NCBI RefSeq assembly: GCF_041102575.1 | Contig: NZ_JBGCUE010000005.1 | Location: 1 to 64,000 of the forward strand | Length of the DNA: 64,000 nucleotides | Direction of reading: 5' to 3' | From: Tenuifilum sp. 4138str | GTDB taxonomy: Bacteria; Bacteroidota; Bacteroidia; Bacteroidales; Tenuifilaceae | Shown: positions 1-64,000 of the stretch, in pieces | How positions within the stretch are numbered: the stretch's first letter is position 1 | Layout: each line of letters opens with the position of its first letter | Made by a program: the position numbers and the translations under genes | Notes under the pieces: model-generated | Database searches by the model: none | What the model was told of the DNA's origin: nothing | Seen by the model: the letters and a program-made list of their open reading frames with translations, nothing else

Positions 1-17
1 CAATATTTTTTTCTCAG

Positions 18-70
18 CCTGTGACCCTCCCGCAAGGCGGGATGCTCTGAACCAGCTGAGCTAAGCTCCC
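18..70 (-). pseudogene. Degenerate tRNA fragment
   Basis: Read on the minus strand from 70, the sequence follows a tRNA through the acceptor 5' strand (GGGAGCT), the D arm (GCTCAGCTGGTTCAGAGC) and the variable region (GGGTCACAGG). The T loop and the acceptor 3' strand are absent; an A-rich run follows. The anticodon arm is TCCCGCCTTGCGGGA, which gives a 3- or 5-nt loop instead of 7, so no anticodon can be assigned. The D arm and variable region resemble a Val/Lys-class tRNA. It cannot be a functional tRNA. The short word CAATATTT occurs at 1-8 and 70-77, on either side of it. Confidence 0.55.
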
Positions 71-217
71 AATATTTGGTATTTTTTATTGGTCATTCCC
101 CGTTGGAAATGCGATGCAAAAGTATGCGAAAGTTTGAAATCTGCAAAATATTTTGGGAAAAAATTAAAGAAAAAATTTTTAAAATCTTTAATTCTATTGA
201 TAATCAGCAATCAAAAA

Positions 218-1501
218 CTATACAACCTCAGCAACTACAAAAGTGCTACCACCCACAAAAATTAAATCGTTGGGATTGGAGGCTTCCTTTGCTGCCGCTA
301 ATGCCAAAGCAACTGTTGAATATGAGTGACCGTATAGTTGGTGTTCTTCCGCCCTCTTTTTTAATTCTTCGTGATTTAATGCCCTTGGTATTGCAGCTTG
401 GGTAAAGTAATAGGTTGCATTTTTAGGCAGTAGTGCCAACATACCATCAATGTTCTTATCGGCAACTACGCCAATTACCATGTGCAAATTATTGTGAGGA
501 ATGTGCCTGAGTTGCTCCACAACGTATTTAATACCATCCACATTGTGTCCTGTATCGCAATAGATAAGTGGATTCTCCGATAATTTTTGCCAGCGTCCCA
601 TAAGCCCGGTAAGCGTTTGAACATTCCCTAAACCTTCCATTAGCGCTTCGTTGGAGAGTAAAAACCCTTTACCGCCTAGTATTTCTATTGATTTTAGAAC
701 TCCGGGAATATTGTAACGCTGGTAGTTGCCTAACAGGTCAATCTCAATTTTAATATCTTTACCCTTTTCAGCTAGTTTTAATACCTGTAACCCTGTAGTA
801 TCTATATACTGTTCGTAAACCTGAATTTCTTGATCAGCAAAATAGATAGGTGCGTTCATTTCCTTTGCCTTTGCTATAAAGACGTTTTCAACCTCAGGTT
901 GATACTGACTTACAACAACAGGAGTATCTGGTTTAATAATTCCTGCTTTCTCTGATGCAATTTTCGGTAATGTATCGCCAAGCAAGTCGGTGTGATCAAA
1001 CCCAATATTTGTAATCACACTTAGAATGGGGTTAATAATATTTGTTGAATCGAGCCTACCTCCTAAACCCACCTCAATAACTGCAACATCAAGGTTCATT
1101 CGGGAGAAGTAATCAAATGCCAGCGCAACTGTCATTTCAAAAAATGACGGCATAATTTGATCAAAAAAATCTTTATGCTGTGAAATGAACTTAGCAACCT
1201 CATCTTCGGGAATCATTTCACCATTTACTCTTATTCGTTCTCTGAAATCCCTTAGGTGTGGGGAAGTGTATAACCCAACTCTGTATCCAGCATTTTGAAG
1301 AACGGCAGCCAGCATGTGCGATGTGCTTCCCTTTCCATTTGTCCCTGCAATATGTATTGTTTTAAAAGTTCGATGTGGATGCCCAAAATACTCATCAAGT
1401 ATAAGGGTATTCCCTAGGTCAGCTTTGTATGCTGCTTTCCCAACCCTTTGAAACATTGGCAGATGTGAGTAGATGTAATCAAGCGCCTCGTTGTAAATCA
1501 T
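218..1501 (-). CDS. folC: Bifunctional folylpolyglutamate/dihydrofolate synthase
   Basis: Cytoplasmic Mur-ligase-family enzyme. It adds glutamate to dihydropteroate and to reduced folates, using ATP. The P-loop GTNGKGST lies at about residues 53-60, and the TSPHLRDFRERIRVNG folate/ATP region follows. GLGGRLDSTN and GFDHTDLLG are typical mid-domain motifs, and DTGHNVDG opens the C-terminal glutamate-ligase domain. The ATG at 1501 is chosen because it gives the standard MIYNEALDYIYSHLPMFQRVG beginning; the longer reading frame would use a TTG at 1522. The product is about 427 aa, normal for the family. It is a single gene, divergent from the PhoH gene. Confidence 0.93.
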   Translation of the reverse strand: MIYNEALDYIYSHLPMFQRVGKAAYKADLGNTLILDEYFGHPHRTFKTIHIAGTNGKGSTSHMLAAVLQNAGYRVGLYTSPHLRDFRERIRVNGEMIPEDEVAKFISQHKDFFDQIMPSFFEMTVALAFDYFSRMNLDVAVIEVGLGGRLDSTNIINPILSVITNIGFDHTDLLGDTLPKIASEKAGIIKPDTPVVVSQYQPEVENVFIAKAKEMNAPIYFADQEIQVYEQYIDTTGLQVLKLAEKGKDIKIEIDLLGNYQRYNIPGVLKSIEILGGKGFLLSNEALMEGLGNVQTLTGLMGRWQKLSENPLIYCDTGHNVDGIKYVVEQLRHIPHNNLHMVIGVVADKNIDGMLALLPKNATYYFTQAAIPRALNHEELKKRAEEHQLYGHSYSTVALALAAAKEASNPNDLIFVGGSTFVVAEVV

Positions 1502-1640
1502 TTTACTTGGTTTTGGGTGCAAGTTTAGTGATTTTCTAGCTCAAAACTTATTAGCTGTCGGTTAACAAATATTTAGGGTGAAAATGATTGTTTTGATTGA
1601 GCTTTTCTTATATTTAGATGAATTTTTAAATCGCAAAACT

Positions 1641-2969
1641 ATGGCAAAGAGTAAAGTGAATAAGATTTTCGTGATTGATACTAATGTCATTCTTCACGAC
1701 TTTCAGTGTTTGTATAAATTTCAGGACAATGATATTGTTATTCCCATAGTAGTACTTGAGGAACTAGACAAGTTTAAGAAAGGGAACGAACTTATTAATT
1801 ACCATGCCCGGGAGTTTGTTAGGGAGTTAGATAAGATTGCCGGCGATAAGCTTTTTAACGGAGGCTTGCCTTTAGGGAAAAATCTAGGAAAACTCAGAAT
1901 TGAAACTGGTAAGCCAATGCCCCCTGAAATGAAAGAGTCATTTGCCGAGTTCACTCCTGATAATAGGATTTTAGCCATAACCATTCATTTGGTTAAGCAG
2001 AATCCTGATCGTCCGGTTATACTTGTTACTAAGGATATTAACCTTAGAATGAAAGCCAAATCGCTGGGCATTGTTGCACAGGATTACCTTAACGATAAGG
2101 TTGAAGATATTGATAGTTTGAAGAAAGAGATTGAGCTTATTGAAAAGGTTGATGATGCATTAATCCAAAAGCTTTACAATTCCGAGGAGAAACTTTTAGC
2201 AAAGGATTTAAAGTTAAAGCCTTACGCTAATCAGTACTATATTTTAAAAGGGAACAAATCGAGTGCACTTGCTCATTACGACAAGGCAACCGATACCCTT
2301 GATCGTGTTGAAAAGGTTAGAGCTTATGGTATTGATCCCAGAAATGCGGAGCAAACGTTTGCCCTAGATGCACTCTTGAGGCCCGAGATTCAGCTAGTTG
2401 CGCTTACCGGAAAAGCAGGGACAGGCAAAACTCTGCTTGCTCTAGCGGCAGCATTACAGCAGGAAGAGCAGTTCGATCAAATTCTACTTGCCAGACCAAT
2501 TGTTGCGCTTTCCAATAAAGATATTGGCTTTTTACCGGGTGATGTTGATGAAAAAATTGGACCATACATGCAGCCCCTATTCGATAACCTAGGTGTTATA
2601 AAAAATAGGTTTAAACCAACAAGCAAAGATTACATGCATATTGAAGAGATGCAACGTACCGATAAACTTGTAATTACACCATTGGCATATATTAGGGGAC
2701 GAAGCCTTTCAAATGTTTTCTTCATTGTTGACGAGGCACAAAACCTCACTCCACACGAGATTAAGACAATTATTACCCGGGCAGGTGAGGGTACTAAGTT
2801 TGTGTTTACAGGCGATATCCATCAAATTGACCACCCTTACCTCGATATGAAATCGAATGGGTTAACCTATTTAAGCGATAGAATGCATGGCCAGGAGATA
2901 TTTGCCCACATTAATCTTGTAAAGGGCGAGCGTAGCTACTTGGCCGAATTGGCTAGCAATTTGCTTTAA
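1641..2969 (+). CDS. PIN domain plus PhoH-family ATPase
   Basis: Two-domain protein of about 442 aa. An N-terminal PIN-type nuclease fold (FVIDTNVILHDF; acidic DKF and TPDNRIL motifs) is fused to a PhoH AAA-like ATPase. Walker A GKAGTGKT is near residue 256 and Walker B FIVDEAQN near residue 360. Related fusions (YlaK class) are thought to act in RNA metabolism as helicase-nucleases, but the substrate is not established. The upstream frame opens with an ATG at 1578, but the ATG at 1641 (MAKSKVNKIFVIDTN) starts directly before the PIN domain and is preferred. It is followed after 17 bp by the histidine phosphatase gene. Confidence 0.9.
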   Translation: MAKSKVNKIFVIDTNVILHDFQCLYKFQDNDIVIPIVVLEELDKFKKGNELINYHAREFVRELDKIAGDKLFNGGLPLGKNLGKLRIETGKPMPPEMKESFAEFTPDNRILAITIHLVKQNPDRPVILVTKDINLRMKAKSLGIVAQDYLNDKVEDIDSLKKEIELIEKVDDALIQKLYNSEEKLLAKDLKLKPYANQYYILKGNKSSALAHYDKATDTLDRVEKVRAYGIDPRNAEQTFALDALLRPEIQLVALTGKAGTGKTLLALAAALQQEEQFDQILLARPIVALSNKDIGFLPGDVDEKIGPYMQPLFDNLGVIKNRFKPTSKDYMHIEEMQRTDKLVITPLAYIRGRSLSNVFFIVDEAQNLTPHEIKTIITRAGEGTKFVFTGDIHQIDHPYLDMKSNGLTYLSDRMHGQEIFAHINLVKGERSYLAELASNLL

Positions 2970-2986
2970 CTTAAACCAGTTTATAA

Positions 2987-3475
2987 ATGGCAAAAACGTT
3001 GCTCATACTCCGTCATGCCAAATCCTCTTGGGCCGAGGCCGATAAAGCAGATAAGGATAGGGCATTAAAAGCCAAAGGTATAAGCGACATTGTTAACACC
3101 GCGAGGGCTATTGCACCCAAGGTGCAAGGGTTAGATCTGATTATTACTAGTTCTGCTAACCGTGCGGTGCATACAGCAATACTTTTTGCCGAAACCATTG
3201 GTTTTCCGCATGATAAAATCCGGATAGAGCCAATGGTTTACCAGGCCGATGAAAGAGAGTTGGTGGAGATGATTAAATCATTACCCGATGAATACAAAAG
3301 TGTAATGGTGGTAGGGCATAATCCAACACTTACCTATTTGGTAAACACTTTTGTAGCCAATCGCATTCATGAACTACCAACATCGGGACTTGTTGGGGTT
3401 AAGTTTGACATTAACAGTTGGATAGAACTCTCTGCCGAAAAGGTATATTCTGTTTTTCAGAGCTTTGATTGGTAG
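2987..3475 (+). CDS. SixA-like histidine phosphatase
   Basis: Small (162 aa) cytoplasmic histidine-phosphatase-superfamily protein. The catalytic LRHAKSSW motif is at residues 7-14, and the second histidine lies in VGHNPT near residue 109. In E. coli SixA acts on a phosphohistidine of a phosphotransfer protein. In Bacteroidota the target is unknown. Its position directly ahead of ppk and ppx invites a link to phosphate or polyphosphate metabolism, but that is inference from neighbourhood only. Length and motifs look complete. Confidence 0.88.
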   Translation: MAKTLLILRHAKSSWAEADKADKDRALKAKGISDIVNTARAIAPKVQGLDLIITSSANRAVHTAILFAETIGFPHDKIRIEPMVYQADERELVEMIKSLPDEYKSVMVVGHNPTLTYLVNTFVANRIHELPTSGLVGVKFDINSWIELSAEKVYSVFQSFDW

Positions 3476-3551
3476 TTTAACAATTTCTTAACATCAGTGT
3501 TTAACCTGTAAACGGTTAATCAATTAATATTGCCCGAAATACTAGATTTGA

Positions 3552-5636
3552 ATGGCACCAAAAAAAATACCTCTTGTTAACCGTGAGCTAAGCTGGTTGG
3601 CATTTAATGGCAGAGTGTTGCAGGAAGCCGCAAATCCATCAGTCCCGTTAATTGAACGTATTCGTTTCCTTGGAATTTTTTCGAACAACCTCGATGAGTT
3701 TTTCCGGGTGAGGGTTGCCACCCTACGCCGTTTATTGGTAGTTGAAAAGGGGGCAAAAAAGATTATGGGCGATAATCCCCGTAAAATTCTCGAAAAGATC
3801 CAACGGATAGTTATTGACTATCAGAAAAAGTTCGACAACACATTTCAGGAAATTATTGATGAGCTAAGAAAGGAGAATATCTATCTCATTAACGAAACAC
3901 AGCTGTCAGCTGGGCAAATTGATTACCTTAACAGCTATTTCGACGATCACATCTCGGAATTTTTGGCACCGGTAATTTTAAAGCGGAACAATAAATTCCC
4001 TGAACTGGTCGATCAATCCATTTACCTAGCGGTTAAGCTTACTAACAGTCAAAAACCCAATACAAAGGAGTTTGCACTCATCGAAATCCCTTCGAGGTTT
4101 GTAAAACGTTTTATTCAGTTACCGAACGAAGGCGATAAAAGTTTTATTATCCTCCTCGACGATGTAATCAGGCTTTGCCTATCCAAGGTATTCAAGATAC
4201 TTCCTTTCGATACTTTTGAGGCATACACTGTAAAGATTACGCGCGACGCAGAGCTCGATGTGGATAATGATATTTCTGAGAGCCTTTTGGAGAAGATATC
4301 AAAGGGAGTTAAGAATAGGAAACGTGGCGAACCGGTAAGGCTTGTTTACGATGAAAAAATTCCTACTGACTTACTAAAGTTCATTGTGAAAGGGCTTAAT
4401 TTGGACGAGGATGATTATGTTATTCCGGGAGGGCGGTATCACAACTTCAAGGATTTTATCCGATTTCCCAGCTTGGGACGAAATCACCTTATAAATTTAC
4501 CGCTTGAGCCCGTTAGTGTCAAGGAATTAGATGAGGCTACTCGCATAATGGATATTATGTCCGATCACGATTTCATGCTTCATTATCCTTTCCATAGCTT
4601 CCAGTATTACATTCGCTTGTTACGTGAGGCTGCTCTTGATCCTGCTGTTAAATCAATTCATATTACCCTTTACAGGGTTGCCACTGAATCGCGTGTTGTG
4701 CATGCATTAATCAATGCTGCTCAAAACGGTAAAAAAGTTACAGCCATAGTTGAGTTACGTGCCCGTTTCGATGAGAATGCAAACATTTACTGGTCAAAAC
4801 AAATGCAGGAAGCCGGTATTAACGTAATTTTCGGGGTGCCCGGTTTAAAGGTGCATAGTAAAATGACACTTATTACCCGTCAGGAAAAAAACAAGGAACG
4901 TAGGTGTGTAGTGGTGAGCACCGGTAATTTTCATGAGGGGAACGCAAACATCTATACAGATGTTAACCTTTTTACTGCCGATTCAAGAATAACCTCTGAA
5001 ATACTTAAGGTTTTTACTTTTCTTGAAACAAATTACAAGACATTTTCATACAAGCATTTGCTAGTTGCTCCATTCAACATGCGCAGGCGCTTATACTCAT
5101 TAATTGATACTGAAATTGAGAATGCTGCAAAAGGACTCCCTGCCTACCTTATTGGAAAAATTAATAACCTGGTTGACGAGGAGATGATAAAGAAACTATA
5201 CCAGGCGAGCAGGGCAGGTGTAAAGATTAAACTTGTGGTAAGGGGAACATGTGCTCTTGTGCCAGGCCTAAAGGGCATTAGCGAGAATATTGAGGTATAT
5301 GGAATTGTTGATAGGTTTTTGGAGCACTCTCGCATTTTCATATTTGCTAATGGGGGTAATGAAGTATGCTATATTTCATCGGCCGACTGGATGACCCGAA
5401 ACCTTGACTACCGCATTGAAGTGGCAACTCCTATTTACAGTAAACCCCTAATTGAGGAGATGAAAACGGTGGTTAACTATGCGCTTCGCGACAATGTGAA
5501 AGCGCGTTTGGTTAACCATGGTGGTTGCAATGAGTTTAAGCCCTGTAAAGAGGGTGAACCCGAGTTTCGTTCACAACTGGAACTTTATAGCTTTTATCAA
5601 AATATTGAAAGGCACAAGAACAGAGAGGTAAAATGA
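3552..5636 (+). CDS. ppk1: Polyphosphate kinase 1
   Basis: Polymerises the ATP gamma-phosphate into polyphosphate (reversible), at 694 aa the usual PPK1 length. It has the N-terminal domain (RELSWLAFNGRVLQEA, then SNNLDEFFRVRVATLRR) and two phospholipase-D-like C-terminal domains. The autophosphorylated histidine is expected in VHSKM near residue 435, and a second conserved histidine in LEHSRIF near residue 591. The last codons overlap the start of ppx (ATGA junction at 5633-5636), so synthesis and degradation enzymes are likely made together. Confidence 0.96.
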   Translation: MAPKKIPLVNRELSWLAFNGRVLQEAANPSVPLIERIRFLGIFSNNLDEFFRVRVATLRRLLVVEKGAKKIMGDNPRKILEKIQRIVIDYQKKFDNTFQEIIDELRKENIYLINETQLSAGQIDYLNSYFDDHISEFLAPVILKRNNKFPELVDQSIYLAVKLTNSQKPNTKEFALIEIPSRFVKRFIQLPNEGDKSFIILLDDVIRLCLSKVFKILPFDTFEAYTVKITRDAELDVDNDISESLLEKISKGVKNRKRGEPVRLVYDEKIPTDLLKFIVKGLNLDEDDYVIPGGRYHNFKDFIRFPSLGRNHLINLPLEPVSVKELDEATRIMDIMSDHDFMLHYPFHSFQYYIRLLREAALDPAVKSIHITLYRVATESRVVHALINAAQNGKKVTAIVELRARFDENANIYWSKQMQEAGINVIFGVPGLKVHSKMTLITRQEKNKERRCVVVSTGNFHEGNANIYTDVNLFTADSRITSEILKVFTFLETNYKTFSYKHLLVAPFNMRRRLYSLIDTEIENAAKGLPAYLIGKINNLVDEEMIKKLYQASRAGVKIKLVVRGTCALVPGLKGISENIEVYGIVDRFLEHSRIFIFANGGNEVCYISSADWMTRNLDYRIEVATPIYSKPLIEEMKTVVNYALRDNVKARLVNHGGCNEFKPCKEGEPEFRSQLELYSFYQNIERHKNREVK

Positions 5637-6538
5637 AGATACTAAAGTTTGCCGCAATTGACATAGGTTCAAACGCAGCCCGGTTGCTACTTACAAACGT
5701 GGTGGAGGATGGAGAAACTGTAGTTTTTAGCAAGTCCTCGCTGGTGCGAGTTCCTATCAGGTTAGGCGAGGATGCTTTTTCTATTGGTCACATCAGTGAA
5801 CACAGAGCTCAGAAACTGCTCAAAACCATGATTGCATTCAAAAACCTGATGGAAGCGCAGGATGTAGTTGCTTATAGGGCATGTGCCACATCGGCAATGC
5901 GTTCGAGCAGCAATGCGCTTGAACTTGTTAGTATGGTTAAGCAGCATGCAAACATTAACATAGAGATTATTGATGGATCACGCGAAGCCGAAATAATTTA
6001 CGCTAATGGTATTGCAGAGATGCTTGACCATGATAGACCTTATATATATGTTGATGTGGGTGGTGGTAGCACTGAAATTACTGTTTTTGAAAAAGGTGAA
6101 ATCAAGGCATCAAGCTCTTTTAATATTGGAACTATTCGCATTCTTAAGGGAATGATTGGAAAACCCCATTTTGATCAGATGCGCGATTGGCTTAAGAGTG
6201 TAGTGAAAAAGAAAGACCAACCTAAAATTATTGGGTCAGGTGGAAATGTCAATAAGCTTTACAAGCTTGCACGTAAACCAATAGGAGAGCCGTTATACCA
6301 AAAGGAAGTGAAAAATTTATTCAAATTCTTGGACAGTTACTCTGTTGAGGATAGGATTAAGTTTCTTAGCTTAAACCCTGACCGTGCAGATGTTATTATA
6401 CCGGCAACCAAAATATTTCTTAAGGTGATGAAATGGACTGGTGCAAAGGAGGTGATAGTTCCTACAATTGGTATTTCCGACGGTATTATTCGTACGCTTT
6501 ACGCTGATTATAAGCAGAGTCTTGCGTTGCAACAATAG
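5633..6538 (+). CDS. ppx: Exopolyphosphatase / Ppx-GppA phosphatase
   Basis: Hydrolyses terminal phosphate from polyphosphate and/or pppGpp. It is an ASKHA-fold protein with the phosphate-1 loop AAIDIGSNAARLL at the N-terminus and phosphate-2 VDVGGGSTEI near residue 140. At 301 aa it is the short form, containing only the two ASKHA domains and no C-terminal HD-like extension, which is common in Bacteroidota. The start overlaps the ppk stop by 4 bp, and the run GAGAGG in ppk lies just upstream. Polyphosphate versus pppGpp preference cannot be read from sequence. Confidence 0.92.
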   Translation: MKILKFAAIDIGSNAARLLLTNVVEDGETVVFSKSSLVRVPIRLGEDAFSIGHISEHRAQKLLKTMIAFKNLMEAQDVVAYRACATSAMRSSSNALELVSMVKQHANINIEIIDGSREAEIIYANGIAEMLDHDRPYIYVDVGGGSTEITVFEKGEIKASSSFNIGTIRILKGMIGKPHFDQMRDWLKSVVKKKDQPKIIGSGGNVNKLYKLARKPIGEPLYQKEVKNLFKFLDSYSVEDRIKFLSLNPDRADVIIPATKIFLKVMKWTGAKEVIVPTIGISDGIIRTLYADYKQSLALQQ

Positions 6539-6595
6539 CACCATCTGTTACAATCTAATATTCATTTGGTGTAAACCTTAATGGTTTTCATTTGT

Positions 6596-6603
6596 TACCT
6601 TTG
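6596..6603 (+). promoter_or_regulatory. Bacteroidota -7 element before mtaB
   Basis: TACCTTTG matches the TAnnTTTG -7 consensus and ends 15 bp before the chosen mtaB start. No TTTG -33 element stands at the ideal distance, so this is a moderate call. Confidence 0.4.
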
Positions 6604-6618
6604 CAAAAATTTTTTACA

Positions 6619-7920
6619 ATGAACCAGGGGAGAAAGCGTGTTGCATTCTACACGCTGGGGTGCAAGTTGAATTTTTCAGAATCATCTACCATTGCCCGTC
6701 AGTTTGCCGATATGGGCTACGAGCGTGTTTCGCCCGATTCGGAGGCCGACGTTTATGTAATTAATACCTGTTCAGTAACCGAGCATGCCGATAAGAAATG
6801 CCGTCAGGCAATCCGGAAGTTCACAGCCAAATCGCCCAACGCTATGGTTGCAGTGGTGGGTTGCTATGCTCAGCTCAAGCCCGATGAAATTGCACAAATT
6901 GATGGGGTTGACTTCGTGCTTGGTGCAGCTGATAAGTTTAATCTTCCTCATCTGATTGGGAATGATGCTAAAAAGAAAAATGTAAAAGTTTATAGTTGCG
7001 ATATAGATACGGTAAGTGATTTTTTCCCTGCATACTCAACTGGCGATAGAACACGATCGTTCCTCAAGGTTCAGGATGGTTGCGATTACCATTGCAGCTA
7101 CTGCACAATACCACTTGCGCGTGGTAAAAGCCGCAATATGCCCATTAGTCAAATAGTGGAGCAGGCCAAAGCTATAGCCCGTCAGAATGTTAAAGAGATT
7201 ATTCTTACAGGTGTCAATACAGGCGATTTTGGCAAGTCCACTGGCGAAACATTTCTGGAGCTCATCCAACAGCTCGATAGGGTAGAAGGAATTGAGCGCT
7301 TCCGAATTTCGTCCATTGAGCCAAATCTTATTACCCCTGAAATTGTCGATTTTGTGGCACAATCGGCTAAGTTCCTTCCCCACTTCCATATACCGCTTCA
7401 ATCGGGTTCAAATAGGATACTTGCGCTTATGCGCAGGCGTTACCGCCGTGAACTCTTTGCCGAACGCATTGAGCTAATCCGAAGCCGAATGCCCGACACC
7501 TTTTTTGGTGTAGATGTAATTGTTGGCTTTCCAGGCGAAACCGACGACGATTTTAGCGATGCATTCCGTTTTATTGAGCAGGTGAAACCATCATTCTTAC
7601 ATATTTTCCCTTATTCAGAGCGTCCAAATACCCCTGCCACCGAACTTGAAGGCAAGGTAAGCCCTAAGGTGGTTAAGCAAAGGGTAACACTTTTAGCCGA
7701 GCTATCCGATAGGTTACATAAGGAATTTTTCCTGAAACATATTGGTCAAATCCGTCCTGTCCTTGTGGAATCGTCACGTAAAGGCGATTATATGTTCGGT
7801 TTTACCGATAACTATATTAAAGTAGGTGTTCCTTTCGATAAAGGGCAAGCAGGCAAAGTTGTAAAAGTGCGGTTAGAAAAGTTTACCCCCGATGGGTTTG
7901 TTGAAGGTTTAGTGATTTAG
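6619..7920 (+). CDS. mtaB: tRNA t6A37 methylthiotransferase MtaB
   Basis: Radical-SAM enzyme that adds a methylthio group to t6A37 of ANN-decoding tRNAs. The N-terminal UPF0004 domain holds three cluster cysteines (TLGCKLN, NTCSVT, VVGCYAQ). The radical-SAM motif CDYHCSYC is near residue 154, followed by a TRAM-like C-terminus. The FYTLGCKLNFSES start is typical of MtaB rather than MiaB or RimO. The ATG at 6619 is preferred over the upstream TTG at 6592, which would lie on the promoter. The product is about 433 aa. A shared hairpin terminator separates it from the convergent caspase gene. Confidence 0.93.
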   Translation: MNQGRKRVAFYTLGCKLNFSESSTIARQFADMGYERVSPDSEADVYVINTCSVTEHADKKCRQAIRKFTAKSPNAMVAVVGCYAQLKPDEIAQIDGVDFVLGAADKFNLPHLIGNDAKKKNVKVYSCDIDTVSDFFPAYSTGDRTRSFLKVQDGCDYHCSYCTIPLARGKSRNMPISQIVEQAKAIARQNVKEIILTGVNTGDFGKSTGETFLELIQQLDRVEGIERFRISSIEPNLITPEIVDFVAQSAKFLPHFHIPLQSGSNRILALMRRRYRRELFAERIELIRSRMPDTFFGVDVIVGFPGETDDDFSDAFRFIEQVKPSFLHIFPYSERPNTPATELEGKVSPKVVKQRVTLLAELSDRLHKEFFLKHIGQIRPVLVESSRKGDYMFGFTDNYIKVGVPFDKGQAGKVVKVRLEKFTPDGFVEGLVI

Positions 7921-7949
7921 TGTTGCCAATCCTATTGGGAATAAAAGCA

Positions 7950-7980
7950 AAAAGCCGGAGTATCTCCGGCTCAAATTTTT
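7950..7980. terminator. Bidirectional terminator mtaB / caspase gene
   Basis: Stem AGCCGGAG (7953-7960) pairs with CTCCGGCT (7964-7971) around a TAT loop. A T-run follows on both strands, so it serves both convergent genes. Confidence 0.85.
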
Positions 7981-7998
7981 AACGAAACAAGTATTGGT

Positions 7999-8847
7999 TT
8001 AAAGATCGAAATTGCCGGAGTATGAATCAACATACGATGGGGCAACAGTTAGTCCCCTGGCCGATGCCCAGCTTTTCATTTGCGTGCAAGCGTAGCTGCA
8101 GTCAGGCTCAAGGTAAATGTAACCCTTATAATCAAAGCCATACATCTGGTAGTAGGTAAATACTCCGTTCTTCATGGTAGCATCGCCGTCGTAGGAGTAT
8201 GTAGTGGTGCTTGAAGCCACAGCAACAACTCTACCAGTCGCCTTAAGGGCGGTTTTCATTGCACCTATTTGGCATGCATCAAAGCAGAACATCATCTTGG
8301 TGCTCTTGGCTGTTGAGAATTTTGTTTTAAACCATGAGCTGCTTATGTAGTAAAGATCAGTGGTAACAATATTACCGTTACTGCCGTGACCTGAGTAGCA
8401 AAAAGCAATTTCAGTACCTGCAGCGGCCTTGCTAACCAAACTGTTAATTGCCGATTGAATATTGGCTGAGGTTGCATTGCGATTCAGAAGAATGGTAACG
8501 GAGTATCCTTCCTTTACAAGCCTGTTTTTCCAGTCGGTTGCGTCATCGTCGCAGTATTGAAGGTCATACTGAGTTCCGGAGTAATCGGAAATACCAATAA
8601 CCAAGGCATACTTTGCACCTTTAGGGGTGTTTTCATCAACTTTAACAAGATCAGCATCCTTCTCTGTTAGGGTGAACTGCTCAATAATGTCCTGTGGACG
8701 TGTGTCGAGCGTAGCAAAATCGGGGCGAACTGTCCATTGACTTTCGTTGGGTTTCTGAACCAATTCGTCATCTTCCTTTGAACAGCTTACAGCAATTGCT
8801 GAAGCAAAAATTGCCAAAACGGCAAATCTTAAAATTTTGTTTCTCAT
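7999..8847 (-). CDS. Caspase-family (C14) lipoprotein
   Basis: Predicted envelope lipoprotein of about 282 aa with a caspase-like peptidase domain. The signal peptide and lipobox sit in RFAVLAIFASAIAVSC, followed by KEDDE. The p20-like core has YALVIGISDYSG, the catalytic histidine in CYSGHGSNG near residue 150, and the nucleophile in CFDACQIGA near residue 190. The ATG at 8847 is chosen because it begins the signal peptide; the frame continues upstream to 8919 through non-signal sequence. The minus-strand leader is rich in AAC/AAACC, with no Shine-Dalgarno. Substrate and role are unknown. It stands alone, without toxin or effector partners. Confidence 0.85.
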   Translation of the reverse strand: MRNKILRFAVLAIFASAIAVSCSKEDDELVQKPNESQWTVRPDFATLDTRPQDIIEQFTLTEKDADLVKVDENTPKGAKYALVIGISDYSGTQYDLQYCDDDATDWKNRLVKEGYSVTILLNRNATSANIQSAINSLVSKAAAGTEIAFCYSGHGSNGNIVTTDLYYISSSWFKTKFSTAKSTKMMFCFDACQIGAMKTALKATGRVVAVASSTTTYSYDGDATMKNGVFTYYQMYGFDYKGYIYLEPDCSYACTQMKSWASARGLTVAPSYVDSYSGNFDL

Positions 8848-9099
8848 AGGTTTTGGTTTAGTTGGTTTGTTATTTTTTAATGGCAATGGCAAGTTAATCC
8901 TTGTTTTACCCGAAATCAATTAAAGTCGACAAAAGGCTGATATTGAAGCACATAAAGCAAATAACAACCAACCAACAACCTATTCTAATGTTTTTTAGTG
9001 GAATAACCAGAAAATTACTCAAGTGCAAATTTTACTTCTGTAGGAAAGCCCTAATTGGCGCTTAGTAAAATATGCCTTTACTGTTGTTGTAATAAAATC

Positions 9100-10422
9100 T
9101 TAGTTCTTGTACCGGCTGTTCACTCCATTCAGCCCTACTAATCGCCAATACCTTGCCCCTTGCGATTTGTAGTAAACAAGAATATTGTAAGCGTTTTCAG
9201 TTTCAAAAAAATTCGCCTCAATGCGGTTAAAGTCAGGTGTAGCCAAACCTTGGGAAACAAATACATACTTGTAGTTATAAAAGCCTTGTTTTAAAAGTAA
9301 TCGGGTTTCGTAGCAGTTGCATTCCGGATTATATTTCAATTTGAAATTTGGGTTAAGCTCCCAACCGCTTAGCTCGCCAAATATATAGATATCGCCATCG
9401 AACTGAACGTCGTTGCTGAGGGTGAAATATACCCATGTGTAATCGGCTTCCTCTTGGCTTTCTGTAACATCATCGCATTTAACAATGAATTTACCGTTAA
9501 TATCAGCGCTTTCGCTATAACGGTATGTTTTTACTCTTTTATCGGGCGTAAGTATGGTATGGTAAACACCATCGTATTGTTTTATGCCTTGTATTTCGGC
9601 AACCTGATAATGAAACGATTTTAGGTTTAGTTGCCTGAACTCATTTCCCCCTTCAAATATGGGTGATGTTGGGGTGTGGTAAATCAACATATGGCCATCG
9701 CTGAAATGTGGAGTATTAAAAGTCAGCTGGTTGTAGGGTTGGTTGTTTTGGTATAAAAGAACAACAACATCGTTATTAGGGTCAACCTTTCCAAGTAGAG
9801 CAGTACTAACCGTTAGTTCCATTTGCTGGTGGGTGCTTTGAATACTTGGTTCAATGGGTTGACGAATAAGGGCATCAGCTTTTACCAGTGGCTCATATAC
9901 CCTAAACTGTTGTTGAAGAACAATTTCGCTCCTATTGCTTTGCCTTACAACTTGCACGATGTAATTACCTGAAAGCTTAAGCTTAAGGTTACTATTTGGT
10001 ATTGTAAGGGTATAGTGCCTATATTGCACCAACGTTCCGGAAGAATACCGATAATCGTGAATGGGGTTAAAGTCAAAACCATCGGCATACTCCATGAACA
10101 CCATATTTGTAGGGTTCCAGCTATAGTCGCAATGAATTACGGTGTATTCGTATTGCTCCGTTTCATCTGATAAATCGTCGAATTCCAAAGTTATAGTTTC
10201 GTCGGTATTCAACTCAATTATTGGTTGAGTTAGCTCAAAACCGGTTTTGTAGGCTTTAACCGATTTTATGTTTGTTTTCCAGTGGTTCGATAATTTTTCA
10301 GGTTTTCCAAAAACATTTCCAGCCACTTCTCTGTTATTTGAGTAACAAAGCAGAGGGGTTAATATGGATATGATAAAAATAGATATATTAATATCTATAT
10401 ATCTGCTAAATTTGATATACAT
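9100..10422 (-). CDS. Type IX secretion system plug protein (DUF5103)
   Basis: A 440-aa exported protein with an N-terminal hydrophobic signal (INISIFIISILTPLLCYS), matching the DUF5103 / T9SS plug family. Characteristic blocks are LEFDDLSDETEQYEYTVIHC, SWNPTNMVFMEYADGFD and YRHYTLTIPN. In T9SS bacteria the plug closes the SprA outer-membrane channel when no cargo is passing. The later YIFGELSGW block resembles a starch-binding-like E-set domain, typical of this family. The ATG at 10422 is preferred; the TTG three bases earlier is less likely. No other core T9SS gene is adjacent, but porT lies at 23 kb. Confidence 0.85.
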   Translation of the reverse strand: MYIKFSRYIDINISIFIISILTPLLCYSNNREVAGNVFGKPEKLSNHWKTNIKSVKAYKTGFELTQPIIELNTDETITLEFDDLSDETEQYEYTVIHCDYSWNPTNMVFMEYADGFDFNPIHDYRYSSGTLVQYRHYTLTIPNSNLKLKLSGNYIVQVVRQSNRSEIVLQQQFRVYEPLVKADALIRQPIEPSIQSTHQQMELTVSTALLGKVDPNNDVVVLLYQNNQPYNQLTFNTPHFSDGHMLIYHTPTSPIFEGGNEFRQLNLKSFHYQVAEIQGIKQYDGVYHTILTPDKRVKTYRYSESADINGKFIVKCDDVTESQEEADYTWVYFTLSNDVQFDGDIYIFGELSGWELNPNFKLKYNPECNCYETRLLLKQGFYNYKYVFVSQGLATPDFNRIEANFFETENAYNILVYYKSQGARYWRLVGLNGVNSRYKN

Positions 10423-10433
10423 CAATTAATATT

Positions 10434-10466
10434 TTTGTTAACGTGTTACCAAAGATACTACATTTG
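10434..10466 (+). promoter_or_regulatory. Promoter of the nqr operon
   Basis: TTTG (10434-10437), 21 bp spacing, TACATTTG (10459-10466): a full Bacteroidota housekeeping promoter upstream of nqrA. A second -7-like word, TAAATTTG, at 10503-10510 could be an additional start site. Confidence 0.65.
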
Positions 10467-10531
10467 TGGCTGAGTTTTTTTAAGCAGGAGTTCAAAATTC
10501 CTTAAATTTGTTTTAGCAAAACACTAAAATA

Positions 10532-11890
10532 ATGTCTAAACCAATTAAAATCAAACGTGGATTGAATATCCCGTTAAAGGGTTCAGCTGAGAAGGTGCTG
10601 GTTCGCCTCGATAAGGCTGAAACTTACGGGGTTAAGCCAACCGACTTTCCCGGGCTTGTGCCCAAGCTCAATGTTGCGGTTGGCGATAAGGTCAGGGCGG
10701 GTTCGCCATTGTTTCACGACAAGTATAGGCCTAACATTGTATTTTCATCGCCTGTTAGCGGTGAAGTGGTTGATGTTAGGCGTGGAGAACGCAGGGTAAT
10801 ACTGGAGGTAGTTGTAAAGGCCGATAGAGGCGAGGTGGCTTATGAGGACTTTGGTCCTGCATCGCCCGAAACGCTTACCCGCGATGAGGTTATTGCAAGG
10901 CTGCTCAAGGCAGGAGCTTGGCCTTACATTAGGCAAAGGCCTTTTGGCATTATTGCCAATCCTGCTGATTCCCCAAAATCGATTTTCATTTCTGGCTTTG
11001 ATACCTCACCGCTGGCTCCCGATTTAGATTTTGCAGTTCAGGGTGAGGAGGAGAGTTTTCAGGCAGGCGTGGATGCGATTCGTAAGCTAACCACCGGAAA
11101 GGTCCACTTGGGGTTAAACTCCGATTTTCCACCCGCAAAAGCTTTTGCCAATGCAAAAGGAGTGGAGTTTCACTATTTTACTGGGCCTCATCCTACTGGT
11201 AATGTTGGTGTTCAAATTCACCATATCGACCCAATAAATAAAGGAGAGGTAGTATGGGTAGTAAATCCTCTGGATGTTATTATTATTGGACGCCTTTTCC
11301 TTAAAGGTATCTACGATGCAACCAAGGTAATTGCCTTAGCTGGCTCCGAGGTTGTGAAACCCCGATACTATAAGTTGATTTCCGGAGCAAGCATTGAGAG
11401 TATTATTAAGGATAATATTAGTACACAGGCTCAAGTTCGTATCATAAGCGGAAATGTGCTTACCGGTACACGTGTCGATAAATTGGGGTATTTAAGTTTT
11501 TATGATAACATGGTAACCGTTATTCCCGAAGGGAATAAGTATGAGTTTTTCGGATGGATTGCTCCGGGAGTCAATAAGCATAGCGCTTCACGTACTTTTC
11601 TATCGAAACTAATCCCAGGTAAGAGGTTTACCCTCGATACCAATATGCATGGTGGTCATAGGGCAATGGTGGTTACCGGCCAGTATGAGAAGGTTATGCC
11701 AATGGACATATACCCAATGCATCTGGTTAAAGCCATTCTGGCTAATGATATAGATAGGATGGAGCAACTAGGAATTTACGAAGTTGTTGAGGAAGATATG
11801 GCGCTTTGCGAGTATGTGTGCCCTTCAAAAACAGAGGTGCAGGCTATTCTACGCAAGGGCATTGAAACCATGATTAAAGAGTTAAGCTAA
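10532..11890 (+). CDS. nqrA: Na+-translocating NADH:quinone reductase subunit A
   Basis: First gene of the six-gene Na+-NQR operon. NqrA (452 aa) is the soluble, cofactor-free subunit at the quinone-binding side of the complex. It begins with IKRGLNIPLKG and contains the RnfC-like barrel (VVDVRRGERRVILEVV). The family blocks GPHPTGNVGVQIHHIDPI and HGGHRAMVVTGQYEKVMPMD are present. It ends 16 bp before nqrB. Length and motifs are normal. The Nqr complex oxidises NADH, reduces menaquinone and exports Na+. Confidence 0.96.
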   Translation: MSKPIKIKRGLNIPLKGSAEKVLVRLDKAETYGVKPTDFPGLVPKLNVAVGDKVRAGSPLFHDKYRPNIVFSSPVSGEVVDVRRGERRVILEVVVKADRGEVAYEDFGPASPETLTRDEVIARLLKAGAWPYIRQRPFGIIANPADSPKSIFISGFDTSPLAPDLDFAVQGEEESFQAGVDAIRKLTTGKVHLGLNSDFPPAKAFANAKGVEFHYFTGPHPTGNVGVQIHHIDPINKGEVVWVVNPLDVIIIGRLFLKGIYDATKVIALAGSEVVKPRYYKLISGASIESIIKDNISTQAQVRIISGNVLTGTRVDKLGYLSFYDNMVTVIPEGNKYEFFGWIAPGVNKHSASRTFLSKLIPGKRFTLDTNMHGGHRAMVVTGQYEKVMPMDIYPMHLVKAILANDIDRMEQLGIYEVVEEDMALCEYVCPSKTEVQAILRKGIETMIKELS

Positions 11891-11906
11891 CAATAATATC
11901 ATTGTA

Positions 11907-13073
11907 ATGAAAGCGTTACGAAATTACCTGGATAAGATTAAGCCGCACTTTCAGAAAGGTGGGAGGTTTGAGATGTTTCACTCAACCTTTGATGCGTTTG
12001 AAACTTTTCTGTTTGTGCCCAATACAGTTACTACCAAGGGAAGCCATATACGCGATTCGCTGGACTTGAAGCGCACTATGTCCATTGTGATTATCGCATT
12101 AATGCCTGCCATGCTTTTTGGAATGTGGAATGTTGGTTACCAGCATGCTCTTTCCATTGGTGCAAGCTGGAGTTTTTTTGAGACATTCTGGTATGGTTTT
12201 CTTAAAGTTTTACCATTAATTGTGGTAAGTTATGGTGTGGGACTTTCCATTGAGTTTGCATTCGCCCAGTCCAGAGGCCATGAGGTTAATGAGGGATTTC
12301 TAGTTAGCGGCTTGCTAATCCCGCTAATCATGCCTGTTGACGTTCCTCTCTGGATGCTTGCTATTGCGGTTGCCTTTGCAGTAATAATTGGAAAGGAGGT
12401 TTTCGGGGGAACAGGTTACAACGTATTCAACCCGGCTTTACTGGCAAGGGCTTTCCTTTTCTTTGCCTACCCTTCACACATGTCGGGCGATAAGGTTTGG
12501 ATTGCCGGGCTGACTCATGGACAAGGAGTAGTGGATGGTTTTTCAGGAGCCACCCCTCTTGCCAAAGCAGCAGCATACCAAATTGACCAGTTGCCTTCAG
12601 TATACGATATGTTCATGGGCTTTATTCCTGGCTCAGTAGGTGAAACATCTACTTTAGCAATTCTTATTGGTGCTGTCATACTTATAGTAACAGGAATTGG
12701 CAGTTGGAAAATCATGGTTTCGGTATTTGGAGGTGGCTTTGCAGCAGGTTTACTTTTTAATGCCTTTGCGGTTAACCCCTACATGGAGATTCCAGCATGG
12801 CAGCACCTAATTATGGGAGGCTTTGCATTTGGTGCTGTTTTTATGGCTACCGACCCCGTGAGCGCATCGCAAACCGAGAAGGGTAAGTGGATATACGGAT
12901 TTTTGGTAGGTTTTCTGGCCCTGCTTGTCAGAGTGCTTAACCCCGCTTACCCGGAAGGTATGATGCTTGCCATCCTGCTTATGAATGCATTCGCTCCACT
13001 AATTGATTACTACGTGGTTGAAGCCAACATTCGCCGAAGAATGAAACGCGCCAAAAAGGTTGCTAACGTCTAA
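11907..13073 (+). CDS. nqrB: Na+-NQR subunit B
   Basis: A 388-aa membrane subunit with about ten hydrophobic segments. The covalent-FMN threonine lies in the family motif SGAT (GFSGATPLAKA) near residue 213. Riboflavin- and Na+-site regions (NPALLARAFLFFAYP; ATDPVSASQTEKGKW) are conserved. In this family NqrB carries the FMN and riboflavin cofactors that couple electron transfer to Na+ movement. It follows nqrA by 16 bp and precedes nqrC by 13 bp, all in one direction. Confidence 0.96.
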   Translation: MKALRNYLDKIKPHFQKGGRFEMFHSTFDAFETFLFVPNTVTTKGSHIRDSLDLKRTMSIVIIALMPAMLFGMWNVGYQHALSIGASWSFFETFWYGFLKVLPLIVVSYGVGLSIEFAFAQSRGHEVNEGFLVSGLLIPLIMPVDVPLWMLAIAVAFAVIIGKEVFGGTGYNVFNPALLARAFLFFAYPSHMSGDKVWIAGLTHGQGVVDGFSGATPLAKAAAYQIDQLPSVYDMFMGFIPGSVGETSTLAILIGAVILIVTGIGSWKIMVSVFGGGFAAGLLFNAFAVNPYMEIPAWQHLIMGGFAFGAVFMATDPVSASQTEKGKWIYGFLVGFLALLVRVLNPAYPEGMMLAILLMNAFAPLIDYYVVEANIRRRMKRAKKVANV

Positions 13074-13086
13074 ACTTTGAAAAGCT

Positions 13087-13860
13087 ATGAGTTTACTGGA
13101 TAAGATAAAAAGCATGGACCGAAACAGCAATACCTATACAATTATGTATTCTTCGGTAATGGTTATTGTTGTAGCCATGCTGCTGGCTATTGCCTCAACG
13201 GCTTTAAAACCGGCACAAACCAAGAATATTGAAACGGAAAAGAAAATCGATATACTTCGCTCAATAGGCAAGGCTGATGGGGTTGAACAAGCCGCCAACA
13301 AGCATGCATTTGTTTCTGAAAACTTCAATAAGTATATCCCTGAGCAGGCTGTTGTTAACTCAAAAGGCGACACCATAACCGGTGTGGTTGCATTTAATGT
13401 AGATTTGAAGCTTGAAATGTCCAAGCCCATTGAGCAGCGAAACCTTCCGGTTTACAAGGCTAAACTCGATGATGGTAGCATAAAGTATATTATTCCCCTT
13501 CGTGGACGTGGCCTTTGGGGACCTATTTGGGGCTATATCGCTTTAAACGATGATTTGAATACCATTTACGGTGCCACTTTTGCTCATCAGGGAGAAACGC
13601 CAGGATTAGGCGCTGAAATCTCCACTCCCGAGTTTCAGGAGCAATTCAAGGGAAAATCAATTTTTCAGGGCGACAGCATTTTAACCTTTACTTCCGTAAA
13701 GGTGGTAAAAGGTGGTGCCGCACCCAACGATCCCCATGGGGTTGATGCCATTTCGGGTGGTACCATTACCAGCAAAGGGCTCGAAAGTATGCTTTTCGAT
13801 TGCCTAGCTGCCTACCAAAGCTATTTTCAAAAAGTAAAAAACAGTATTAGCCATGAGTGA
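13087..13860 (+). CDS. nqrC: Na+-NQR subunit C
   Basis: A 257-aa protein with one N-terminal transmembrane helix ([20 protein letters not shown]) and a large FMN-binding domain on the outer face. The flavinylation motif reads SGGTITS, with the acceptor threonine near residue 225; the common form is SGAT, so the G is a mild variant. The block [16 protein letters not shown] is characteristic. Its last 8 bp overlap the start of nqrD. FMN attachment to NqrB and NqrC requires an ApbE-type transferase, which is not in this window. Confidence 0.95.
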
Positions 13861-14512
13861 AGTTAAGGAAAGGGAGCCATGGTTCTCCCCAAAGAACATT
13901 AAGCTGCTTACCGAGCCAATTGACTCTAAAAACCCAGTGACTGTTTTAGTATTGGGTATTTGTTCAGCCTTGGCTGTTACCGTTAAGCTCAAACCTGCCA
14001 TTGTAATGGCTATTTCCGTAATTGTTGTAACCGCTTTCTCAAACCTGATAATTTCATTAATCCGGAATTCAATTCCTAACCGTATCCGTATTATTGTGCA
14101 GCTGGTTGTTATTGCCTCGCTGGTAATTCTGGTCGATCAAATACTGAAAGCTTATGTTTACGATGTAAGCAAACAGTTATCGGTTTTTGTAGGGTTAATT
14201 ATAACAAACTGCATAATCATGGGACGCCTAGAGGCTTTTGCGCTGGGTAATAAGCCCTGGCCATCGTTTCTCGATGGTATTGGTAACGGATTAGGTTATG
14301 GTTTAATCCTGGTTATTGTAGCTTTTTTCCGTGAGCTACTTGGCTCAGGAACCATTTTTAACTATAGGGTTATACCCATTGATTGGTATATCAAAAACGG
14401 AGGTTTTTATGAGAATAACGGTATGATGATTCTACCTCCGATGGCGCTGATTACTGTTGGTATCATAATTTGGATACAACGTAGCAGGAACCGAAAACTT
14501 ATTGAGGATTAA
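13853..14512 (+). CDS. nqrD: Na+-NQR subunit D
   Basis: A 219-aa integral membrane subunit, paralogous to NqrE. Two cysteines, in [16 protein letters not shown] and [15 protein letters not shown], match the positions that with two from NqrE hold the intramembrane iron centre. It starts within the final codons of nqrC (8-bp overlap). The C-terminus ends in a basic tail (QRSRNRKL). Confidence 0.95.
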
Positions 14513-14534
14513 CCACAAAAAATTGACCTAAGGT

Positions 14535-15152
14535 ATGGAACATCTAATCAACATATTTGTCAAGTCCATATTTGTCGATAATATGGTTTTTGCTTACTTT
14601 CTAGGTATGTGCTCGTATCTGGCCGTATCAAAAACAGTAAAGACATCAATGGGGCTTGGCATTGCAGTAATATTCGTGATGGCTATTACTGTTCCCGTAA
14701 ACTATTTAATGAACAAGTACTTACTACTACCGGGTGCGTTAAGCTGGCTTGATCCCAGTTTTGCAAATTTAGATCTAAGCTTCCTCTCGTTTATTATGTT
14801 CATTGCTGTTATAGCATCCATGGTGCAACTGGTTGAGATGGTGGTAGAGAAGTTTTCGCCATCGTTGTACAACTCCCTTGGAATATTTTTACCCCTTATT
14901 GCAGTAAACTGTGCAATACTGGGAGGCTCATTATTCATGCAGGAACGTGAATACGAAACCCTTGCCGAGGCTACTGTTTTTGGAGTTGGCTCAGGGGTAG
15001 GCTGGGCTCTAGCTATTGTAAGCATTGCTGCAATCCGCGAAAAACTCAAGTATTCCGATATCCCTAAACCATTACGGGGGTTAGGTATTGCATTCATTCT
15101 TACAGGTTTAATGGGCATTGCGTTCATGACTTTTATGGGCATCAAGTTGTAA
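14535..15152 (+). CDS. nqrE: Na+-NQR subunit E
   Basis: A 205-aa integral membrane subunit with about six helices. Cys26 ([11 protein letters not shown]) and the cysteine of [11 protein letters not shown] near residue 122 are the expected iron-centre ligands. The [18 protein letters not shown] start and the [12 protein letters not shown] block are typical. It lies between nqrD (22 bp) and nqrF (22 bp). Confidence 0.95.
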
Positions 15153-15174
15153 AAACTGTAAAAACTATTTAACC

Positions 15175-16434
15175 ATGATATTACTTTCAGGGAACGGAAC
15201 CATTATAATTTCAGCAATTGCAGTATTCCTGCTAATTATTTTGTTGCTGGTAGCGGTTCTGCTATACGCTAAGGCAAAACTTACCCCCCAGGGTAGGGTG
15301 AAGTTGATAATTAATGAGGAGAAGACTCTTGAAGTAGATCCCGGGGGAACAATTCTTTCAACCCTATCAAATAACGGAGTTTTTCTTCCATCGGCATGTG
15401 GTGGAGGCGGAACTTGTGGCATGTGTAAGTGCAGGGTTTTGGAAGGTGGTGGAAGCATTTTACCAACCGAGGTGGGATTTTTTACCCGTAAGCAGCAGAA
15501 CGACCACTGGCGACTGGGTTGTCAGGTAAAAATTAGAGAGGACATAAAGATTGAGGTGCCCGAAGAGGTTTTAGGTATTAAGAAGTGGGAGTGCGAAGTG
15601 GTATCGAACCACAATGTGGCAACTTTTATTAAGGAGTTTGTGGTCAAGCTACCCGAGGGTGAAAAGTTACATTTCCGTTCTGGTGGCTATATACAGATTG
15701 ATGTGCCTAAGGTTGAGGTAGATTTTGCTAAGGATATCGATGTTGAACCTGAATACCGCGACGAGTGGGATAGGTACAAGATGTGGGATTTGAAGATGAA
15801 GAATACCGAGGAAACATTCCGCGCATACTCCATGGCAAACCACCCAGCGGAGGACAATATAATCATGCTTAACGTTCGTATTGCTACTCCGCCCTGGGAT
15901 AGGGAGAAAAATGCTTTTATGAACGTAAACCCCGGGGTTTGTTCAAGTTTCATTTTTTCGCGTAAACCCGGCGATAAGGTCATGATTTCAGGACCATATG
16001 GCGAGTTCTTCATAAAGGACACCCAGAATGAGATGATGTTTATTGGTGGTGGCGCTGGAATGGCTCCCATGCGCTCGCATATATTTGATCAATTCCTAAC
16101 CAAACGTACTACCCGGAAGGCTACTTTCTGGTATGGAGCCCGTTCAAAACGAGAAATTTTCTACGAGGAGCACTTCCGTAAAATTGAGCAGGAATTCCCT
16201 AACTTCAAATTCACCATTGCCCTTTCAGAACCCAAACCAGAGGATAACTGGACAGGCCATGTAGGATTTATCCATCAGGTTATTTACGATAATTACCTTT
16301 CAAAACACGATGCTCCTGAGGACATTGAGTACTACCTCTGTGGTCCGCCAGCCATGAACGATGCCGTTCAAAAAATGTTGTTCGATTTAGGTGTACCCGA
16401 GGAGATGATTGCATTTGACGATTTTGGTGGATAA
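15175..16434 (+). CDS. nqrF: Na+-NQR subunit F, NADH-oxidising flavoprotein
   Basis: Electron entry subunit, 419 aa. An N-terminal membrane helix is followed by a plant-type [2Fe-2S] domain with Cys75, Cys81 and Cys84 ([10 protein letters not shown]) and a fourth cysteine in LGCQVKI. Next come the FAD domain (RAYSMAN) and the NADH domain ([12 protein letters not shown], then [10 protein letters not shown]). It ends in DDFGG, as is usual. It is the last gene of the operon; a strong palindromic terminator follows 31 bp after the stop. Confidence 0.96.
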
Positions 16435-16465
16435 AACATTGTTTAACTAAACTTAATATTCCTTT

Positions 16466-16497
16466 AACCCGCATTAGCTAATGCGGGTTTTATCTTT
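16466..16497 (+). terminator. Terminator of the nqr operon
   Basis: Perfect inverted repeat: AACCCGCATTAG (16466-16477) followed directly by CTAATGCGGGTT (16478-16489), then TTTATCTTT. Confidence 0.85.
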
Positions 16498-16587
16498 GCG
16501 GTGTCATTTGAAACAGAAAAGAGTTAGTTTTCTCATAGGCTTTTGGTTTTTGAGTTAGGTTTAGGTTTGGTTTTAGGTTAAAGGTAA

Positions 16588-16616
16588 CAAAATGGGGCTG
16601 TAAAGCCCCTTTTGTT
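16588..16616. terminator. Hairpin terminator next to mobile element A
   Basis: GGGGCT (16594-16599), GTAA loop, AGCCCC (16604-16609), with A-rich and T-rich flanks on both strands. On the minus strand it would have ended the 90-aa gene at 17842-18114 before element A was inserted between them. On the plus strand it backs up the nqr terminator. Confidence 0.7.
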
Positions 16617-16630
16617 TTTATATTGATATT

Positions 16631-17833
16631 TCAATGTTGTTTAGTTAAGGTTATTTGTCATGTTTCGCGCAAGCGAAACATCACACTGTTGTGATTTATA
16701 GGGATAGACTTCGCCGAAGCATCTCATTGCTCTTTTCTCTTCAATCCTTTGAATAGATCCCTCGACTTTGCTTGGGATGACAAAAAACCTATCTTCCATT
16801 CTGCTCCCTTGTCATGCTGAGCAAGCCGAAGCATCTCTATACCTTTAATTCTTTTTGTTTTTCTTTAAACCGCTCTTTGCCATGCCTTTCCGTTGCGATG
16901 CAATCCTTCAGTTTCGCTCTTAGGAATATGTATTGCGTGCATCGCTATGCATGTGGGAATAAACATGGTGTTACAAATATTACGCCCCTACGGGGCTGGA
17001 AGCGTTGTTAGTTGTTCGTGTAATTGACCTCACCCCTAGCCCCTCTCCTGATAGGAGAGGGGAGAAGCAATTAGGAAACTTTGTTGCAGGGCTAAAGTCT
17101 CCCCTATCAGGGGAGATTTAGAGGGGTCATCTAGATTGGATGTGGAAAACAACCTCACCCCAGCCCTTTTCCCTTAGAGGGAATGAAGCAGAAGAAACAA
17201 GCAGAGGCATAAAAGCCTGACCCGGCAATGGGTCGGGGGTGGAACGTGGCGGTGGGTTTAGTAAGCGATATCACATGAATCACGCCGAAGGCGTGGCGAA
17301 TAGTATCGCGTGGCAGTTCCACCCGCGGGGTACCCATCGGGTCGGGCTTTTCAGCCTTGATTTTCTTTGGTTCTTTCTTGTATCAAGACAAGAAAGAACA
17401 TGTAAACCGCTCTTTGCCATGCTATTCTGTTGCGATGCAAAATTTCACCTTTACCCTTTGGAAAATGTATTGCGTGCATCGCAAAAAAAATTTTAATACC
17501 TCAATACCCTGGGTTAAAACCCAGGGCTAATGTGATTTGCCCTTTCAGGGCGATTTATGTGTGCGTCTAAAGACGTGTGCTAACTAGTGAGTTCTTAAAT
17601 CTTAAATCGAGATCCCTCGACTACGCTCGGGATGACTATGGAGTTGTAAATGTTAAGCCCCTACGGGGCTGGAAGAGTTGTTCGTTGTTCGTGGAATCGT
17701 TGTTCGTGAAGCTATTGTCATTTTGAGCTAAGCGAAACGTCTCATGGGGTCGATTAGAGATCCTTCGCTCCCCGCTAGGGCGGGACAGGCCGCTCGGGAG
17801 GACAGGCATATTTTTATTAACTAAACGACATTG
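16631..17833 (+). mobile_element. Non-coding TIR element, copy A
   Basis: A 1203-bp segment without a credible gene. Left end CAATGTTGTTTAGTTAA and right end TTAACTAAACGACATTG form a 17-bp terminal inverted repeat with one mismatch. Perfect 10-bp direct repeats TATTGATATT lie outside at 16621-16630 and 17834-17843, as expected for a target-site duplication. The interior is a chain of palindromic modules: several GTCATnnTGAGC...GAAGCATCTC boxes; two GCGATGCA...TGCATCGC hairpins (16895-16945, 17432-17482); a CCCCTACGGGGCTGGAAG box (twice); a long structured hairpin (17211-17351); a 12-bp stem (17370-17399); and a CCCTGGG/CCCAGGG hairpin near 17508. The same chain recurs inverted at 60022-61280. 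Short reading frames inside are repeat translations. Confidence 0.85.
17211..17351. other. Long structured hairpin inside element A
   Basis: Nested pairing over about 140 nt. AAAAGCCTGACCCG... (17211 on) pairs with ...CGGGTCGGGCTTTT (to 17351). GGGTGGAAC (17237-17245) pairs with GTTCCACCC (17316-17324), GCGATA (17265-17270) with TATCGC (17304-17309), and CACGCC (17281-17286) with GGCGTG (17290-17295). It is directly followed by a second stem, GTTCTTTCTTGT (17370-17381) with ACAAGAAAGAAC (17388-17399). The same fold exists in copy B. Whether it acts as DNA cruciform or as RNA is unknown. Confidence 0.7.
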
Positions 17834-17841
17834 TATTGATA

Positions 17842-18114
17842 TTAGTTTTTACTCAAGGGCGGATAGGGTGGAGTGGTTGCTAATTTTTCATCCACAATAT
17901 CTGATAGTAGAATACTTAGCTCATTAATAGTTTTTTTGTCTTCAATTATCTCTATCACTTCTTCCTTATTAAGAAAATTAAGAATAAAAAAGGAATCAAA
18001 GTCGATGTTTAATCTCAAATACTGATAGAATCTTTGGTTTTCAAGTTCAAAACCCATTGATTTTGCATACTTCTTCAATCTTTTTTCCAGTTCTTCTTTT
18101 GTTAGTTTAGCCAT
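17842..18114 (-). CDS. Hypothetical 90-aa protein
   Basis: Short, Lys/Glu-rich, probably helical and cytoplasmic protein (MAKLTKEELEKRLKKYAKSM...). There is no signal peptide or membrane segment, and I do not recognise a family. The AT-rich composition differs from the neighbouring element. The last residues (TTPPYPPLSKN) are proline-rich and may be poorly conserved. Its stop codon lies inside the right target duplication of element A: insertion left the stop intact but moved the hairpin at 16588-16616 about 1.2 kb away. The ATG at 18114 is the only good start. Confidence 0.55.
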   Translation of the reverse strand: MAKLTKEELEKRLKKYAKSMGFELENQRFYQYLRLNIDFDSFFILNFLNKEEVIEIIEDKKTINELSILLSDIVDEKLATTPPYPPLSKN

Positions 18115-18270
18115 GCCTTTTTGTATTTCAAAACAGAATATAATTTAATTGATAATTCTGATACTTGCAAGTGTGATCATCATATACTCACTGATTTCAT
18201 TTGAAAATTGAAGGAATAATATACATAATCCCTAAGCAGTGAATCAAAAGCATGTTGGTTATATAAATAA

Positions 18271-18290
18271 AAAAAGCGCCTAAAGGCGCT
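18271..18290 (-). terminator. Terminator of the zinc metallopeptidase gene
   Basis: AGCGCC (18275-18280), TAAA loop, GGCGCT (18285-18290). On the minus strand it runs into seven T residues. Confidence 0.8.
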
Positions 18291-18330
18291 GTTAAAATAA
18301 AAACCAAATAAAAAAGATTAGGGTTAGTTG

Positions 18331-19008
18331 CTACTCATCGTTGCTATTCAGCAAGCCGATATAGTATAATAGTGTAGCTAATGAACCAAGTGCTGCTACA
18401 ACATAAGTAAGGGCAGCCCATTTAAGGGCATCGCGGGCGTACAAAGCGCCCTCACCATAGGTTAATCCCGATGAGTTGAGCCACGCAAGCGCCCTGCGTG
18501 AGGCATCCATTTCAACTGGTAGGGTAATAATGCTGAAAAGGGTTGTTAACCCGAGCATGATTACTCCTATAAGTAAGATACTAGGCATGGTTTGGAGCAG
18601 TATAACACCTGCCAGTAAAACCCATTGTACCCAACGCGAGGCTACGCTCACGACAGGAACCAAAGCCGAACGCATCTGCAGGAAAGCATAGCTCTGTGCA
18701 TGCTGAATGGCGTGCCCGCATTCGTGAGCTGCCACAGCTGCAGCAGCAATGCTGCGTCCGTGGTATACATCGGGGCTAAGGTTTACGGTTTTATTTGCCG
18801 GATTGTAGTGGTCGGTTAGCTCACCATCTACCGATATTACTTTTACATCGTAAATACCATGGTTGTGGAGCATAAGCTCGGCCACCTCCTTTCCGCTAAG
18901 CCCCCGGGGTAAGGCTATGCGCGAGTAACGCGCAAACTTCGACCTTAGCTGCATGGAAACCATGAAGCTTAGCACGAAAAAGATTATCATTATCAGGTAG
19001 ATTCCCAT
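18331..19008 (-). CDS. Membrane zinc metallopeptidase (YugP family)
   Basis: A 225-aa membrane protein with an N-terminal helix (YLIMIIFFVLSFMVSM) and two or three C-terminal hydrophobic segments. The zinc motif AHECGHAIQH is near residue 95 (HExxH). VDGELTDHYNPANKTVNLS upstream is typical of the neutral zinc metallopeptidase 2 / YugP family. Substrates are unknown in Bacteroidota. It has its own terminator and is separated by 63 bp from the SDR gene upstream on the same strand. Confidence 0.9.
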   Translation of the reverse strand: MGIYLIMIIFFVLSFMVSMQLRSKFARYSRIALPRGLSGKEVAELMLHNHGIYDVKVISVDGELTDHYNPANKTVNLSPDVYHGRSIAAAAVAAHECGHAIQHAQSYAFLQMRSALVPVVSVASRWVQWVLLAGVILLQTMPSILLIGVIMLGLTTLFSIITLPVEMDASRRALAWLNSSGLTYGEGALYARDALKWAALTYVVAALGSLATLLYYIGLLNSNDE

Positions 19009-19071
19009 AACGAGTTTATTTATTGTTTCTTTTCACGTATCAGCTAGTTAAACATCAACTATACAAATCGC

Positions 19072-19830
19072 TTACACGTTTCGATTCACGTAGTAGGCGT
19101 TAGCCTGAGCCACTGGTGTTACCTCTAAATCGTTAATGCAAACATGGGGTGGGCGAGTAAGCACAAAGTGAATGGCATCGGCAATATCCTCGGCAAATAG
19201 CGGGGTTAGTCCAACATAGGTGTTTTTGGCTTTCTCGCTATCGCCCTTAAAGCGAACAATGGAGAACTCGGTTTCCAGCAATCCGGGGCGAATTTCGGTA
19301 ACCTTGATATTATGCTTTAGCATATCCTGCCGCATACCCTGCGAGAGTGCATGCATGGCATGCTTGGTGGCGCAGTAAACGTTTCCGTTCTCGTAAACCT
19401 GCGTTCCAGCAATCGAACCAATATTTACAATGTGGCCTTCCCCCCGTTCAATCATCATAGGGGCAACCTTACGGGTGATGTAAAGCACTCCTTTGATATT
19501 AGTGTCAATCATTCGTTCCCAGTCATCAATAACTCCGTCCTGTATGTGGTTTAGTCCAACTGCCAAGCCGGCATTGTTTACCAGAACATCAATTTTTCGC
19601 CAGCGCTCAGGGAGCGAATCAATGGCACTGTTAACCTCATCCAGGTTACGGATATCAAAGTTCAGGATATGAACATCTTTCTTATACTTTACTTCAATCT
19701 CTTTTTTAAGCTCTTCAAGCCTTTCGAGTCTTCTGCCTGTAACGATAAGGTTAAACTCATCCATGGCTAACCTGAGGGCAGTAGCCCGTCCAATGCCAGA
19801 GGTAGCACCAGTTATCAATGCAATTCTCAT
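19072..19830 (-). CDS. SDR-family oxidoreductase (YdfG-like)
   Basis: A 252-aa short-chain dehydrogenase. The NADP-binding TGATSGIG is at residues 6-13, NNAG near 88, the catalytic serine in NIGSIAG, and the YCATK tyrosine/lysine pair near 151. Sequence details (IRPGLLETEFSIVRFKGD) resemble the YdfG 3-hydroxy-acid / serine dehydrogenase subgroup, but the substrate is not assignable. It is divergent from purL over a 220-bp gap. Confidence 0.9.
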   Translation of the reverse strand: MRIALITGATSGIGRATALRLAMDEFNLIVTGRRLERLEELKKEIEVKYKKDVHILNFDIRNLDEVNSAIDSLPERWRKIDVLVNNAGLAVGLNHIQDGVIDDWERMIDTNIKGVLYITRKVAPMMIERGEGHIVNIGSIAGTQVYENGNVYCATKHAMHALSQGMRQDMLKHNIKVTEIRPGLLETEFSIVRFKGDSEKAKNTYVGLTPLFAEDIADAIHFVLTRPPHVCINDLEVTPVAQANAYYVNRNV

Positions 19831-20006
19831 AATATCAATAGTATAGGTGTGTTAGTAAACGTTTCATCTTAACTCAAAATTAGAATATAAGTCAGTAACT
19901 ATACAATGGCTTAAGGTTTTTTAAAACTTTTTTGGTAAAACGTCGATAATGAATGTTTAACTGCTATTTTTTCGATTTCAGCTTATGTTACTTGAGTTAA
20001 TGTTCG

Positions 20007-20014
20007 TATTTTTG
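20007..20014 (+). promoter_or_regulatory. Possible -7 element of purL
   Basis: TATTTTTG fits TAnnTTTG and ends 35 bp before purL. No TTTG is at the ideal distance, so the call is weak. Confidence 0.35.
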
Positions 20015-20049
20015 GCAGGAAATTTATAAAGTAGAAAAATAAGAAAGTT

Positions 20050-22278
20050 ATGCCAAACCGAACAGTTACCGTTGAAACCGCCCGCGAGTTAGGGCTTCTC
20101 CCTGAAGAGTTTGAAATGATTAAGAACTACTTGGGACGCACCCCAAACTACACTGAGTTAAGCATATACTCGGTAATGTGGTCGGAACACGCATCGTATA
20201 AGAATTCCATTAAGTGGCTAAAAACATTACCCCGTAAAGGTTCCGCTATACTAGCAGAGGCCGGAACGGAGAATGCAGGTTTGGTTGATATTGGCAATGG
20301 TTTGGCATGTGCATTTAAGATTGAATCGCACAACCACCCTTGTGCTGTTGAACCCTACCAGGGTGCTGCTACAGGAGTTGGAGGTATTAATCGCGATATT
20401 TTCACCATGGGCGCACGCCCGGTGGCCCAGCTAAACTCTTTACGATTTGGCAACCTTAAGCTCGATAGAACCCGCTGGTTAATTAAGGGAGTGGTTAAGG
20501 GTATTGGTGATTATGGCAATGCCTTTGGAATTCCTGTGTTGGCAGGCGAAGTTTTCTTCGACGATTCATTCAACATGAATCCTCTGGTAAATGCCATGTC
20601 GGTTGGGTTGGTTGAGAAGGACAAGGTGGTTTCGGCTATATCAAAGGGTAAGGGTAATCCGGTTTACATTGTTGGTTCAGCCACCGGAAAGGATGGTATT
20701 CATGGTGCGACATTCGCATCGGCCGATATAACGGAGGACTCAGCCGAGGATATCCCTTCAATTCAGGTGGGCGACCCCTTTCAGGAAAAAATCTTGCTGG
20801 AAGCAACCCAGGAGGTGATCAGGACTGGTGCACTGGTTGGTATGCAAGATATGGGTGCAGCCGGTATCATATGTTCCACCTCTGAAATGTCCGAAAAAGG
20901 TGGGCATGGCATGCGAATCGATTTGGATATGGTTCCTTTAAGGCAGAAGAACATGGAGGCTTGGGAAATCTTGCTGTCCGAATCGCAGGAGCGAATGCTC
21001 ATGGTGGTTCAGAAGGGTCGTGAGGCCGATGTTGAGGCTGTGCTTAATAAGTGGGACATTAGCTACGCCATTATTGGTGAGGTTACCGAGGGCGATACCC
21101 TAGAGTTTTACTACCATGGAGAACTGGTTGCCAAGGTTCCCGCTTCATCGCTGGTTCTTGGGGGTGGCGCTCCCGTTTACGATAGGGAGTACCGTGAACC
21201 CGCTTACTACAAAGAGTATAAAAAGTTCGATATCAATAAAATTCCTGAACCTGCCGACCTAATTGATGTAGCCCGTTTTCTGGTTGCTCACCCCAATATT
21301 GCTTCGAAACGTTGGGTTTATGAGCAGTACGACACCATGATTGGCACTGGGAATATGACTACCAACTTCCCCTCCGATGCAGGTGTATACAACCTGAAGG
21401 GCACCAATAAGGCGCTTGTGATGACTGTTGACTGCAATTCGCGTTACGTGAAAGCCGACCCCATGGTTGGAACTATGATTGCAGTATCCGAGGCAGCCCG
21501 AAACATCTCCTGCACTGGTGCTAAACCCTTGGCTATTACTAACTGCCTAAACTTTGGTAACCCATATAACCCTGAAGTTTACTGGCAGTTTGTTCAGGCT
21601 GTTAAGGGGATGGGTACTGCTTGTGAAAAGTTCGACACCCCTGTTACCGGCGGTAATGTTAGTTTTTACAACCAAGCATCAATTGGAGGCAAGGAGGAGG
21701 CCGTTTTCCCTACACCAACCATTGGTATGATTGGTTTACTTGAAAATAAGAATCACCATACAACGCTGGCTTTCAAGGAGAAGGGGCATATGATTTATTT
21801 GATTGGAAAGTCAGTAAACGATATTGCTTCGTCCGAATACCTGTACAGCTACCACGGTGTCAAGCAGTCGCCTGCGCCTTACTTTAACCTTGAGGAAGAG
21901 TATGAGGTTCAACGTGCGGTTCGCGAGCTTATTGCACGTAACCTGATTCAATCGGCACACGATGTTTCCGATGGAGGACTATTCATTGCGCTTCTTGAAA
22001 GCGCCATGCCTCGCAACTTAGGTTTCGATATCACTACCGATGCCGAAATTCGTACCGATGCCTTCCTGTTTGGTGAGGCCCAAGGGCGAATTGTGGTTTC
22101 GGTATCGCCATCGCGCGAAACCCAGTTTATTGATTTTATGGTAGCAAGCAAGGTGCCTTTCTCAACCCTTGGTCATGTTACCAAGTCGGAAATTAGAGTC
22201 GATGATGTTTCGTTTGGCTTTGTAGCCGATTTAAAGAAAATTTACGACTCCTCGCTTGAGCAGCTGATAAATGGGTAA
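20050..22278 (+). CDS. purL: Phosphoribosylformylglycinamidine synthase subunit II
   Basis: Fourth step of purine synthesis: FGAR + ATP + NH3 gives FGAM. At 742 aa this is the small PurL form, which needs separate PurS and PurQ subunits (not in the window) for glutamine-derived ammonia. Conserved blocks are SVMWSEHASYKNS, FKIESHNHPCAVEPYQGAATGVGG and MQDMGAAGI, and then the second AIRS-like half (VTGGNVSFYN, SAHDVSDGGL). The stop codon overlaps the start of ubiE by 8 bp. Confidence 0.95.
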   Translation: MPNRTVTVETARELGLLPEEFEMIKNYLGRTPNYTELSIYSVMWSEHASYKNSIKWLKTLPRKGSAILAEAGTENAGLVDIGNGLACAFKIESHNHPCAVEPYQGAATGVGGINRDIFTMGARPVAQLNSLRFGNLKLDRTRWLIKGVVKGIGDYGNAFGIPVLAGEVFFDDSFNMNPLVNAMSVGLVEKDKVVSAISKGKGNPVYIVGSATGKDGIHGATFASADITEDSAEDIPSIQVGDPFQEKILLEATQEVIRTGALVGMQDMGAAGIICSTSEMSEKGGHGMRIDLDMVPLRQKNMEAWEILLSESQERMLMVVQKGREADVEAVLNKWDISYAIIGEVTEGDTLEFYYHGELVAKVPASSLVLGGGAPVYDREYREPAYYKEYKKFDINKIPEPADLIDVARFLVAHPNIASKRWVYEQYDTMIGTGNMTTNFPSDAGVYNLKGTNKALVMTVDCNSRYVKADPMVGTMIAVSEAARNISCTGAKPLAITNCLNFGNPYNPEVYWQFVQAVKGMGTACEKFDTPVTGGNVSFYNQASIGGKEEAVFPTPTIGMIGLLENKNHHTTLAFKEKGHMIYLIGKSVNDIASSEYLYSYHGVKQSPAPYFNLEEEYEVQRAVRELIARNLIQSAHDVSDGGLFIALLESAMPRNLGFDITTDAEIRTDAFLFGEAQGRIVVSVSPSRETQFIDFMVASKVPFSTLGHVTKSEIRVDDVSFGFVADLKKIYDSSLEQLING

Positions 22279-23002
22279 AAGTCCAAATACTGTTGTTGAT
22301 AAACGAACCAGTAGCGTTGCGGCAATGTTTAATAGCATTGCGCCAAGTTACGATTTTCTTAACCATCTGCTTAGCCTTGGCATTGATAAGCTTTGGAGGC
22401 GCCGGCTTGTAAAAAGGCTGCTACGTAACAATCCTAGAGAGGTTTTGGATGTGGCAACCGGAACTGCCGACCTTGCACTGGTAATGGCTAAAAAATCCCC
22501 TAGTGTTAAGATAGTTGGTATCGATATCTCTGAATCGATGCTTGCCATTGGAATGGTGAAAGTAAAAAAATGGAAGTTTCTGGAGCGCATTACCCTTAAA
22601 AAGGCCTCGGCGCTCTGTATTCCCTCACCCGATAACCATTTCGATGCTGCCATGGTTGCATTTGGTGTGCGAAATTTTGAGGACTTAGCCCAAGGACTAA
22701 AGGAGATTTGTCGTGTGCTCAAACCCGGCGGCGAACTGGGTGTTTTGGAGTTCTCCATGCCCTGCCACTGGCCGTTTAATGCTTTATATCGATTTTACTT
22801 TCTAAAATTCTTACCGTGGGTTGGAGGCAAGGTGTCGGGCAACCGACAGGCATATACCTATCTCCCTGAATCGGTGCTTTCATTCCCTCAGGGTGAAGCT
22901 TTTGCCCAGATACTTAAGTTAGCGGGTTTTAACGATGTGGAAATCAGGGTTCAGACCTTTGGTATTGCCACCCTTTATATTGCGAAAAAGAAAAATCAAT
23001 AA
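22271..23002 (+). CDS. ubiE: Demethylmenaquinone methyltransferase
   Basis: SAM-dependent C-methyltransferase completing menaquinone, the quinone that Nqr would reduce; 243 aa. It has MFNSIAPSYDFLNHLLSLGID, motif I DVATGTADLAL near residue 57, and KPGGELGVLEFSMP. ISGNRQAYTYL-type C-terminal blocks are also present. It starts inside the last codons of purL and is followed after 55 bp by porT, a pairing frequent in Bacteroidota. The gene is also called menG where only menaquinone is made. Confidence 0.93.
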   Translation: MGKSPNTVVDKRTSSVAAMFNSIAPSYDFLNHLLSLGIDKLWRRRLVKRLLRNNPREVLDVATGTADLALVMAKKSPSVKIVGIDISESMLAIGMVKVKKWKFLERITLKKASALCIPSPDNHFDAAMVAFGVRNFEDLAQGLKEICRVLKPGGELGVLEFSMPCHWPFNALYRFYFLKFLPWVGGKVSGNRQAYTYLPESVLSFPQGEAFAQILKLAGFNDVEIRVQTFGIATLYIAKKKNQ

Positions 23003-23057
23003 TATTTTTGACTGGTTACCGTTTAATCAGAGTCGTTACTAAAACTGTGAATCGCAC

Positions 23058-23792
23058 TTGAAACGTTTTTTTGCATTACTATTACTTTGTTTTTTGGTAG
23101 TTGGCAACTCATATGGTCAATTCAAACGGCCCACATTGCTAAACGACCCCGACTACGACGTAGGGAAGCCGCTCAGGTTTGGTTTCTCTATTGGCGTTAA
23201 TGTAATGGATTTTGATGCAGTTAACCGAACCGCTCAGTTCAATGCCGATGGTTCAAAGTACTTTGCAGAGGTAACCCATATTTCGGCAGGTCTAAATGTG
23301 AATGCCATTGGCGACCTCCGTATTGCCCGCGATATTCATCTACGTTTTCTGCCTGGCTACTCTTTTGGACAGCGCGATGTTGATTTTTTTAAGGTTGATG
23401 CCGACAGCAGCGTTTCGCTGGCTACAACCATGAAAATGGAATCGAACTTTATCGATTTGCCTGTTGGAATTAAGTTCTTATCGGAGCGCAACAGTAATGT
23501 CCGTCCCTACTTGTACCTGGGAACTGACTTTAGAATTGATTTAGCCGCATACAAGCGCCTCAAGGTTGAAAAGGGCGTTTTGTTGAGGCTACAAAAGTTC
23601 GATTACTACTATGAGGTTGGCTTTGGTGTCGATTTCTTCCTCCAATACTTTAAGTTTTCGGCTGAGATTAAGTGGTCGGCCGGTTTGCTTAATATGTTAT
23701 CGAGCGATTATGTTGATGAAGGAAAGATTTACCACGATGCCCTGGGAAGTTTAAGATCGAAGTTCCTGATTGTTTCTTTCCACTTTGAGTAG
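23058..23792 (+). CDS. porT: PorT-like type IX secretion protein
   Basis: A 244-aa predicted outer-membrane beta-barrel protein. The signal peptide is KRFFALLLLCFLVVGNSYGQ. The mature part has repeated amphipathic strands and the PorT-type blocks DYDVGKPLRFGFSIGVN and FLPGYSFGQRDV. PorT is needed for T9SS assembly in Porphyromonas and Flavobacterium. The start is a TTG at 23058: no ATG or GTG in frame would keep the signal peptide. The position after ubiE supports the call. Confidence 0.85.
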   Translation: MKRFFALLLLCFLVVGNSYGQFKRPTLLNDPDYDVGKPLRFGFSIGVNVMDFDAVNRTAQFNADGSKYFAEVTHISAGLNVNAIGDLRIARDIHLRFLPGYSFGQRDVDFFKVDADSSVSLATTMKMESNFIDLPVGIKFLSERNSNVRPYLYLGTDFRIDLAAYKRLKVEKGVLLRLQKFDYYYEVGFGVDFFLQYFKFSAEIKWSAGLLNMLSSDYVDEGKIYHDALGSLRSKFLIVSFHFE

Positions 23793-23848
23793 GTTTAAAC
23801 CTTTTCGTCCTTATCCGTGTTAATGCATTCTTAATAGAGTTTTTCCTT

Positions 23849-25405
23849 ATGCCACATGATATATCTATTGTGTTAAGGCCCGATGAGGCGGCAAATGAAA
23901 CAGCAGTTGTTAGAGCAATTGCACGGAAAATTGATATACCAACCGATTCAATTCGGCATTACTACATAACCCGCAAATCAATAGATGCCCGTAAGGGTAA
24001 GGTTCTGGTTAACCTTGGCGTTAGGGTTTTTATTGGCGAGGAAAAGATTATTGATGAACGACCGGTTTTCAATTACACTGATGTTCGTAATGCAATGCCG
24101 GTTATTATTGTTGGGGCGGGCCCAGCAGGATTATTTGCTGCATTAAGGTTAATTGAACTTGGTTTTAAACCAATTGTAATTGAGCGTGGCAAATCCGTAA
24201 GCTATCGTAAGCGCGATATAGCTATGCTAAATCGGGAACATCAGCTTAACCCCGATTCAAACTACGCCTTTGGCGAGGGTGGTGCCGGAACCTTTTCCGA
24301 TGGTAAACTTTACACCCGTTCCAAAAAGCGAGGCGATTACAGGCGCATTCTTCAGGCTCTGGTTGATCATGGAGCCGATCCGGCAATACTATACGAGGCT
24401 CACCCACATATTGGAACCAACAGGCTACCCGGAATTATAACTCGTATAAGGGAAACTATTCTTCAGCATGGGGGTGAAGTGCTTTTTAGTAGCAGGGTTA
24501 CAGAGATAATTTTAGATTCCGGTCAAGCGGTTGGTGTTTACCTTGCCGATGGGCAAAGGATAAATGGCAAAGCCGTAATACTTGCCACTGGGCATTCGGC
24601 TCGCGATATTTATCACATGCTTCACAATCAAAGTATTGCCTTGGAGGCTAAACCGTTTGCCATGGGGGTGAGGGTTGAACATCCACAAGCACTTATCGAT
24701 GCCATTCAATACCATGGCATACCCCGAAGCGAGTATTTACCTGCTGCTGCGTATTCACTGGTACATCAGGTTGAGGGACGGGGGGTTTACTCATTCTGCA
24801 TGTGTCCCGGTGGTTTTATTGTGCCTGCCGCTACAGGAACCGATGAGGTTGTAGTCAATGGAATGTCGCCCTCGAATAGGAATTCACGCTGGGCAAACTC
24901 AGGAATAGTTGTTGAAATCCGTTTAGATGATTTGGCTGACTATGCTCAGCATGGCATTTTTGCCGGACTAGAGTTTCAGGCTGAATTTGAGCGTCTTGCT
25001 AAGCAGCATGGGGGATATGGAGTTCAAGCTCCCGCTCAGCGTTTGGTTGACTTCGTAGAAGGGCGTTTCTCATCAAACCTTCCTGCCTGCTCATACCATC
25101 CAGGGCTAAACTCATCGGAGATGCACCTTTGGCTACCCGAGCATATTGGTTTTAGGCTCAGGGAGGGTTTCAAGGCTTTTGGTAAAAAGATGAAGGGTTT
25201 CCTAACCAACGATGCTGTAATACTGGGAGTAGAATCGCGGACATCGTCGCCTATCCGTATTCCTAGGGATCCTGAAACCCTTCAGCACATTCAGGTCAAA
25301 GGGCTTTTCCCTTCGGGTGAGGGTGCAGGCTATGCCGGCGGTATAGTGTCATCGGCCTTGGACGGCAGTATTGTAGCTGATGCAGTTTCCCGGTATGTTA
25401 GCTAA
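23849..25405 (+). CDS. FAD-dependent dehydrogenase (COG2509 type)
   Basis: A 518-aa flavoprotein of unassigned substrate. A short N-terminal alpha/beta domain (about 85 aa) precedes the dinucleotide motif VGAGPAGLFAALRL near residue 88. GEGGAGTFSDGKLYTR and LATGHSARDIYHML are hallmarks of this uncharacterised dehydrogenase family, and a C-terminal GEGAGYAGGIVSSALDG closes the FAD site. It is probably cytoplasmic. It ends 41 bp from the convergent methyltransferase gene, with no clear terminator hairpin between. Confidence 0.88.
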   Translation: MPHDISIVLRPDEAANETAVVRAIARKIDIPTDSIRHYYITRKSIDARKGKVLVNLGVRVFIGEEKIIDERPVFNYTDVRNAMPVIIVGAGPAGLFAALRLIELGFKPIVIERGKSVSYRKRDIAMLNREHQLNPDSNYAFGEGGAGTFSDGKLYTRSKKRGDYRRILQALVDHGADPAILYEAHPHIGTNRLPGIITRIRETILQHGGEVLFSSRVTEIILDSGQAVGVYLADGQRINGKAVILATGHSARDIYHMLHNQSIALEAKPFAMGVRVEHPQALIDAIQYHGIPRSEYLPAAAYSLVHQVEGRGVYSFCMCPGGFIVPAATGTDEVVVNGMSPSNRNSRWANSGIVVEIRLDDLADYAQHGIFAGLEFQAEFERLAKQHGGYGVQAPAQRLVDFVEGRFSSNLPACSYHPGLNSSEMHLWLPEHIGFRLREGFKAFGKKMKGFLTNDAVILGVESRTSSPIRIPRDPETLQHIQVKGLFPSGEGAGYAGGIVSSALDGSIVADAVSRYVS

Positions 25406-25446
25406 ACATTTTAGTTTTTTCTTAATTTGCTTTATATGAAATATGT

Positions 25447-26196
25447 TTAGGGATTTGAATGCCCTTTAAATTCTGAAAGTATTATGGCTGTAGCCATGGC
25501 TACATTCAACGATTCTACTTTCTGGCGACCCCTAGCGAATGTTGGTATGTGTATACGATGTGTGATTAGCTTGTCAACAGCGGGGCTGATGCCGTTACCC
25601 TCGTTACCCATCACAATAATACCTGCATGTTCTTTCTTTGCCTTGTAAATATTTTCACCATCCATACATGCACCAAAAATTGGGCAGCTTACAGTTTGCT
25701 GGCTAAGCCAAGTAGCCAGATCGGTATAATGAACCTTAACATGGGCTATGGCACCCATGGTTGCCTGAATGGCTTTTGGTGCAAAGGCATCGGTGCATCC
25801 ATGGGAGCAAACAATATTGTCAATCCCAAACCAATCGGCTAACCTAATTATGGTACCCATGTTACCCGGGTCCTGAATGGTATCCAGGGCAAGAACCAGC
25901 TCTTTACTTGGGTCAACATCCAGTATATATGTTGGGAACCGAACTACGGCAAGCACTGGGCTTGGTGTAACAAGCCCGCTTATCCGTTCCATTTCGGACT
26001 GACTTACTTTGTGTACCAAGCAATTAACATTTGTTACTAAATATTGCTCGGTATGGTATATCTCCTCAATTTCAAAATTGCTACTGATGAGTTCATCTAC
26101 AAGTTTAGTACCTTCGGCTATAAAAAGGCCAAGCTCATTCCTAAATTTTTTCTGTTGTAACGATTTTACACTTTTAATGCTATTTCTTGATAACAT
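25447..26196 (-). CDS. TrmH/SpoU-family RNA 2'-O-methyltransferase
   Basis: A 249-aa SPOUT methyltransferase with a knotted SAM site. An N-terminal substrate-binding domain (LQQKKFRNELGLFIAEGTKLVDE) is followed by the three SpoU motifs: LDTIQDPGNMGTIIRLADWF, IVMGNEGNGIS and VESLNVAMATAI. Such proteins methylate ribose in rRNA or tRNA; the exact site cannot be read. It is divergent from tamL across 200 bp. Confidence 0.92.
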   Translation of the reverse strand: MLSRNSIKSVKSLQQKKFRNELGLFIAEGTKLVDELISSNFEIEEIYHTEQYLVTNVNCLVHKVSQSEMERISGLVTPSPVLAVVRFPTYILDVDPSKELVLALDTIQDPGNMGTIIRLADWFGIDNIVCSHGCTDAFAPKAIQATMGAIAHVKVHYTDLATWLSQQTVSCPIFGACMDGENIYKAKKEHAGIIVMGNEGNGISPAVDKLITHRIHIPTFARGRQKVESLNVAMATAIILSEFKGHSNP

Positions 26197-26361
26197 TTAC
26201 CTGAATTTTAGGACAAAATAAAACATTTTTCTAATATTATCAGCATTTTCAAATTCTTAGCATCCTATGTGCGAATTTTATTTTGGCCCTGATTTTGATG
26301 AATTTGGTCATAAATCCATAACTATTGCTGTAAAAAATAGATGGCGAATTGCTGTTATAAT

Positions 26362-26369
26362 TACATTTG
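26362..26369 (+). promoter_or_regulatory. Possible -7 element of tamL
   Basis: TACATTTG, 27 bp before the tamL ATG; no well-placed -33 element. Confidence 0.35.
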
Positions 26370-26396
26370 TATAGTTCATAATACCTAACTCTGATT

Positions 26397-28769
26397 ATGC
26401 CTGTGACTTTCAGTTTTCAGAAAATTAGTTGGCCTTTAAGGAATATACTGTATTTTTCCTCCCTTTTAATAGTTACAGGTTGTTCCGTAACCAAGCATGT
26501 GCCAGAAAATATGCACCTGCTCAACAAAGTACAAATAAAAACGAGTTCAAAGCAGGTAAAACCCGACGATTTATTACCTTATGTAAAGCAAAAGCCAAAT
26601 AAGAAGATACTGGGATTTAGGTTCCACCTAAGGGTTTATAGTCTATCAAATCCCCGAAAATCGGGTTGGCTAAACAGTGGGCTAAGAACCATTGGTGAAG
26701 ATCCAGTACTTTTCGATAGTAATGCAGTTTCAGGAAGCTCAAGAAATATCAAGCTTTACCTTCAAAGTAAGGGCTACTATAATGCAGTGGTAACCGATTC
26801 GGTTTGGATTCATGGGAAAAAGGCCGATGTTTTTTATACTATCCATCCTAATTTGCCCTATAAGGTGAGGAGAGTTGGCTATTTCATTGAGGATACCCTT
26901 ATCCGCCAGCTTGTGTTGGCCGATACCGTGAACAGGCTAATTAAAAGAAACGATTTATTTGATGTGGATATGCTCCAGACCGAAAGGGAGCGAATTGAAA
27001 CAATGCTAAAACGAAATGGCTACTTCACTTTTAGTAAGAATTTTATAACCTTTACCGCCGATACTAACTTCAGGAACAACAGGGTTGACCTTAACCTTAT
27101 CATAAAAAATCCACTCCGGGCCGATGAGAATGGGAAACTAAAACCCATAAGGTTTAAGCGATACAAGTTTCGGAATGTTTTTATTTATCCGAACTATGAC
27201 CCATTCAAGTTTAGCTCGTACCGTGATGTTGGTGAGCTTGATACAATTTGTAGGGCTAGTGTGTACTATGTTTTTCACCAGAACCCGGGTGTGAAGCTCG
27301 ATGTAATTGAGGCATTTAACCAGTTAAAACCAAACGAAATGTATTCTGTTGACCAAGTCAACAGAACTCAGCAGAATCTGAGCCAAATTAGGTTATTTAA
27401 GTTTGTTAATATTGAACTGGAAGAAGTAGAGGCAAAGGAACAAACCGGTGAAATTGACTTCTCTGATATAGATACAGGTTCTGAATCGGAGGAGTTCGGG
27501 TATCTTAACTGTTATATTCAGCTGGTTCCGCATACCTTGCAGAGCTATCAGGTGGAGTTGGTAGGAACAAATACCAGCGGCTCGCTTGGCGCTGAGGGTA
27601 CGTTAAACTATCAGCATAAAAACCTATTTAAAGGTGCAGAGGTATTTGATATTAAGTTCCGAGGACTTGTTGAAACCGCCCAGCAAAAAATCAACCTGAA
27701 TAATACCCTTGAGCTTGGAGGTTCAATGGGGCTTACTACTCCAAAGTACATAGGACCTTACACTTCGCATGTTAGGGTCGATAAATATGCTCCTAACACC
27801 CAGCTTACTGCCTCGTACAGCTTTCAGCGCCGTCCTGAGTATACCCGACTGATTGCTGGGTTACAGTTCGGTTATGTTTGGAAAAGCTCACGCTTTATGC
27901 TGCATACCCTTAACCCAATTGAGCTAAATGCCATTTCAATACAAAAGATTAGTCCAGAGTTTCAGGCTCAGATTGATACCACCTTTCTTAAATACAGCTA
28001 CATAAGCCAAATTGTGACAGTTTCTAGCTACAACCTGGTTTACAGTAACCAAAACGTTAAAAAGGCAAGCAGCTACAGCTACATTCGCTTTAATCTTGAA
28101 CTGTCCGGGAACGCTCTTCAAGCAATATCCAAGCTGAGCGATAGACCAAAAAATTCAAACGGGGCGTATACGTTTTTCAATACAGAGTTCTCACAGTTTG
28201 TACGGAGCGATATAAATCTTACATACCATCAGGTTGCCGATGAGAACAACTCCTTTGCATATCGTTTGTACATTGGGGTTGGCTATCCTTACGGTAACTC
28301 ACGGGCATTGCCCTTTGAAAAGCGCTTCTTTACGGGTGGAGCCAATGGAGTACGAGCATGGCAGGCGCGCTCATTAGGCCCAGGCTCATACTATCAACCC
28401 GCTGAGCGCTTCCCAAACCGCACTGCCGATATAAAGCTGGAAGCAAATTTTGAGTACCGCTTCCGTATGGTTTGGAAGCTGGAAGGGGCTATGTTTATCG
28501 ATTGCGGCAATATTTGGTCGATGCCCGGACTTGACGATAGGACAGGGGCTACCTTTGAATGGAATAAATTCTATGAACAGATTGCTATTGGTAGCGGATT
28601 GGGGATAAGGATGAATTTGGGTTTCTTTATTTTACGAACCGATTTTGGCTATAAGATATTCGATCCGGCAATAAATCCGAACGAACCCTACAAACCCTGG
28701 GTTCCACTTAATCGAAAGTTTAGCATCAGCGATATAACCTTTAACTTTGGTATTGGATATCCGTTTTAG
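26397..28769 (+). CDS. tamL: TamL-type Omp85 lipoprotein (BamA/TamA family)
   Basis: A 790-aa outer-membrane Omp85-superfamily protein with a lipobox (LLIVTGC, lipidated Cys near residue 29), the mark of Bacteroidota TamL. N-terminal POTRA-like repeats (LYLQSKGYYNAVVTDSV; MLKRNGYFTFSKNF) precede a C-terminal barrel. The conserved barrel motif is FFTGGANGVRAWQ, and the last strand ends in FNFGIGYPF. TamL works with TamB in moving proteins or lipids to the outer membrane; TamB is not in this window. The gene order trmH-like/tamL divergent is common in the phylum. Confidence 0.9.
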   Translation: MPVTFSFQKISWPLRNILYFSSLLIVTGCSVTKHVPENMHLLNKVQIKTSSKQVKPDDLLPYVKQKPNKKILGFRFHLRVYSLSNPRKSGWLNSGLRTIGEDPVLFDSNAVSGSSRNIKLYLQSKGYYNAVVTDSVWIHGKKADVFYTIHPNLPYKVRRVGYFIEDTLIRQLVLADTVNRLIKRNDLFDVDMLQTERERIETMLKRNGYFTFSKNFITFTADTNFRNNRVDLNLIIKNPLRADENGKLKPIRFKRYKFRNVFIYPNYDPFKFSSYRDVGELDTICRASVYYVFHQNPGVKLDVIEAFNQLKPNEMYSVDQVNRTQQNLSQIRLFKFVNIELEEVEAKEQTGEIDFSDIDTGSESEEFGYLNCYIQLVPHTLQSYQVELVGTNTSGSLGAEGTLNYQHKNLFKGAEVFDIKFRGLVETAQQKINLNNTLELGGSMGLTTPKYIGPYTSHVRVDKYAPNTQLTASYSFQRRPEYTRLIAGLQFGYVWKSSRFMLHTLNPIELNAISIQKISPEFQAQIDTTFLKYSYISQIVTVSSYNLVYSNQNVKKASSYSYIRFNLELSGNALQAISKLSDRPKNSNGAYTFFNTEFSQFVRSDINLTYHQVADENNSFAYRLYIGVGYPYGNSRALPFEKRFFTGGANGVRAWQARSLGPGSYYQPAERFPNRTADIKLEANFEYRFRMVWKLEGAMFIDCGNIWSMPGLDDRTGATFEWNKFYEQIAIGSGLGIRMNLGFFILRTDFGYKIFDPAINPNEPYKPWVPLNRKFSISDITFNFGIGYPF

Positions 28770-28780
28770 CTTTACCCTAC

Positions 28781-28811
28781 TTGACTTAAATCAATATTTA
28801 TCGTAGGTTTG
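28781..28811 (+). promoter_or_regulatory. Promoter of the aldolase gene
   Basis: TTG (28781-28783), 20 bp, TAGGTTTG (28804-28811), 26 bp before the aldolase ATG. Confidence 0.55.
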
Positions 28812-28837
28812 TATAGAACCGATTAAATTCTAAATCT

Positions 28838-29896
28838 ATGAACTACGATAAAATAGTAGAGTTGCTTGGCGATAATGCCAATTATCTTCTTGAACATAAG
28901 TGCAATACCGTATCGAAGGAGATGCTTCACCTTCCCGGTCCCGACTTCATGGAGCGTGTGGTTTACCACAGCAACCGATCACCACAGGTAATGCGAAGCT
29001 TGCAGGCTATGTTCAACCACGGACGCTTGGCTGGTACGGGCTACCTTTCAATCCTGCCTGTTGATCAGGGAATTGAACATAGTGCAGGTGCATCGTTCGC
29101 CCCAAATCCCATTTACTTTGATCCTGAAAACATTGTTAAGTTGGCCATTGAGGGTGGTGCTAATGCGGTTGCCTCAACATTTGGGGTGCTGGCATCGGTA
29201 GCCCGTAAATATGCCCACCGCATACCTTTTATTGTAAAGATTAACCATAACGAGCTGCTTACCTATCCCAATAAGTACGATCAGATTATGTTTGGATCGG
29301 TTGATGAGGCATGGAACCTAGGTGCAGTAGCAGTTGGGGCTACAATATATTTTGGTTCCGAGGAGAGCAACCGGCAAATCATTGAAGTTGCCCAGGCGTT
29401 TGAGCGTGCCCATGAGTTGGGAATGGCTACCGTTCTTTGGTGCTACCTGCGAAACAATGGATTTAAAAAAGATGGCGTGGACTACCATCTAGCCGCCGAC
29501 TTAACCAGCCAGGCAAACCATTTGGGGGTTACCATTCAGGCCGATATTATTAAACAGAAAGCCCCAGAGAATAATGGTGGCTTTAAAGCCATAAACTTCG
29601 GCAAAACCCACGATAAGGTTTATTCACAGCTAACTACCGATCATCCCATTGATTTGACTCGCTACCAGGTAGTAGGTTGTTATAACGGACGAGCTGGTTT
29701 AATTAACTCGGGTGGTGCCTCCTCGGGAGCAAGCGATTTGGCCGAGGCTGTTTATACTGCTGTAGTTAATAAACGTGCAGGTGGAATGGGACTCATTAGC
29801 GGTCGCAAAGCTTTTCAACGCCCTATGGATGAGGGTATAAAAATTCTGAATGCCATTCAGGATGTTTACCTTGAAAGTAAGGTCGACATAGCTTAA
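28838..29896 (+). CDS. fbaB: Class I fructose-bisphosphate aldolase (FbaB type)
   Basis: Glycolytic/gluconeogenic Schiff-base aldolase of the archaeal/DhnA type, 352 aa. Blocks include [30 protein letters not shown] and [23 protein letters not shown] carries the probable Schiff-base lysine, and [15 protein letters not shown] forms the phosphate site. It is monocistronic, with its own promoter and terminator. Confidence 0.93.
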
Positions 29897-29918
29897 CAAA
29901 TGCTTTTTGTAAAACATT

Positions 29919-29949
29919 GCCCATTCTGGAGTCCGGGATGGGCTTTTTT
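29919..29949 (+). terminator. Terminator of the aldolase gene
   Basis: GCCCAT (29919-29924) pairs with ATGGGC (29938-29943), followed by seven T residues. Confidence 0.8.
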
Positions 29950-30029
29950 ACGCTAACACTTGTTTTAGTGTCCATTTTTTTCCAAATTGGTGCGCCAAAA
30001 TTTATAACCTAAACCTAAACTCTAAACCT

Positions 30030-31391
30030 ATGTCAGTTTCTAATAATCGCGATAGCTTTGGAAGCAAATTTGGTATTATTGCAGCCGCTGCCGGCTCGGC
30101 AGTAGGATTAGGAAACATTTGGAAGTTCCCATATATAACAGGACAGAACGGAGGAGGAGCTTTTTTGCTTATCTATCTTCTGTTTGTGTTCCTTTTGGGA
30201 ATCCCTGTTATGATATCTGAATTTTCCATTGGCAGGCGTGGTCAGCGCAATGTATTTGGTTCATTTAAGGCAATTTCGCCTGGCACTCCTTGGTATTTTG
30301 TGGGTATAATGGGAGTGGTGGCCGCCTTCGTAATCCTATCGTTTTATAGTGCTGTAGCTGGTTGGACCCTGGAGTATATTGTAAAATCAGTAACTATTGG
30401 ATTTGGTAATCAATCCACCCAGCAGCTGGGCGATGCTTTTCAGAATTTTCTGGTTCATCCCATTCGCCCCATTATATGGCAGCTAGTATTTATGACCATT
30501 ACAGCATACATTGTGATAGGAGGTATAAAAAATGGGATTGAGAAGTATAGCAAGTTTTTAATGCCATTGCTAGTGTTTTTTCTTTTAGTACTATGTGTAC
30601 GATCAATTACCTTACCCAATGCATCAAAAGGATTGGCGTTCCTGTTTAAGCCCGACTTTTCAAAGGTAACCATTAAGACGGTTCTATTTGCCATGGGGCA
30701 GGCTTTTTTCTCACTTAGTCTTGGAATGGGTGCTTTAATTACTTATGCTTCATACTTCCGAAAAACCGACAATTTAGGTAGAACGGCATTAAACGTATCA
30801 CTAGCCGATACATTTATTGCAGTTTTAGCAGGAGTAGTAATATTTCCTGCTGTATTTGCTTTTAACATTGAACCTACTGCAGGTCCAAGTTTGGTTTTTA
30901 TAACCTTACCGGAGATTTTTAGCCACATACCAATGGGGAATCTTTTTGGACTTATTTTTTTCATTCTACTTGCGGTGGCTGCGTTAACTTCAACGGTATC
31001 GGTGCTTGAAGTGGTTGTGGCATATTTCTCGGAGGAGTTGCGTATCAATCGCCTTAAGGCAACCATTTTAGCTTCGGTTTCCATATCGGTATTGGGTGTT
31101 TTGGCATCACTATCGTTTGGACCTTTAAGCGATATTAAACTCTCGGGCAAAACCATTTTCGATATGCTCGATTTTCTGGCCTCTAACATCTTACTTCCAC
31201 TCGGAGGAATGCTAATAGTGATTTTTGTTGGATGGTACCTAAATAAGTCAACATTATTCGATGAGGTTTCAAATGGGGGAGAACTTAAAGCTGGTTACTT
31301 CCCTATATACCGTTTTATAGTTCGTTTTATTGCACCGTTAGCTATAGCAGCCATTTTCATATATTCAGTATTTTACGGTTCACTTGGATAG
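30030..31391 (+). CDS. Sodium-dependent transporter (NSS/SNF family)
   Basis: A 453-aa inner-membrane carrier with about 11-12 helices. TM1 reads GSAVGLGNIWKFPYITGQNGGGAF, the Na+- and substrate-binding unwound helix of the LeuT fold. FSLSLGMGALITYASYF in TM6 is conserved. Likely substrates are amino acids, but specificity is not readable. It uses the Na+ gradient that Nqr generates. An AACCTAAACC-rich leader precedes the ATG instead of a Shine-Dalgarno. The next gene, an AGCS symporter, follows after 9 bp. Confidence 0.9.
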   Translation: MSVSNNRDSFGSKFGIIAAAAGSAVGLGNIWKFPYITGQNGGGAFLLIYLLFVFLLGIPVMISEFSIGRRGQRNVFGSFKAISPGTPWYFVGIMGVVAAFVILSFYSAVAGWTLEYIVKSVTIGFGNQSTQQLGDAFQNFLVHPIRPIIWQLVFMTITAYIVIGGIKNGIEKYSKFLMPLLVFFLLVLCVRSITLPNASKGLAFLFKPDFSKVTIKTVLFAMGQAFFSLSLGMGALITYASYFRKTDNLGRTALNVSLADTFIAVLAGVVIFPAVFAFNIEPTAGPSLVFITLPEIFSHIPMGNLFGLIFFILLAVAALTSTVSVLEVVVAYFSEELRINRLKATILASVSISVLGVLASLSFGPLSDIKLSGKTIFDMLDFLASNILLPLGGMLIVIFVGWYLNKSTLFDEVSNGGELKAGYFPIYRFIVRFIAPLAIAAIFIYSVFYGSLG

Positions 31392-31400
31392 ACTAATGGA

Positions 31401-32861
31401 ATGGATGAGCTAATTAATTCCATATTTGAGCCACTGGTTAGGGTACTATCGAGCTTTCTGTTCTGGGACCCTTTTAGAACATTTGGGGTAGAAATAGGTT
31501 TTCGGTTTCCCTTTGTTGTGATGTGGCTAATGGTTTGGGGAGTTTATTTTACTTTCCGCATGGGATTTATCAACATCCGGGCTTTTTGGCACTCAATCCA
31601 AATCACCTCGGGTAGGCTCGATAAGAATAGCAAAAAGGGAGAGGTGTCCCATTTTCAAGCTTTATCAACCGCTCTTTCAGCAACTGTTGGTTTGGGAAAT
31701 ATTGCGGGTGTTGCAGTTGCCATAAGCGTTGGGGGGGCCGGGGCAACATTCTGGATGATAATGGCTGGGCTGTTGGGCATGTCGCTTAAGTTTACCGAGT
31801 GCACGCTAGGGCAAAAGTATAGATTGATTGACTCAAAGGGTAGGGTATCGGGAGGGCCCATGTACTACCTGAGCCAAGGGCTTGCCAAGCGTAACATGAA
31901 AACTTTAGGTAACATACTGGCGGTAACCTTTTCGGTTTTAGTAATTGGCGCATCGTTTGGCGGTGGAAATATGTTTCAGGCTAATCAGGCATTTTCGCAA
32001 ATGGCTTTCATCATACCCTGGTTAAATGGTAAGGGAGCCTATTTTGGTATTGCCATGGCCTTGCTGGTAGGTTTAGTAGTCCTGGGTGGAATAAAAAGCA
32101 TTGCCAGTGTTGCCTCGCGGATAGTTCCTTTCATGGTTATCCTCTACATTTCAGCATCCATGGTAATTATCTTTCTAAACATTTCACGGTTGGGTGAGGT
32201 TTTTAGTCTGATCTTTGAGCAGGCATTTGGACTCAAATCCATTGCTGGTGGTTTTTTTGGTGCGTTTATTGTTGGGTTTCAACGGGGAGCATTTTCCAAC
32301 GAGGCAGGGATAGGTTCCGCTTCCATTGCGCACTCAACTGCCCGAACCGATGAGCCTGTTAGTGAGGGCATTGTTGCTTTGCTTGAACCATTCATCGATA
32401 CTGTAGTGGTATGCACCATGACCGCTTTAGTAATAAATTTTGCTGGTTTAGCTGGTAATAGCTCTGGTTTACAGGGGGCCCAGCTAACTTCAGCCGCATT
32501 TGCCACCGTATTGCCTTGGTTCCCATATCTGCTGGCTATCGCTATCTTACTATTCGCTTTTTCAACCATGATTAGCTGGTCATACTATGGCCTCAAAGGC
32601 TTTAACTACCTTTTTGAGAAACGTTTGAACGGGATTATTCCTGTACCTGAGGCATCTACCAAGCTATACTACATTATTTTTTTACTTTGTATTGTTGTGG
32701 GTAGCGCTTCGAACCTTTGGGCTGTCATGGATTTTTCCGATATGATGATCTTAGGGATGGCTTTCCCAAATATTCTTGGAATGATTTTTATGGCTAAAGA
32801 GGTGCGGGCCGATTTGGATAGTTACTGGAATAGATGGAAAACAGGGAGATTGTATAGGTAG
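31401..32861 (+). CDS. Alanine/glycine:cation symporter (AGCS family)
   Basis: A 486-aa inner-membrane Na+/H+-amino-acid symporter. Characteristic motifs are STALSATVGLGNIAGVAVAI, GAGATFWMIMAGLLGMSLKF, GGPMYYLSQG and FQRGAFSNEAGIGSASIAHS. It probably imports alanine or glycine. It is tightly linked to the NSS transporter upstream and is likely co-transcribed with it. The start at 31401 (ATGGATGAG) leaves a normal N-terminus. Confidence 0.93.
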   Translation: MDELINSIFEPLVRVLSSFLFWDPFRTFGVEIGFRFPFVVMWLMVWGVYFTFRMGFINIRAFWHSIQITSGRLDKNSKKGEVSHFQALSTALSATVGLGNIAGVAVAISVGGAGATFWMIMAGLLGMSLKFTECTLGQKYRLIDSKGRVSGGPMYYLSQGLAKRNMKTLGNILAVTFSVLVIGASFGGGNMFQANQAFSQMAFIIPWLNGKGAYFGIAMALLVGLVVLGGIKSIASVASRIVPFMVILYISASMVIIFLNISRLGEVFSLIFEQAFGLKSIAGGFFGAFIVGFQRGAFSNEAGIGSASIAHSTARTDEPVSEGIVALLEPFIDTVVVCTMTALVINFAGLAGNSSGLQGAQLTSAAFATVLPWFPYLLAIAILLFAFSTMISWSYYGLKGFNYLFEKRLNGIIPVPEASTKLYYIIFLLCIVVGSASNLWAVMDFSDMMILGMAFPNILGMIFMAKEVRADLDSYWNRWKTGRLYR

Positions 32862-32927
32862 CGTAAACTTATTGTTTCTTTTATCATTTTTCGCGACATT
32901 TGGTATTAGTAGAACTGGTTGCTAACA

Positions 32928-33833
32928 ATGAAGCGGATTTGGGTTAGCGTTAAAAGCTTCTTATACTTTTCAAGGGGCGAACGAAATGGAACCATTATTC
33001 TGGTTCTATTACTTTTGCTCTTCGCTGTGGCTCCGTACCTGTATAAAAAGTATTTCAATGTTGTTTCCACTCCCGATCCCATGCTTGTTCAAAAAGCCGA
33101 TAGTTTCTTTTTAACTCTCCAGTACCATGAGCCCGAGAAAGTTATTGAGCCACCTTCGGGTATTGAGGCCGAGATGGAACTTCCCCGAACTAAAAAATCA
33201 TTTTTATTTGATCCCAACACCGTAAGCCTTGACAGCTTAATGGAATTGGGGTTAAGCCGGAAGCAAGCTGAGGTACTTGTTAAGTATAGGTCTAAAGGGG
33301 GGCGTTTCAGGACTCCTGACGATATCGATAAAATTTTTGTTATCGACTCGGCTACAAAGGCGAGGCTAAAGCCGCTGGTACGTATAGCTCCGGTTACCGA
33401 TACTATTAGCCATGATAGGGTTATTGATACCAAGCCCATTCTTGTGGAGCTCAATGGTGCCGATACCCTCTCGTTACTAAAACTTAAAGGTATAGGAAGT
33501 AACTACGCAAAGCGGATTGTGGGTTACAGGAACCTACTCGGTGGATTTTATAGTATTGATCAGCTTGGCGAGGTTTATGGATTTACTCCGCAACTGGTTG
33601 ACCAGCTAAGGCCAAACATATATATCGACACTACCCGTATTCGAAAAATCAACATAAATCTAATTAAGTACGATGACCTGAGAATCCATCCCTATGTGAA
33701 CGATTATCAGGCTAAAGCAATTATTTACTACCGCTCGCAAAAAGGTACGATTAAAACACTTGATGAGCTATGGAAGAACAAGCTTTTACCCCGCGACCGG
33801 TTCGAAAAGCTAAAACATTACCTTGATTTATAG
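32928..33833 (+). CDS. Helix-hairpin-helix protein, membrane anchored
   Basis: About 301 aa with one N-terminal transmembrane helix (GTIILVLLLLLFAVAPYLY) and three ComEA-like helix-hairpin-helix repeats. They appear as LMELGLSRKQAEVLVKYRSKGG, LLKLKGIGSNYAKRIVGYRN and DYQAKAIIYYRSQKG regions, each followed by a [FY]xxxDxL turn. Such proteins bind DNA non-specifically; a DNA-uptake role is possible but not shown. ATG 32928 is preferred to the upstream TTG (32919). Confidence 0.82.
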   Translation: MKRIWVSVKSFLYFSRGERNGTIILVLLLLLFAVAPYLYKKYFNVVSTPDPMLVQKADSFFLTLQYHEPEKVIEPPSGIEAEMELPRTKKSFLFDPNTVSLDSLMELGLSRKQAEVLVKYRSKGGRFRTPDDIDKIFVIDSATKARLKPLVRIAPVTDTISHDRVIDTKPILVELNGADTLSLLKLKGIGSNYAKRIVGYRNLLGGFYSIDQLGEVYGFTPQLVDQLRPNIYIDTTRIRKININLIKYDDLRIHPYVNDYQAKAIIYYRSQKGTIKTLDELWKNKLLPRDRFEKLKHYLDL

Positions 33834-33890
33834 TAAAATTGATACTTCACAAACAATTGGAATAATTTCCACAAAAAAAGACTAAAATAT

Positions 33891-33921
33891 TTTGTATTAA
33901 AACCAAAACATTATAATTTTG
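33891..33921 (+). promoter_or_regulatory. Promoter of rpsU
   Basis: TTTG (33891-33894), 19 bp, TAATTTTG (33914-33921): an ideal Bacteroidota promoter, 22 bp before the rpsU ATG. Confidence 0.7.
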
Positions 33922-33943
33922 CAGCTCATAAAATTCGATAAAC

Positions 33944-34135
33944 ATGATTATAGTACCAGTTAAAGAAGGCGAAAATATTGAAAGAGCTCTAAAAAAATTC
34001 AAGCGTAAGTTTGAAAAAACCGGTATTATGAGGGAGTTACGTTCCCGTCAAGCTTACGTTAAACCTTCGGTTGCTCGTAGGGAGCAGATCAAAAGAGCCA
34101 TTTACATTCAGAAGCTACAGCAGCAGGAAGAGTAG
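33944..34135 (+). CDS. rpsU: 30S ribosomal protein bS21
   Basis: 63-aa basic protein (MIIVPVKEGENIERALKKFKRKFEKTGIM...), full length for bS21. In Bacteroidia bS21, with bS6 and bS18, covers the 16S anti-Shine-Dalgarno. In some members of that class rpsU itself carries a Shine-Dalgarno for autoregulation; here none is visible before the ATG. A strong terminator follows, yet xerC/D and hpf lie downstream in the same direction. Confidence 0.95.
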   Translation: MIIVPVKEGENIERALKKFKRKFEKTGIMRELRSRQAYVKPSVARREQIKRAIYIQKLQQQEE

Positions 34136-34159
34136 AAGCTGATGTTCAGTTGAATGCAT

Positions 34160-34190
34160 AATCAGGCTATTTTGCCTGATTTTTTTTTTG
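34160..34190 (+). terminator. Terminator after rpsU
   Basis: AATCAGGC (34160-34167), 6-nt loop, GCCTGATT (34174-34181), then an unbroken T-run. Confidence 0.88.
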
Positions 34191-34223
34191 CTTTTTAGTT
34201 TGAAAAAAACTATATTGCATTCA

Positions 34224-35108
34224 ATGGATATGCTGGCCTCATTTCTTAAATACCTTGATATAGAGAAGGGTTACTCATCGCACACCATACGCTCGTATGG
34301 CGATGATCTGCATTCCTTCTTCAGCTATTCAGGAGTCAATCCCGCAAGTACCGAAGCTATTGAACACATTAGCCATAGGACCATCAGGGCTTGGATGTCG
34401 AACTTAGTTAGCCAAGGCCTATCAACCCGTTCGGTTAACCGTAAGCTTTCATCGCTTCGCACATTCTTTAAGTACTTATTACGCCAAGGCGTAATTGCCA
34501 ACAATCCCATGAAACGTGTAGTTTCGCCCAAAACCAGTAAGCGCTTACCTGAATTTGTCCCTGAAGCCGACATGGCAAAACTTAATACCAACGACCTGTT
34601 TGGCGATGATTTTGAGGGCTTACGTAACCGGCTAATAATAACCATGTTCTATTTTACCGGTATGCGCCTATCGGAGCTAGTTGGGCTTACCCTCCAATCG
34701 GTCGATGTGGGTTCAATGACCATTAAAGTAATGGGGAAGGGTAGCAAGGAACGTATCATTCCCATTCATCCGGAACTTAAAGATTTGATTGTGGAGTACC
34801 TTGAGGAACGAAACAAAAAATTTTCCGATACTGTTAGTTTTTTTGTTACGCCAAAAGGTAAACCGGTTTACCCAAAACTCGTATACAGAGTAGTAAACCA
34901 CTACTTAACCTTGATTACACCCCTTCAAAAAAGGAGCCCCCACGTGCTAAGGCACAGCTTTGCAACCCATTTGCTAAACAAGGGGGCCGATTTGAATGCC
35001 ATTAAAGAGCTGCTAGGCCACTCAAGTTTACTGGCTACCCAGGTGTACACCCACAGCACATTCGAAAAACTTAAAAACAATTATAACCAGGCTCATCCAC
35101 GAGCCTAA
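34224..35108 (+). CDS. Tyrosine recombinase XerC/XerD
   Basis: About 294 aa. The N-terminal SAM-like core-binding domain (MLASFLKYLDIEKGYSSHTIRSY) is followed by the catalytic domain. Active-site residues: R in YFTGMRLSEL, K in GKGSKERIIPI, H-xx-R in HVLRHSFATHLL, H in LGHSSL, Y in VYTHSTF. Probable role: resolution of chromosome dimers. XerC versus XerD cannot be decided from sequence alone. ATG 34224 is chosen; the longer frame opens with a TTG inside the rpsU terminator. Confidence 0.92.
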   Translation: MDMLASFLKYLDIEKGYSSHTIRSYGDDLHSFFSYSGVNPASTEAIEHISHRTIRAWMSNLVSQGLSTRSVNRKLSSLRTFFKYLLRQGVIANNPMKRVVSPKTSKRLPEFVPEADMAKLNTNDLFGDDFEGLRNRLIITMFYFTGMRLSELVGLTLQSVDVGSMTIKVMGKGSKERIIPIHPELKDLIVEYLEERNKKFSDTVSFFVTPKGKPVYPKLVYRVVNHYLTLITPLQKRSPHVLRHSFATHLLNKGADLNAIKELLGHSSLLATQVYTHSTFEKLKNNYNQAHPRA

Positions 35109-35113
35109 AACCA

Positions 35114-35121
35114 AAAGGAGG
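35114..35121 (+). promoter_or_regulatory. Strong Shine-Dalgarno of hpf
   Basis: AAAGGAGG, 7 nt before the hpf ATG at 35129. This is an optimal anti-SD complement in a genome where nearly all other genes in the window lack one. Confidence 0.85.
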
Positions 35122-35128
35122 ATTTATT

Positions 35129-35428
35129 ATGAACGTTAAAATTCAATCCATCAAGTTTGATGCTGACCGGAAGCTTCTTGATTACGTTGAGAAGAAAGCT
35201 GCAAAACTTGAGCGCTATTTTGACAACATCGTGGAAACCGAGGTGTACCTAAAGTTGGAAAATAGCCAGGACATGGAAAACAAGGTTGTTGAATTCCGCC
35301 TTAAGGTGCCTGGCAACGATTTGTTTGCCCAACGTAAAGGGAAAACCTTTGAAGAGGCTACTGACCTATGTATTGATGTGCTGAAGGGTCAAGTTAAAAA
35401 GTTTAAGGAAAAGCTAAGAGGGGTATAG
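35129..35428 (+). CDS. hpf: Ribosome hibernation promoting factor, short form
   Basis: 99-aa HPF/RaiA-family protein that binds the 30S decoding region in resting cells. Block MNVKIQSIKFDADRKLLDYVEKKAAKLERYFDNI is typical; the protein has the short-HPF length, without the dimerising C-terminal domain. It follows xerC/D by 20 bp and has a striking Shine-Dalgarno, which suggests expression is tuned to ribosome state. Confidence 0.93.
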   Translation: MNVKIQSIKFDADRKLLDYVEKKAAKLERYFDNIVETEVYLKLENSQDMENKVVEFRLKVPGNDLFAQRKGKTFEEATDLCIDVLKGQVKKFKEKLRGV

Positions 35429-35460
35429 CAAACCCAAAAAATAGACTAAAAACAAAACAG

Positions 35461-35487
35461 ATGAAGCCCGTGAGGGCTTCATTTTTT
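35461..35487 (+). terminator. Terminator after hpf
   Basis: ATGAAGCCC (35461-35469), GTGA loop, GGGCTTCAT (35474-35482), T-run. Confidence 0.88.
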
Positions 35488-35561
35488 GCTGTAACAGGTC
35501 AAAACAGACAGATGGATTATGAAAATTGTACTAAAAAAGGTTACATAAAAAGATAAAAATT

Positions 35562-35592
35562 TTTGCAGATAATTAAAATTGTTATACATTTG
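35562..35592 (+). promoter_or_regulatory. Promoter of the tRNA-tuf operon
   Basis: TTTG (35562-35565), 19 bp, TACATTTG (35585-35592), 55 bp before the first tRNA. Confidence 0.75.
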
Positions 35593-35647
35593 CAATCCGA
35601 TTTCAGGAGGTAAACGTTCCTTAAAATAGTGCAAAAACACTTTGATT

Positions 35648-35721
35648 GCCGATGTAGCTCAGTTGGCCAGAGCAGCTGATTTGTAATCAGCTGGTCGGGG
35701 GTTCGAATCCCTCCATCGGCT
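35648..35721 (+). tRNA. tRNA-Thr(TGT)
   Basis: Complete cloverleaf: acceptor GCCGATG/CATCGGC, anticodon loop TTTGTAA, T loop TTCGAAT. CCA is not fully encoded. First gene of the tRNA cluster ahead of tuf. Confidence 0.95.
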
Positions 35722-35737
35722 CAAAGCAAAACAGGTT

Positions 35738-35820
35738 GGGGAGATACCAAAGTGGCCAACTGGGGCAGACTGTAAATCTGCTGGCTTATGCCTTCGTAGG
35801 TTCGAATCCTGCTCTCCCCA
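35738..35820 (+). tRNA. tRNA-Tyr(GTA)
   Basis: Class II tRNA with a long variable arm; acceptor GGGGAGA/TCTCCCC, anticodon loop CTGTAAA. 83 nt. Confidence 0.95.
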
Positions 35821-35860
35821 CAAAACAGGGTTGACACCAGTCCTGCCGGGTTGGTGGCAT

Positions 35861-35933
35861 GCGGGAGTAGCTCAGTCGGTAGAGCATCAGCCTTCCAAGC
35901 TGAGGGTCGCGGGTTCGAGTCTCGTCTCCCGCT
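35861..35933 (+). tRNA. tRNA-Gly(TCC)
   Basis: Acceptor GCGGGAG/CTCCCGC, anticodon loop CTTCCAA, T loop TTCGAGT. Confidence 0.95.
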
Positions 35934-35943
35934 CTACCTGTAA

Positions 35944-36015
35944 GCCGATGTAGCTCAGAGGTAGAGCACTTCCTTGGTAAGGAAGGGGTCACGAGTTCAA
36001 TTCTCGTCATCGGCT
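35944..36015 (+). tRNA. tRNA-Thr(GGT)
   Basis: Acceptor GCCGATG/CATCGGC, anticodon loop TTGGTAA. 67 bp before tuf. The order Thr-Tyr-Gly-Thr-tuf matches that of E. coli thrU-tyrU-glyT-thrT-tufB. Confidence 0.95.
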
Positions 36016-36081
36016 CAATTTTTTGTGTTGTATAAGACAATCAAGTTTTTAATACTAATTTTAAATTAATACCAGAAAACT

Positions 36082-37272
36082 ATGGCTAAAGAAAAATTTG
36101 ATAGGTCGAAACCGCACGTGAACATCGGTACCATTGGCCACGTTGACCATGGTAAGACTACCCTTACCGCTGCTATTACTAAAATATTAGCTGAAAAGGG
36201 TCTTTCCGAATATCGTTCATTCGACTCTATCGACAACGCTCCTGAAGAAAAAGAGCGCGGTATTACCATTAACACCGCTCACGTTGAGTATCAAACTGAG
36301 AACCGTCACTACGCTCACGTTGACTGTCCTGGTCACGCTGACTATGTTAAGAACATGGTTACTGGTGCTGCCCAGATGGACGGCGCTATCCTTGTTGTAG
36401 CTGCTACTGATGGTCCTATGCCTCAAACCCGTGAGCACATCCTTCTTGCTCGTCAGGTAAACGTTCCTAAGATCGTTGTGTTCCTGAACAAGTGCGACAT
36501 GGTTGACGATGCTGAAATGCTTGACCTCGTTGAAATGGAAGTACGTGAGCTCTTGAGCTTCTATCAGTTCGATGGCGATAACGTACCCGTTATCCGTGGT
36601 TCTGCTCTTGGTGCCCTAAACGGCGAACCACAGTGGGTTGAAAAGGTAATGGAACTCATGAATGCTGTTGATGAGTACATTCCCATTCCTCCACGTGACA
36701 ACGAAAAACCATTCCTAATGCCTGTTGAGGACGTATTCTCAATCACTGGTCGTGGTACTGTTGCTACCGGTAGAATTGAAACTGGCGTTATCCACACTGG
36801 CGACGAAGTTGAAATCGTAGGTTTAACCAACGACAAGCCTATGAAGTCAGTAGTTACCGGTGTTGAAATGTTCCGTAAGATCCTTGATCAGGGTGAAGCT
36901 GGCGACAACGTAGGTCTACTACTCCGTGGTATTGACAAGAAGGAAATTAAGCGTGGTATGGTTATTGCTAAGCCAGGCTCAATTACCCCTCACACCAAGT
37001 TCAAAGCTGAGATTTACGTGTTGAAGAAAGAAGAGGGTGGCCGTCACACTCCTTTCCACAACCACTACCGTCCTCAGTTCTACCTACGTACCCTCGACGT
37101 AACCGGTGAAATTATGCTTCCCGAAGGCGTTGAAATGGTAATGCCTGGCGATAACGTAACTATCACTGTAGAACTTATCTACCCTGTTGCTATCAACAAG
37201 AACCTACGCTTTGCAATCCGCGAAGGTGGTAGGACTGTTGGTGCCGGTCAGGTAATTGACATTATTGAGTAA
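36082..37272 (+). CDS. tuf: Elongation factor Tu
   Basis: GTPase delivering aminoacyl-tRNA to the ribosome, 396 aa. G1 GHVDHGKT near residue 20, G3 [13 protein letters not shown]4 NKCD, G5 GSALGA; domains 2 and 3 follow ([26 protein letters not shown]). Codon use is strongly biased, as expected for an abundant protein. It sits between tRNA-Thr and tRNA-Trp in the tRNA/tuf/secE/nusG/rpl/rpo cluster. Confidence 0.98.
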
Positions 37273-37284
37273 TTCAATAAAACC

Positions 37285-37316
37285 CCGAACGGGTTCAACG
37301 GAATCCGTTCGGTTTC
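37285..37316 (+). terminator. Weak terminator-like hairpin after tuf
   Basis: CCGAACGG (37285-37292) and CCGTTCGG (37305-37312), then TTTCTC. The poor U-tract suggests partial termination or processing before tRNA-Trp. Confidence 0.55.
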
Positions 37317-37320
37317 TCAC

Positions 37321-37393
37321 ACGGGTGTAGCTCAATTGGTAGAGTAGTGGTCTCCAAAACCATTGGCTGGGAGTTCGAGTCTCTCCACCCGTG
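37321..37393 (+). tRNA. tRNA-Trp(CCA)
   Basis: Acceptor ACGGGTG/CACCCGT, anticodon loop CTCCAAA, T loop TTCGAGT. It lies between tuf and secE, an arrangement seen in many bacteria. Confidence 0.95.
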
Positions 37394-37412
37394 CTAAACA
37401 CAAACTGTTGAC

Positions 37413-37604
37413 ATGAAAATTACACAGTACTTGCACGACGTTTACACCGAGATGGTGCAAAAAGTTTCGTGGCCAACATGGAAAGAACTTCAGTCCAGTG
37501 CATTAATTGTTATGATTGCTTCCCTTTTAATCGCACTGGTTGTCTTCGTTATGGACTTCTCATTCGAAAGATTGATGGAGTTTGTTTACCGTGTACTTAG
37601 CTAA
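37413..37604 (+). CDS. secE: Preprotein translocase subunit SecE
   Basis: 63-aa single-helix component of the SecYEG channel. It has VQKVSWPTWKELQSSA followed by one transmembrane helix (ALIVMIASLLIALVVFVMDF). Minimal-length SecE, as is usual outside enterobacteria. 28 bp ahead of nusG. Confidence 0.95.
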   Translation: MKITQYLHDVYTEMVQKVSWPTWKELQSSALIVMIASLLIALVVFVMDFSFERLMEFVYRVLS

Positions 37605-37621
37605 CAATAGAACGGCCTAAG

Positions 37622-37627
37622 AAGGAG
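37622..37627 (+). promoter_or_regulatory. Shine-Dalgarno of nusG
   Basis: AAGGAG, 5 nt before the nusG ATG at 37633; unusual for this genome. Confidence 0.7.
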
Positions 37628-37632
37628 CTGTA

Positions 37633-38181
37633 ATGGAAGAGAATGTTAAAAAATGGTATGTTCTTAGGGCCATTGGTGGTAAGGAGAAGAAGGTAAAGGA
37701 GCTGGTGGAAAACGAAATTAAACGTTTGAAGCTAGACGACTTTATCTATCAGGTTCTTATTCCTACTGAGAAAGTTTACCAGATTCGAAATGGCAAAAAG
37801 ATCAGCAAGGAAAGGATTTACTACCCTGGCTACGTTCTTATTGAAGCTGCACTGGTAGGTGAGATTCCTCACATCCTACGAAACATTCCCAATGTCCTTG
37901 GTTTTTTAGGTGACCCAAAAACCGGCGATCCAATCCCTCTACGCCAAGCTGAGGTTAACCGAATACTTGGCAAGGTAGATGAGCTGGTGGACAGCGAGGA
38001 AGAGTTGAATGTTCCATTCTACGTAGGTGAAACAGTAAAAGTAATTGATGGACCATTCAATTCCTTTTCTGGAGTGATTGAGGAGGTTAACGAAGAGAAG
38101 AAGAAGCTGAAGGTTATGGTGAAAATCTTCGGCCGTAAAACTCCACTGGAGTTAAGTTTTATGCAAGTTGAAAAGGAGTAA
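37633..38181 (+). CDS. nusG: Transcription termination/antitermination factor NusG
   Basis: 182-aa factor bridging RNA polymerase with Rho or the ribosome. The NGN domain has KWYVLRAIGGKEKKVKE and YYPGYVLIEA, and the C-terminal KOW domain has GETVKVIDGPFNSFSG. Full length. It is preceded by a clear Shine-Dalgarno and followed by the L11 gene. Confidence 0.96.
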   Translation: MEENVKKWYVLRAIGGKEKKVKELVENEIKRLKLDDFIYQVLIPTEKVYQIRNGKKISKERIYYPGYVLIEAALVGEIPHILRNIPNVLGFLGDPKTGDPIPLRQAEVNRILGKVDELVDSEEELNVPFYVGETVKVIDGPFNSFSGVIEEVNEEKKKLKVMVKIFGRKTPLELSFMQVEKE

Positions 38182-38202
38182 TAATTAAAGAGCAAATGCA
38201 CT

Positions 38203-38643
38203 ATGGCTAAAGAAGTAGCTGGATTTATTAAACTCCAGATTAAAGGTGGTGCTGCTAACCCATCACCACCCATTGGTCCTGCTCTTGGCTCCAAGGGGGT
38301 AAATATTATGGAGTTCTGCAAGCAATTCAATGCCAGAACTCAAGCACAGGCAGGCAAGGTTCTACCTGTGGTTATAACATATTATACCGACAAATCGTTC
38401 GATTTTGTCGTAAAAACCCCACCGGTATCCGTAACTTTGCTTGAGATAACAAAGCAACAAAAGGGATCGGCTGAGCCTAACAGGAAAAAGGTTGCCTCTG
38501 TAACCTGGGAGCAAGTTCGAGAAATTGCCCAGGAAAAGATGCAGGATCTGAACTGTTTCACCATTGAATCAGCAATGAAGATGGTGGCCGGTACAGCCCG
38601 CAGCATGGGTATCACTGTTACCGGAGAGTTTCCGGGGAATTAA
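38203..38643 (+). CDS. rplK: 50S ribosomal protein L11
   Basis: 146-aa protein of the GTPase-associated centre: [24 protein letters not shown]-terminus (thiostrepton-site prolines) and RNA-binding C-terminal domain ending in [12 protein letters not shown]. Co-transcribed with rplA. Confidence 0.97.
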
Positions 38644-38663
38644 CATTTAACCTCATTTGCGCA

Positions 38664-39365
38664 ATGACTAAACTGACAAAAAACAGGAAGCTTGCTCTGT
38701 CGAAAGTAGAGCCCGGTAAGACTTACAAGCTATCGGAAGCAGCCGCACTGTTGAAGGAAATTACATACACCAAGTTCGATGCATCGGTTGATATTGATAT
38801 TCGCTTAGGGGTTGACCCCCGTAAGGCCAACCAGATGGTTCGTGGTGTGGTAACCCTTCCGCATGGTACCGGTAAGAACGTTCGCGTTCTGGTACTCTGT
38901 ACTCCCGATAAGGAGGAGGCTGCTCGCCAGGCTGGCGCCGACTACGTAGGCCTTGACGATTACATCGAGAAGATCAAGGGCGGATGGACCGATGTGGATG
39001 TTATTATTACCATGCCCTCGGTTATGGCTAAGCTAGGTCCTTTAGGACGTATTCTTGGCCCCCGCGGTTTGATGCCAAACCCCAAGAGTGGTACGGTTAC
39101 CATGGAAGTTGAAAAGGCTGTTAAGGAGGTAAAGCAGGGTAAGATTGACTTTAAGGTTGACAAGTTTGGTATAGTCCACTCATCAATCGGAAAAATTTCA
39201 TTCGAGCCTGACAAGATTGTTGATAATGCGCTTGAGTTTATCAATACCATCATTAAGCTCAAACCTACGTCGGCTAAAGGTACCTACATTAAGAGTGTAT
39301 ACCTTTCCACTACCATGAGCCCCGGTATTGCTATTGACACCAAGTCGCTCACGGCTTCGAATTAA
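38664..39365 (+). CDS. rplA: 50S ribosomal protein L1
   Basis: 233-aa protein of the L1 stalk, with the conserved [19 protein letters not shown] and [19 protein letters not shown]. In many bacteria L1 represses its own L11-L1 mRNA; no obvious L1-binding mimic was identified here. Confidence 0.97.
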
Positions 39366-39391
39366 TAACGTTTACACAGACCCAATTTGTT

Positions 39392-39919
39392 ATGAGAAGG
39401 GAAGATAAAAACGCACTGATTGATAAGCTGACCGAGCAAATTAACCAGTACCCCCATTTTTACCTTACCGATACCTCGGAACTTAATGCAGAGGTAACTC
39501 ACAAGTTACGTAAGACCTGCTTTGAGAAAAAGGTAAAGCTGGTAGTGGTTAAGAACACATTGCTGAAGAAAGCCCTTGAGAGAAGCGGCAAATCAACCGA
39601 TTTTTCGCCAATCTTTGAAACATTGAAAGGCTCAACCTCAGTAATGTTTACCGAAACAGGTAATGTTCCGGCTAAGCTTATCAAGGATTTTCGCAAGGCT
39701 CATCCAAAGCCTCTATTTAAGGCTGCCTATGTTGAAGAATCGATATATGTTGGCGAGAGCCAACTTGAAGTGCTGGCAACCCTGAAGAGCAAGAACGAGC
39801 TTATTGCCGACGTTATTGCACTACTCCAGTCGCCCGCAAAGAACGTTATCGGTTCGCTACAATCTGGCGGTCAAAAATTATCGGGTGTTATCAAAACACT
39901 CTCTGAAAGGGAAAAGTAA
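39392..39919 (+). CDS. rplJ: 50S ribosomal protein L10
   Basis: 175-aa base of the L12 stalk. N-terminal rRNA-binding part (FYLTDTSELNAEVTHKLRK...VKNTLLKKAL) and a C-terminal helix for L12 dimers. The gap to rplA is only 26 bp, too short for the long structured L10 leader seen in E. coli. Confidence 0.96.
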   Translation: MRREDKNALIDKLTEQINQYPHFYLTDTSELNAEVTHKLRKTCFEKKVKLVVVKNTLLKKALERSGKSTDFSPIFETLKGSTSVMFTETGNVPAKLIKDFRKAHPKPLFKAAYVEESIYVGESQLEVLATLKSKNELIADVIALLQSPAKNVIGSLQSGGQKLSGVIKTLSEREK

Positions 39920-39954
39920 AAATTATTTTGAGAACAAATTAAACACTTACTAAA

Positions 39955-40335
39955 ATGGCAGATCTTAGAAAATTTGCAGAAGATTTGGTTAACCTCTCAG
40001 TAAAGGAAGTTAACGAATTGGCTAAAATACTCAAGGACGAGTATGGTATTGAACCTGCTGCTGCAGCTGTAGCTGTTGCTGCTGCTCCCGCTGCTGGTGG
40101 CGAAGGTGCTGCTGCCGCTGAAAAAACTCAGTTTGACGTTATTCTTAAGTCAGCTGGCGGTGCTAAATTGCAGGTTGTTAAGCTTGTAAAGGAACTTACC
40201 GGTCTTGGTCTAAAGGAAGCTAAGGATTTAGTTGATGGCGCTCCTAAGGCCGTTAAGGAAGGTGTTTCTAAAGAAGAAGCTGAATCATTAAAAGCACAAC
40301 TTGAAGAGGCAGGAGCAGAAGTTGAACTTAAATAG
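39955..40335 (+). CDS. rplL: 50S ribosomal protein L7/L12
   Basis: 126-aa stalk protein. N-terminal dimerisation helices, an Ala/Gly-rich hinge ([20 protein letters not shown]) and a C-terminal factor-binding domain ([20 protein letters not shown]). Followed by the attenuator-like hairpin before rpoB. Confidence 0.97.
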
Positions 40336-40355
40336 TCCTAACCTATAGTGGTTCT

Positions 40356-40399
40356 AAGGTTTAGAATCTATCCTGATAGATTCTAAGCCTTTTTCTTGT
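40356..40399 (+). terminator. Attenuator hairpin between rplL and rpoB
   Basis: A 15-bp stem (40356-40370 with 40377-40391, one G-U pair) and a 6-nt loop, running into TTTTTCTTGTT. This is a full intrinsic-terminator structure 36 bp before the rpoB ATG. Since rpoB has no clear promoter of its own, it probably acts as a partial terminator. Confidence 0.75.
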
Positions 40400-40434
40400 T
40401 ATGTTTATTTTATAGTTCAACCAATTCGTTCGCA

Positions 40435-43400
40435 ATGTCTCAAAATAAAACTAACAACGCACGTATCAATTTCTCCAAAACAAAGAGCCTCTACGAGTAT
40501 CCCGATTTTTTGGATATTCAGTTAAAGTCGTTTATGGAGTTCTTCAAGCTGGGTTCAACCCCCGAAGAGCGTAAGAACGAAGGCCTGTTCAAAGTGTTTC
40601 AGGAGAATTTTCCAATTACCGATACCAGGAACAATTTTGTACTCGAATTTCTCGATTACTACGTTGATCCTCCCCGCTATTCCATTGAGGAATGTCTGGA
40701 TAGAGGGTTAACCTATAGCGTACCACTAAAGGCAAAGTTAAAGCTATACTGTACCGATCCCGAACATGAGGATTTTGATACGGTAGTTCAGGATGTATAC
40801 CTGGGAACAATTCCCTACATGACACCCCGCGGTAGTTTTGTAATTAATGGAGCTGAACGAGTAGTTGTTTCGCAGCTTCATCGCTCGCCCGGTGTGTTCT
40901 TTGGCCAAAGCGTACATCCTAACGGTACCAAGCTCTACTCCGCACGTATTATACCCTTCAAGGGATCGTGGATTGAGTTTGCCACCGACATCAATAACGT
41001 GATGTATGCATACATCGATCGTAAAAAGAAATTGCCCGTAACTACACTTTTGCGCGCCATTGGATTTGAGACCGATAAGGATATCCTCCAGATATTCGAC
41101 CTAGCCGAAGAGGTAAAGGTTTCAAAAGCCACTCTCACCAAGGTAGTGGGTCAACGTTTGGCCGCTCGCGTTCTCAAGAGTTGGATTGAGGACTTTGTTG
41201 ATGAAGATACCGGCGAGGTGGTTTCAATTGAGCGTAACGAGGTTATCCTTGACCGCGAAACCGTTATTGAAAAGGACCACATCGATTTGATTATCGACTC
41301 CGGCGTTAAGTCAATTCTTGTTCATAAAGAATCACAGAGCATTTCCGATTATGCCATAATCTATAACACGCTGCAAAAAGACCCCAGTAACTCTGAGAAG
41401 GAGGCTGTGGTACACATTTACAGGCAGCTCCGTAACTCCGAACCACCCGATGAGGCTACCGCCCGCGACGTTATCGATAAGCTATTCTTCTCCGATAAAC
41501 GTTACGACTTGGGTGATGTAGGACGTTACCGTATCAACAAAAAGCTTAACCTGAACACCTCGTCCGACATTAAGGTGTTAACCAAGGAAGATATCATTGA
41601 GATTATTAAGTATCTCATTGAGCTGGTTAACTCAAAGGCTGAGGTTGATGATATTGACCACCTAAGTAACCGTAGGGTGCGAACCGTGGGTGAACAGATG
41701 GCTGCTCAGTTTGGCGTTGGTTTAGCCCGTATGGCCAGAACCATCCGTGAGCGTATGAACGTTCGCGATAACGAGGTGTTTACTCCTATCGATCTGATTA
41801 ACTCCAAAACACTCTCGTCGGTTATCAACTCGTTCTTCGGAACAAACCAGCTTTCGCAGTTCATGGATCAGACCAACCCGCTGGCCGAAATGACCCACAA
41901 GCGTCGTTTATCGGCTTTGGGACCTGGTGGTCTTACTCGCGAACGCGCCGGTTTCGAGGTTCGCGACGTTCACTATACGCATTACGGACGCCTTTGCCCC
42001 ATTGAAACCCCTGAAGGACCTAACATTGGTCTTATCTCATCGCTTTGCGTTTATGCAAAGATCAACGACCTTGGGTTTATTGAAACCCCTTACCGCAAGG
42101 TTGAGAATGGCAAAGTTGGCCTGACCAGTAACGATATTGTTTACCTGAGCGCCGAGGAAGAGGAAGCAAAAATTATTGCACAGGCAAACGCTCCCCTTAC
42201 CGATGACGGTACTTTTGTAAACAACAGGGTGAAAGCTCGCTACGAGGGCGATTTCCCGTTATCCGAAAGTGAATCGGTTGACCTAATGGACGTTGCTCCA
42301 AACCAGATTGCGTCAATAGCTGCATCGCTAATTCCGTTCCTTGAGCACGACGACGCTAACCGTGCGCTCATGGGATCGAACATGATGCGACAAGCTGTAC
42401 CCCTTCTCCAGCCCGAAACCCCAATTGTTGGTACAGGCTTAGAGGGTCAGGTTGTTAAGGATAGCCGAACTCAGATTGTAGCTGAGGAGAATGGTGTTGT
42501 TGAGTATGTTGATGCCGACGAAATAGTTGTTCGTTACGATAAAACCGAAGAGGAACTTTTTGTAAGCTTCGATCCCGAAATTAAACGCTACAAGCTACCT
42601 AAGTTCAAAAAAACCAACCAGAACACCTCCATTACGCTTAAGCCCATTGTTACAAAGGGACAACGTATTGTAAAAGGACAAGTTCTGACCGAAGGGTATG
42701 CAACCAGAGATGGAGAGTTGGCCTTGGGTAGAAACCTTAAGGTTGCATTCATGCCTTGGAAAGGCTACAACTTTGAGGATGCTATTGTAATCAGCGAGCG
42801 TTTACTCCGCGACGATGTGTTTACATCAATTCATGTTGATGAGTACATCCTTGAGGTTCGCGATACCAAGCGAGGAATGGAAGAACTTACCGCCGATATT
42901 CCTAACGTTTCCGAAGAGGCTACAAAGAACCTCGACGAAAACGGTATGATTAGAATTGGCGCTAATGTTGTTCCGGGCGATATCCTTATTGGTAAAATTA
43001 CTCCTAAAGGCGAATCGGACCCAACCCCTGAAGAGAAACTCTTAAGGGCTATCTTCGGCGATAAGGCTGGTGATGTTAAGGATGCCTCACTAAAGGCTTC
43101 ACCTTCGCTTTACGGGGTGGTTATTGATAAGATGTTGTTCTCACGTTCCATTAAGGATGGTAAGGAGGCTAAAAAGGCCAAGACTAATGAGAAGGCTCTG
43201 CTTGAGAAACTCGACAATGAGTTTAATAAACAGGTTGCTGAACTTAAGAACCGTTTAGTCGATAAGCTTTTCTCACTAGTTAACGGTAAGACCAGCCAGG
43301 GTGTTTACGATAATTTCGATCAGGAAATTTTTGCTCGTGGTGTTAAGTTCACCCAGAAAATCCTTTCGGATATTGATTACATGAACGTAAACCCCAACAA

Positions 43401-44262
43401 ATGGACTACCGATAAGGCTAAGAACGACCTAATTAAAGCAGTAATACAGAATTACATCCTTAAGTGGAAGGAGTACGATGCTGAATTCAAGCGTAAGAAG
43501 TTCAACGCAACAATTGGCGATGAACTTCCTGCTGGAATAATGCAGCTGGCCAAGGTTTACATCGCCAAGAAACGTAAAATCACCGTAGGTGATAAAATGG
43601 CTGGTCGACACGGTAACAAGGGTATTGTAGCAAAAATTGTTCGCGATGAGGATATGCCATTCCTAGAGGATGGTACTCCTGTGGACATAGTGCTTAACCC
43701 CCTTGGTGTGCCATCACGTATGAACCTCGGTCAGATTTATGAAACCGTACTTGGATGGGCAGGTCAAAAGCTGGGCATTAAGTTTAGTACCCCCATTTTT
43801 GATGGTGCAGCCCTTGAAGATATTACCAAGTACACCGATATGGCTGGGCTACCCCGTTTTGGTAGAACATACCTTTACGATGGCGGAACAGGTGAAAGGT
43901 TCGACCAACCTGCTACTGTAGGGGTTATTTACATGCTTAAGCTCGGTCACATGGTTGACGATAAGATGCATGCCCGTTCCATTGGACCTTACTCACTTAT
44001 TACTCAGCAACCCCTTGGTGGTAAGGCTCAGTTTGGTGGTCAGCGTTTCGGTGAAATGGAGGTGTGGGCACTGGAAGCATTTGGCGCTTCGCACATCCTT
44101 CAGGAAATACTTACCATTAAGTCCGACGATGTAGTAGGAAGAGCTAAAGCATACGAGTCGATAGTTAAGGGAGAACCAATGCCTGAACCGGGCATTCCTG
44201 AATCGCTTAACGTATTGCTTCATGAGCTCCGTGGTTTAGGCTTGAGTGTAAATCTGGATTAA
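40435..44262 (+). CDS. rpoB: RNA polymerase beta subunit
   Basis: Catalytic core subunit, about 1275 aa. Rifampicin-pocket region [43 protein letters not shown] is intact and wild-type-like. [12 protein letters not shown] and [13 protein letters not shown] are conserved. ATG 40435 ([13 protein letters not shown]) is chosen; the frame upstream runs back into the attenuator region. Transcribed behind rplL through an attenuator-like hairpin. Confidence 0.97.
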
Positions 44263-44274
44263 TCAATATGCCGT

Positions 44275-44296
44275 GGAAAGGGCAAAGGCCCTTTCC
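44275..44296 (+). promoter_or_regulatory. Intercistronic hairpin rpoB-rpoC
   Basis: GGAAAGGGC (44275-44283), AAAG loop, GCCCTTTCC (44288-44296). ATGCC/GGCAT flanks allow a longer stem. There is no U-tract, so processing or mRNA protection is likelier than termination. Confidence 0.6.
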
Positions 44297-44329
44297 GGAT
44301 TGGCATAACAAACTTATAACACGAATAAT

Positions 44330-47300
44330 ATGTCGTTCAGAAGGGAGAATAAGGTTAAAAGCAACTTTTCAAAAATCACCATTAGCTTAGCATCGCCCGA
44401 GGAGATTTTGGAGCGTTCAAGCGGTGAGGTGCTTAAACCTGAAACCATTAACTATAGAACATACAAACCCGAACGCGACGGTTTGTTCTGCGAACGCATT
44501 TTTGGTCCTGTGAAGGACTACGAGTGCCATTGCGGAAAGTACAAGCGTATCAGGTACAAGGGGATAGTTTGCGACCGATGTGGGGTAGAGGTTACCGAGA
44601 AGAAGGTACGCCGTGAACGCATGGGCCATATCAGCCTTGTTGTTCCTGTTGCTCATATCTGGTATTTCCGTTCACAACCCAACAAGATTGGCTACCTGCT
44701 TGGACTACCTGCTAAAAAACTCGATGCCATTATATACTACGAGCGTTACGTGGTTGTTAATCCAGGTATTAAGGCTGCCGATGGTATTAATCAGTTTGAC
44801 TTTTTAACTGAAGAAGAATACCTCGACATCCTCGATACACTTCCAAAGGAAAACCAGTACCTCGACGATAGCGACCCCAACAAGTTCATTGCTGCTATGG
44901 GAGCTGAGGCTCTTTACATGCTTCTGCAGCGCATTAACCTCGATGAACTTTCGTACGACTTGCGTCACAAGGCAAGTACTGAGTCGTCGCAGCAGCGCAA
45001 GAGCGAAGCTCTTAAAAGGCTGCAGGTAGTTGAAGCATTCCGCGAATCGGCTCATATAAACAAGCCTGAGTGGATGATACTAAAGGTGATTCCTGTAATT
45101 CCACCTGAACTACGTCCTTTGGTACCCCTCGACGGCGGTCGTTTTGCCACATCGGACTTAAATGACCTTTACCGTAGGGTAATCATCAGGAATAACCGCC
45201 TAAAAAGGCTAATTGAGATAAAGGCCCCTGAGGTGATTTTACGTAACGAAAAACGTATGCTTCAGGAAGCCGTAGATTCGCTATTTGACAACTCGCGCAA
45301 ATCGAACGCAGTTAAAACCGAGGCTAACCGTCCTCTTAAATCGTTAAGCGATAGCCTTAAGGGTAAGCAGGGACGTTTCCGCCAAAACCTCTTGGGTAAA
45401 CGTGTCGACTATTCTGCACGTTCGGTTATTGTTGTTGGCCCAGAGCTAAAGATGCACGAGTGCGGATTGCCCAAGGATATGGCTGCAGAGCTTTACAAGC
45501 CTTTTGTAATCCGTAAGCTTATTGAGAGAGGTATTGTTAAAACCGTAAAATCGGCCAAAAAGATAGTTGACAGGCGCGATCCAGTTGTATGGGATATCCT
45601 TGAGAATGTGATGAAAGGCCATCCCGTTCTTCTGAACCGTGCTCCAACCCTTCACAGGCTCGGTATTCAGGCTTTCCAGCCCCGTCTTATTGAGGGTAAG
45701 GCCATTCAGCTCCACCCGCTGTCGTGTACTGCGTTTAACGCCGACTTTGACGGTGACCAAATGGCTGTACACTTACCCCTTGGAAACGAGGCTATTCTGG
45801 AGGCCCAGATACTCATGTTGGGTTCCCACAACATTTTGAACCCTGCAAACGGTGCTCCTATCACTGTACCTTCGCAGGACATGGTACTGGGACTATACTA
45901 CATAACAAAACCCCGTAAGGGTGCCAAGGGCGAGGGAACAATTTTCTACTCACCCGAGGAGGTTATCATTGCTTACAATGAGAAAGCCGTTGACCTACAT
46001 GCTATTATCAAGGTTAGGTTAAATACTTTGGATGAAAACGGTCAACCTAAGCAGCAAATAATTGAAACTACAGTAGGACGCGTAATATTTAACCAGTACG
46101 TTCCTGCTGAGATGGGCTTCATTAATGAGTTACTGACCAAGAAATCGCTTCGCGATATTATTGGTAAGGTTCTTAAGAAGACCAGTGTGTCCAAAACCGC
46201 TCAATTCCTCGATGATATCAAGGACTTGGGATACTACATGGCATTCAAGGGAGGTCTATCATTCAACATCGACGATGTTATCATCCCCGATGAGAAAGCC
46301 GAATTGGTTGAAGAAGGATACGCACAGGTTGACGAGGTTATGTCCAACTACAACATGGGTCTCATAACCAACAACGAGCGTTACAACCAGATTATCGACA
46401 TCTGGACACATACCAACGCCAAGTTGACCTTGATGCTAATGAAAAAGCTCTCCGAGGACAAGCAAGGATTCAACTCAATTTACATGATGCTCGACTCCGG
46501 TGCTCGTGGTTCCAAGGAGCAGATTCGTCAGCTTTGCGGTATGCGTGGTCTTATGGCTAAACCGCAAAAATCAGGTGCCACTACCAATGAAATTATTGAA
46601 AACCCAATTCTTTCGAACTTTAAGGAGGGTCTTTCGGTACTTGAGTACTTCATCTCAACCCACGGTGCCCGTAAGGGTCTTGCCGATACCGCTCTTAAAA
46701 CAGCCGACGCTGGTTACCTTACCCGTCGTTTAGTTGACGTATCGCAGGATGTAATCATTACCGAGAGTGACTGTGGTACACTTCGTGGGCTTGTGGCTAC
46801 TGCCATCAAGAAGAACGAGGAAGTGGTTGAAACCCTTTACGAAAGAATTCTTGGTAGAACCACGGTACACGATGTATTCCATCCGCTAACCGGCGAGCTT
46901 ATTATTGCAGCTGGGGAAGAGATTACCGAGGAGATTGCTCAAATTATTGAGGAGTCGCCCATCGAGCAGGTTGAAATTCGTTCAGTGCTTACCTGTGAAT
47001 CGCGCAAGGGTGTTTGCGCCAAGTGTTATGGCCGCAACCTGGCAACCGGTCGAATGGTTCAGAAAGGCGAGGCAGTTGGTGTTATTGCAGCTCAGAGTAT
47101 CGGTGAACCTGGTACTCAGCTTACACTGCGAACCTTCCACGTTGGGGGTACTGCCGGTAGCATCATTTCTGACTCAAAGATTGTTGCCCGTTTCGATGGT
47201 CGTGCCGAGATTGAAGAGCTAAAAACAGTTCAACGTCAGGATGAAAGTGGTAACAACTACCATATAGTTATTGGGCGTTTGGCCGAGATGCGAATTGTTG

Positions 47301-48604
47301 ATTCCAACACTGGAATCACCCTTTCCACAAACAATGTACCTTACGGTTCAAAGCTATACATCAACAATGGTGATACGGTGAAGAAAGGACAACTCATCTG
47401 CGAATGGGATCCATGGAATGCCGTTATCATTTCCGAGGTTTCCGGTAAGGTTGGATTCGACGCTCTCATCAAGGAGGTAACCTACCGCGAGGAAAGCGAC
47501 GAGCAAACCGGTTACCGTGAGAAAGTGATCATTGAATCGCGCGATAAGAGTAAGAACCCCGCTGTAAAGATTCTTTCCGATAACGAGGAGGTTATTAAGC
47601 TTTACAACTTACCCGTTAGCGCTCACCTAACCGTTGAAGATAGTGCAACCATTCAAGCAGGTGATATTCTGGCAAAGATTCCACGCGCTGTAGGTAAAGC
47701 AGGCGATATTACCGGTGGTCTGCCTCGAGTAGTTGAGCTTTTTGAGGCTCGTAACCCATCGAACCCTGCAATTGTATCGGAAATCGACGGTGAAGTATCG
47801 TTTGGTAAGGTTAAGCGTGGTAATCGTGAAATTAAGGTTACCTCTAAGACCGGTGAGGTTAAGAACTACCTCGTGCCCCTGTCCAAGCAAATACTTGTTC
47901 AGGAAAACGATTACGTAAAGGCTGGTACACCCCTCTCGGACGGTGCAATTACCCCTACCGATATTCTTGCAATCAAGGGCCCTACCGAAGTGCAGGAGTA
48001 CATTGTTAACGAGATTCAGGAAGTTTACCGCATGCAGGGTGTAAAGATCAACGATAAGCACTTTGAGGTTATCGTTCGCCAGATGATGCGTAAGGTTGAA
48101 ATACTTGATCCGGGCGATACACGCTTCCTTGAAGGACAGCTTGTTGACAAGTGGGAGTTCATTGAGGAGAACGATAATATCTTCGAAAAGAAGGTTGTTG
48201 TTGATGCTGGCGATGCAGCCCACCTACGTCCAGGTATGATTATTACAGCCCGTCAGCTTCGCGATGAGAACTCAAAGCTGAAACGTAAGGATATGAAGCT
48301 GGTTGAAGCTCGCGATGCAGTTCCTGCAACATCCAATCAGGTGCTTCAGGGTATTACCCGCGCTGCGCTGCAAACCAACAGCTTTATGTCTGCAGCATCG
48401 TTCCAGGAAACCACAAAGGTGCTTAACGAAGCAGCCATTTACGGCAAGGTTGACACCCTTGAGGGATTGAAAGAGAACGTTATTTGTGGTCACCTCATTC
48501 CAGCAGGTACCGGTCTCAGAGAGTTCGATAAGCTTGTTGTTTACTCTAAGGATGAACATCAGCTTATTGAGAAATCAAAGAGTTCAACAGCTACTGTTAA
48601 GTAA
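44330..48604 (+). CDS. rpoC: RNA polymerase beta' subunit
   Basis: Catalytic core subunit, 1424 aa. N-terminal zinc site ([23 protein letters not shown]), catalytic Mg2+ loop [12 protein letters not shown], trigger-loop region, and the second zinc site ([15 protein letters not shown]). Starts 67 bp after rpoB. A strong terminator follows. Confidence 0.97.
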
Positions 48605-48621
48605 ATCAGATAGATTATTGG

Positions 48622-48650
48622 AAGGGCCGGTGAATGCCGGCTCTTTTTTT
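48622..48650 (+). terminator. Terminator after rpoC
   Basis: GGGCCGG (48624-48630), 6-nt loop, CCGGCTC (48637-48643), then TTTTTTT. End of the large translation/transcription operon. Confidence 0.88.
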
Positions 48651-48717
48651 TGCTCATAATCGTTAAATAGCAAACAAATTCATAACTTAGCCGTGAAAAC
48701 ATTAAAACCGTCCAGCT

Positions 48718-49035
48718 ATGAACGATAAAGTAAATCCAATCAATATTGAACTTAGCGACGAGGTAGCTCAGGGTATCTACAGCAATCTTGCCATTATTAC
48801 CCATTCATCGTCGGAGTTTATCATTGATTTTGTGCGTATAATGCCCGGAATGCCCAAGGCACAGGTAAAAACCCGTGTTATTCTAACGCCCGACCATGCT
48901 AAAAGGCTCTTGTTAGCTTTACAGGATAACATGGCTAAGTTTGAGGCTAATATGGGTACAATAAAGTTACCCGAAGGAAGCGAGGGAATGCCTCCATTCC
49001 CTATGAATTTTGGTGGTAAAGGTGGTGAAGCTTAA
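48718..49035 (+). CDS. DUF3467 domain protein
   Basis: 105-aa cytoplasmic protein. IELSDEVAQGIYSNLAIITHSSSEFIIDFVRIMPGMPKAQVKTRVI is the DUF3467 signature. Function is unknown; it is widespread in Bacteroidota and often next to rpoC. The Gly/Pro-rich tail looks unstructured. It is followed 15 bp later by the GH97 gene, perhaps co-transcribed. Confidence 0.88.
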   Translation: MNDKVNPINIELSDEVAQGIYSNLAIITHSSSEFIIDFVRIMPGMPKAQVKTRVILTPDHAKRLLLALQDNMAKFEANMGTIKLPEGSEGMPPFPMNFGGKGGEA

Positions 49036-49050
49036 AATACTTTTTTTGCC

Positions 49051-51117
49051 ATGAACAGAGTTTTTACTATTACAATGGCTTTTGCTCTTGCCTTTGTTTC
49101 GTGCAACAAGAGCGATAGTTTAGTTGTTCTATCACCTTCAGGCAAGGTATCTATTACATTTCAGATAAATGGTAAAGGGCAACCCTCATACAGCTTGCTT
49201 TTTGACCAAAAAACAATAGTTAAACCTTCAACGCTGGGTTTTGAGTTTAAGGATATGCCACCTTTATCGGATAATATTAAGGTTGACAGTTTCAGAACCA
49301 GATCATTTAGCGAGAAATGGGAAATGCCCTGGGGCGATCAGCGATGGGTTGATAATACCTACAATGAGCTTAAGGTTTTCCTATCGGAGCGAAAATCGCC
49401 TTACCGCAATTTTGCTGTTACCTTTAGGGCTTTTAACGATGGGGTAGGGTTTCGCTACGAGTTCCCTGAGCAGCCCGGAATGGATAGCGTAATTATATTA
49501 GCCGAAAATACTAACTTCAAACTAACCGGTGACCACACTTGCTGGTGGCAGCCTGGCGACTGGGATATCTACGAGCATCTATACCGGACAACCCCATTAA
49601 GTAAGATTGATGCTGTAAATAGCCAGAGTAAGAACCCTTTGGCTCAAACCTATATCCCTGAGAATGCGGTAAATACCCCTGTTACCATGAAAACATCCGA
49701 TGGGGTTTACCTATGCTTTCACGAGGCCGATGTAAATAACTATGCCGGTGCAACCCTAAGAGTCGATACGGTTAACCTATCGCTTCAAACAGCGCTTGTT
49801 GGAAACGATTCAGGCGTGAAGGTTAAAGCTAAAGTCCCCTTTAACTCGCCCTGGCGAACCATAATAATTACCGATAAACCAGGCGATATTGTAACATCAA
49901 AGCTAGTGCTAAACCTTAACGAGCCCAATCTACTTGGCGATGTATCGTGGTTTAAACCCATGAAGTATGTGGGTATATGGTGGGAAATGCACCTTGGCAA
50001 ATCGTCGTGGGATATGGCCAGCGGTAAGCATGGAGCCACAACGGCAAACGCAAAGCGCTACATCGATTTTGCTGCGCGTAATGGCATAAAAGGTTTGCTG
50101 GTTGAGGGTTGGAACACCGGCTGGGAGCATTGGATAGGTTTTGAGGAACGCGAAGGAATTTTCGATTTTGTTACTCCCTATCCTGACTATAATTTAAGAG
50201 AGGTTGTGCGCTATGCCAAGAGTAAGGGTGTAAGCCTAATCATGCATCACGAGACATCGGCTGCACCCCGTACCTATGAACAGCAACTCGATTCTGCTTA
50301 TAGGTTGATGCAAAGCCTTGGCATACATTCAGTAAAGACCGGATATGTAGGAAAAATTATTCCCAAAGGTGAATACCACCAGGGGCAATGGATGGTTAAC
50401 CACTACCGCAAGGTGATTGAAACGGCTGCCAGATACCAAATTGCTGTTGATGTCCATGAGCCCTTTAAAGGTACTGGTGAGTGGCGAACCTATCCCAATG
50501 TTATTGCTCGCGAGAACTTTAGGGGACAGGAGTTTAATGCCTGGTCAGTTGATGGTGGAAATCCCCCAGAACACCTTACAATTCTACCCTTTACCGCACA
50601 GCTTGCTGGGCCAATGGATTACACTCCGGGCATTTTTAACATCAAGCTAAAACCCTATAAACCCGATAATCAGGTAAATTCAACCTTAGCTTACCAGCTT
50701 GCTCTTTACGTGGTGATATACAGCCCTATTCAAATGGCTGCCGATTTACCTGAAAACTACGAAGGTCACCCTGCCTTCCAGTTTATCCGCGATGTTGGGG
50801 TTGACTGGGAGCAAACGGTGGTATTGGATGCTTCCATAGGCGATTACATTGCCATTGCCCGCGAGGAGCGTGATTCAGGACGATGGTTTATTGGAGCAAT
50901 TACCGATGAGAACCCTCGAGACCTTAGCCTAAAACTTGATTTTCTGAAACCGAACGTTAAATACAAAGCAACTTTGTACCTTGATGGTCCTGATGCTCAT
51001 TGGGATAAAAATCCTACATCGTATAGAATAGAGACCCGTGAGGTGGATAGCAACACTGTTATTGACCTTAAACTTGCCCCTGGCGGCGGCGCTGCTATTT
51101 CGCTTTTCCCATTGTAA
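49051..51117 (+). CDS. Glycoside hydrolase family 97 lipoprotein
   Basis: A 688-aa SusB-related alpha-glycosidase. Lipobox in AFALAFVSC. It has an N-terminal beta-sandwich, a catalytic barrel (KGLLVEGWNTGWEHW; SLIMHHETSA; HSVKTGYVG; DVHEPFKGTGEWRTYPN) and a C-terminal beta domain. The glutamates in HHET and VHEP fit the inverting (alpha-glucosidase-type) subgroup of GH97 rather than the retaining one. It stands alone, with no SusC/SusD pair nearby, so it is not in a typical polysaccharide utilisation locus. Confidence 0.9.
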   Translation: MNRVFTITMAFALAFVSCNKSDSLVVLSPSGKVSITFQINGKGQPSYSLLFDQKTIVKPSTLGFEFKDMPPLSDNIKVDSFRTRSFSEKWEMPWGDQRWVDNTYNELKVFLSERKSPYRNFAVTFRAFNDGVGFRYEFPEQPGMDSVIILAENTNFKLTGDHTCWWQPGDWDIYEHLYRTTPLSKIDAVNSQSKNPLAQTYIPENAVNTPVTMKTSDGVYLCFHEADVNNYAGATLRVDTVNLSLQTALVGNDSGVKVKAKVPFNSPWRTIIITDKPGDIVTSKLVLNLNEPNLLGDVSWFKPMKYVGIWWEMHLGKSSWDMASGKHGATTANAKRYIDFAARNGIKGLLVEGWNTGWEHWIGFEEREGIFDFVTPYPDYNLREVVRYAKSKGVSLIMHHETSAAPRTYEQQLDSAYRLMQSLGIHSVKTGYVGKIIPKGEYHQGQWMVNHYRKVIETAARYQIAVDVHEPFKGTGEWRTYPNVIARENFRGQEFNAWSVDGGNPPEHLTILPFTAQLAGPMDYTPGIFNIKLKPYKPDNQVNSTLAYQLALYVVIYSPIQMAADLPENYEGHPAFQFIRDVGVDWEQTVVLDASIGDYIAIAREERDSGRWFIGAITDENPRDLSLKLDFLKPNVKYKATLYLDGPDAHWDKNPTSYRIETREVDSNTVIDLKLAPGGGAAISLFPL

Positions 51118-51126
51118 TAAATAGTT

Positions 51127-51152
51127 AAGGCTGCCAATTGGCAGCCTTTTTC
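51127..51152. terminator. Bidirectional terminator GH97 / cstA
   Basis: Perfect palindrome: AAGGCTGCCAA (51127-51137) and TTGGCAGCCTT (51138-51148), with T-run on the plus side, shared by convergent genes. Confidence 0.85.
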
Positions 51153-51153
51153 C

Positions 51154-52572
51154 CTATCTTTTCAGGTATCTAGCAAATACGTATAAACAAACTGTTGGTG
51201 TTAAAACGCCAACAATGTAGCCAACCCAGTGTGAAAGTTTAAAACCCTCAGGAGCAATAATAATGTAGTTGCTAACAACTGCTGTCATAAATAAAGCTGG
51301 CAGCAGTGTTATGATGTAGGGTTTCTTTTCTTGTGCTAAATAAACAGTTATTGCCCACAGCACTACTGTGGCAAGCACCTGGTTACTCCAGAACATGTAT
51401 CGCCAAATAATATCAAACTTTACCTGAGTAAGCGTAAATCCAATAATAAAAAGCGGTAAGCTCACCAAAACCCTATTCGATAGACTTTTCTGCGAGAACT
51501 TTAAAAAATCGGCAACAATTAGTCGTGCGCTCCTATATGCAGTATCGCCAGTAGTTATTGGTGCGGCTACAACTCCCAGAATGGCAAGTATCCCGCCAAT
51601 AGCGCCAAGTGTAGTATTGGAAATTTCCCTTACAATAATTGTGGCTTCACCATTGTAACCAGCAATGGCTGAGTTTAGCCCTTGCGCTCCCCCGTAAAAA
51701 CTCATTCCTATTGCAGCCCAAATCAATGCAATAATACCTTCGGTTACCATTGCTCCATAGAATACCTTTCGTCCCTCCTTTTCGTTTTTTAGGCAGCGCG
51801 CCATCATGGGGCTTTGGGTGGAGTGGAAGCCGCTTATTGCTCCACAGGAGATTGTAACAAACAGCATTGGGAATAATGGGAACTTATCGGCATTGGCTTT
51901 CATATTGTGCATATTGTTCCATATTTCTGGAATATCGTAAAGGTAGCCCCCAGTAAATATTGCAATGCTAATTCCAACAGCCATTATGATGAGGGCTAGA
52001 CCAAAAATGGGGTAAAAGCGACCAATTATCTTATCGATAGGAAGCAGCGTTGCCAGAATGTAGTATGTGAGAATAATAAACACCCAAACATTTTTGGTAA
52101 GATAGTCAGGGGTTAACGATGCCATAAGGGCTGCTGGGCCTGAAATGAATGCTGCACCCACAAGAATCATTAGTATTAGCGTAAAAACCCGCATGAATTG
52201 TTTTACACTAATGCCGAGGTACTTTCCAATGATTTCAGGGATACTAAGCCCGCCCATGCGTATGGAAATCATTCCTGAGAAATAATCATGAACAGCTCCG
52301 GCCAGGATATTACCTAGTACTATCCATAAAAATGCTACTGGTCCGTAGGCTGCTCCAAGAATGGCACCTACAATGGGGCCAAGACCAGCAATATTAAGGA
52401 ATTGAATAAGGAATGCTTTCCACCAGGGCATGGGAATATAGTCAACGCCATCCTGCATGGTGTAGGCGGGGGTTTGGTTTTGGCTGTTTGCCCCAAATAC
52501 CCGCTCAACAAACCTGCCGTATAGGAAATAACCTAATACTAAGCCAAAAATCGCAAGAATGAATGAGTACAT
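51154..52572 (-). CDS. cstA: CstA-family transporter (carbon starvation protein A)
   Basis: A 472-aa inner-membrane protein with about a dozen helices. The CstA core appears as GLGPIVGAILGAAYGPVAFLW, GAVHDYFSGMISIRMGG and GFHSTQSPMMARCLKNE. This family imports peptides or pyruvate under carbon limitation. At 472 aa it is the short version, without the extra C-terminal region of E. coli CstA. It is transcribed toward GH97 and followed by their shared terminator. Confidence 0.9.
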   Translation of the reverse strand: MYSFILAIFGLVLGYFLYGRFVERVFGANSQNQTPAYTMQDGVDYIPMPWWKAFLIQFLNIAGLGPIVGAILGAAYGPVAFLWIVLGNILAGAVHDYFSGMISIRMGGLSIPEIIGKYLGISVKQFMRVFTLILMILVGAAFISGPAALMASLTPDYLTKNVWVFIILTYYILATLLPIDKIIGRFYPIFGLALIIMAVGISIAIFTGGYLYDIPEIWNNMHNMKANADKFPLFPMLFVTISCGAISGFHSTQSPMMARCLKNEKEGRKVFYGAMVTEGIIALIWAAIGMSFYGGAQGLNSAIAGYNGEATIIVREISNTTLGAIGGILAILGVVAAPITTGDTAYRSARLIVADFLKFSQKSLSNRVLVSLPLFIIGFTLTQVKFDIIWRYMFWSNQVLATVVLWAITVYLAQEKKPYIITLLPALFMTAVVSNYIIIAPEGFKLSHWVGYIVGVLTPTVCLYVFARYLKR

Positions 52573-52634
52573 AGATTTTATTTTTTTTAGCCAAATTTAT
52601 TTATTTCGGTTTTATTTTTTGGGGCAGCAATAAA

Positions 52635-52662
52635 AAAAAGCAGCCATTCACGGCTGCTTTTT
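52635..52662 (-). terminator. Terminator of the M3 peptidase gene
   Basis: GCAGCC (52640-52645) and GGCTGC (52652-52657). On the minus strand it is followed by eight T residues. Confidence 0.85.
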
Positions 52663-52677
52663 CTCATTTATCATGGT

Positions 52678-54798
52678 TTAGTTTAAACCCCTATTCTTCA
52701 GCAGTGGTTCAATGCTAGGCTCTTTACCACGGAAATCCTTATACAGCTCCATGGCATCCTTTGAACCACCCTTTTCAAGCACGCAAGTGCGGAACTTGCC
52801 AGCAATTTCTTTGTTGAAAATATCGCCGCTTTCAACAAATGCTTCAAAAGCATCGCTATCGAGTACCTCAGCCCAAATGTATGAGTAGTAACCGCTTGAG
52901 TAACCCATAACATCGCTAAATATATGTGCAAAGTATGTGCTGCGGTAACGGGGCCATATCTCTGGTATCAGCCCGATCTTGTCCATAGAGGCTTTTTCAA
53001 AGGCTACTACATCTTCAATCTTTGCCTTATCAGCAGTTAGGGTGTGGTAATCCATGTCGAGGATCGATGCTGCTAAATACTCGGTTGTGGCAAAACCCTG
53101 GTTAAAATGTCCGCTAGCTTCAATCTTATTGATTAGCTCATCGGGCATGGGCTCTCCGGTTTGGTAGTGGCGTGCATACTCTTTCAGGTATTGTTTATGG
53201 CCAGCCCAATGTTCCATAATCTGGCTAGGTAACTCAACAAAATCGCGGGGCACATTGCGCAGGCCAGGGTACTGCACCTTACTAAAAAGCGCATGTAGTG
53301 CATGGCCAAACTCATGGTAGAAGGTTTCAGCTTCGTCATAGCTGAGGAGTGCTGGTGTGTTTCCTGTTGGTTTGCTAAAGTTACATACTATCGATACTAC
53401 CGGTGAGATAAACTTACCATCGGGCATTATACGTTGGCTGCGGTACTCGGTACACCAAGCTCCAACCGATTTGGTTTCACGGGGGAAGAAGTCGAGGTAT
53501 AGTATGCCAACATGCTTACCATCGGCTTCCTGAACCTCGTAAACTTCGCATTCAGGGTGATATACTGGTAGGTCGGTACGCTTTACATACTTCAAGCCGT
53601 AAAGCTTTTCGGTGAGGTTGAAAATCCCTGAGCGAACGGCATCGAGCGATAGGTATGGGCGGAGCATTTCTTCGTCCAAATCATATTTTGCCTTACGTAC
53701 TTTTTCGGCATAGTACCACCAGTCAGCAGGGCCAATTTTAAATTTTGCACCTTCGGCTTTGGCTAGTTTCTGCATATCGTCACGTTCAGCTTTAGCTCTT
53801 TTAAGTGCTGGTTCCCAGAGCTGGTTCAAGAGGTTATAAACATTTTCAGGTACTTTGGCCATGTTAACATCTAAAACGTAATGGGCATGGGTAGGATAAC
53901 CCAAAAGTTCAGCTTTTTTCTGGCGTAACTCTACTATTTGCTTTATTATATTCTTGTTATCGTGAGCATTGTTGTTATTACCACGCATGTAATAGCCATA
54001 GTACAACTTATCCCTTAACTCTTTGTTCTGTGCATAGGTTAGGAAAGGTATCATGCTGGGTTTGTAAATGGTATAAACCCATTTGCCTTCCATTCCCCTC
54101 GATTTGGCTTCCTCTGCCCCCATCGCTTTTACCGATTCGGGTAATCCAGCCAAATCCTCTTCCTTATCAATCACAATAAAGTAATCATTGTTTTCTGCTA
54201 AAAGGTTCTCATTGAACTGAAGGGCAAGCATTGAGAGCTTCTGGTTAATATCACGGAGTTCGGCTTGCTTAGCTGAATCAAGGTTTGCACCACCTCGAAC
54301 AAACGATTTGTAAGTTTTTTCAATCAGCAACTTCTGTTCTGGGGTGTAATTGTTTTGGGCCATGTTCTCGTAAACGACTTTAACCCTTTCAAATAGCTTG
54401 GGATTCATGCTGATATCATCCCGATGTTTCGAAAGCATGGGCGATACCTTTTTAAGAACCTCCTGTAGCTCATCGCTGGTGTTGGCAGAGTTGATATTTT
54501 CCATGGTTAAAACCACTCGCTCAAGCAGTTCTCCGCTGTAATCAAGCGGTATGATGGTATTTTCAAAGGTAGGAGCTTCAGCGTTAGCTGTTATTGCATC
54601 AATTTCGCTCAGCTGCTGCTTAATGCCCTCAGCAATAGCAGGCTCATAGTGTTCTACTTTAATTTTATCGAATGGCGGAACACCAAAGGGGGTTTTGTAC
54701 TCGCCAAGGAAAGGATTCTCTGGACCTTTCTTTCCTGTACATGCCATCATTGTTCCCATTAAACCAATGGTTAGAATTAGTAAACCTTTTCTTTTCAT
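52678..54798 (-). CDS. M3-family metallopeptidase (Dcp-like) lipoprotein
   Basis: A 706-aa zinc peptidase with a lipobox (LMGTMMAC). It resembles peptidyl-dipeptidase Dcp / oligopeptidase A. The zinc motif is TFYHEFGHALHALF, with the third ligand glutamate in the following helix; the C-terminal block YSSGYYSYIWAEVLDSDAF is typical. It probably degrades peptides at the cell envelope. It is a single gene with its own terminator. A 250-bp AT-rich gap with the phosphohexomutase promoter lies upstream. Confidence 0.92.
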   Translation of the reverse strand: MKRKGLLILTIGLMGTMMACTGKKGPENPFLGEYKTPFGVPPFDKIKVEHYEPAIAEGIKQQLSEIDAITANAEAPTFENTIIPLDYSGELLERVVLTMENINSANTSDELQEVLKKVSPMLSKHRDDISMNPKLFERVKVVYENMAQNNYTPEQKLLIEKTYKSFVRGGANLDSAKQAELRDINQKLSMLALQFNENLLAENNDYFIVIDKEEDLAGLPESVKAMGAEEAKSRGMEGKWVYTIYKPSMIPFLTYAQNKELRDKLYYGYYMRGNNNNAHDNKNIIKQIVELRQKKAELLGYPTHAHYVLDVNMAKVPENVYNLLNQLWEPALKRAKAERDDMQKLAKAEGAKFKIGPADWWYYAEKVRKAKYDLDEEMLRPYLSLDAVRSGIFNLTEKLYGLKYVKRTDLPVYHPECEVYEVQEADGKHVGILYLDFFPRETKSVGAWCTEYRSQRIMPDGKFISPVVSIVCNFSKPTGNTPALLSYDEAETFYHEFGHALHALFSKVQYPGLRNVPRDFVELPSQIMEHWAGHKQYLKEYARHYQTGEPMPDELINKIEASGHFNQGFATTEYLAASILDMDYHTLTADKAKIEDVVAFEKASMDKIGLIPEIWPRYRSTYFAHIFSDVMGYSSGYYSYIWAEVLDSDAFEAFVESGDIFNKEIAGKFRTCVLEKGGSKDAMELYKDFRGKEPSIEPLLKNRGLN

Positions 54799-54982
54799 CG
54801 TCTAAAAGTTTAAGTATTGATAGTTAGATTTTTAGGTTTGATTTTAATTTCCCGAAAGTTAGCAATAATGATTATATTTTTATCATCCTGTGTAATGTTT
54901 CGATTTAATATCACCCTTAAAGTTTACTTTGTCTCCAATTTTTAATTTATGGGTTGATGATTGTTGATACTATTTTTATGAA

Positions 54983-55009
54983 TTGGTTTAGAATATTATT
55001 TTACTTTTG
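54983..55009 (+). promoter_or_regulatory. Promoter of the phosphohexomutase gene
   Basis: TTG (54983-54985), 16 bp, TACTTTTG (55002-55009), 41 bp before the ATG. Confidence 0.5.
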
Positions 55010-55050
55010 CACTCTGTGAATAGATGTTTAACAGGTAAAAATGATGTATT

Positions 55051-56397
55051 ATGGGAGCATTTCATGCCTACGACATTAGAGGCATATACAACAAGGATTT
55101 CAATAAAGACGATGCCTATAAGGTTGGATTCTTTTTGGTTGACCTGCTAAAAACGAACCGTGTACTGGTTGGTCGCGATGCACGCGAATCGTCCGATGAA
55201 ATATTCGAGTACCTCACCCGAGGTATCACCGATGCCGGAGCCGACGTATACGATCTTGGCTTGGCAACAACACCTATGGTTTACTATGCCACTGCAAAGG
55301 GTAATTTTAATGCATCGGTGCAGATTACTGCCTCGCACAATCCCCGAGAGTATAATGGAATGAAGGTTTCCCGCGAGAATGCTGAACCTGTTGGTTACGA
55401 TACCGGCCTTAAGGTAATTGAGGAGAAGATTAAAAACGGTGAGCCTATTGTACCTGCTTCAAGCAAAGGGAAGGTTATTGAGCATAACATTAAAGCAGAG
55501 TATATCCAATTCCTAAACGGATTTAAACGCGATTATTCCAACCTCAAAATCGGGATCGATTGCTCCAATGGAATGGCTGCACTTATCATTAAGGATATTC
55601 TTGGGGCAAGCCCAATTTACCTGTACGATGAGCTCGATGGCACTTTCCCTAATCACGAGGCCAACCCCCTAATCCCTGAGAATGTGGTTGACCTGCAGAA
55701 TTTGGTTAGGGCTAATGGTTGCGATGTGGGTATCATTTTCGACGGCGATGCCGACCGCGTTATGTTTGTTGACGAGAATGGTCGTTTTATTTCGCCCGAC
55801 CTCATGATAGGCGTATTAGGTCACTACTTTCTGGAGGAGAAAGGACTAAAGGGTAATGTTTTACAGGATATACGCACCTCCAAGGCTGTGGGCGAGTATT
55901 TATCACCAATGGGGGCAACAATGCATACCTGGAGGGTAGGACGTGCGTTTGCCGCTAATAAGCTACGCGAGATTGATGGAATTTATGGTGGCGAGCTTGC
56001 AGGTCACTACTATTTCCGAGATTTCTTCTATTCCGATTCCGGCATGCTGGCTTGCATACTCATACTAAACGTTGTGAGCAAGATGAAAGCTATGGGGATA
56101 TCGCTATCGCAGCTCATATCACGAATCGAGACCTATGCAAATTCCGGCGAAATCAATTTTAAGCTTGAACGCAAGCGCGAAGCCATGGATGCCGTTCGCG
56201 AGCATTTTACCTCCGTGGAGCAACCTACTGCTTCGTTCGATTTTGATGGTTACCGTGTGGAGTTCCCCGATTGGTGGTTTAACATTCGCCCTTCAAACAC
56301 TGAACCCTATCTACGGTTTATAGCTGAAGCTAAAACCCACAAAATGCTTGAGGAAAAGGTTGCTAAGGTGCGCGAAATTATTGCCAAATTCAGCTAA
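55051..56397 (+). CDS. Phosphomannomutase/phosphoglucomutase
   Basis: A 448-aa alpha-D-phosphohexomutase interconverting hexose 6- and 1-phosphates for envelope polysaccharides. AYDIRGIY at the N-terminus, the phosphoserine loop ITASHNPREYNG near residue 94, metal loop FDGDADRV, sugar loop GGELAGHYYF, and C-terminal phosphate site RPSNTEPYLR. Mannose versus glucose preference cannot be decided. The kinase gene follows after 9 bp. Confidence 0.93.
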   Translation: MGAFHAYDIRGIYNKDFNKDDAYKVGFFLVDLLKTNRVLVGRDARESSDEIFEYLTRGITDAGADVYDLGLATTPMVYYATAKGNFNASVQITASHNPREYNGMKVSRENAEPVGYDTGLKVIEEKIKNGEPIVPASSKGKVIEHNIKAEYIQFLNGFKRDYSNLKIGIDCSNGMAALIIKDILGASPIYLYDELDGTFPNHEANPLIPENVVDLQNLVRANGCDVGIIFDGDADRVMFVDENGRFISPDLMIGVLGHYFLEEKGLKGNVLQDIRTSKAVGEYLSPMGATMHTWRVGRAFAANKLREIDGIYGGELAGHYYFRDFFYSDSGMLACILILNVVSKMKAMGISLSQLISRIETYANSGEINFKLERKREAMDAVREHFTSVEQPTASFDFDGYRVEFPDWWFNIRPSNTEPYLRFIAEAKTHKMLEEKVAKVREIIAKFS

Positions 56398-56406
56398 TAC
56401 ATATAT

Positions 56407-57324
56407 ATGAATATGAATCGGCTGGAAATAACAGGTAAACATGGAACTTACCTGGTAAATCTGGCCGATTCTGCATCTGTTTTAAAGCCAAGCGGTGAAA
56501 TTTGCTCTACCTATATTGGTTCCGAAAAACAATCGGGTAGGAGAGTTGTTGTAAAACGGTATCACCCTTGGGTTAACTCCGCTTCCGCTTACTTTTGGCG
56601 CATCGAGCGCGAGGCTCAAGCAACCTCTGCATGCTCGGGCTTATCCTCCGAGTTGATACAATTGGAGGGCATTTACTACTTGGTTACCGATTACATTGAA
56701 GGTGTTAGTTTTAAGGAACTTACCCGCTGGCGATACCATCGTAAGCTAAATTACTACAATCTCATTTATCTTGCTTCCAAAGCATTAGGTGCATTGCAAA
56801 AGATCCATGATGCCGGTTTTATTCATTGCGACATTAAACCATCGAATATCATTGTAACTGATCCCAAAAATATTGCAAACTCCGATGTTAGAATAATCGA
56901 TTATGGTTTAGCACGCAAACCTGCTGAGCCATTACATAGCAATGAAAAAGCTCTCGCTTTTGGTTTAATATATTCCGCTCCTGAGCAGGTGCTCAATTTT
57001 TGGGATTTAATCGACGTTCAAACCGATATTTACTCAATGGGAGTTACGCTTTGGACACTATTTTCGCGTAGCGAGCCATGGGTGGTGAGTAACCCTCTAA
57101 AAACTATTCATGTTCAGTTAACCCAATCCTTACCAGGGAACCGAAGGGTTGCTGATGATTTAATGAGCATATTGTTAAAATCAACATCAAAGGCTCAATT
57201 ACTCAAGCCGCCGCACTATTACACCCGCACCCAGTTAAGAACCTTTTTGCAACAAGCCAAAAGTAGTAGGTATGCTAGTGCTGAAGAGATGTTAAAGCAT
57301 ATTGAACAACTGGGAAAGAGGTAG
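56407..57324 (+). CDS. Serine/threonine protein kinase
   Basis: A 305-aa soluble Hanks-type kinase with only a kinase domain: no transmembrane segment and no PASTA or sensor repeats. ATP-site lysine in RVVVKRYH, catalytic loop FIHCDIKPSNIIV (HRD written HCD), metal loop DYGLARK in place of DFG, then APEQV (APE equivalent). The glycine-rich loop is weak. It is probably active, with variant motifs. Position right behind the phosphohexomutase suggests co-transcription; targets are unknown. Confidence 0.88.
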   Translation: MNMNRLEITGKHGTYLVNLADSASVLKPSGEICSTYIGSEKQSGRRVVVKRYHPWVNSASAYFWRIEREAQATSACSGLSSELIQLEGIYYLVTDYIEGVSFKELTRWRYHRKLNYYNLIYLASKALGALQKIHDAGFIHCDIKPSNIIVTDPKNIANSDVRIIDYGLARKPAEPLHSNEKALAFGLIYSAPEQVLNFWDLIDVQTDIYSMGVTLWTLFSRSEPWVVSNPLKTIHVQLTQSLPGNRRVADDLMSILLKSTSKAQLLKPPHYYTRTQLRTFLQQAKSSRYASAEEMLKHIEQLGKR

Positions 57325-57354
57325 CCAAAATGTTAAAAAAGTTTTGCTGCTGTA

Positions 57355-57382
57355 TTGTAATTTAAAAAAATCAGTATCTTTG
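57355..57382 (+). promoter_or_regulatory. Promoter of tRNA-Pro
   Basis: TTG (57355-57357), 17 bp, TATCTTTG (57375-57382), 16 bp before the tRNA. No such promoter precedes the repeat copies downstream. Confidence 0.6.
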
Positions 57383-57398
57383 CACCGCAAAACAATGG

Positions 57399-57475
57399 CG
57401 GGGTGTGGCGCAGTTGGCTAGCGCACTTGCATGGGGTGCAAGTGGTCGTCCGTTCGAGTCGGATCACCCCGACCA
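57399..57475 (+). tRNA. tRNA-Pro(GGG)
   Basis: Complete 77-nt tRNA with encoded CCA. Acceptor CGGGGTG/CACCCCG, anticodon stem CTTGC/GCAAG with loop ATGGGGT, T arm GTCCG-TTCGAGT-CGGAT. It is the intact founder of the fragment array downstream. Confidence 0.92.
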
Positions 57476-57483
57476 AGGAGAAG

Positions 57484-57510
57484 AAGGAGGCAGTCAAGCC
57501 TCCTTTTTTC
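57484..57510 (+). terminator. Terminator of tRNA-Pro
   Basis: AAGGAGGC (57484-57491), AGTCAA loop, GCCTCCTT (57498-57505), T-run. The same hairpin follows every fragment in the array. Confidence 0.85.
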
Positions 57511-57520
57511 ATTTCCTGCA

Positions 57521-58565
57521 GTTGGCTAGCGCATCCCGACTTGGGTCGGGATGGTCGTGGAGTTCGAGTCGGATCACCCCGACCAAGGAGAAGAAGGAGG
57601 CAGTCAAGCCTCCTTTTTTCATTTCCTGCAGTTGGCTAGCGCATCCCGACTTGGGTCGGGATGGTCGTCCGTTCGAGTCGGATCACCCCGACCAAGAAAA
57701 ATAAGGAGGCAATCAAGCCTCCTTTTTCTTTTGTGATTTTATCTTCCTCATCCATTTCAGCCAAATTCAAGCATTGCAGTTCCCTAATGCGTTATATTTT
57801 GCCTTTCTCTTCAACCAACAACCATCAACTAACAACCATCAACTAATCAATCAGTTGGCTAGCGCATCCCGACTTGGGTCGGGATGGTCGTCCGTTCGAG
57901 TCGGATCACCCCGACCAAGGAGAAGAAGGAGGCAGTCAAGCCTCCTTTTTCTTTTATGAGTTTTTCTCCCTCATTCATTTCAGCCAAATCAAGCATTGCA
58001 GCTCCCTTAAGCGTTGTCTTTTCCCTCTCTCTTCAACCAACAACCATCAACTAACAACCATCAACTAATCATTCAGTTGGCTAGCGCATCCCGACTTGGG
58101 TCGGGATGGTCGTGGAGTTCGAGTCGGATCACCCCGACCAAGGAGAATAAGGAGGCAATCAAGCCTCCTTATTCTTTTGTGAGTTTTTCCCTCATCCATT
58201 TCAGCCAAATTCAAACATTGCAGTTCCCTAAAGCGTTGTATTTTGCCTCTCTCTTCAACCAACAACCATCAACCAACAACCATCAACTAATCATTCAGTT
58301 GGCTAGCGCATCCCGACTTTGTGTCGGGATGGTCGTGGAGTTCGAGTCGGATCACCCCGACCAAGAAGAAAAAGGAGGCAGTCATGCCTCCTTTTTCTTT
58401 TGTGAATATGCTTCCATCTTTCTTTTTAATGTATGCATGGCATTTCCTAAAGGCTTTGTTTTTGCATCTATCTTCAACCAGCAACTATCAACTAATCAAT
58501 CAGTTGACTAGCGCATCCCGACTTGGGTCGGGATGGTCGTCCGTTCGAGTCGGATCACCCCGACA
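57521..58565 (+). repeat. Array of tRNA-Pro 3' fragments, units 1-6
   Basis: Six truncated tRNA-Pro copies at 57521-57585, 57631-57694, 57854-57917, 58076-58140, 58298-58363 and 58503-58565. Each begins in the D loop (GTTGGCTAGCGCA; GTTGACTAGCGCA in unit 6) and keeps the variable region, T arm, acceptor 3' strand and, except unit 6, CCA. The anticodon stem-loop is replaced by TCCCGACTTGGGTCGGGA (loop altered in unit 5). Units 1, 4 and 5 carry GTGGAG in place of GTCCG, which destroys the T stem. Each is followed by a GGAGGC/GCCTCC terminator-like hairpin, and from unit 2 on by a diverged spacer with CAACCATCAACTA repeats. Unit length is 110 bp, then about 205-228 bp. Confidence 0.9.
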
Positions 58566-58730
58566 GGTGAAAAAGAGGAGGCAAAACAGCCTCCTTCTTT
58601 TTTTTCCATGCTGTTTTTTACACATCGTTTAGGGAGAACCGTGATGTATGCTTGCCAAATATCTTCCCTCGCTATTTTCATGACGGGTCAATTTCCACCA
58701 TCAACTATCAACTATCAACGAACAACGAAA

Positions 58731-59100
58731 TTGTTCGAGTCGGATCACCCCGACCAAGAAGAATAAGGAGGCAGTCATGCCTCCTTATTCTTTTCCATGC
58801 ATTTTTTTTACACATCGTTTAGGGTGAACTATGATGGATGTTTCCCAAATATTTTCCCTCGCTATTTTAATGACGGGTCAAATTTCAACCATCAACTATC
58901 AACTATCAACGAACAACGAAATTGTTCGAGTCGGATCACCCCGACCAAGAAGAATAAGGAGGCAGTCAAGCCTCCTTTTTCTTTTCCATGCAGTTTTTTA
59001 CACATCGTTTAGGTAGAACCGTAATGTATGCTTGCCAAATTTCTTCCCTCGCTATTTTCATGACGGGTCAACCATCAACTATCAACGAACAACCAACAAC
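58731..59100 (+). repeat. Array of tRNA-Pro 3' fragments, units 7-8
   Basis: Two shorter fragments at 58731-58755 and 58922-58947 keep only the T loop, acceptor 3' strand and CCA. Each is followed by the GGAGGC/GCCTCC hairpin and a spacer different from that of units 2-5 (containing TTTACACATCGTTTAGG and TGACGGGTCA). That spacer first appears behind unit 6. Spacers end in CAACTATCAACGAACAACGA-type simple repeats. The last spacer ends near 59100 without another tRNA fragment. Confidence 0.85.
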
Positions 59101-59113
59101 TAATACTTTTGGA

Positions 59114-59144
59114 TTTGGATATTTCTGAAAAAAAAATACATTTG
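59114..59144 (+). promoter_or_regulatory. Promoter of the 59.3-kb barrel gene
   Basis: TTTG (59114-59117), 19 bp, TACATTTG (59137-59144): consensus spacing. It implies a 5' leader of about 155 nt containing a CGATTTTG/CAAAATCG hairpin near 59182-59201. Confidence 0.65.
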
Positions 59145-59304
59145 TATAATCAGACAGGCGTATTGTTCAACTAGAGTTATGTCGATTTTGAAACCAAAAT
59201 CGTTTTGGTCAATTTTATTAGTGAGATTGATGAAAGCATAAACAAAAAATATTGAATTTATCATTTGTTAAAATTAATTGCTTGTAAAACAAAAATTTAG
59301 AAAT

Positions 59305-59916
59305 ATGAAGAAAGTGTTAATTTCTGTAATCCTATGTGCTTTCGCATTTTCTAGCGTAAAGGCTCAAAACATCACTGGAATGTATGCTAACCTAGGGAAT
59401 GGTTACATGTTTAACTCCAACCAGCCCGATTTTCATAAAAACTCCATTGGTAAATCCTTTAGCTTTGGCCTTTTTAATAGGTTTTCCATAAAAGGTGCTC
59501 AAAGTAGGCTTAACTACGATTTCTCACTCTGCAATTTTCACTACCAAAACGATACCGTAAGTGCAGTTGCCCTTCAAAACTTGCTTGGGGTTGATTTTTT
59601 GATTAATCCCTTTAGTAAGGGTAGCAATGATCAGGTAAACCTATTTATTGGCGTAGGAATTTATGGCCTTTTTCAGACTCGTTCCTTTGAGCCGGAATCG
59701 GGTATTGAGACTATAAACGATGGTTACGCAGGATATGCGGGTCTGGGTTTTAAGGTTAACTATGTTATCCCAATTCAAGACACGGAAAAGTCTGAATCGG
59801 CCTTTACCCTTGGTTTTGCCTTTCGGCCTAAGACCCTTTTGCTAAGTAAGGATGAAATACCCACATTTACAACGGCATCGTTTACCTTAGGTTTTGAGTT
59901 TGGCAGAAAACGATAG
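59305..59916 (+). CDS. Predicted outer-membrane beta-barrel protein
   Basis: 203-aa exported protein of unknown role. Signal peptide MKKVLISVILCAFAFSSVKA then QNITGMYANLGNGYMF. The mature part is built of alternating short beta strands, ends in an aromatic-rich strand (TLGFEFGRKR), and has the look of small Bacteroidota barrels. ATG 59305 is chosen as the start of the signal peptide; the TTG-opened frame extends 27 bp upstream. It lies isolated between the tRNA array and mobile element B. Confidence 0.75.
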   Translation: MKKVLISVILCAFAFSSVKAQNITGMYANLGNGYMFNSNQPDFHKNSIGKSFSFGLFNRFSIKGAQSRLNYDFSLCNFHYQNDTVSAVALQNLLGVDFLINPFSKGSNDQVNLFIGVGIYGLFQTRSFEPESGIETINDGYAGYAGLGFKVNYVIPIQDTEKSESAFTLGFAFRPKTLLLSKDEIPTFTTASFTLGFEFGRKR

Positions 59917-60021
59917 AATGGATTAACAAGGGGTATCACTGGTTTTCGCCTCTGGTATTTGTATCTAAGTATAATTATAGCTGATAGGCAGAGGCTTGTC
60001 AGCTTTTTTGTTATGCATACT

Positions 60022-61280
60022 TCAATATCGTTTAGTTAAGGTTATTTGTCATCCAGAGCGTAGCGAAGGATCTCTCATCGACCCCATGAGATGTATCACT
60101 TGCGCTCAACATGACAACCTTCTCATGAAACGAGCAATAGCAAGTATCACAGAGTTACACAATGTAACACGGTGTTACACAGAGCGTGTGACGTAATATT
60201 CACGAACAACGAGCAACGAATAACGAACAACGCTTCCTGCCCCGTAGGGGTGAAACATTTGCAACTCCATTGTCACCCCAAGCAAAGTCGAGGGATCTCG
60301 ATTTAAGATTAAGAACTCACTAGCTAGCACACGTCTTCAGACGCACAAATAAATCGCCCTGAAAGGGCAAATAACATTAGCCCTGGGTTTTAACCCAGGG
60401 TAATGAGGTATTCAAATTATTTTGCGATGCACGCAATGCATTTTCCATAGAACAATCCTGAAACGTTGCATCGCAAAAGAAAAATCATTACAAAGAATTA
60501 TTTACATGTTCTTTCTTGTCTTGATACAAGAAAGAACCAAAGAAGATCAAGGCTGAAAAGCCCGACCCGATGGGTACCCCGTGGGTGGAACTGCCACGCG
60601 ATACAATTCACCACGCCGTAGGCGTGGCTCATTTGGTATCGCTTACTAAGCCCACCGCCACGTTCCACCCACGACCCATTGCCGGGTCAGGCTTTTATGC
60701 CTCTGCCTGCATCTTCCGCTCCATTCCCTCTCAGGGAAAAGTGCTGGGGTGAGGTTGTATCCCACGAGCAACGAACAACGAGGAACTTACACGAATGACT
60801 TCATTTGTCATCCTGAGCATAGCGTAGGATCTCAAATCGACCCCATGAGATGTTTCGCTTGCGCTCAACATGACAATAGCTTCACGAACAACGAACAACG
60901 CTTCCCGCCCCGTAGGGGCGTAATATTTGTAAAACATTAGTATTCTTAAATCTGGAGCGATGCACACCATACATTTTCCAAAGAGCAAAGGGAAAGCGTT
61001 GCATCGCAAAAGAAAAGCATAGCAAAGAGCAGTCTCCAAAAACACAACAAGGGTTAAAGGGAAATAGATGCTTCGGCTAGCTCAGCATGACAATGGAGCA
61101 GAAGGGAAGGTAGGGTTTTTGTCACCCCAAGCAAAGTCGAAGGATCTCATCAAAGGACTGAAGAGAAAGGAGCAAAGAGATGCTTCGGCAAAGTCTATCC
61201 CTATAAATCAGGACTCAGCACGACAGCGTGATGTTTCGCTTGTACTCAACATAACAAATAACCTTAACTAAAAGACATTG
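60022..61280 (-). mobile_element. Non-coding TIR element, copy B
   Basis: A 1259-bp diverged copy of the element at 16631-17833, in inverted orientation. Its ends form a 30-bp inverted repeat with 3 mismatches (60023-60052 against 61251-61280), sharing the core TTTAGTTAAGGTTATTTGT. Outside lie ATGCATACT (60013-60021) and ATACATATT (61281-61289), 7 of 9 identical, a decayed target duplication. Module order equals copy A read backwards: CCCTGGG/CCCAGGG box near 60390, GCGATGCA hairpins at 60424-60474 and 60957-61007, a 12-bp stem at 60509-60538, and the long hairpin at 60556-60696. Some modules are swapped: A's CCTCTCC-type hairpins are replaced by TCATGTTGAGC boxes. No transposase is present. 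Confidence 0.83.
60556..60696. other. Long structured hairpin inside element B
   Basis: Counterpart of 17211-17351. AAAAGCCCGACCCG... pairs with ...CGGGTCAGGCTTTT, and the inner GTGGGTGGAAC, GCGATA and CACGCC stems are all kept. The inner stem is one pair longer than in copy A because a G-G mismatch there is a T-A pair here. Loops differ between copies while stems are retained. Confidence 0.65.
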
Positions 61281-61406
61281 ATACATATTTTTAAAATCCT
61301 TTATACTCTAAAGCTCATAGCCTAAAAAATAATAACTATCTTTATTCATCAAAAAATATTGTTTAAAATCAATTTAAATAATTGTTTAGGCATTGCAAAT
61401 TATTAG

Positions 61407-61414
61407 TATTTTTG
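61407..61414 (+). promoter_or_regulatory. -7 element of trxB
   Basis: TATTTTTG (61407-61414); a TTG lies 22 bp upstream at 61382-61384. 42 bp before the trxB ATG. Confidence 0.5.
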
Positions 61415-61456
61415 CATCAAATTGAAATATCTAAATTAATAAATATATATATAGCT

Positions 61457-62452
61457 ATGGCGATATTTAAATCACTAAACACCGATGATGCTAAGGAATC
61501 AGCAGGCAAGGAACTGCCTGTTGAGAATGTGCGGGTTCTAATTCTTGGTTCAGGGCCTGCAGGCTATACTGCTGCAATATATGCAGCAAGAGCCAACCTC
61601 AAGCCTGTTCTATACGAGGGTATCCAGCCCGGCGGACAGCTAACTACCACAACTGAAATTGAGAATTTCCCCGGTTACCCCGAGGGTATTACAGGTACCG
61701 AAATGATGGAAGACCTCAAAAAGCAGGCAATGCGTTTTGGTACCGATGTGAGGTTTGGTATAGCAACTTCCACCGATCTGTCCAAGCAACCCTACAGGGT
61801 TGTTATAGATGATGAGAAGGTAATTGAAACCGATGCTCTAATCATTGCAACAGGAGCAACAGCAAAGTACCTTGGTCTTGAATCGGAAGAAAAGTTCAAG
61901 GGTATGGGGGTTTCGGCTTGTGCCACATGCGATGGTTTCTTTTACCGTGGGAAGGACGTTGCTGTAGTTGGGGGTGGCGATACGGCCTGTGAAGAGGCTA
62001 CCTACCTGGCTGGACTGTGTAACAAGGTTTACATGATTGTCCGTAAACCCTTCCTAAGAGCATCAAAGGCAATGCAGGATAGGGTATTCAACACACCCAA
62101 CATCACCGTTATGTTTGAGCACGTAACAAAAGAGATTGTGGGTGACCAAAGTGGGGTAAACGGAGTAATACTTACCAACACAAAAACCGGCGAGGATGTA
62201 AAAATTGATATTTCCGGATTTTTCTTAGCCATTGGCCATCACCCTAACTCCGATATCTTCAAACCTTGGATCGAGACCGATGAAGTTGGTTATATAAAAA
62301 CTGTTCCTGGAACATCTAAAACCAATCTGCCAGGCGTTTTTGCCTGCGGTGATGTTCAGGATCCGCATTACCGTCAAGCTATTACTGCTGCCGGTTCGGG
62401 TTGCATGGCTGCCATTGATGCTGAACGGTATCTTGGGGAGCGAAACTTTTAA
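61457..62452 (+). CDS. trxB: Thioredoxin reductase
   Basis: About 331 aa; NADPH-dependent flavoenzyme that reduces thioredoxin. FAD motif LILGSGPAGYTAAIYAARA, redox-active CATC (VSACATCDGFFYRG), NADPH motif VVGGGDTACEEA, and C-terminal FAD block GVFACGDVQDPHYRQAITAAGSG. A 20-25-aa extension precedes the FAD motif. ATG 61457 is chosen: the frame upstream runs across the promoter. It converges on the next gene at a shared terminator. No thioredoxin gene is in the window. Confidence 0.95.
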   Translation: MAIFKSLNTDDAKESAGKELPVENVRVLILGSGPAGYTAAIYAARANLKPVLYEGIQPGGQLTTTTEIENFPGYPEGITGTEMMEDLKKQAMRFGTDVRFGIATSTDLSKQPYRVVIDDEKVIETDALIIATGATAKYLGLESEEKFKGMGVSACATCDGFFYRGKDVAVVGGGDTACEEATYLAGLCNKVYMIVRKPFLRASKAMQDRVFNTPNITVMFEHVTKEIVGDQSGVNGVILTNTKTGEDVKIDISGFFLAIGHHPNSDIFKPWIETDEVGYIKTVPGTSKTNLPGVFACGDVQDPHYRQAITAAGSGCMAAIDAERYLGERNF

Positions 62453-62475
62453 TGCCTCTCTGATTTCAATAAAAA

Positions 62476-62506
62476 CAAAAACCCCGTTAAAACGGGGTTT
62501 TGTTTT
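62476..62506. terminator. Bidirectional terminator trxB / SPT-like gene
   Basis: AAAACCCCGTT (62478-62488), AA loop, AACGGGGTTTT (62491-62501), A/T-rich on both sides. Confidence 0.88.
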
Positions 62507-62522
62507 GAATATCTGTTTACTA

Positions 62523-63761
62523 CTATATCTGAGCAATCTTTTCCTTATCGTACTTTCCTGCCAGCAGTTTTCCCCTTACGGCTGCAAAGGCGTTTATTGT
62601 TTCCTTAACATCGTCCAGGGTATGTACGGCCGTAGGTATAAGTCGGAGCAGGATTTGTCCTTTTGGAATCACAGGGTAAACCACCATGGAGCAGAAAATG
62701 CCATAGTTCTCACGCAAATCGTAAACCATGTTTGCTGCTTCGGGTATTCCACCTTTCATGTAAACGGGGGTTACTGGCGATTCAGTTTTGCCTATATCAA
62801 ATCCCATTTCCTTTAATCCCGTTTGAAGCGCATTGACAACCTTCCAAAGGTTTTCCTTGAGCTCTGGTTGGGTTTGTAGCAGTTCCAAACGCTTAAGTGC
62901 ACCAAATACCATAGGCATGGGTAACGACTTAGCAAAGATTTGCGAACGCATGTTGTAGGCTAGGTAGCGTATTACTTTTTCATTCGATGCTACAAAACCA
63001 CCAATGCCTGCCATGCTTTTGGCAAAAGTTGCAAAGTAAAGGTCAATATCGTCCTGCACGCCAAAGTGTTCTGGGGTACCGGCACCTGTTTTACCCATGG
63101 TTCCAAAACCATGTGCATCGTCAACCAGAATGCGGAAGTTAAACTCCTTCTTCATGTCAACAATAGCCTTAAGATTACCAAGGTCACCGGCCATTCCAAA
63201 TACGCCTTCGGTAATCAGGAGAATTCCGCCACCGGTTTTCTCAGCGGTTTTGGTTGCATGCTGCAACATTTTGCGGCAGCTATCCATGTCGTTATGTTGG
63301 AATACAAACCGTTTACCTGGGAAAAGGCGAAGCCCATCAATAATACAAGCATGCGACTCGGAATCGTATACAACCACATCGTTACGGTTAAGCATGGTAT
63401 CAATAATGGAAACCATACCCTGGTAGCCGTAGTTTAGCAGGTAAGCTGATTCCTTGCCTACGAACTTTGCAAGTTTTTGCTCAAGTTCCTCGTGCTTGTT
63501 GGTTTGACCGCTCATCATGCGGGCTCCCATCGGGTACGCCATGCCATACTTTGCGGCAGCTTCAGCATCGGCTTTGCGAACTTCAGGGTGGTTGGCTAAA
63601 CCCAAGTAGTTGTTCAAGCTCCATGTTAAAACCTCTTTCCCACGGAAAATCATACGGGGTTTAATTTCGCCCTCAAGTTTTGGGAATGAAAAATAGCCAT
63701 GGCTATACTGCTGCCATTGGCCTATTGGGCCCATGTTGTTAATCTTATCAAAAATATCCAC
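62523..63761 (-). CDS. Probable serine palmitoyltransferase (AOS family)
   Basis: A 412-aa fold-type-I PLP enzyme of the alpha-oxoamine synthase family. It has the SLNNYLGLANHP start, the SESHACIIDGLRL block and LVDDAHGFGTMG. The Schiff-base lysine lies in ATFAKSMAGIGGF. Relatives are glycine C-acetyltransferase, AON synthase and serine palmitoyltransferase. The NMRSQIFAKSLPMPMV and ENYGIFCSMVVYPVIPKG blocks resemble the Bacteroides sphingolipid enzyme, which would condense serine with a fatty acyl thioester. The start is a GTG at 63761 (MDIFDKINNMGPIGQW). No biotin or threonine genes are adjacent. Confidence 0.8.
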   Translation of the reverse strand: MDIFDKINNMGPIGQWQQYSHGYFSFPKLEGEIKPRMIFRGKEVLTWSLNNYLGLANHPEVRKADAEAAAKYGMAYPMGARMMSGQTNKHEELEQKLAKFVGKESAYLLNYGYQGMVSIIDTMLNRNDVVVYDSESHACIIDGLRLFPGKRFVFQHNDMDSCRKMLQHATKTAEKTGGGILLITEGVFGMAGDLGNLKAIVDMKKEFNFRILVDDAHGFGTMGKTGAGTPEHFGVQDDIDLYFATFAKSMAGIGGFVASNEKVIRYLAYNMRSQIFAKSLPMPMVFGALKRLELLQTQPELKENLWKVVNALQTGLKEMGFDIGKTESPVTPVYMKGGIPEAANMVYDLRENYGIFCSMVVYPVIPKGQILLRLIPTAVHTLDDVKETINAFAAVRGKLLAGKYDKEKIAQI

Positions 63762-64000
63762 GGTTATAAAAAATTTTGGTTAGTAATTCGTTACCTCAAA
63801 TTCTCAGCAAATCTATACTAAATTTGCTCTCAATGCGTTTGTTGGTTATAAAATTTATTCACATCATTTGCTATTTATCTGTAATACTGTGCATTAACAA
63901 ATTTTATGATCGAATGGCATCAATTTTTTGGTCATGTAACTCCAAAAACATTAATTTTCACAAAGATTTTGAATAAATTTGCCTGCTTAAAACAAAGCAT

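Follow-up and report, generated by a model that had tools for sequence, protein, structure and literature searches.

A gene-less insertion and its empty sites

Is the repeat-bounded region at 16621-17843 of the window (the whole 64,000-nucleotide stretch of DNA analysed here) a transposon and, if so, what moves it and how did it acquire an interior apparently devoid of genes? The original prediction, made from the sequence alone, described a 1.2-kb insertion with inverted ends (16 of 17 positions) and an exact 10-bp target duplication. It considered the interior to be gene-free and built of palindromic modules, and the size and modular structure to be unusual for a non-coding element. It also proposed looking for further copies, an autonomous partner with a transposase, and empty sites in relatives.

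The element lies on the plus strand at 16632-17833 and measures 1202 bp between its CAATG ends; the predicted length of 1203 bp is obtained only if an extra T at 16631 is counted. The left terminal inverted repeat, CAATGTTGTTTAGTTAA (16632-16648, plus strand), fits the end consensus of the IS4 subgroup, -AATR--------WTW. It is identical at 16 of 17 positions to the right terminal inverted repeat, TTAACTAAACGACATTG (17817-17833, minus strand), which reads CAATGTCGTTTAGTTAA on the minus strand. The 10-bp sequence TATTGATATT is duplicated exactly outside the ends, at 16621-16630 and 17834-17843, and the single extra T separates its left copy from the left end of the element. The whole follows the nqr operon with its terminator and comes immediately after the stop codon of a 90-aa ORF in convergent orientation.

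Both the empty and the filled state of this site occur in relatives. The site is contiguous in two congeneric genomes (G004 and G005), reading TATTGATATTTAG in G005, and is occupied in a genome of the same species (G060), in which TATTGATATTT flanks the element on both sides. The empty G005 sequence and the G060 flanks together show that the duplication originally comprised 10-11 bp, and that a one-base change arose later in this genome. Six other copies of the element family correspond to contiguous empty sites in G060. The window element thus has the target duplication and the empty site expected of a non-autonomous IS4-type element.

A multi-copy family

The 17-bp end pattern has 90 matches in this 3.28-Mb Bacteroidales genome when up to two mismatches are allowed, versus 3 for a reversed control. 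Pairing the ends yields 36 elements of 132-1875 bp, i.e., the window element and 35 others, although membership is doubtful for three of them (two of 132 bp and one of 318 bp). The remaining 33 are all longer than 318 bp, and 18 exceed 1 kb. In total, the 36 paired elements cover 36.8 kb, or 1.1% of the genome.

Flanking 10-mers agree at 8 or more of 10 positions in 24 of the 36 elements, compared with 1.2 expected under shuffled pairing (maximum 7 in 2000 shuffles); about a third of the paired elements have no clear duplication. The duplicated targets approximate the consensus AWTYNNNAWT. A second copy of 1258 bp is found within the window (60023-61280), flanked by ATGCATACTT and ATACATATTT, which match at 8 of 10 positions. 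Among 296 genomes sampled across the phylum, 2 contain the exact 18-base end: the present one and another from the same order. The sequence, the empty sites and these further copies bear out the predicted insertion.

An IS4-type partner

We found an autonomous partner in G060, the only genome in which an intact partner was read; for the present genome, the analysis covered the contigs other than C24-C26, three small ones that might contain it. It is a 1480-bp insertion sequence (L179, 2-1481) with perfect ends and a 447-aa ORF. The encoded transposase (P0001) matches the NCBIfam model NF033592, transpos_IS4_1 (1.5e-51; 175.5 bits versus a cut-off of 115), as well as Pfam PF01609, DDE_Tnp_1 (2.1e-11). 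It contains the complete YREK motif, Y-(2)-R-(3)-E-(6)-K, as YHYRWSEEEAYKLLK. The IS4 subgroup is characterized by lengths of 1400-1650 bp, ends of the form -AATR--------WTW and 10-13-bp repeats (De Palmenaer et al. 2008, PMC2266710). Given its 1480 bp, its ends (CAATGTCGTTTAGTTA) and three 10-bp duplications at contig breaks, the partner belongs to the IS4 subgroup of the IS4 family. The window element has its inverted ends in common with this autonomous element.

The two ends of the partner also occur at contig breaks in the present genome. Six contig ends (C4:314868-314942, C3:1-74, C7:181340-181412, C10:135972-136043, C19:1-75 and C21:9544-9617) stop 72-75 bp inside an end of the partner type, and these ends are of two kinds. 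The sequences that flank them on the outside match in pairs, giving three exact 10-bp duplications, AATTATGAAT, AATTACGAAT and AATGAATTAT. This is the pattern that three near-identical copies of a single longer element would leave by breaking the assembly. The duplications predict that C4 joins C3, C7 joins C10 and C19 joins C21 across partner copies.

Relatives of the partner occur more widely. In a genome of another family in the order (G032), the same ends enclose remnants of a transposase that are 61-70% identical. Distant relatives (33-38% identical), including elements named ISPa1635, are found on plasmids; four of these were inspected, of which two have similar ends (CAATGTCATTAAGTTA and CAATGTCATTAACTTT). 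A partner search with Pfam DDE_Tnp_1 in eight relatives gave an end match at one of 21 loci, and that locus is not a bounded element. The autonomous copy in G060 has a 314-bp neighbour with ends of this kind (L179, 1566-1879), 85 bp away.

We consider it very probable that the window element is a copy of a gene-less, multi-copy transposon of the IS4 subgroup that is moved in trans by the 1480-bp insertion sequence, and that its mosaic interior was reshaped after insertion. The transposase of the insertion sequence would recognise the common 17-bp ends, and mobilisation in trans by an L179-type partner would generate the 10-11-bp AT-rich target duplication.

A mosaic interior

The interior of the window element is a mosaic of palindromic modules that bear no relation to the transposase gene. 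Its ORFs are all 85 aa or shorter and match no Pfam family, for which reason they were rejected as genes; the element lacks coding capacity, as a non-autonomous element should. No transposase remnants were found in the interiors of the elements, and a search for a phage relationship gave no match. Folding energies are well below those of shuffled sequences (z = -4.5 and -6.3 for the two halves of the window element), which, along with the comparison of modules across elements, agrees with the prediction of palindromic modules.

We mapped the modules by comparing the interior of the window element with the other 35 elements. Modules beside the ends are nearly constant: at one end, a hairpin module (GTCATGTTTCGCGCAAGCGAAACATCACA, 16656-16685) is matched in 34 of 35 elements, and at the other end the number is about 29-31 of 35. 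An 80-nt module (CTCTTTGCCATGC...TTGCGATGCA...TGCGTGCATCGC; repeat family D1) occurs at 16866-16945, is present in about 30 of 35 elements, and has a second, 84% identical copy at 17403-17482. Repeat family D2 is a 69-nt module with an CGCCCCTACGGGGC hairpin at 16956-17024 and, in a second copy (83%), an GCCCCTACGGGGC hairpin at 17629-17697. A long imperfect hairpin, AAAAGCCTGACCCG ... CGGGTCGGGCTTTT (17205-17356), is shared by about 28 of 35 elements.

Two modules are optional. The first (CTCTCCTGATAGGAGAG / CTCCCCTATCAGGGGAG, 17026-17200) is found in about 14-20 of 35 elements, and the second (17490-17640) contains an RNA-family match that is discussed below. Part of the first (17026-17119) weakly matches the candidate RNA family whalefall-1, at a sub-threshold 18.4 bits versus a gathering score of 37. 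Break points of the mosaic recur at hairpins, most commonly at a perfect hairpin with 12-bp arms (GTTCTTTCTTGT/ACAAGAAAGAAC, 17370-17399).

Orthologous insertions differ in length. The element at the window site is 1202 bp here versus about 1817 bp (~1.8 kb) in G060, where the insertion contains a segment of about 0.5 kb in duplicate. In two further orthologous pairs, the lengths are 1410 versus 735 bp and 1057 versus 945 bp. Following insertion, the interior grows and shrinks, presumably by duplication and deletion between modules through recombination. The same-species pair allows the interior of one insertion to be compared at 1.2 and 1.8 kb.

Modules similar to those in the interior also form arrays without IS4-type ends elsewhere in the genome. 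Long intergenic arrays of this kind are located at C2:290492-292052, C12:41700-42960 and C10:67060-68480. Such end-less arrays, too, vary in length between the two same-species genomes. For the 1.56-kb array at C2:290492-292052, G060 has 275 bp of other repeats, and comparison with G060 revealed no clean target duplication at this array. The unbounded arrays were therefore rejected as precise insertions.

How the ends came to enclose the modules

Two IS4-type ends might have come to flank a piece of an intergenic repeat array and then moved with it as a unit, comparable to a mobile insertion cassette. We regard such a capture as possible, if somewhat doubtful. It would account for the occurrence of the same modules in arrays without ends. 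It also fits other genomes of the order, in which the same ends surround short elements (about 105-300 bp) with quite different palindromic repeats. However, the near-constancy of the end-adjacent modules in this genome points to one founder that spread, rather than to many captures.

A classical MITE origin, in which the elements are internal deletion derivatives of the partner that acquired their repeats later, seems to us less likely again. The ends are the same as those of the partner, and a related IS4-type element does have a true derivative by internal deletion in another genome: a 424-bp element in G021 (L184, 1143-1566) with a perfect 10-bp duplication. Yet the 36 elements resemble the partner only over the terminal 20-30 bp or so, and the interiors lack a transposase remnant. 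Since there is no internal similarity, we rejected an internal deletion of this partner as the origin of the elements, and the 20-30 bp or so common to both are too little to establish descent of the elements from the partner.

Overlap with the Acido-Lenti-1 RNA family

The second optional module of the window element matches the Rfam family Acido-Lenti-1 (RF01687) at 17507-17552 on the plus strand, with a score of 39.8 bits versus the curated gathering threshold of 37. Acido-Lenti-1 was proposed from Acidobacteria and Lentisphaerae, and was considered only “probably” an RNA (Weinberg 2010, PMC2864571). This genome has 31 RF01687 matches. Thirteen are inside elements with both ends, i.e., within 1.1% of the genome, 7 are in stretches with one end and 11 are without ends.

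In a distant member of the order (G053; loci L283 and L285), RF01687 matches just under the curated threshold are found within elements of about 200 bp, where they abut the right end; one of the elements inspected has a perfect 10-bp duplication. Two families of the order thus have Acido-Lenti-1 matches within non-autonomous elements of the IS4 type. A contig scan with the Acido-Lenti-1 pattern matched only two Bacteroidales metagenome assemblies, from the same genus. These data show that many Acido-Lenti-1 copies in the order move with a transposon; transcription is compatible with the evidence.

The above-threshold score might suggest that the region is a cluster of functional small RNA genes bounded by repeats through coincidence, but the module occurs in no more than about 10 of 35 elements, can recur several times within a single element and is inside sites that are empty in relatives, making this explanation very improbable. 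Chance pairing of inverted and direct repeats, despite AT-rich flanks that favour short direct repeats, has a negligible probability in view of the copy number and controls, and is refuted by the empty sites.

A broader, two-part proposal has, in our estimation, an even chance of being correct. Its first part is that Acido-Lenti-1 in Bacteroidales is largely a DNA-level palindromic module of IS4-type non-autonomous transposons and related arrays, and not a stand-alone small RNA gene. Its second part is that IS4-type ends are a reusable shell that was filled independently with lineage-specific palindromes across the order. Acido-Lenti-1 is used in genome annotation as an RNA family, and caution is needed, given that, in this order, it frequently belongs to mobile repeats. 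Copies located downstream of protease genes in Tannerella may regulate those genes, according to a 2026 paper (PMC13298647); this suggestion can now be tested against a simpler one, namely that the copies are remnants of transposons.

Classification and comparison with known systems

These results establish that a doubtful repeat is a genuine transposon family with many copies and a named partner. The window element belongs to a known kind, the non-autonomous IS4-type transposons, of which its length, mosaic interior and overlap with an RNA family make it an uncommon variant. Its ends and 10-11-bp duplication are those of the IS4 subgroup (PMC2266710), to which the partner conforms in size, YREK motif and transposase family; in contrast to members of the subgroup, the window element has neither a transposase nor internal sequence of the insertion sequence.

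Inverted ends common to an insertion sequence, a target duplication and the absence of genes are also properties of MITEs. However, MITEs in the strict sense are about 30-300 bp (PMC4133298), whereas the window element has 1202 bp and most copies of its family have 0.5-1.9 kb. The element is therefore better called a non-autonomous transposon, and its size and modular structure are indeed unusual for a non-coding element, as was originally noted.

TIMEs, mosaic non-autonomous transposons and mobile insertion cassettes (PMC4133298) resemble the window element in having transposon ends around foreign sequence that is moved in trans. Their ends are of the Tn3 or IS231 type and their cargo consists of genes, whereas the window element contains repeat modules and lacks the passenger gene of a mobile insertion cassette. 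BIMEs and REP arrays (PMC2817692) are likewise palindrome mosaics in intergenic DNA, but lack enclosing transposon ends and target duplications.

BrickBuilt and MITE464/PgRS of Porphyromonas gingivalis (PMC4596501) also occur in Bacteroidales, and are gene-less, multi-copy and intergenic, with interiors built of repeats and ends shared with an insertion sequence. These elements have IS5-type ends, tandem minisatellites of 23 or 41 nt and few clear target duplications. By contrast, the family described here combines IS4-type ends with dispersed palindromic modules and clear 10-bp duplications.

Follow-up and report, generated by a model that had tools for sequence, protein, structure and literature searches.

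In Neisseria, the Ssn/NTS system (dRS3-like repeat) comprises a site-specific GIY-YIG nuclease for single-stranded DNA together with repeated hairpin sites, and in bacteria the 3' ends of tRNA genes are common att sites. As for phages, experiments in T6 have shown that tandem amplification can be driven by SegB, a GIY-YIG enzyme which cuts in tRNA genes (PMC13096335). The window analysed here, a stretch of 64,000 nucleotides from Tenuifilum sp. 4138str (contig NZ_JBGCUE010000005.1, positions 1 to 64,000), carries a tandem array of tRNA-Pro fragments, which is probably an ORF-less derivative, amplified by recombination, of a family of hairpin-bracketed GIY-YIG mobile elements specialised on tRNA genes. 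As judged from sequence comparison, a complete unit of this putative family consists of an intact tRNA, a terminator, a gene for a single-domain GIY-YIG protein of ~80-90 aa, and tRNA halves in which one arm is replaced by a hairpin.

The tandem array reported in the initial annotation was confirmed, and all of its parts lie on the forward strand. An intact tRNA-Pro(GGG) gene with encoded CCA (57399-57475; ARAGORN and Rfam RF00005, 56.5 bits), preceded by a Bacteroidota-type promoter -7 box, TATCTTTG, at 57375-57382 (pattern scan), is followed by eight 3' fragments. The acceptor 3' strand, CACCCCGA, is present in nine copies, the intact one at 57465 and those of the fragments at 57575, 57684, 57907, 58130, 58353, 58556, 58746, and 58937, and each of the nine is followed, as annotated, by a GGAGGC..GCCTCC terminator hairpin, the first at 57486-57503 and the other eight at 57596, 57705, 57928, 58151, 58374, 58577, 58767, and 58958. 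In total, 11 terminator-like sites were counted, while 2.2 were expected.

The fragments have indeed only two start points, the D loop for fragments 1-6 and the T loop for fragments 7 (58733-58756) and 8 (58924-58947), which run from the T loop onward only, and CCA is kept in all except fragment 6. Their description as truncated copies holds insofar as all eight are 3' fragments, but mere truncation does not describe fragments 1-6, in which the anticodon stem-loop CTTGCATGGGGTGCAAG is swapped for TCCCGACTTGGGTCGGGA (TCCCGACTTTGTGTCGGGA in fragment 5). The replacement is a perfect hairpin, TCCCGAC..GTCGGGA, placed exactly at the anticodon-arm position with the swap boundary after tRNA nucleotide 44, and the resulting order is D loop, hairpin, variable loop, T arm, and acceptor strand. 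Fragment 1 (57519-57585) contains the D loop, the replacement hairpin (57534-57551), the T arm, the acceptor 3' strand, and CCA, and fragment 2 (57629-57694, hairpin 57644-57661) is composed in the same way. They are followed by fragments 3 (57852-57917, hairpin 57867-57884), 4 (58074-58140, hairpin 58089-58106), 5 (58296-58363, hairpin 58311-58329), and 6 (58501-58563, hairpin 58516-58533), and the change that breaks the T stem, GTCCG to GTGGAG, occurs in fragments 1, 4, and 5.

Three types of spacer were counted rather than the two families first described, namely a short one, one of ~130 nt before fragments 3-6, and one of ~140 nt before fragments 7-8 and after fragment 8. A long spacer of type A lies at 57723-57851, and one of type B, which is seen again before and after fragment 8, lies at 58595-58732. 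Repeats of 107 nt with 100% identity, far above chance, are present in the array, and its proposed growth by amplification of defined units is upheld. The Rfam scan of the array gave nothing significant besides the intact tRNA; elsewhere in the window, an Acido-Lenti-1 RNA match at 60355-60400 on the reverse strand (38.5 bits) is above the gathering score. As well, a low-complexity repeat of the CAACCATCAACTATCAAC type was observed between tRNA fragments, both in the window spacers and at L040, L048, L052, and L066, and it also occurs elsewhere in the genome.

The same genome (G000) possesses further arrays. A DNA search identified a second one 3' of tRNA-Pro(TGG), which has its own hairpin, TCCCGCCTGTGGGCGGGA, and in which the letters of the D loop and T arm match its own tRNA. 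The long spacer is common to both tRNA-Pro arrays (86-87% identity of type A to the spacers at G000:C7, L009; BLASTN), and each copy is joined to a fragment of the local tRNA. According to a scan around all tRNA genes, six fragments follow tRNA-Ala(GGC), three follow tRNA-Val(TAC), and one follows a tRNA-Met, and short fragments of the T-loop type are present at three tRNA-Arg genes. The tRNA-Pro(TGG) and tRNA-Ala(GGC) arrays are ORF-less like that of the window, and no credible nuclease gene or remnant was detected in the window array or these sister arrays. The tRNA-Val(TAC) array is built of 354-bp units, each comprising a terminator, an 84-aa GIY-YIG ORF, and a hairpin-bearing tRNA-Val fragment, with three such ORFs lying between its hairpin-bearing fragments. 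Two contigs end at or close to tRNA genes, G000:C20 at tRNA-Val(TAC) and G000:C3 at tRNA-Pro(CGG), and such arrays are a possible cause of these breaks. A generic interspersed REP sequence was also considered as the source of the hairpin and was rejected for this genome, where a generalised hairpin pattern matched only the two tRNA-Pro arrays and one 23S rRNA site.

Searching relatives, like arrays were also found in congener G002. An assembly artefact, which had been named as a possible refutation, is very unlikely, because the G002 genome is a single contig and bears arrays of the same kind at two tRNA-Pro loci. At the orthologous tRNA-Val site, where the upstream gene end and the promoter are similar and synteny was judged by eye, hairpin fragments are present in G000, G002, and G004 and absent from congeners G001 and G003. 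Moreover, the tRNA-Pro(GGG) site is empty in G001, and unit numbers differ between congeners. The tRNA-Pro(GGG) gene itself is followed by two GIY-YIG units at L020, in genus g5 of this family, and carries such units at L015 as well.

The Val-type nuclease matches Pfam PF01541 (E=2.3e-16), and its profile matches are confined to GIY-YIG and the overlapping T5orf172 model, with no Y1/HUH transposase among them. Its invariant residues are Y5, Y16, G18, R27, H31, and E63. The UPF0213-type GIY-YIG protein PDB 1zg2 also matches it (E=0.0012), while no relatives were found in the phage, plasmid, and viral collections. The dN/dS ratio is 0.09-0.20 in pairs with estimable dS, and purifying selection acts on the nuclease. 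On the tree of the nuclease, the identity of the neighbouring tRNA shows clustering, with 33 changes versus 70.8 when shuffled (0/200), which is to be read with regard to a tree of 89 columns only, with many forks open, and to near-copies, which inflate clustering.

Small GIY-YIG ORFs of relatives (about 80) in many cases begin 18-100 bp past a tRNA on the same strand, with matching fragments behind them. For the survey, 80 loci were fetched from GTDB genomes with the Val-type alignment, which belong to Bacteroidales, Cytophagales, Chitinophagales, Sphingobacteriales, and Flavobacteriales. A tRNA on the same strand ends within 600 bp upstream of the nuclease in 67 of the 80 loci (tRNA-Val(TAC) in 55 of these), and none has a tRNA on the opposite strand within this distance; by a rough density of 45 tRNAs per 3.3 Mb, the chance expectation for such proximity is well under 1%. 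Hairpin-bearing tRNA 3' halves lie to the right of the nuclease, and 5' halves often lie to the left. Upstream of the intact tRNA with a nuclease behind it, a copy of the hairpin or of the tRNA 5' half was found at 45/80, some in tandem and a few incidental, and therefore hairpin-bearing halves often bracket both the intact tRNA and the nuclease gene. Tandem arrays of hairpin-bearing 5' halves, which mirror the window array, were observed upstream of intact tRNAs at L185 (80-bp period), L192, L163, L204, and L165. At L087, full-length tandem pseudo-tRNA-Val copies with a replaced anticodon arm lie on both sides of intact tRNA-Val copies. At L120, a copy of tRNA-Arg(CCG) with a hairpin interrupting its D loop and the GIY-YIG gene both precede the intact gene, an arrangement in which the unit appears to rebuild the 5' portion of the tRNA.

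The hairpin itself is conserved. The survey yielded 79 anticodon-arm fragments at 56 loci. A stem of 6 bp or more is formed by 76 of them, as against 6% after shuffling, and TCCCG or TTCCG is found in 73. Pairs in the stem show compensatory variation (T-A/C-G, C-G/T-A, A-T/C-G), which is informative through the variety of pairs alone, since the stems were chosen as paired. The palindrome is located in the T loop instead for Leu, one Met clade, some Val, and Arg, and in the variable loop for Asp, and in some cases the last fragment contains an unrelated palindromic sequence inserted into its T loop. A second palindrome family, the T-loop insertion type CATGAGCGAAGCGAA, was observed in downstream 3' fragments at L046, L059, and L064 (tRNA-Arg) and L062 (tRNA-Ser). 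Several nucleases of another clade, which are not located at tRNAs, are likewise bracketed by their own matching palindromes. For instance, the complete genome G008 has nine ATTCCTGC....GCAGGAAT palindromes, mostly in 164-bp steps, around one GIY-YIG gene (L106, G008:C1:2233454-2235178), and this pattern has 28 matches in G008, none in the control, and 1-2 in G000 and G002. A partnership of nuclease and palindrome is therefore what these elements most likely have in common, which also makes the hairpin the likelier of the putative recognition sites of the nuclease.

Following this evidence, we propose that recognition by the nuclease takes place at the hairpin, or at the arm of the tRNA which the hairpin replaces, and that the nuclease would nick or cut there. 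Repair by recombination between tRNA-homologous pieces might then insert units beside the intact tRNA gene, which would leave the tRNA functional, and recombination could subsequently expand or contract the units or copy them to other tRNA genes, including from one tRNA-Pro gene to the other. The window array would be tied to the nuclease through shared architecture. Because a nuclease gene is absent there, which counts against this explanation, the array may have been mobilised in trans by the nuclease gene at tRNA-Val in the same genome, or may have grown by homologous recombination alone. Two further observations weigh against the proposal: within the Val clade, hairpin position (anticodon arm or T loop), which had been considered as a trait of nuclease clades, does not follow the nuclease phylogeny, and unrelated palindromes occur in the T loops of certain terminal fragments, so that the role given to the hairpin is tentative.

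Classical homing is a possible alternative that we regard as rather unlikely. In this reading, an allele without the unit would be cut by the nuclease within its intact tRNA gene, at the anticodon arm or in the T loop, and the hairpins would do no more than disrupt the target and so shield the displaced remnants. It agrees with the existence of both occupied and empty alleles, with the clustering of nuclease clades by tRNA identity, and with SegB, which cuts inside tRNA genes and amplifies a tRNA segment in tandem in phage T6 (PMC13096335); besides, a disrupted anticodon arm and a disrupted T loop could both fall within one long recognition site. However, the neighbouring intact tRNA has the same 3' sequence and is unprotected, so that cutting it would target the occupied genome itself, which would favour the hairpin as the site. 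Mere disruptors would also be expected to be arbitrary, but TCCCG or TTCCG recurs in the stems, and palindromes bracket the non-tRNA relatives too.

Slippage, which the initial annotation had offered as an origin, would derive the array from a one-off partial tRNA duplication by replication slippage or unequal crossing-over, with no element involved. We consider this improbable: neighbouring units are near-identical and congeners differ in unit number, as it would predict, but the arm swap is seen repeatedly across the phylum, at tRNA genes for Pro, Val, Met, Asn, Ala, and Arg, and a nuclease gene separates the units; such processes could nonetheless account for the expansion of the array. Repeated integration and excision at the tRNA had been suggested as well, and of this suggestion the part concerning a mobile element that uses a tRNA gene stands, while a classical integrase/att element does not. 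Serial integration of tyrosine-recombinase elements at the tRNA 3' end, followed by decay, would explain why the fragments restore the acceptor end. Nevertheless, no integrase ORF was found in or near the window array among the listed translations, as judged by reading, the units in many genomes are only ~110-360 bp with a GIY-YIG gene alone, tRNA 5' halves lie on the left, and the anticodon-arm replacement is left unexplained, which makes this account scarcely credible. A functional array, transcribed into tRNA-3'-half-like RNAs as decoys or regulators, is only slightly less implausible. The CCA ends and terminators are retained and the hairpin is strong, but the acceptor stem cannot form in the fragments, several of them have a broken T stem, and terminators separate the units. 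By pattern scan, no -7 box as good as TATCTTTG lies inside the array and none above chance precedes single units, and hence the tRNA 3'-half RNAs proposed earlier found no support.

A hairpin-bracketed element would account for the many small 'GIY-YIG nuclease family' genes and odd pseudo-tRNAs that have been overlooked in genomes of Bacteroidota, as a minimal selfish unit of about 350 bp with essential tRNA genes as safe homes, and makes the link between hairpin and nuclease testable. It also gives a warning that ARAGORN-type programs report spurious tRNAs in such arrays; false calls (Met, Arg, Ile, Ala, Cys) were observed inside hairpin-bearing fragments at L144, L159, L125, and L108. No description of such units was found in the literature, where coverage was thin for subscription journals, and the mobile unit is, as far as searched, previously unreported. 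Chances are about even that it represents a distinct, phylum-wide class of Bacteroidota elements, made up of a minimal GIY-YIG nuclease with its cognate hairpin, which live as parasites of tRNA genes, keep or rebuild the intact tRNA, and spawn gene-less satellites such as that of the window.

Compared with known systems, the nuclease has the same fold family as the UPF0213-type GIY-YIG protein 1zg2, whose function is unknown and for which we know of no tRNA link. As in tRNA-integrating tyrosine-integrase islands, junctions are marked by tRNA 3' fragments, whereas here there is no integrase, the units are tiny, and the anticodon arm is swapped. The system resembles REP/REPIN-RAYT in that a single nuclease gene is flanked by palindromes which are also present alone as non-autonomous copies, but the enzyme is GIY-YIG rather than a Y1/HUH transposase and tRNA genes are the targets. 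With SegB-type free-standing homing endonucleases of T-even phages, it shares a GIY-YIG gene beside tRNA genes and amplification of a tRNA segment (PMC13096335), and the conserved catalytic domain and the occupied and empty alleles are those of a free-standing GIY-YIG homing endonuclease; unlike SegB, the protein has a single domain of ~84 aa, is found in bacterial chromosomes, and is accompanied by tRNA halves into which a hairpin has been swapped. Finally, as in Ssn/NTS, a single-domain GIY-YIG protein goes with a cognate palindrome of the TCCC..GGGA type, and palindromes bracket the nuclease gene in both the tRNA-type and the non-tRNA relatives, with cleavage of single-stranded DNA being putative here. 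In contrast to Ssn/NTS, remnants of a tRNA harbour the palindrome, and the unit leaves an intact tRNA in place or rebuilds one.
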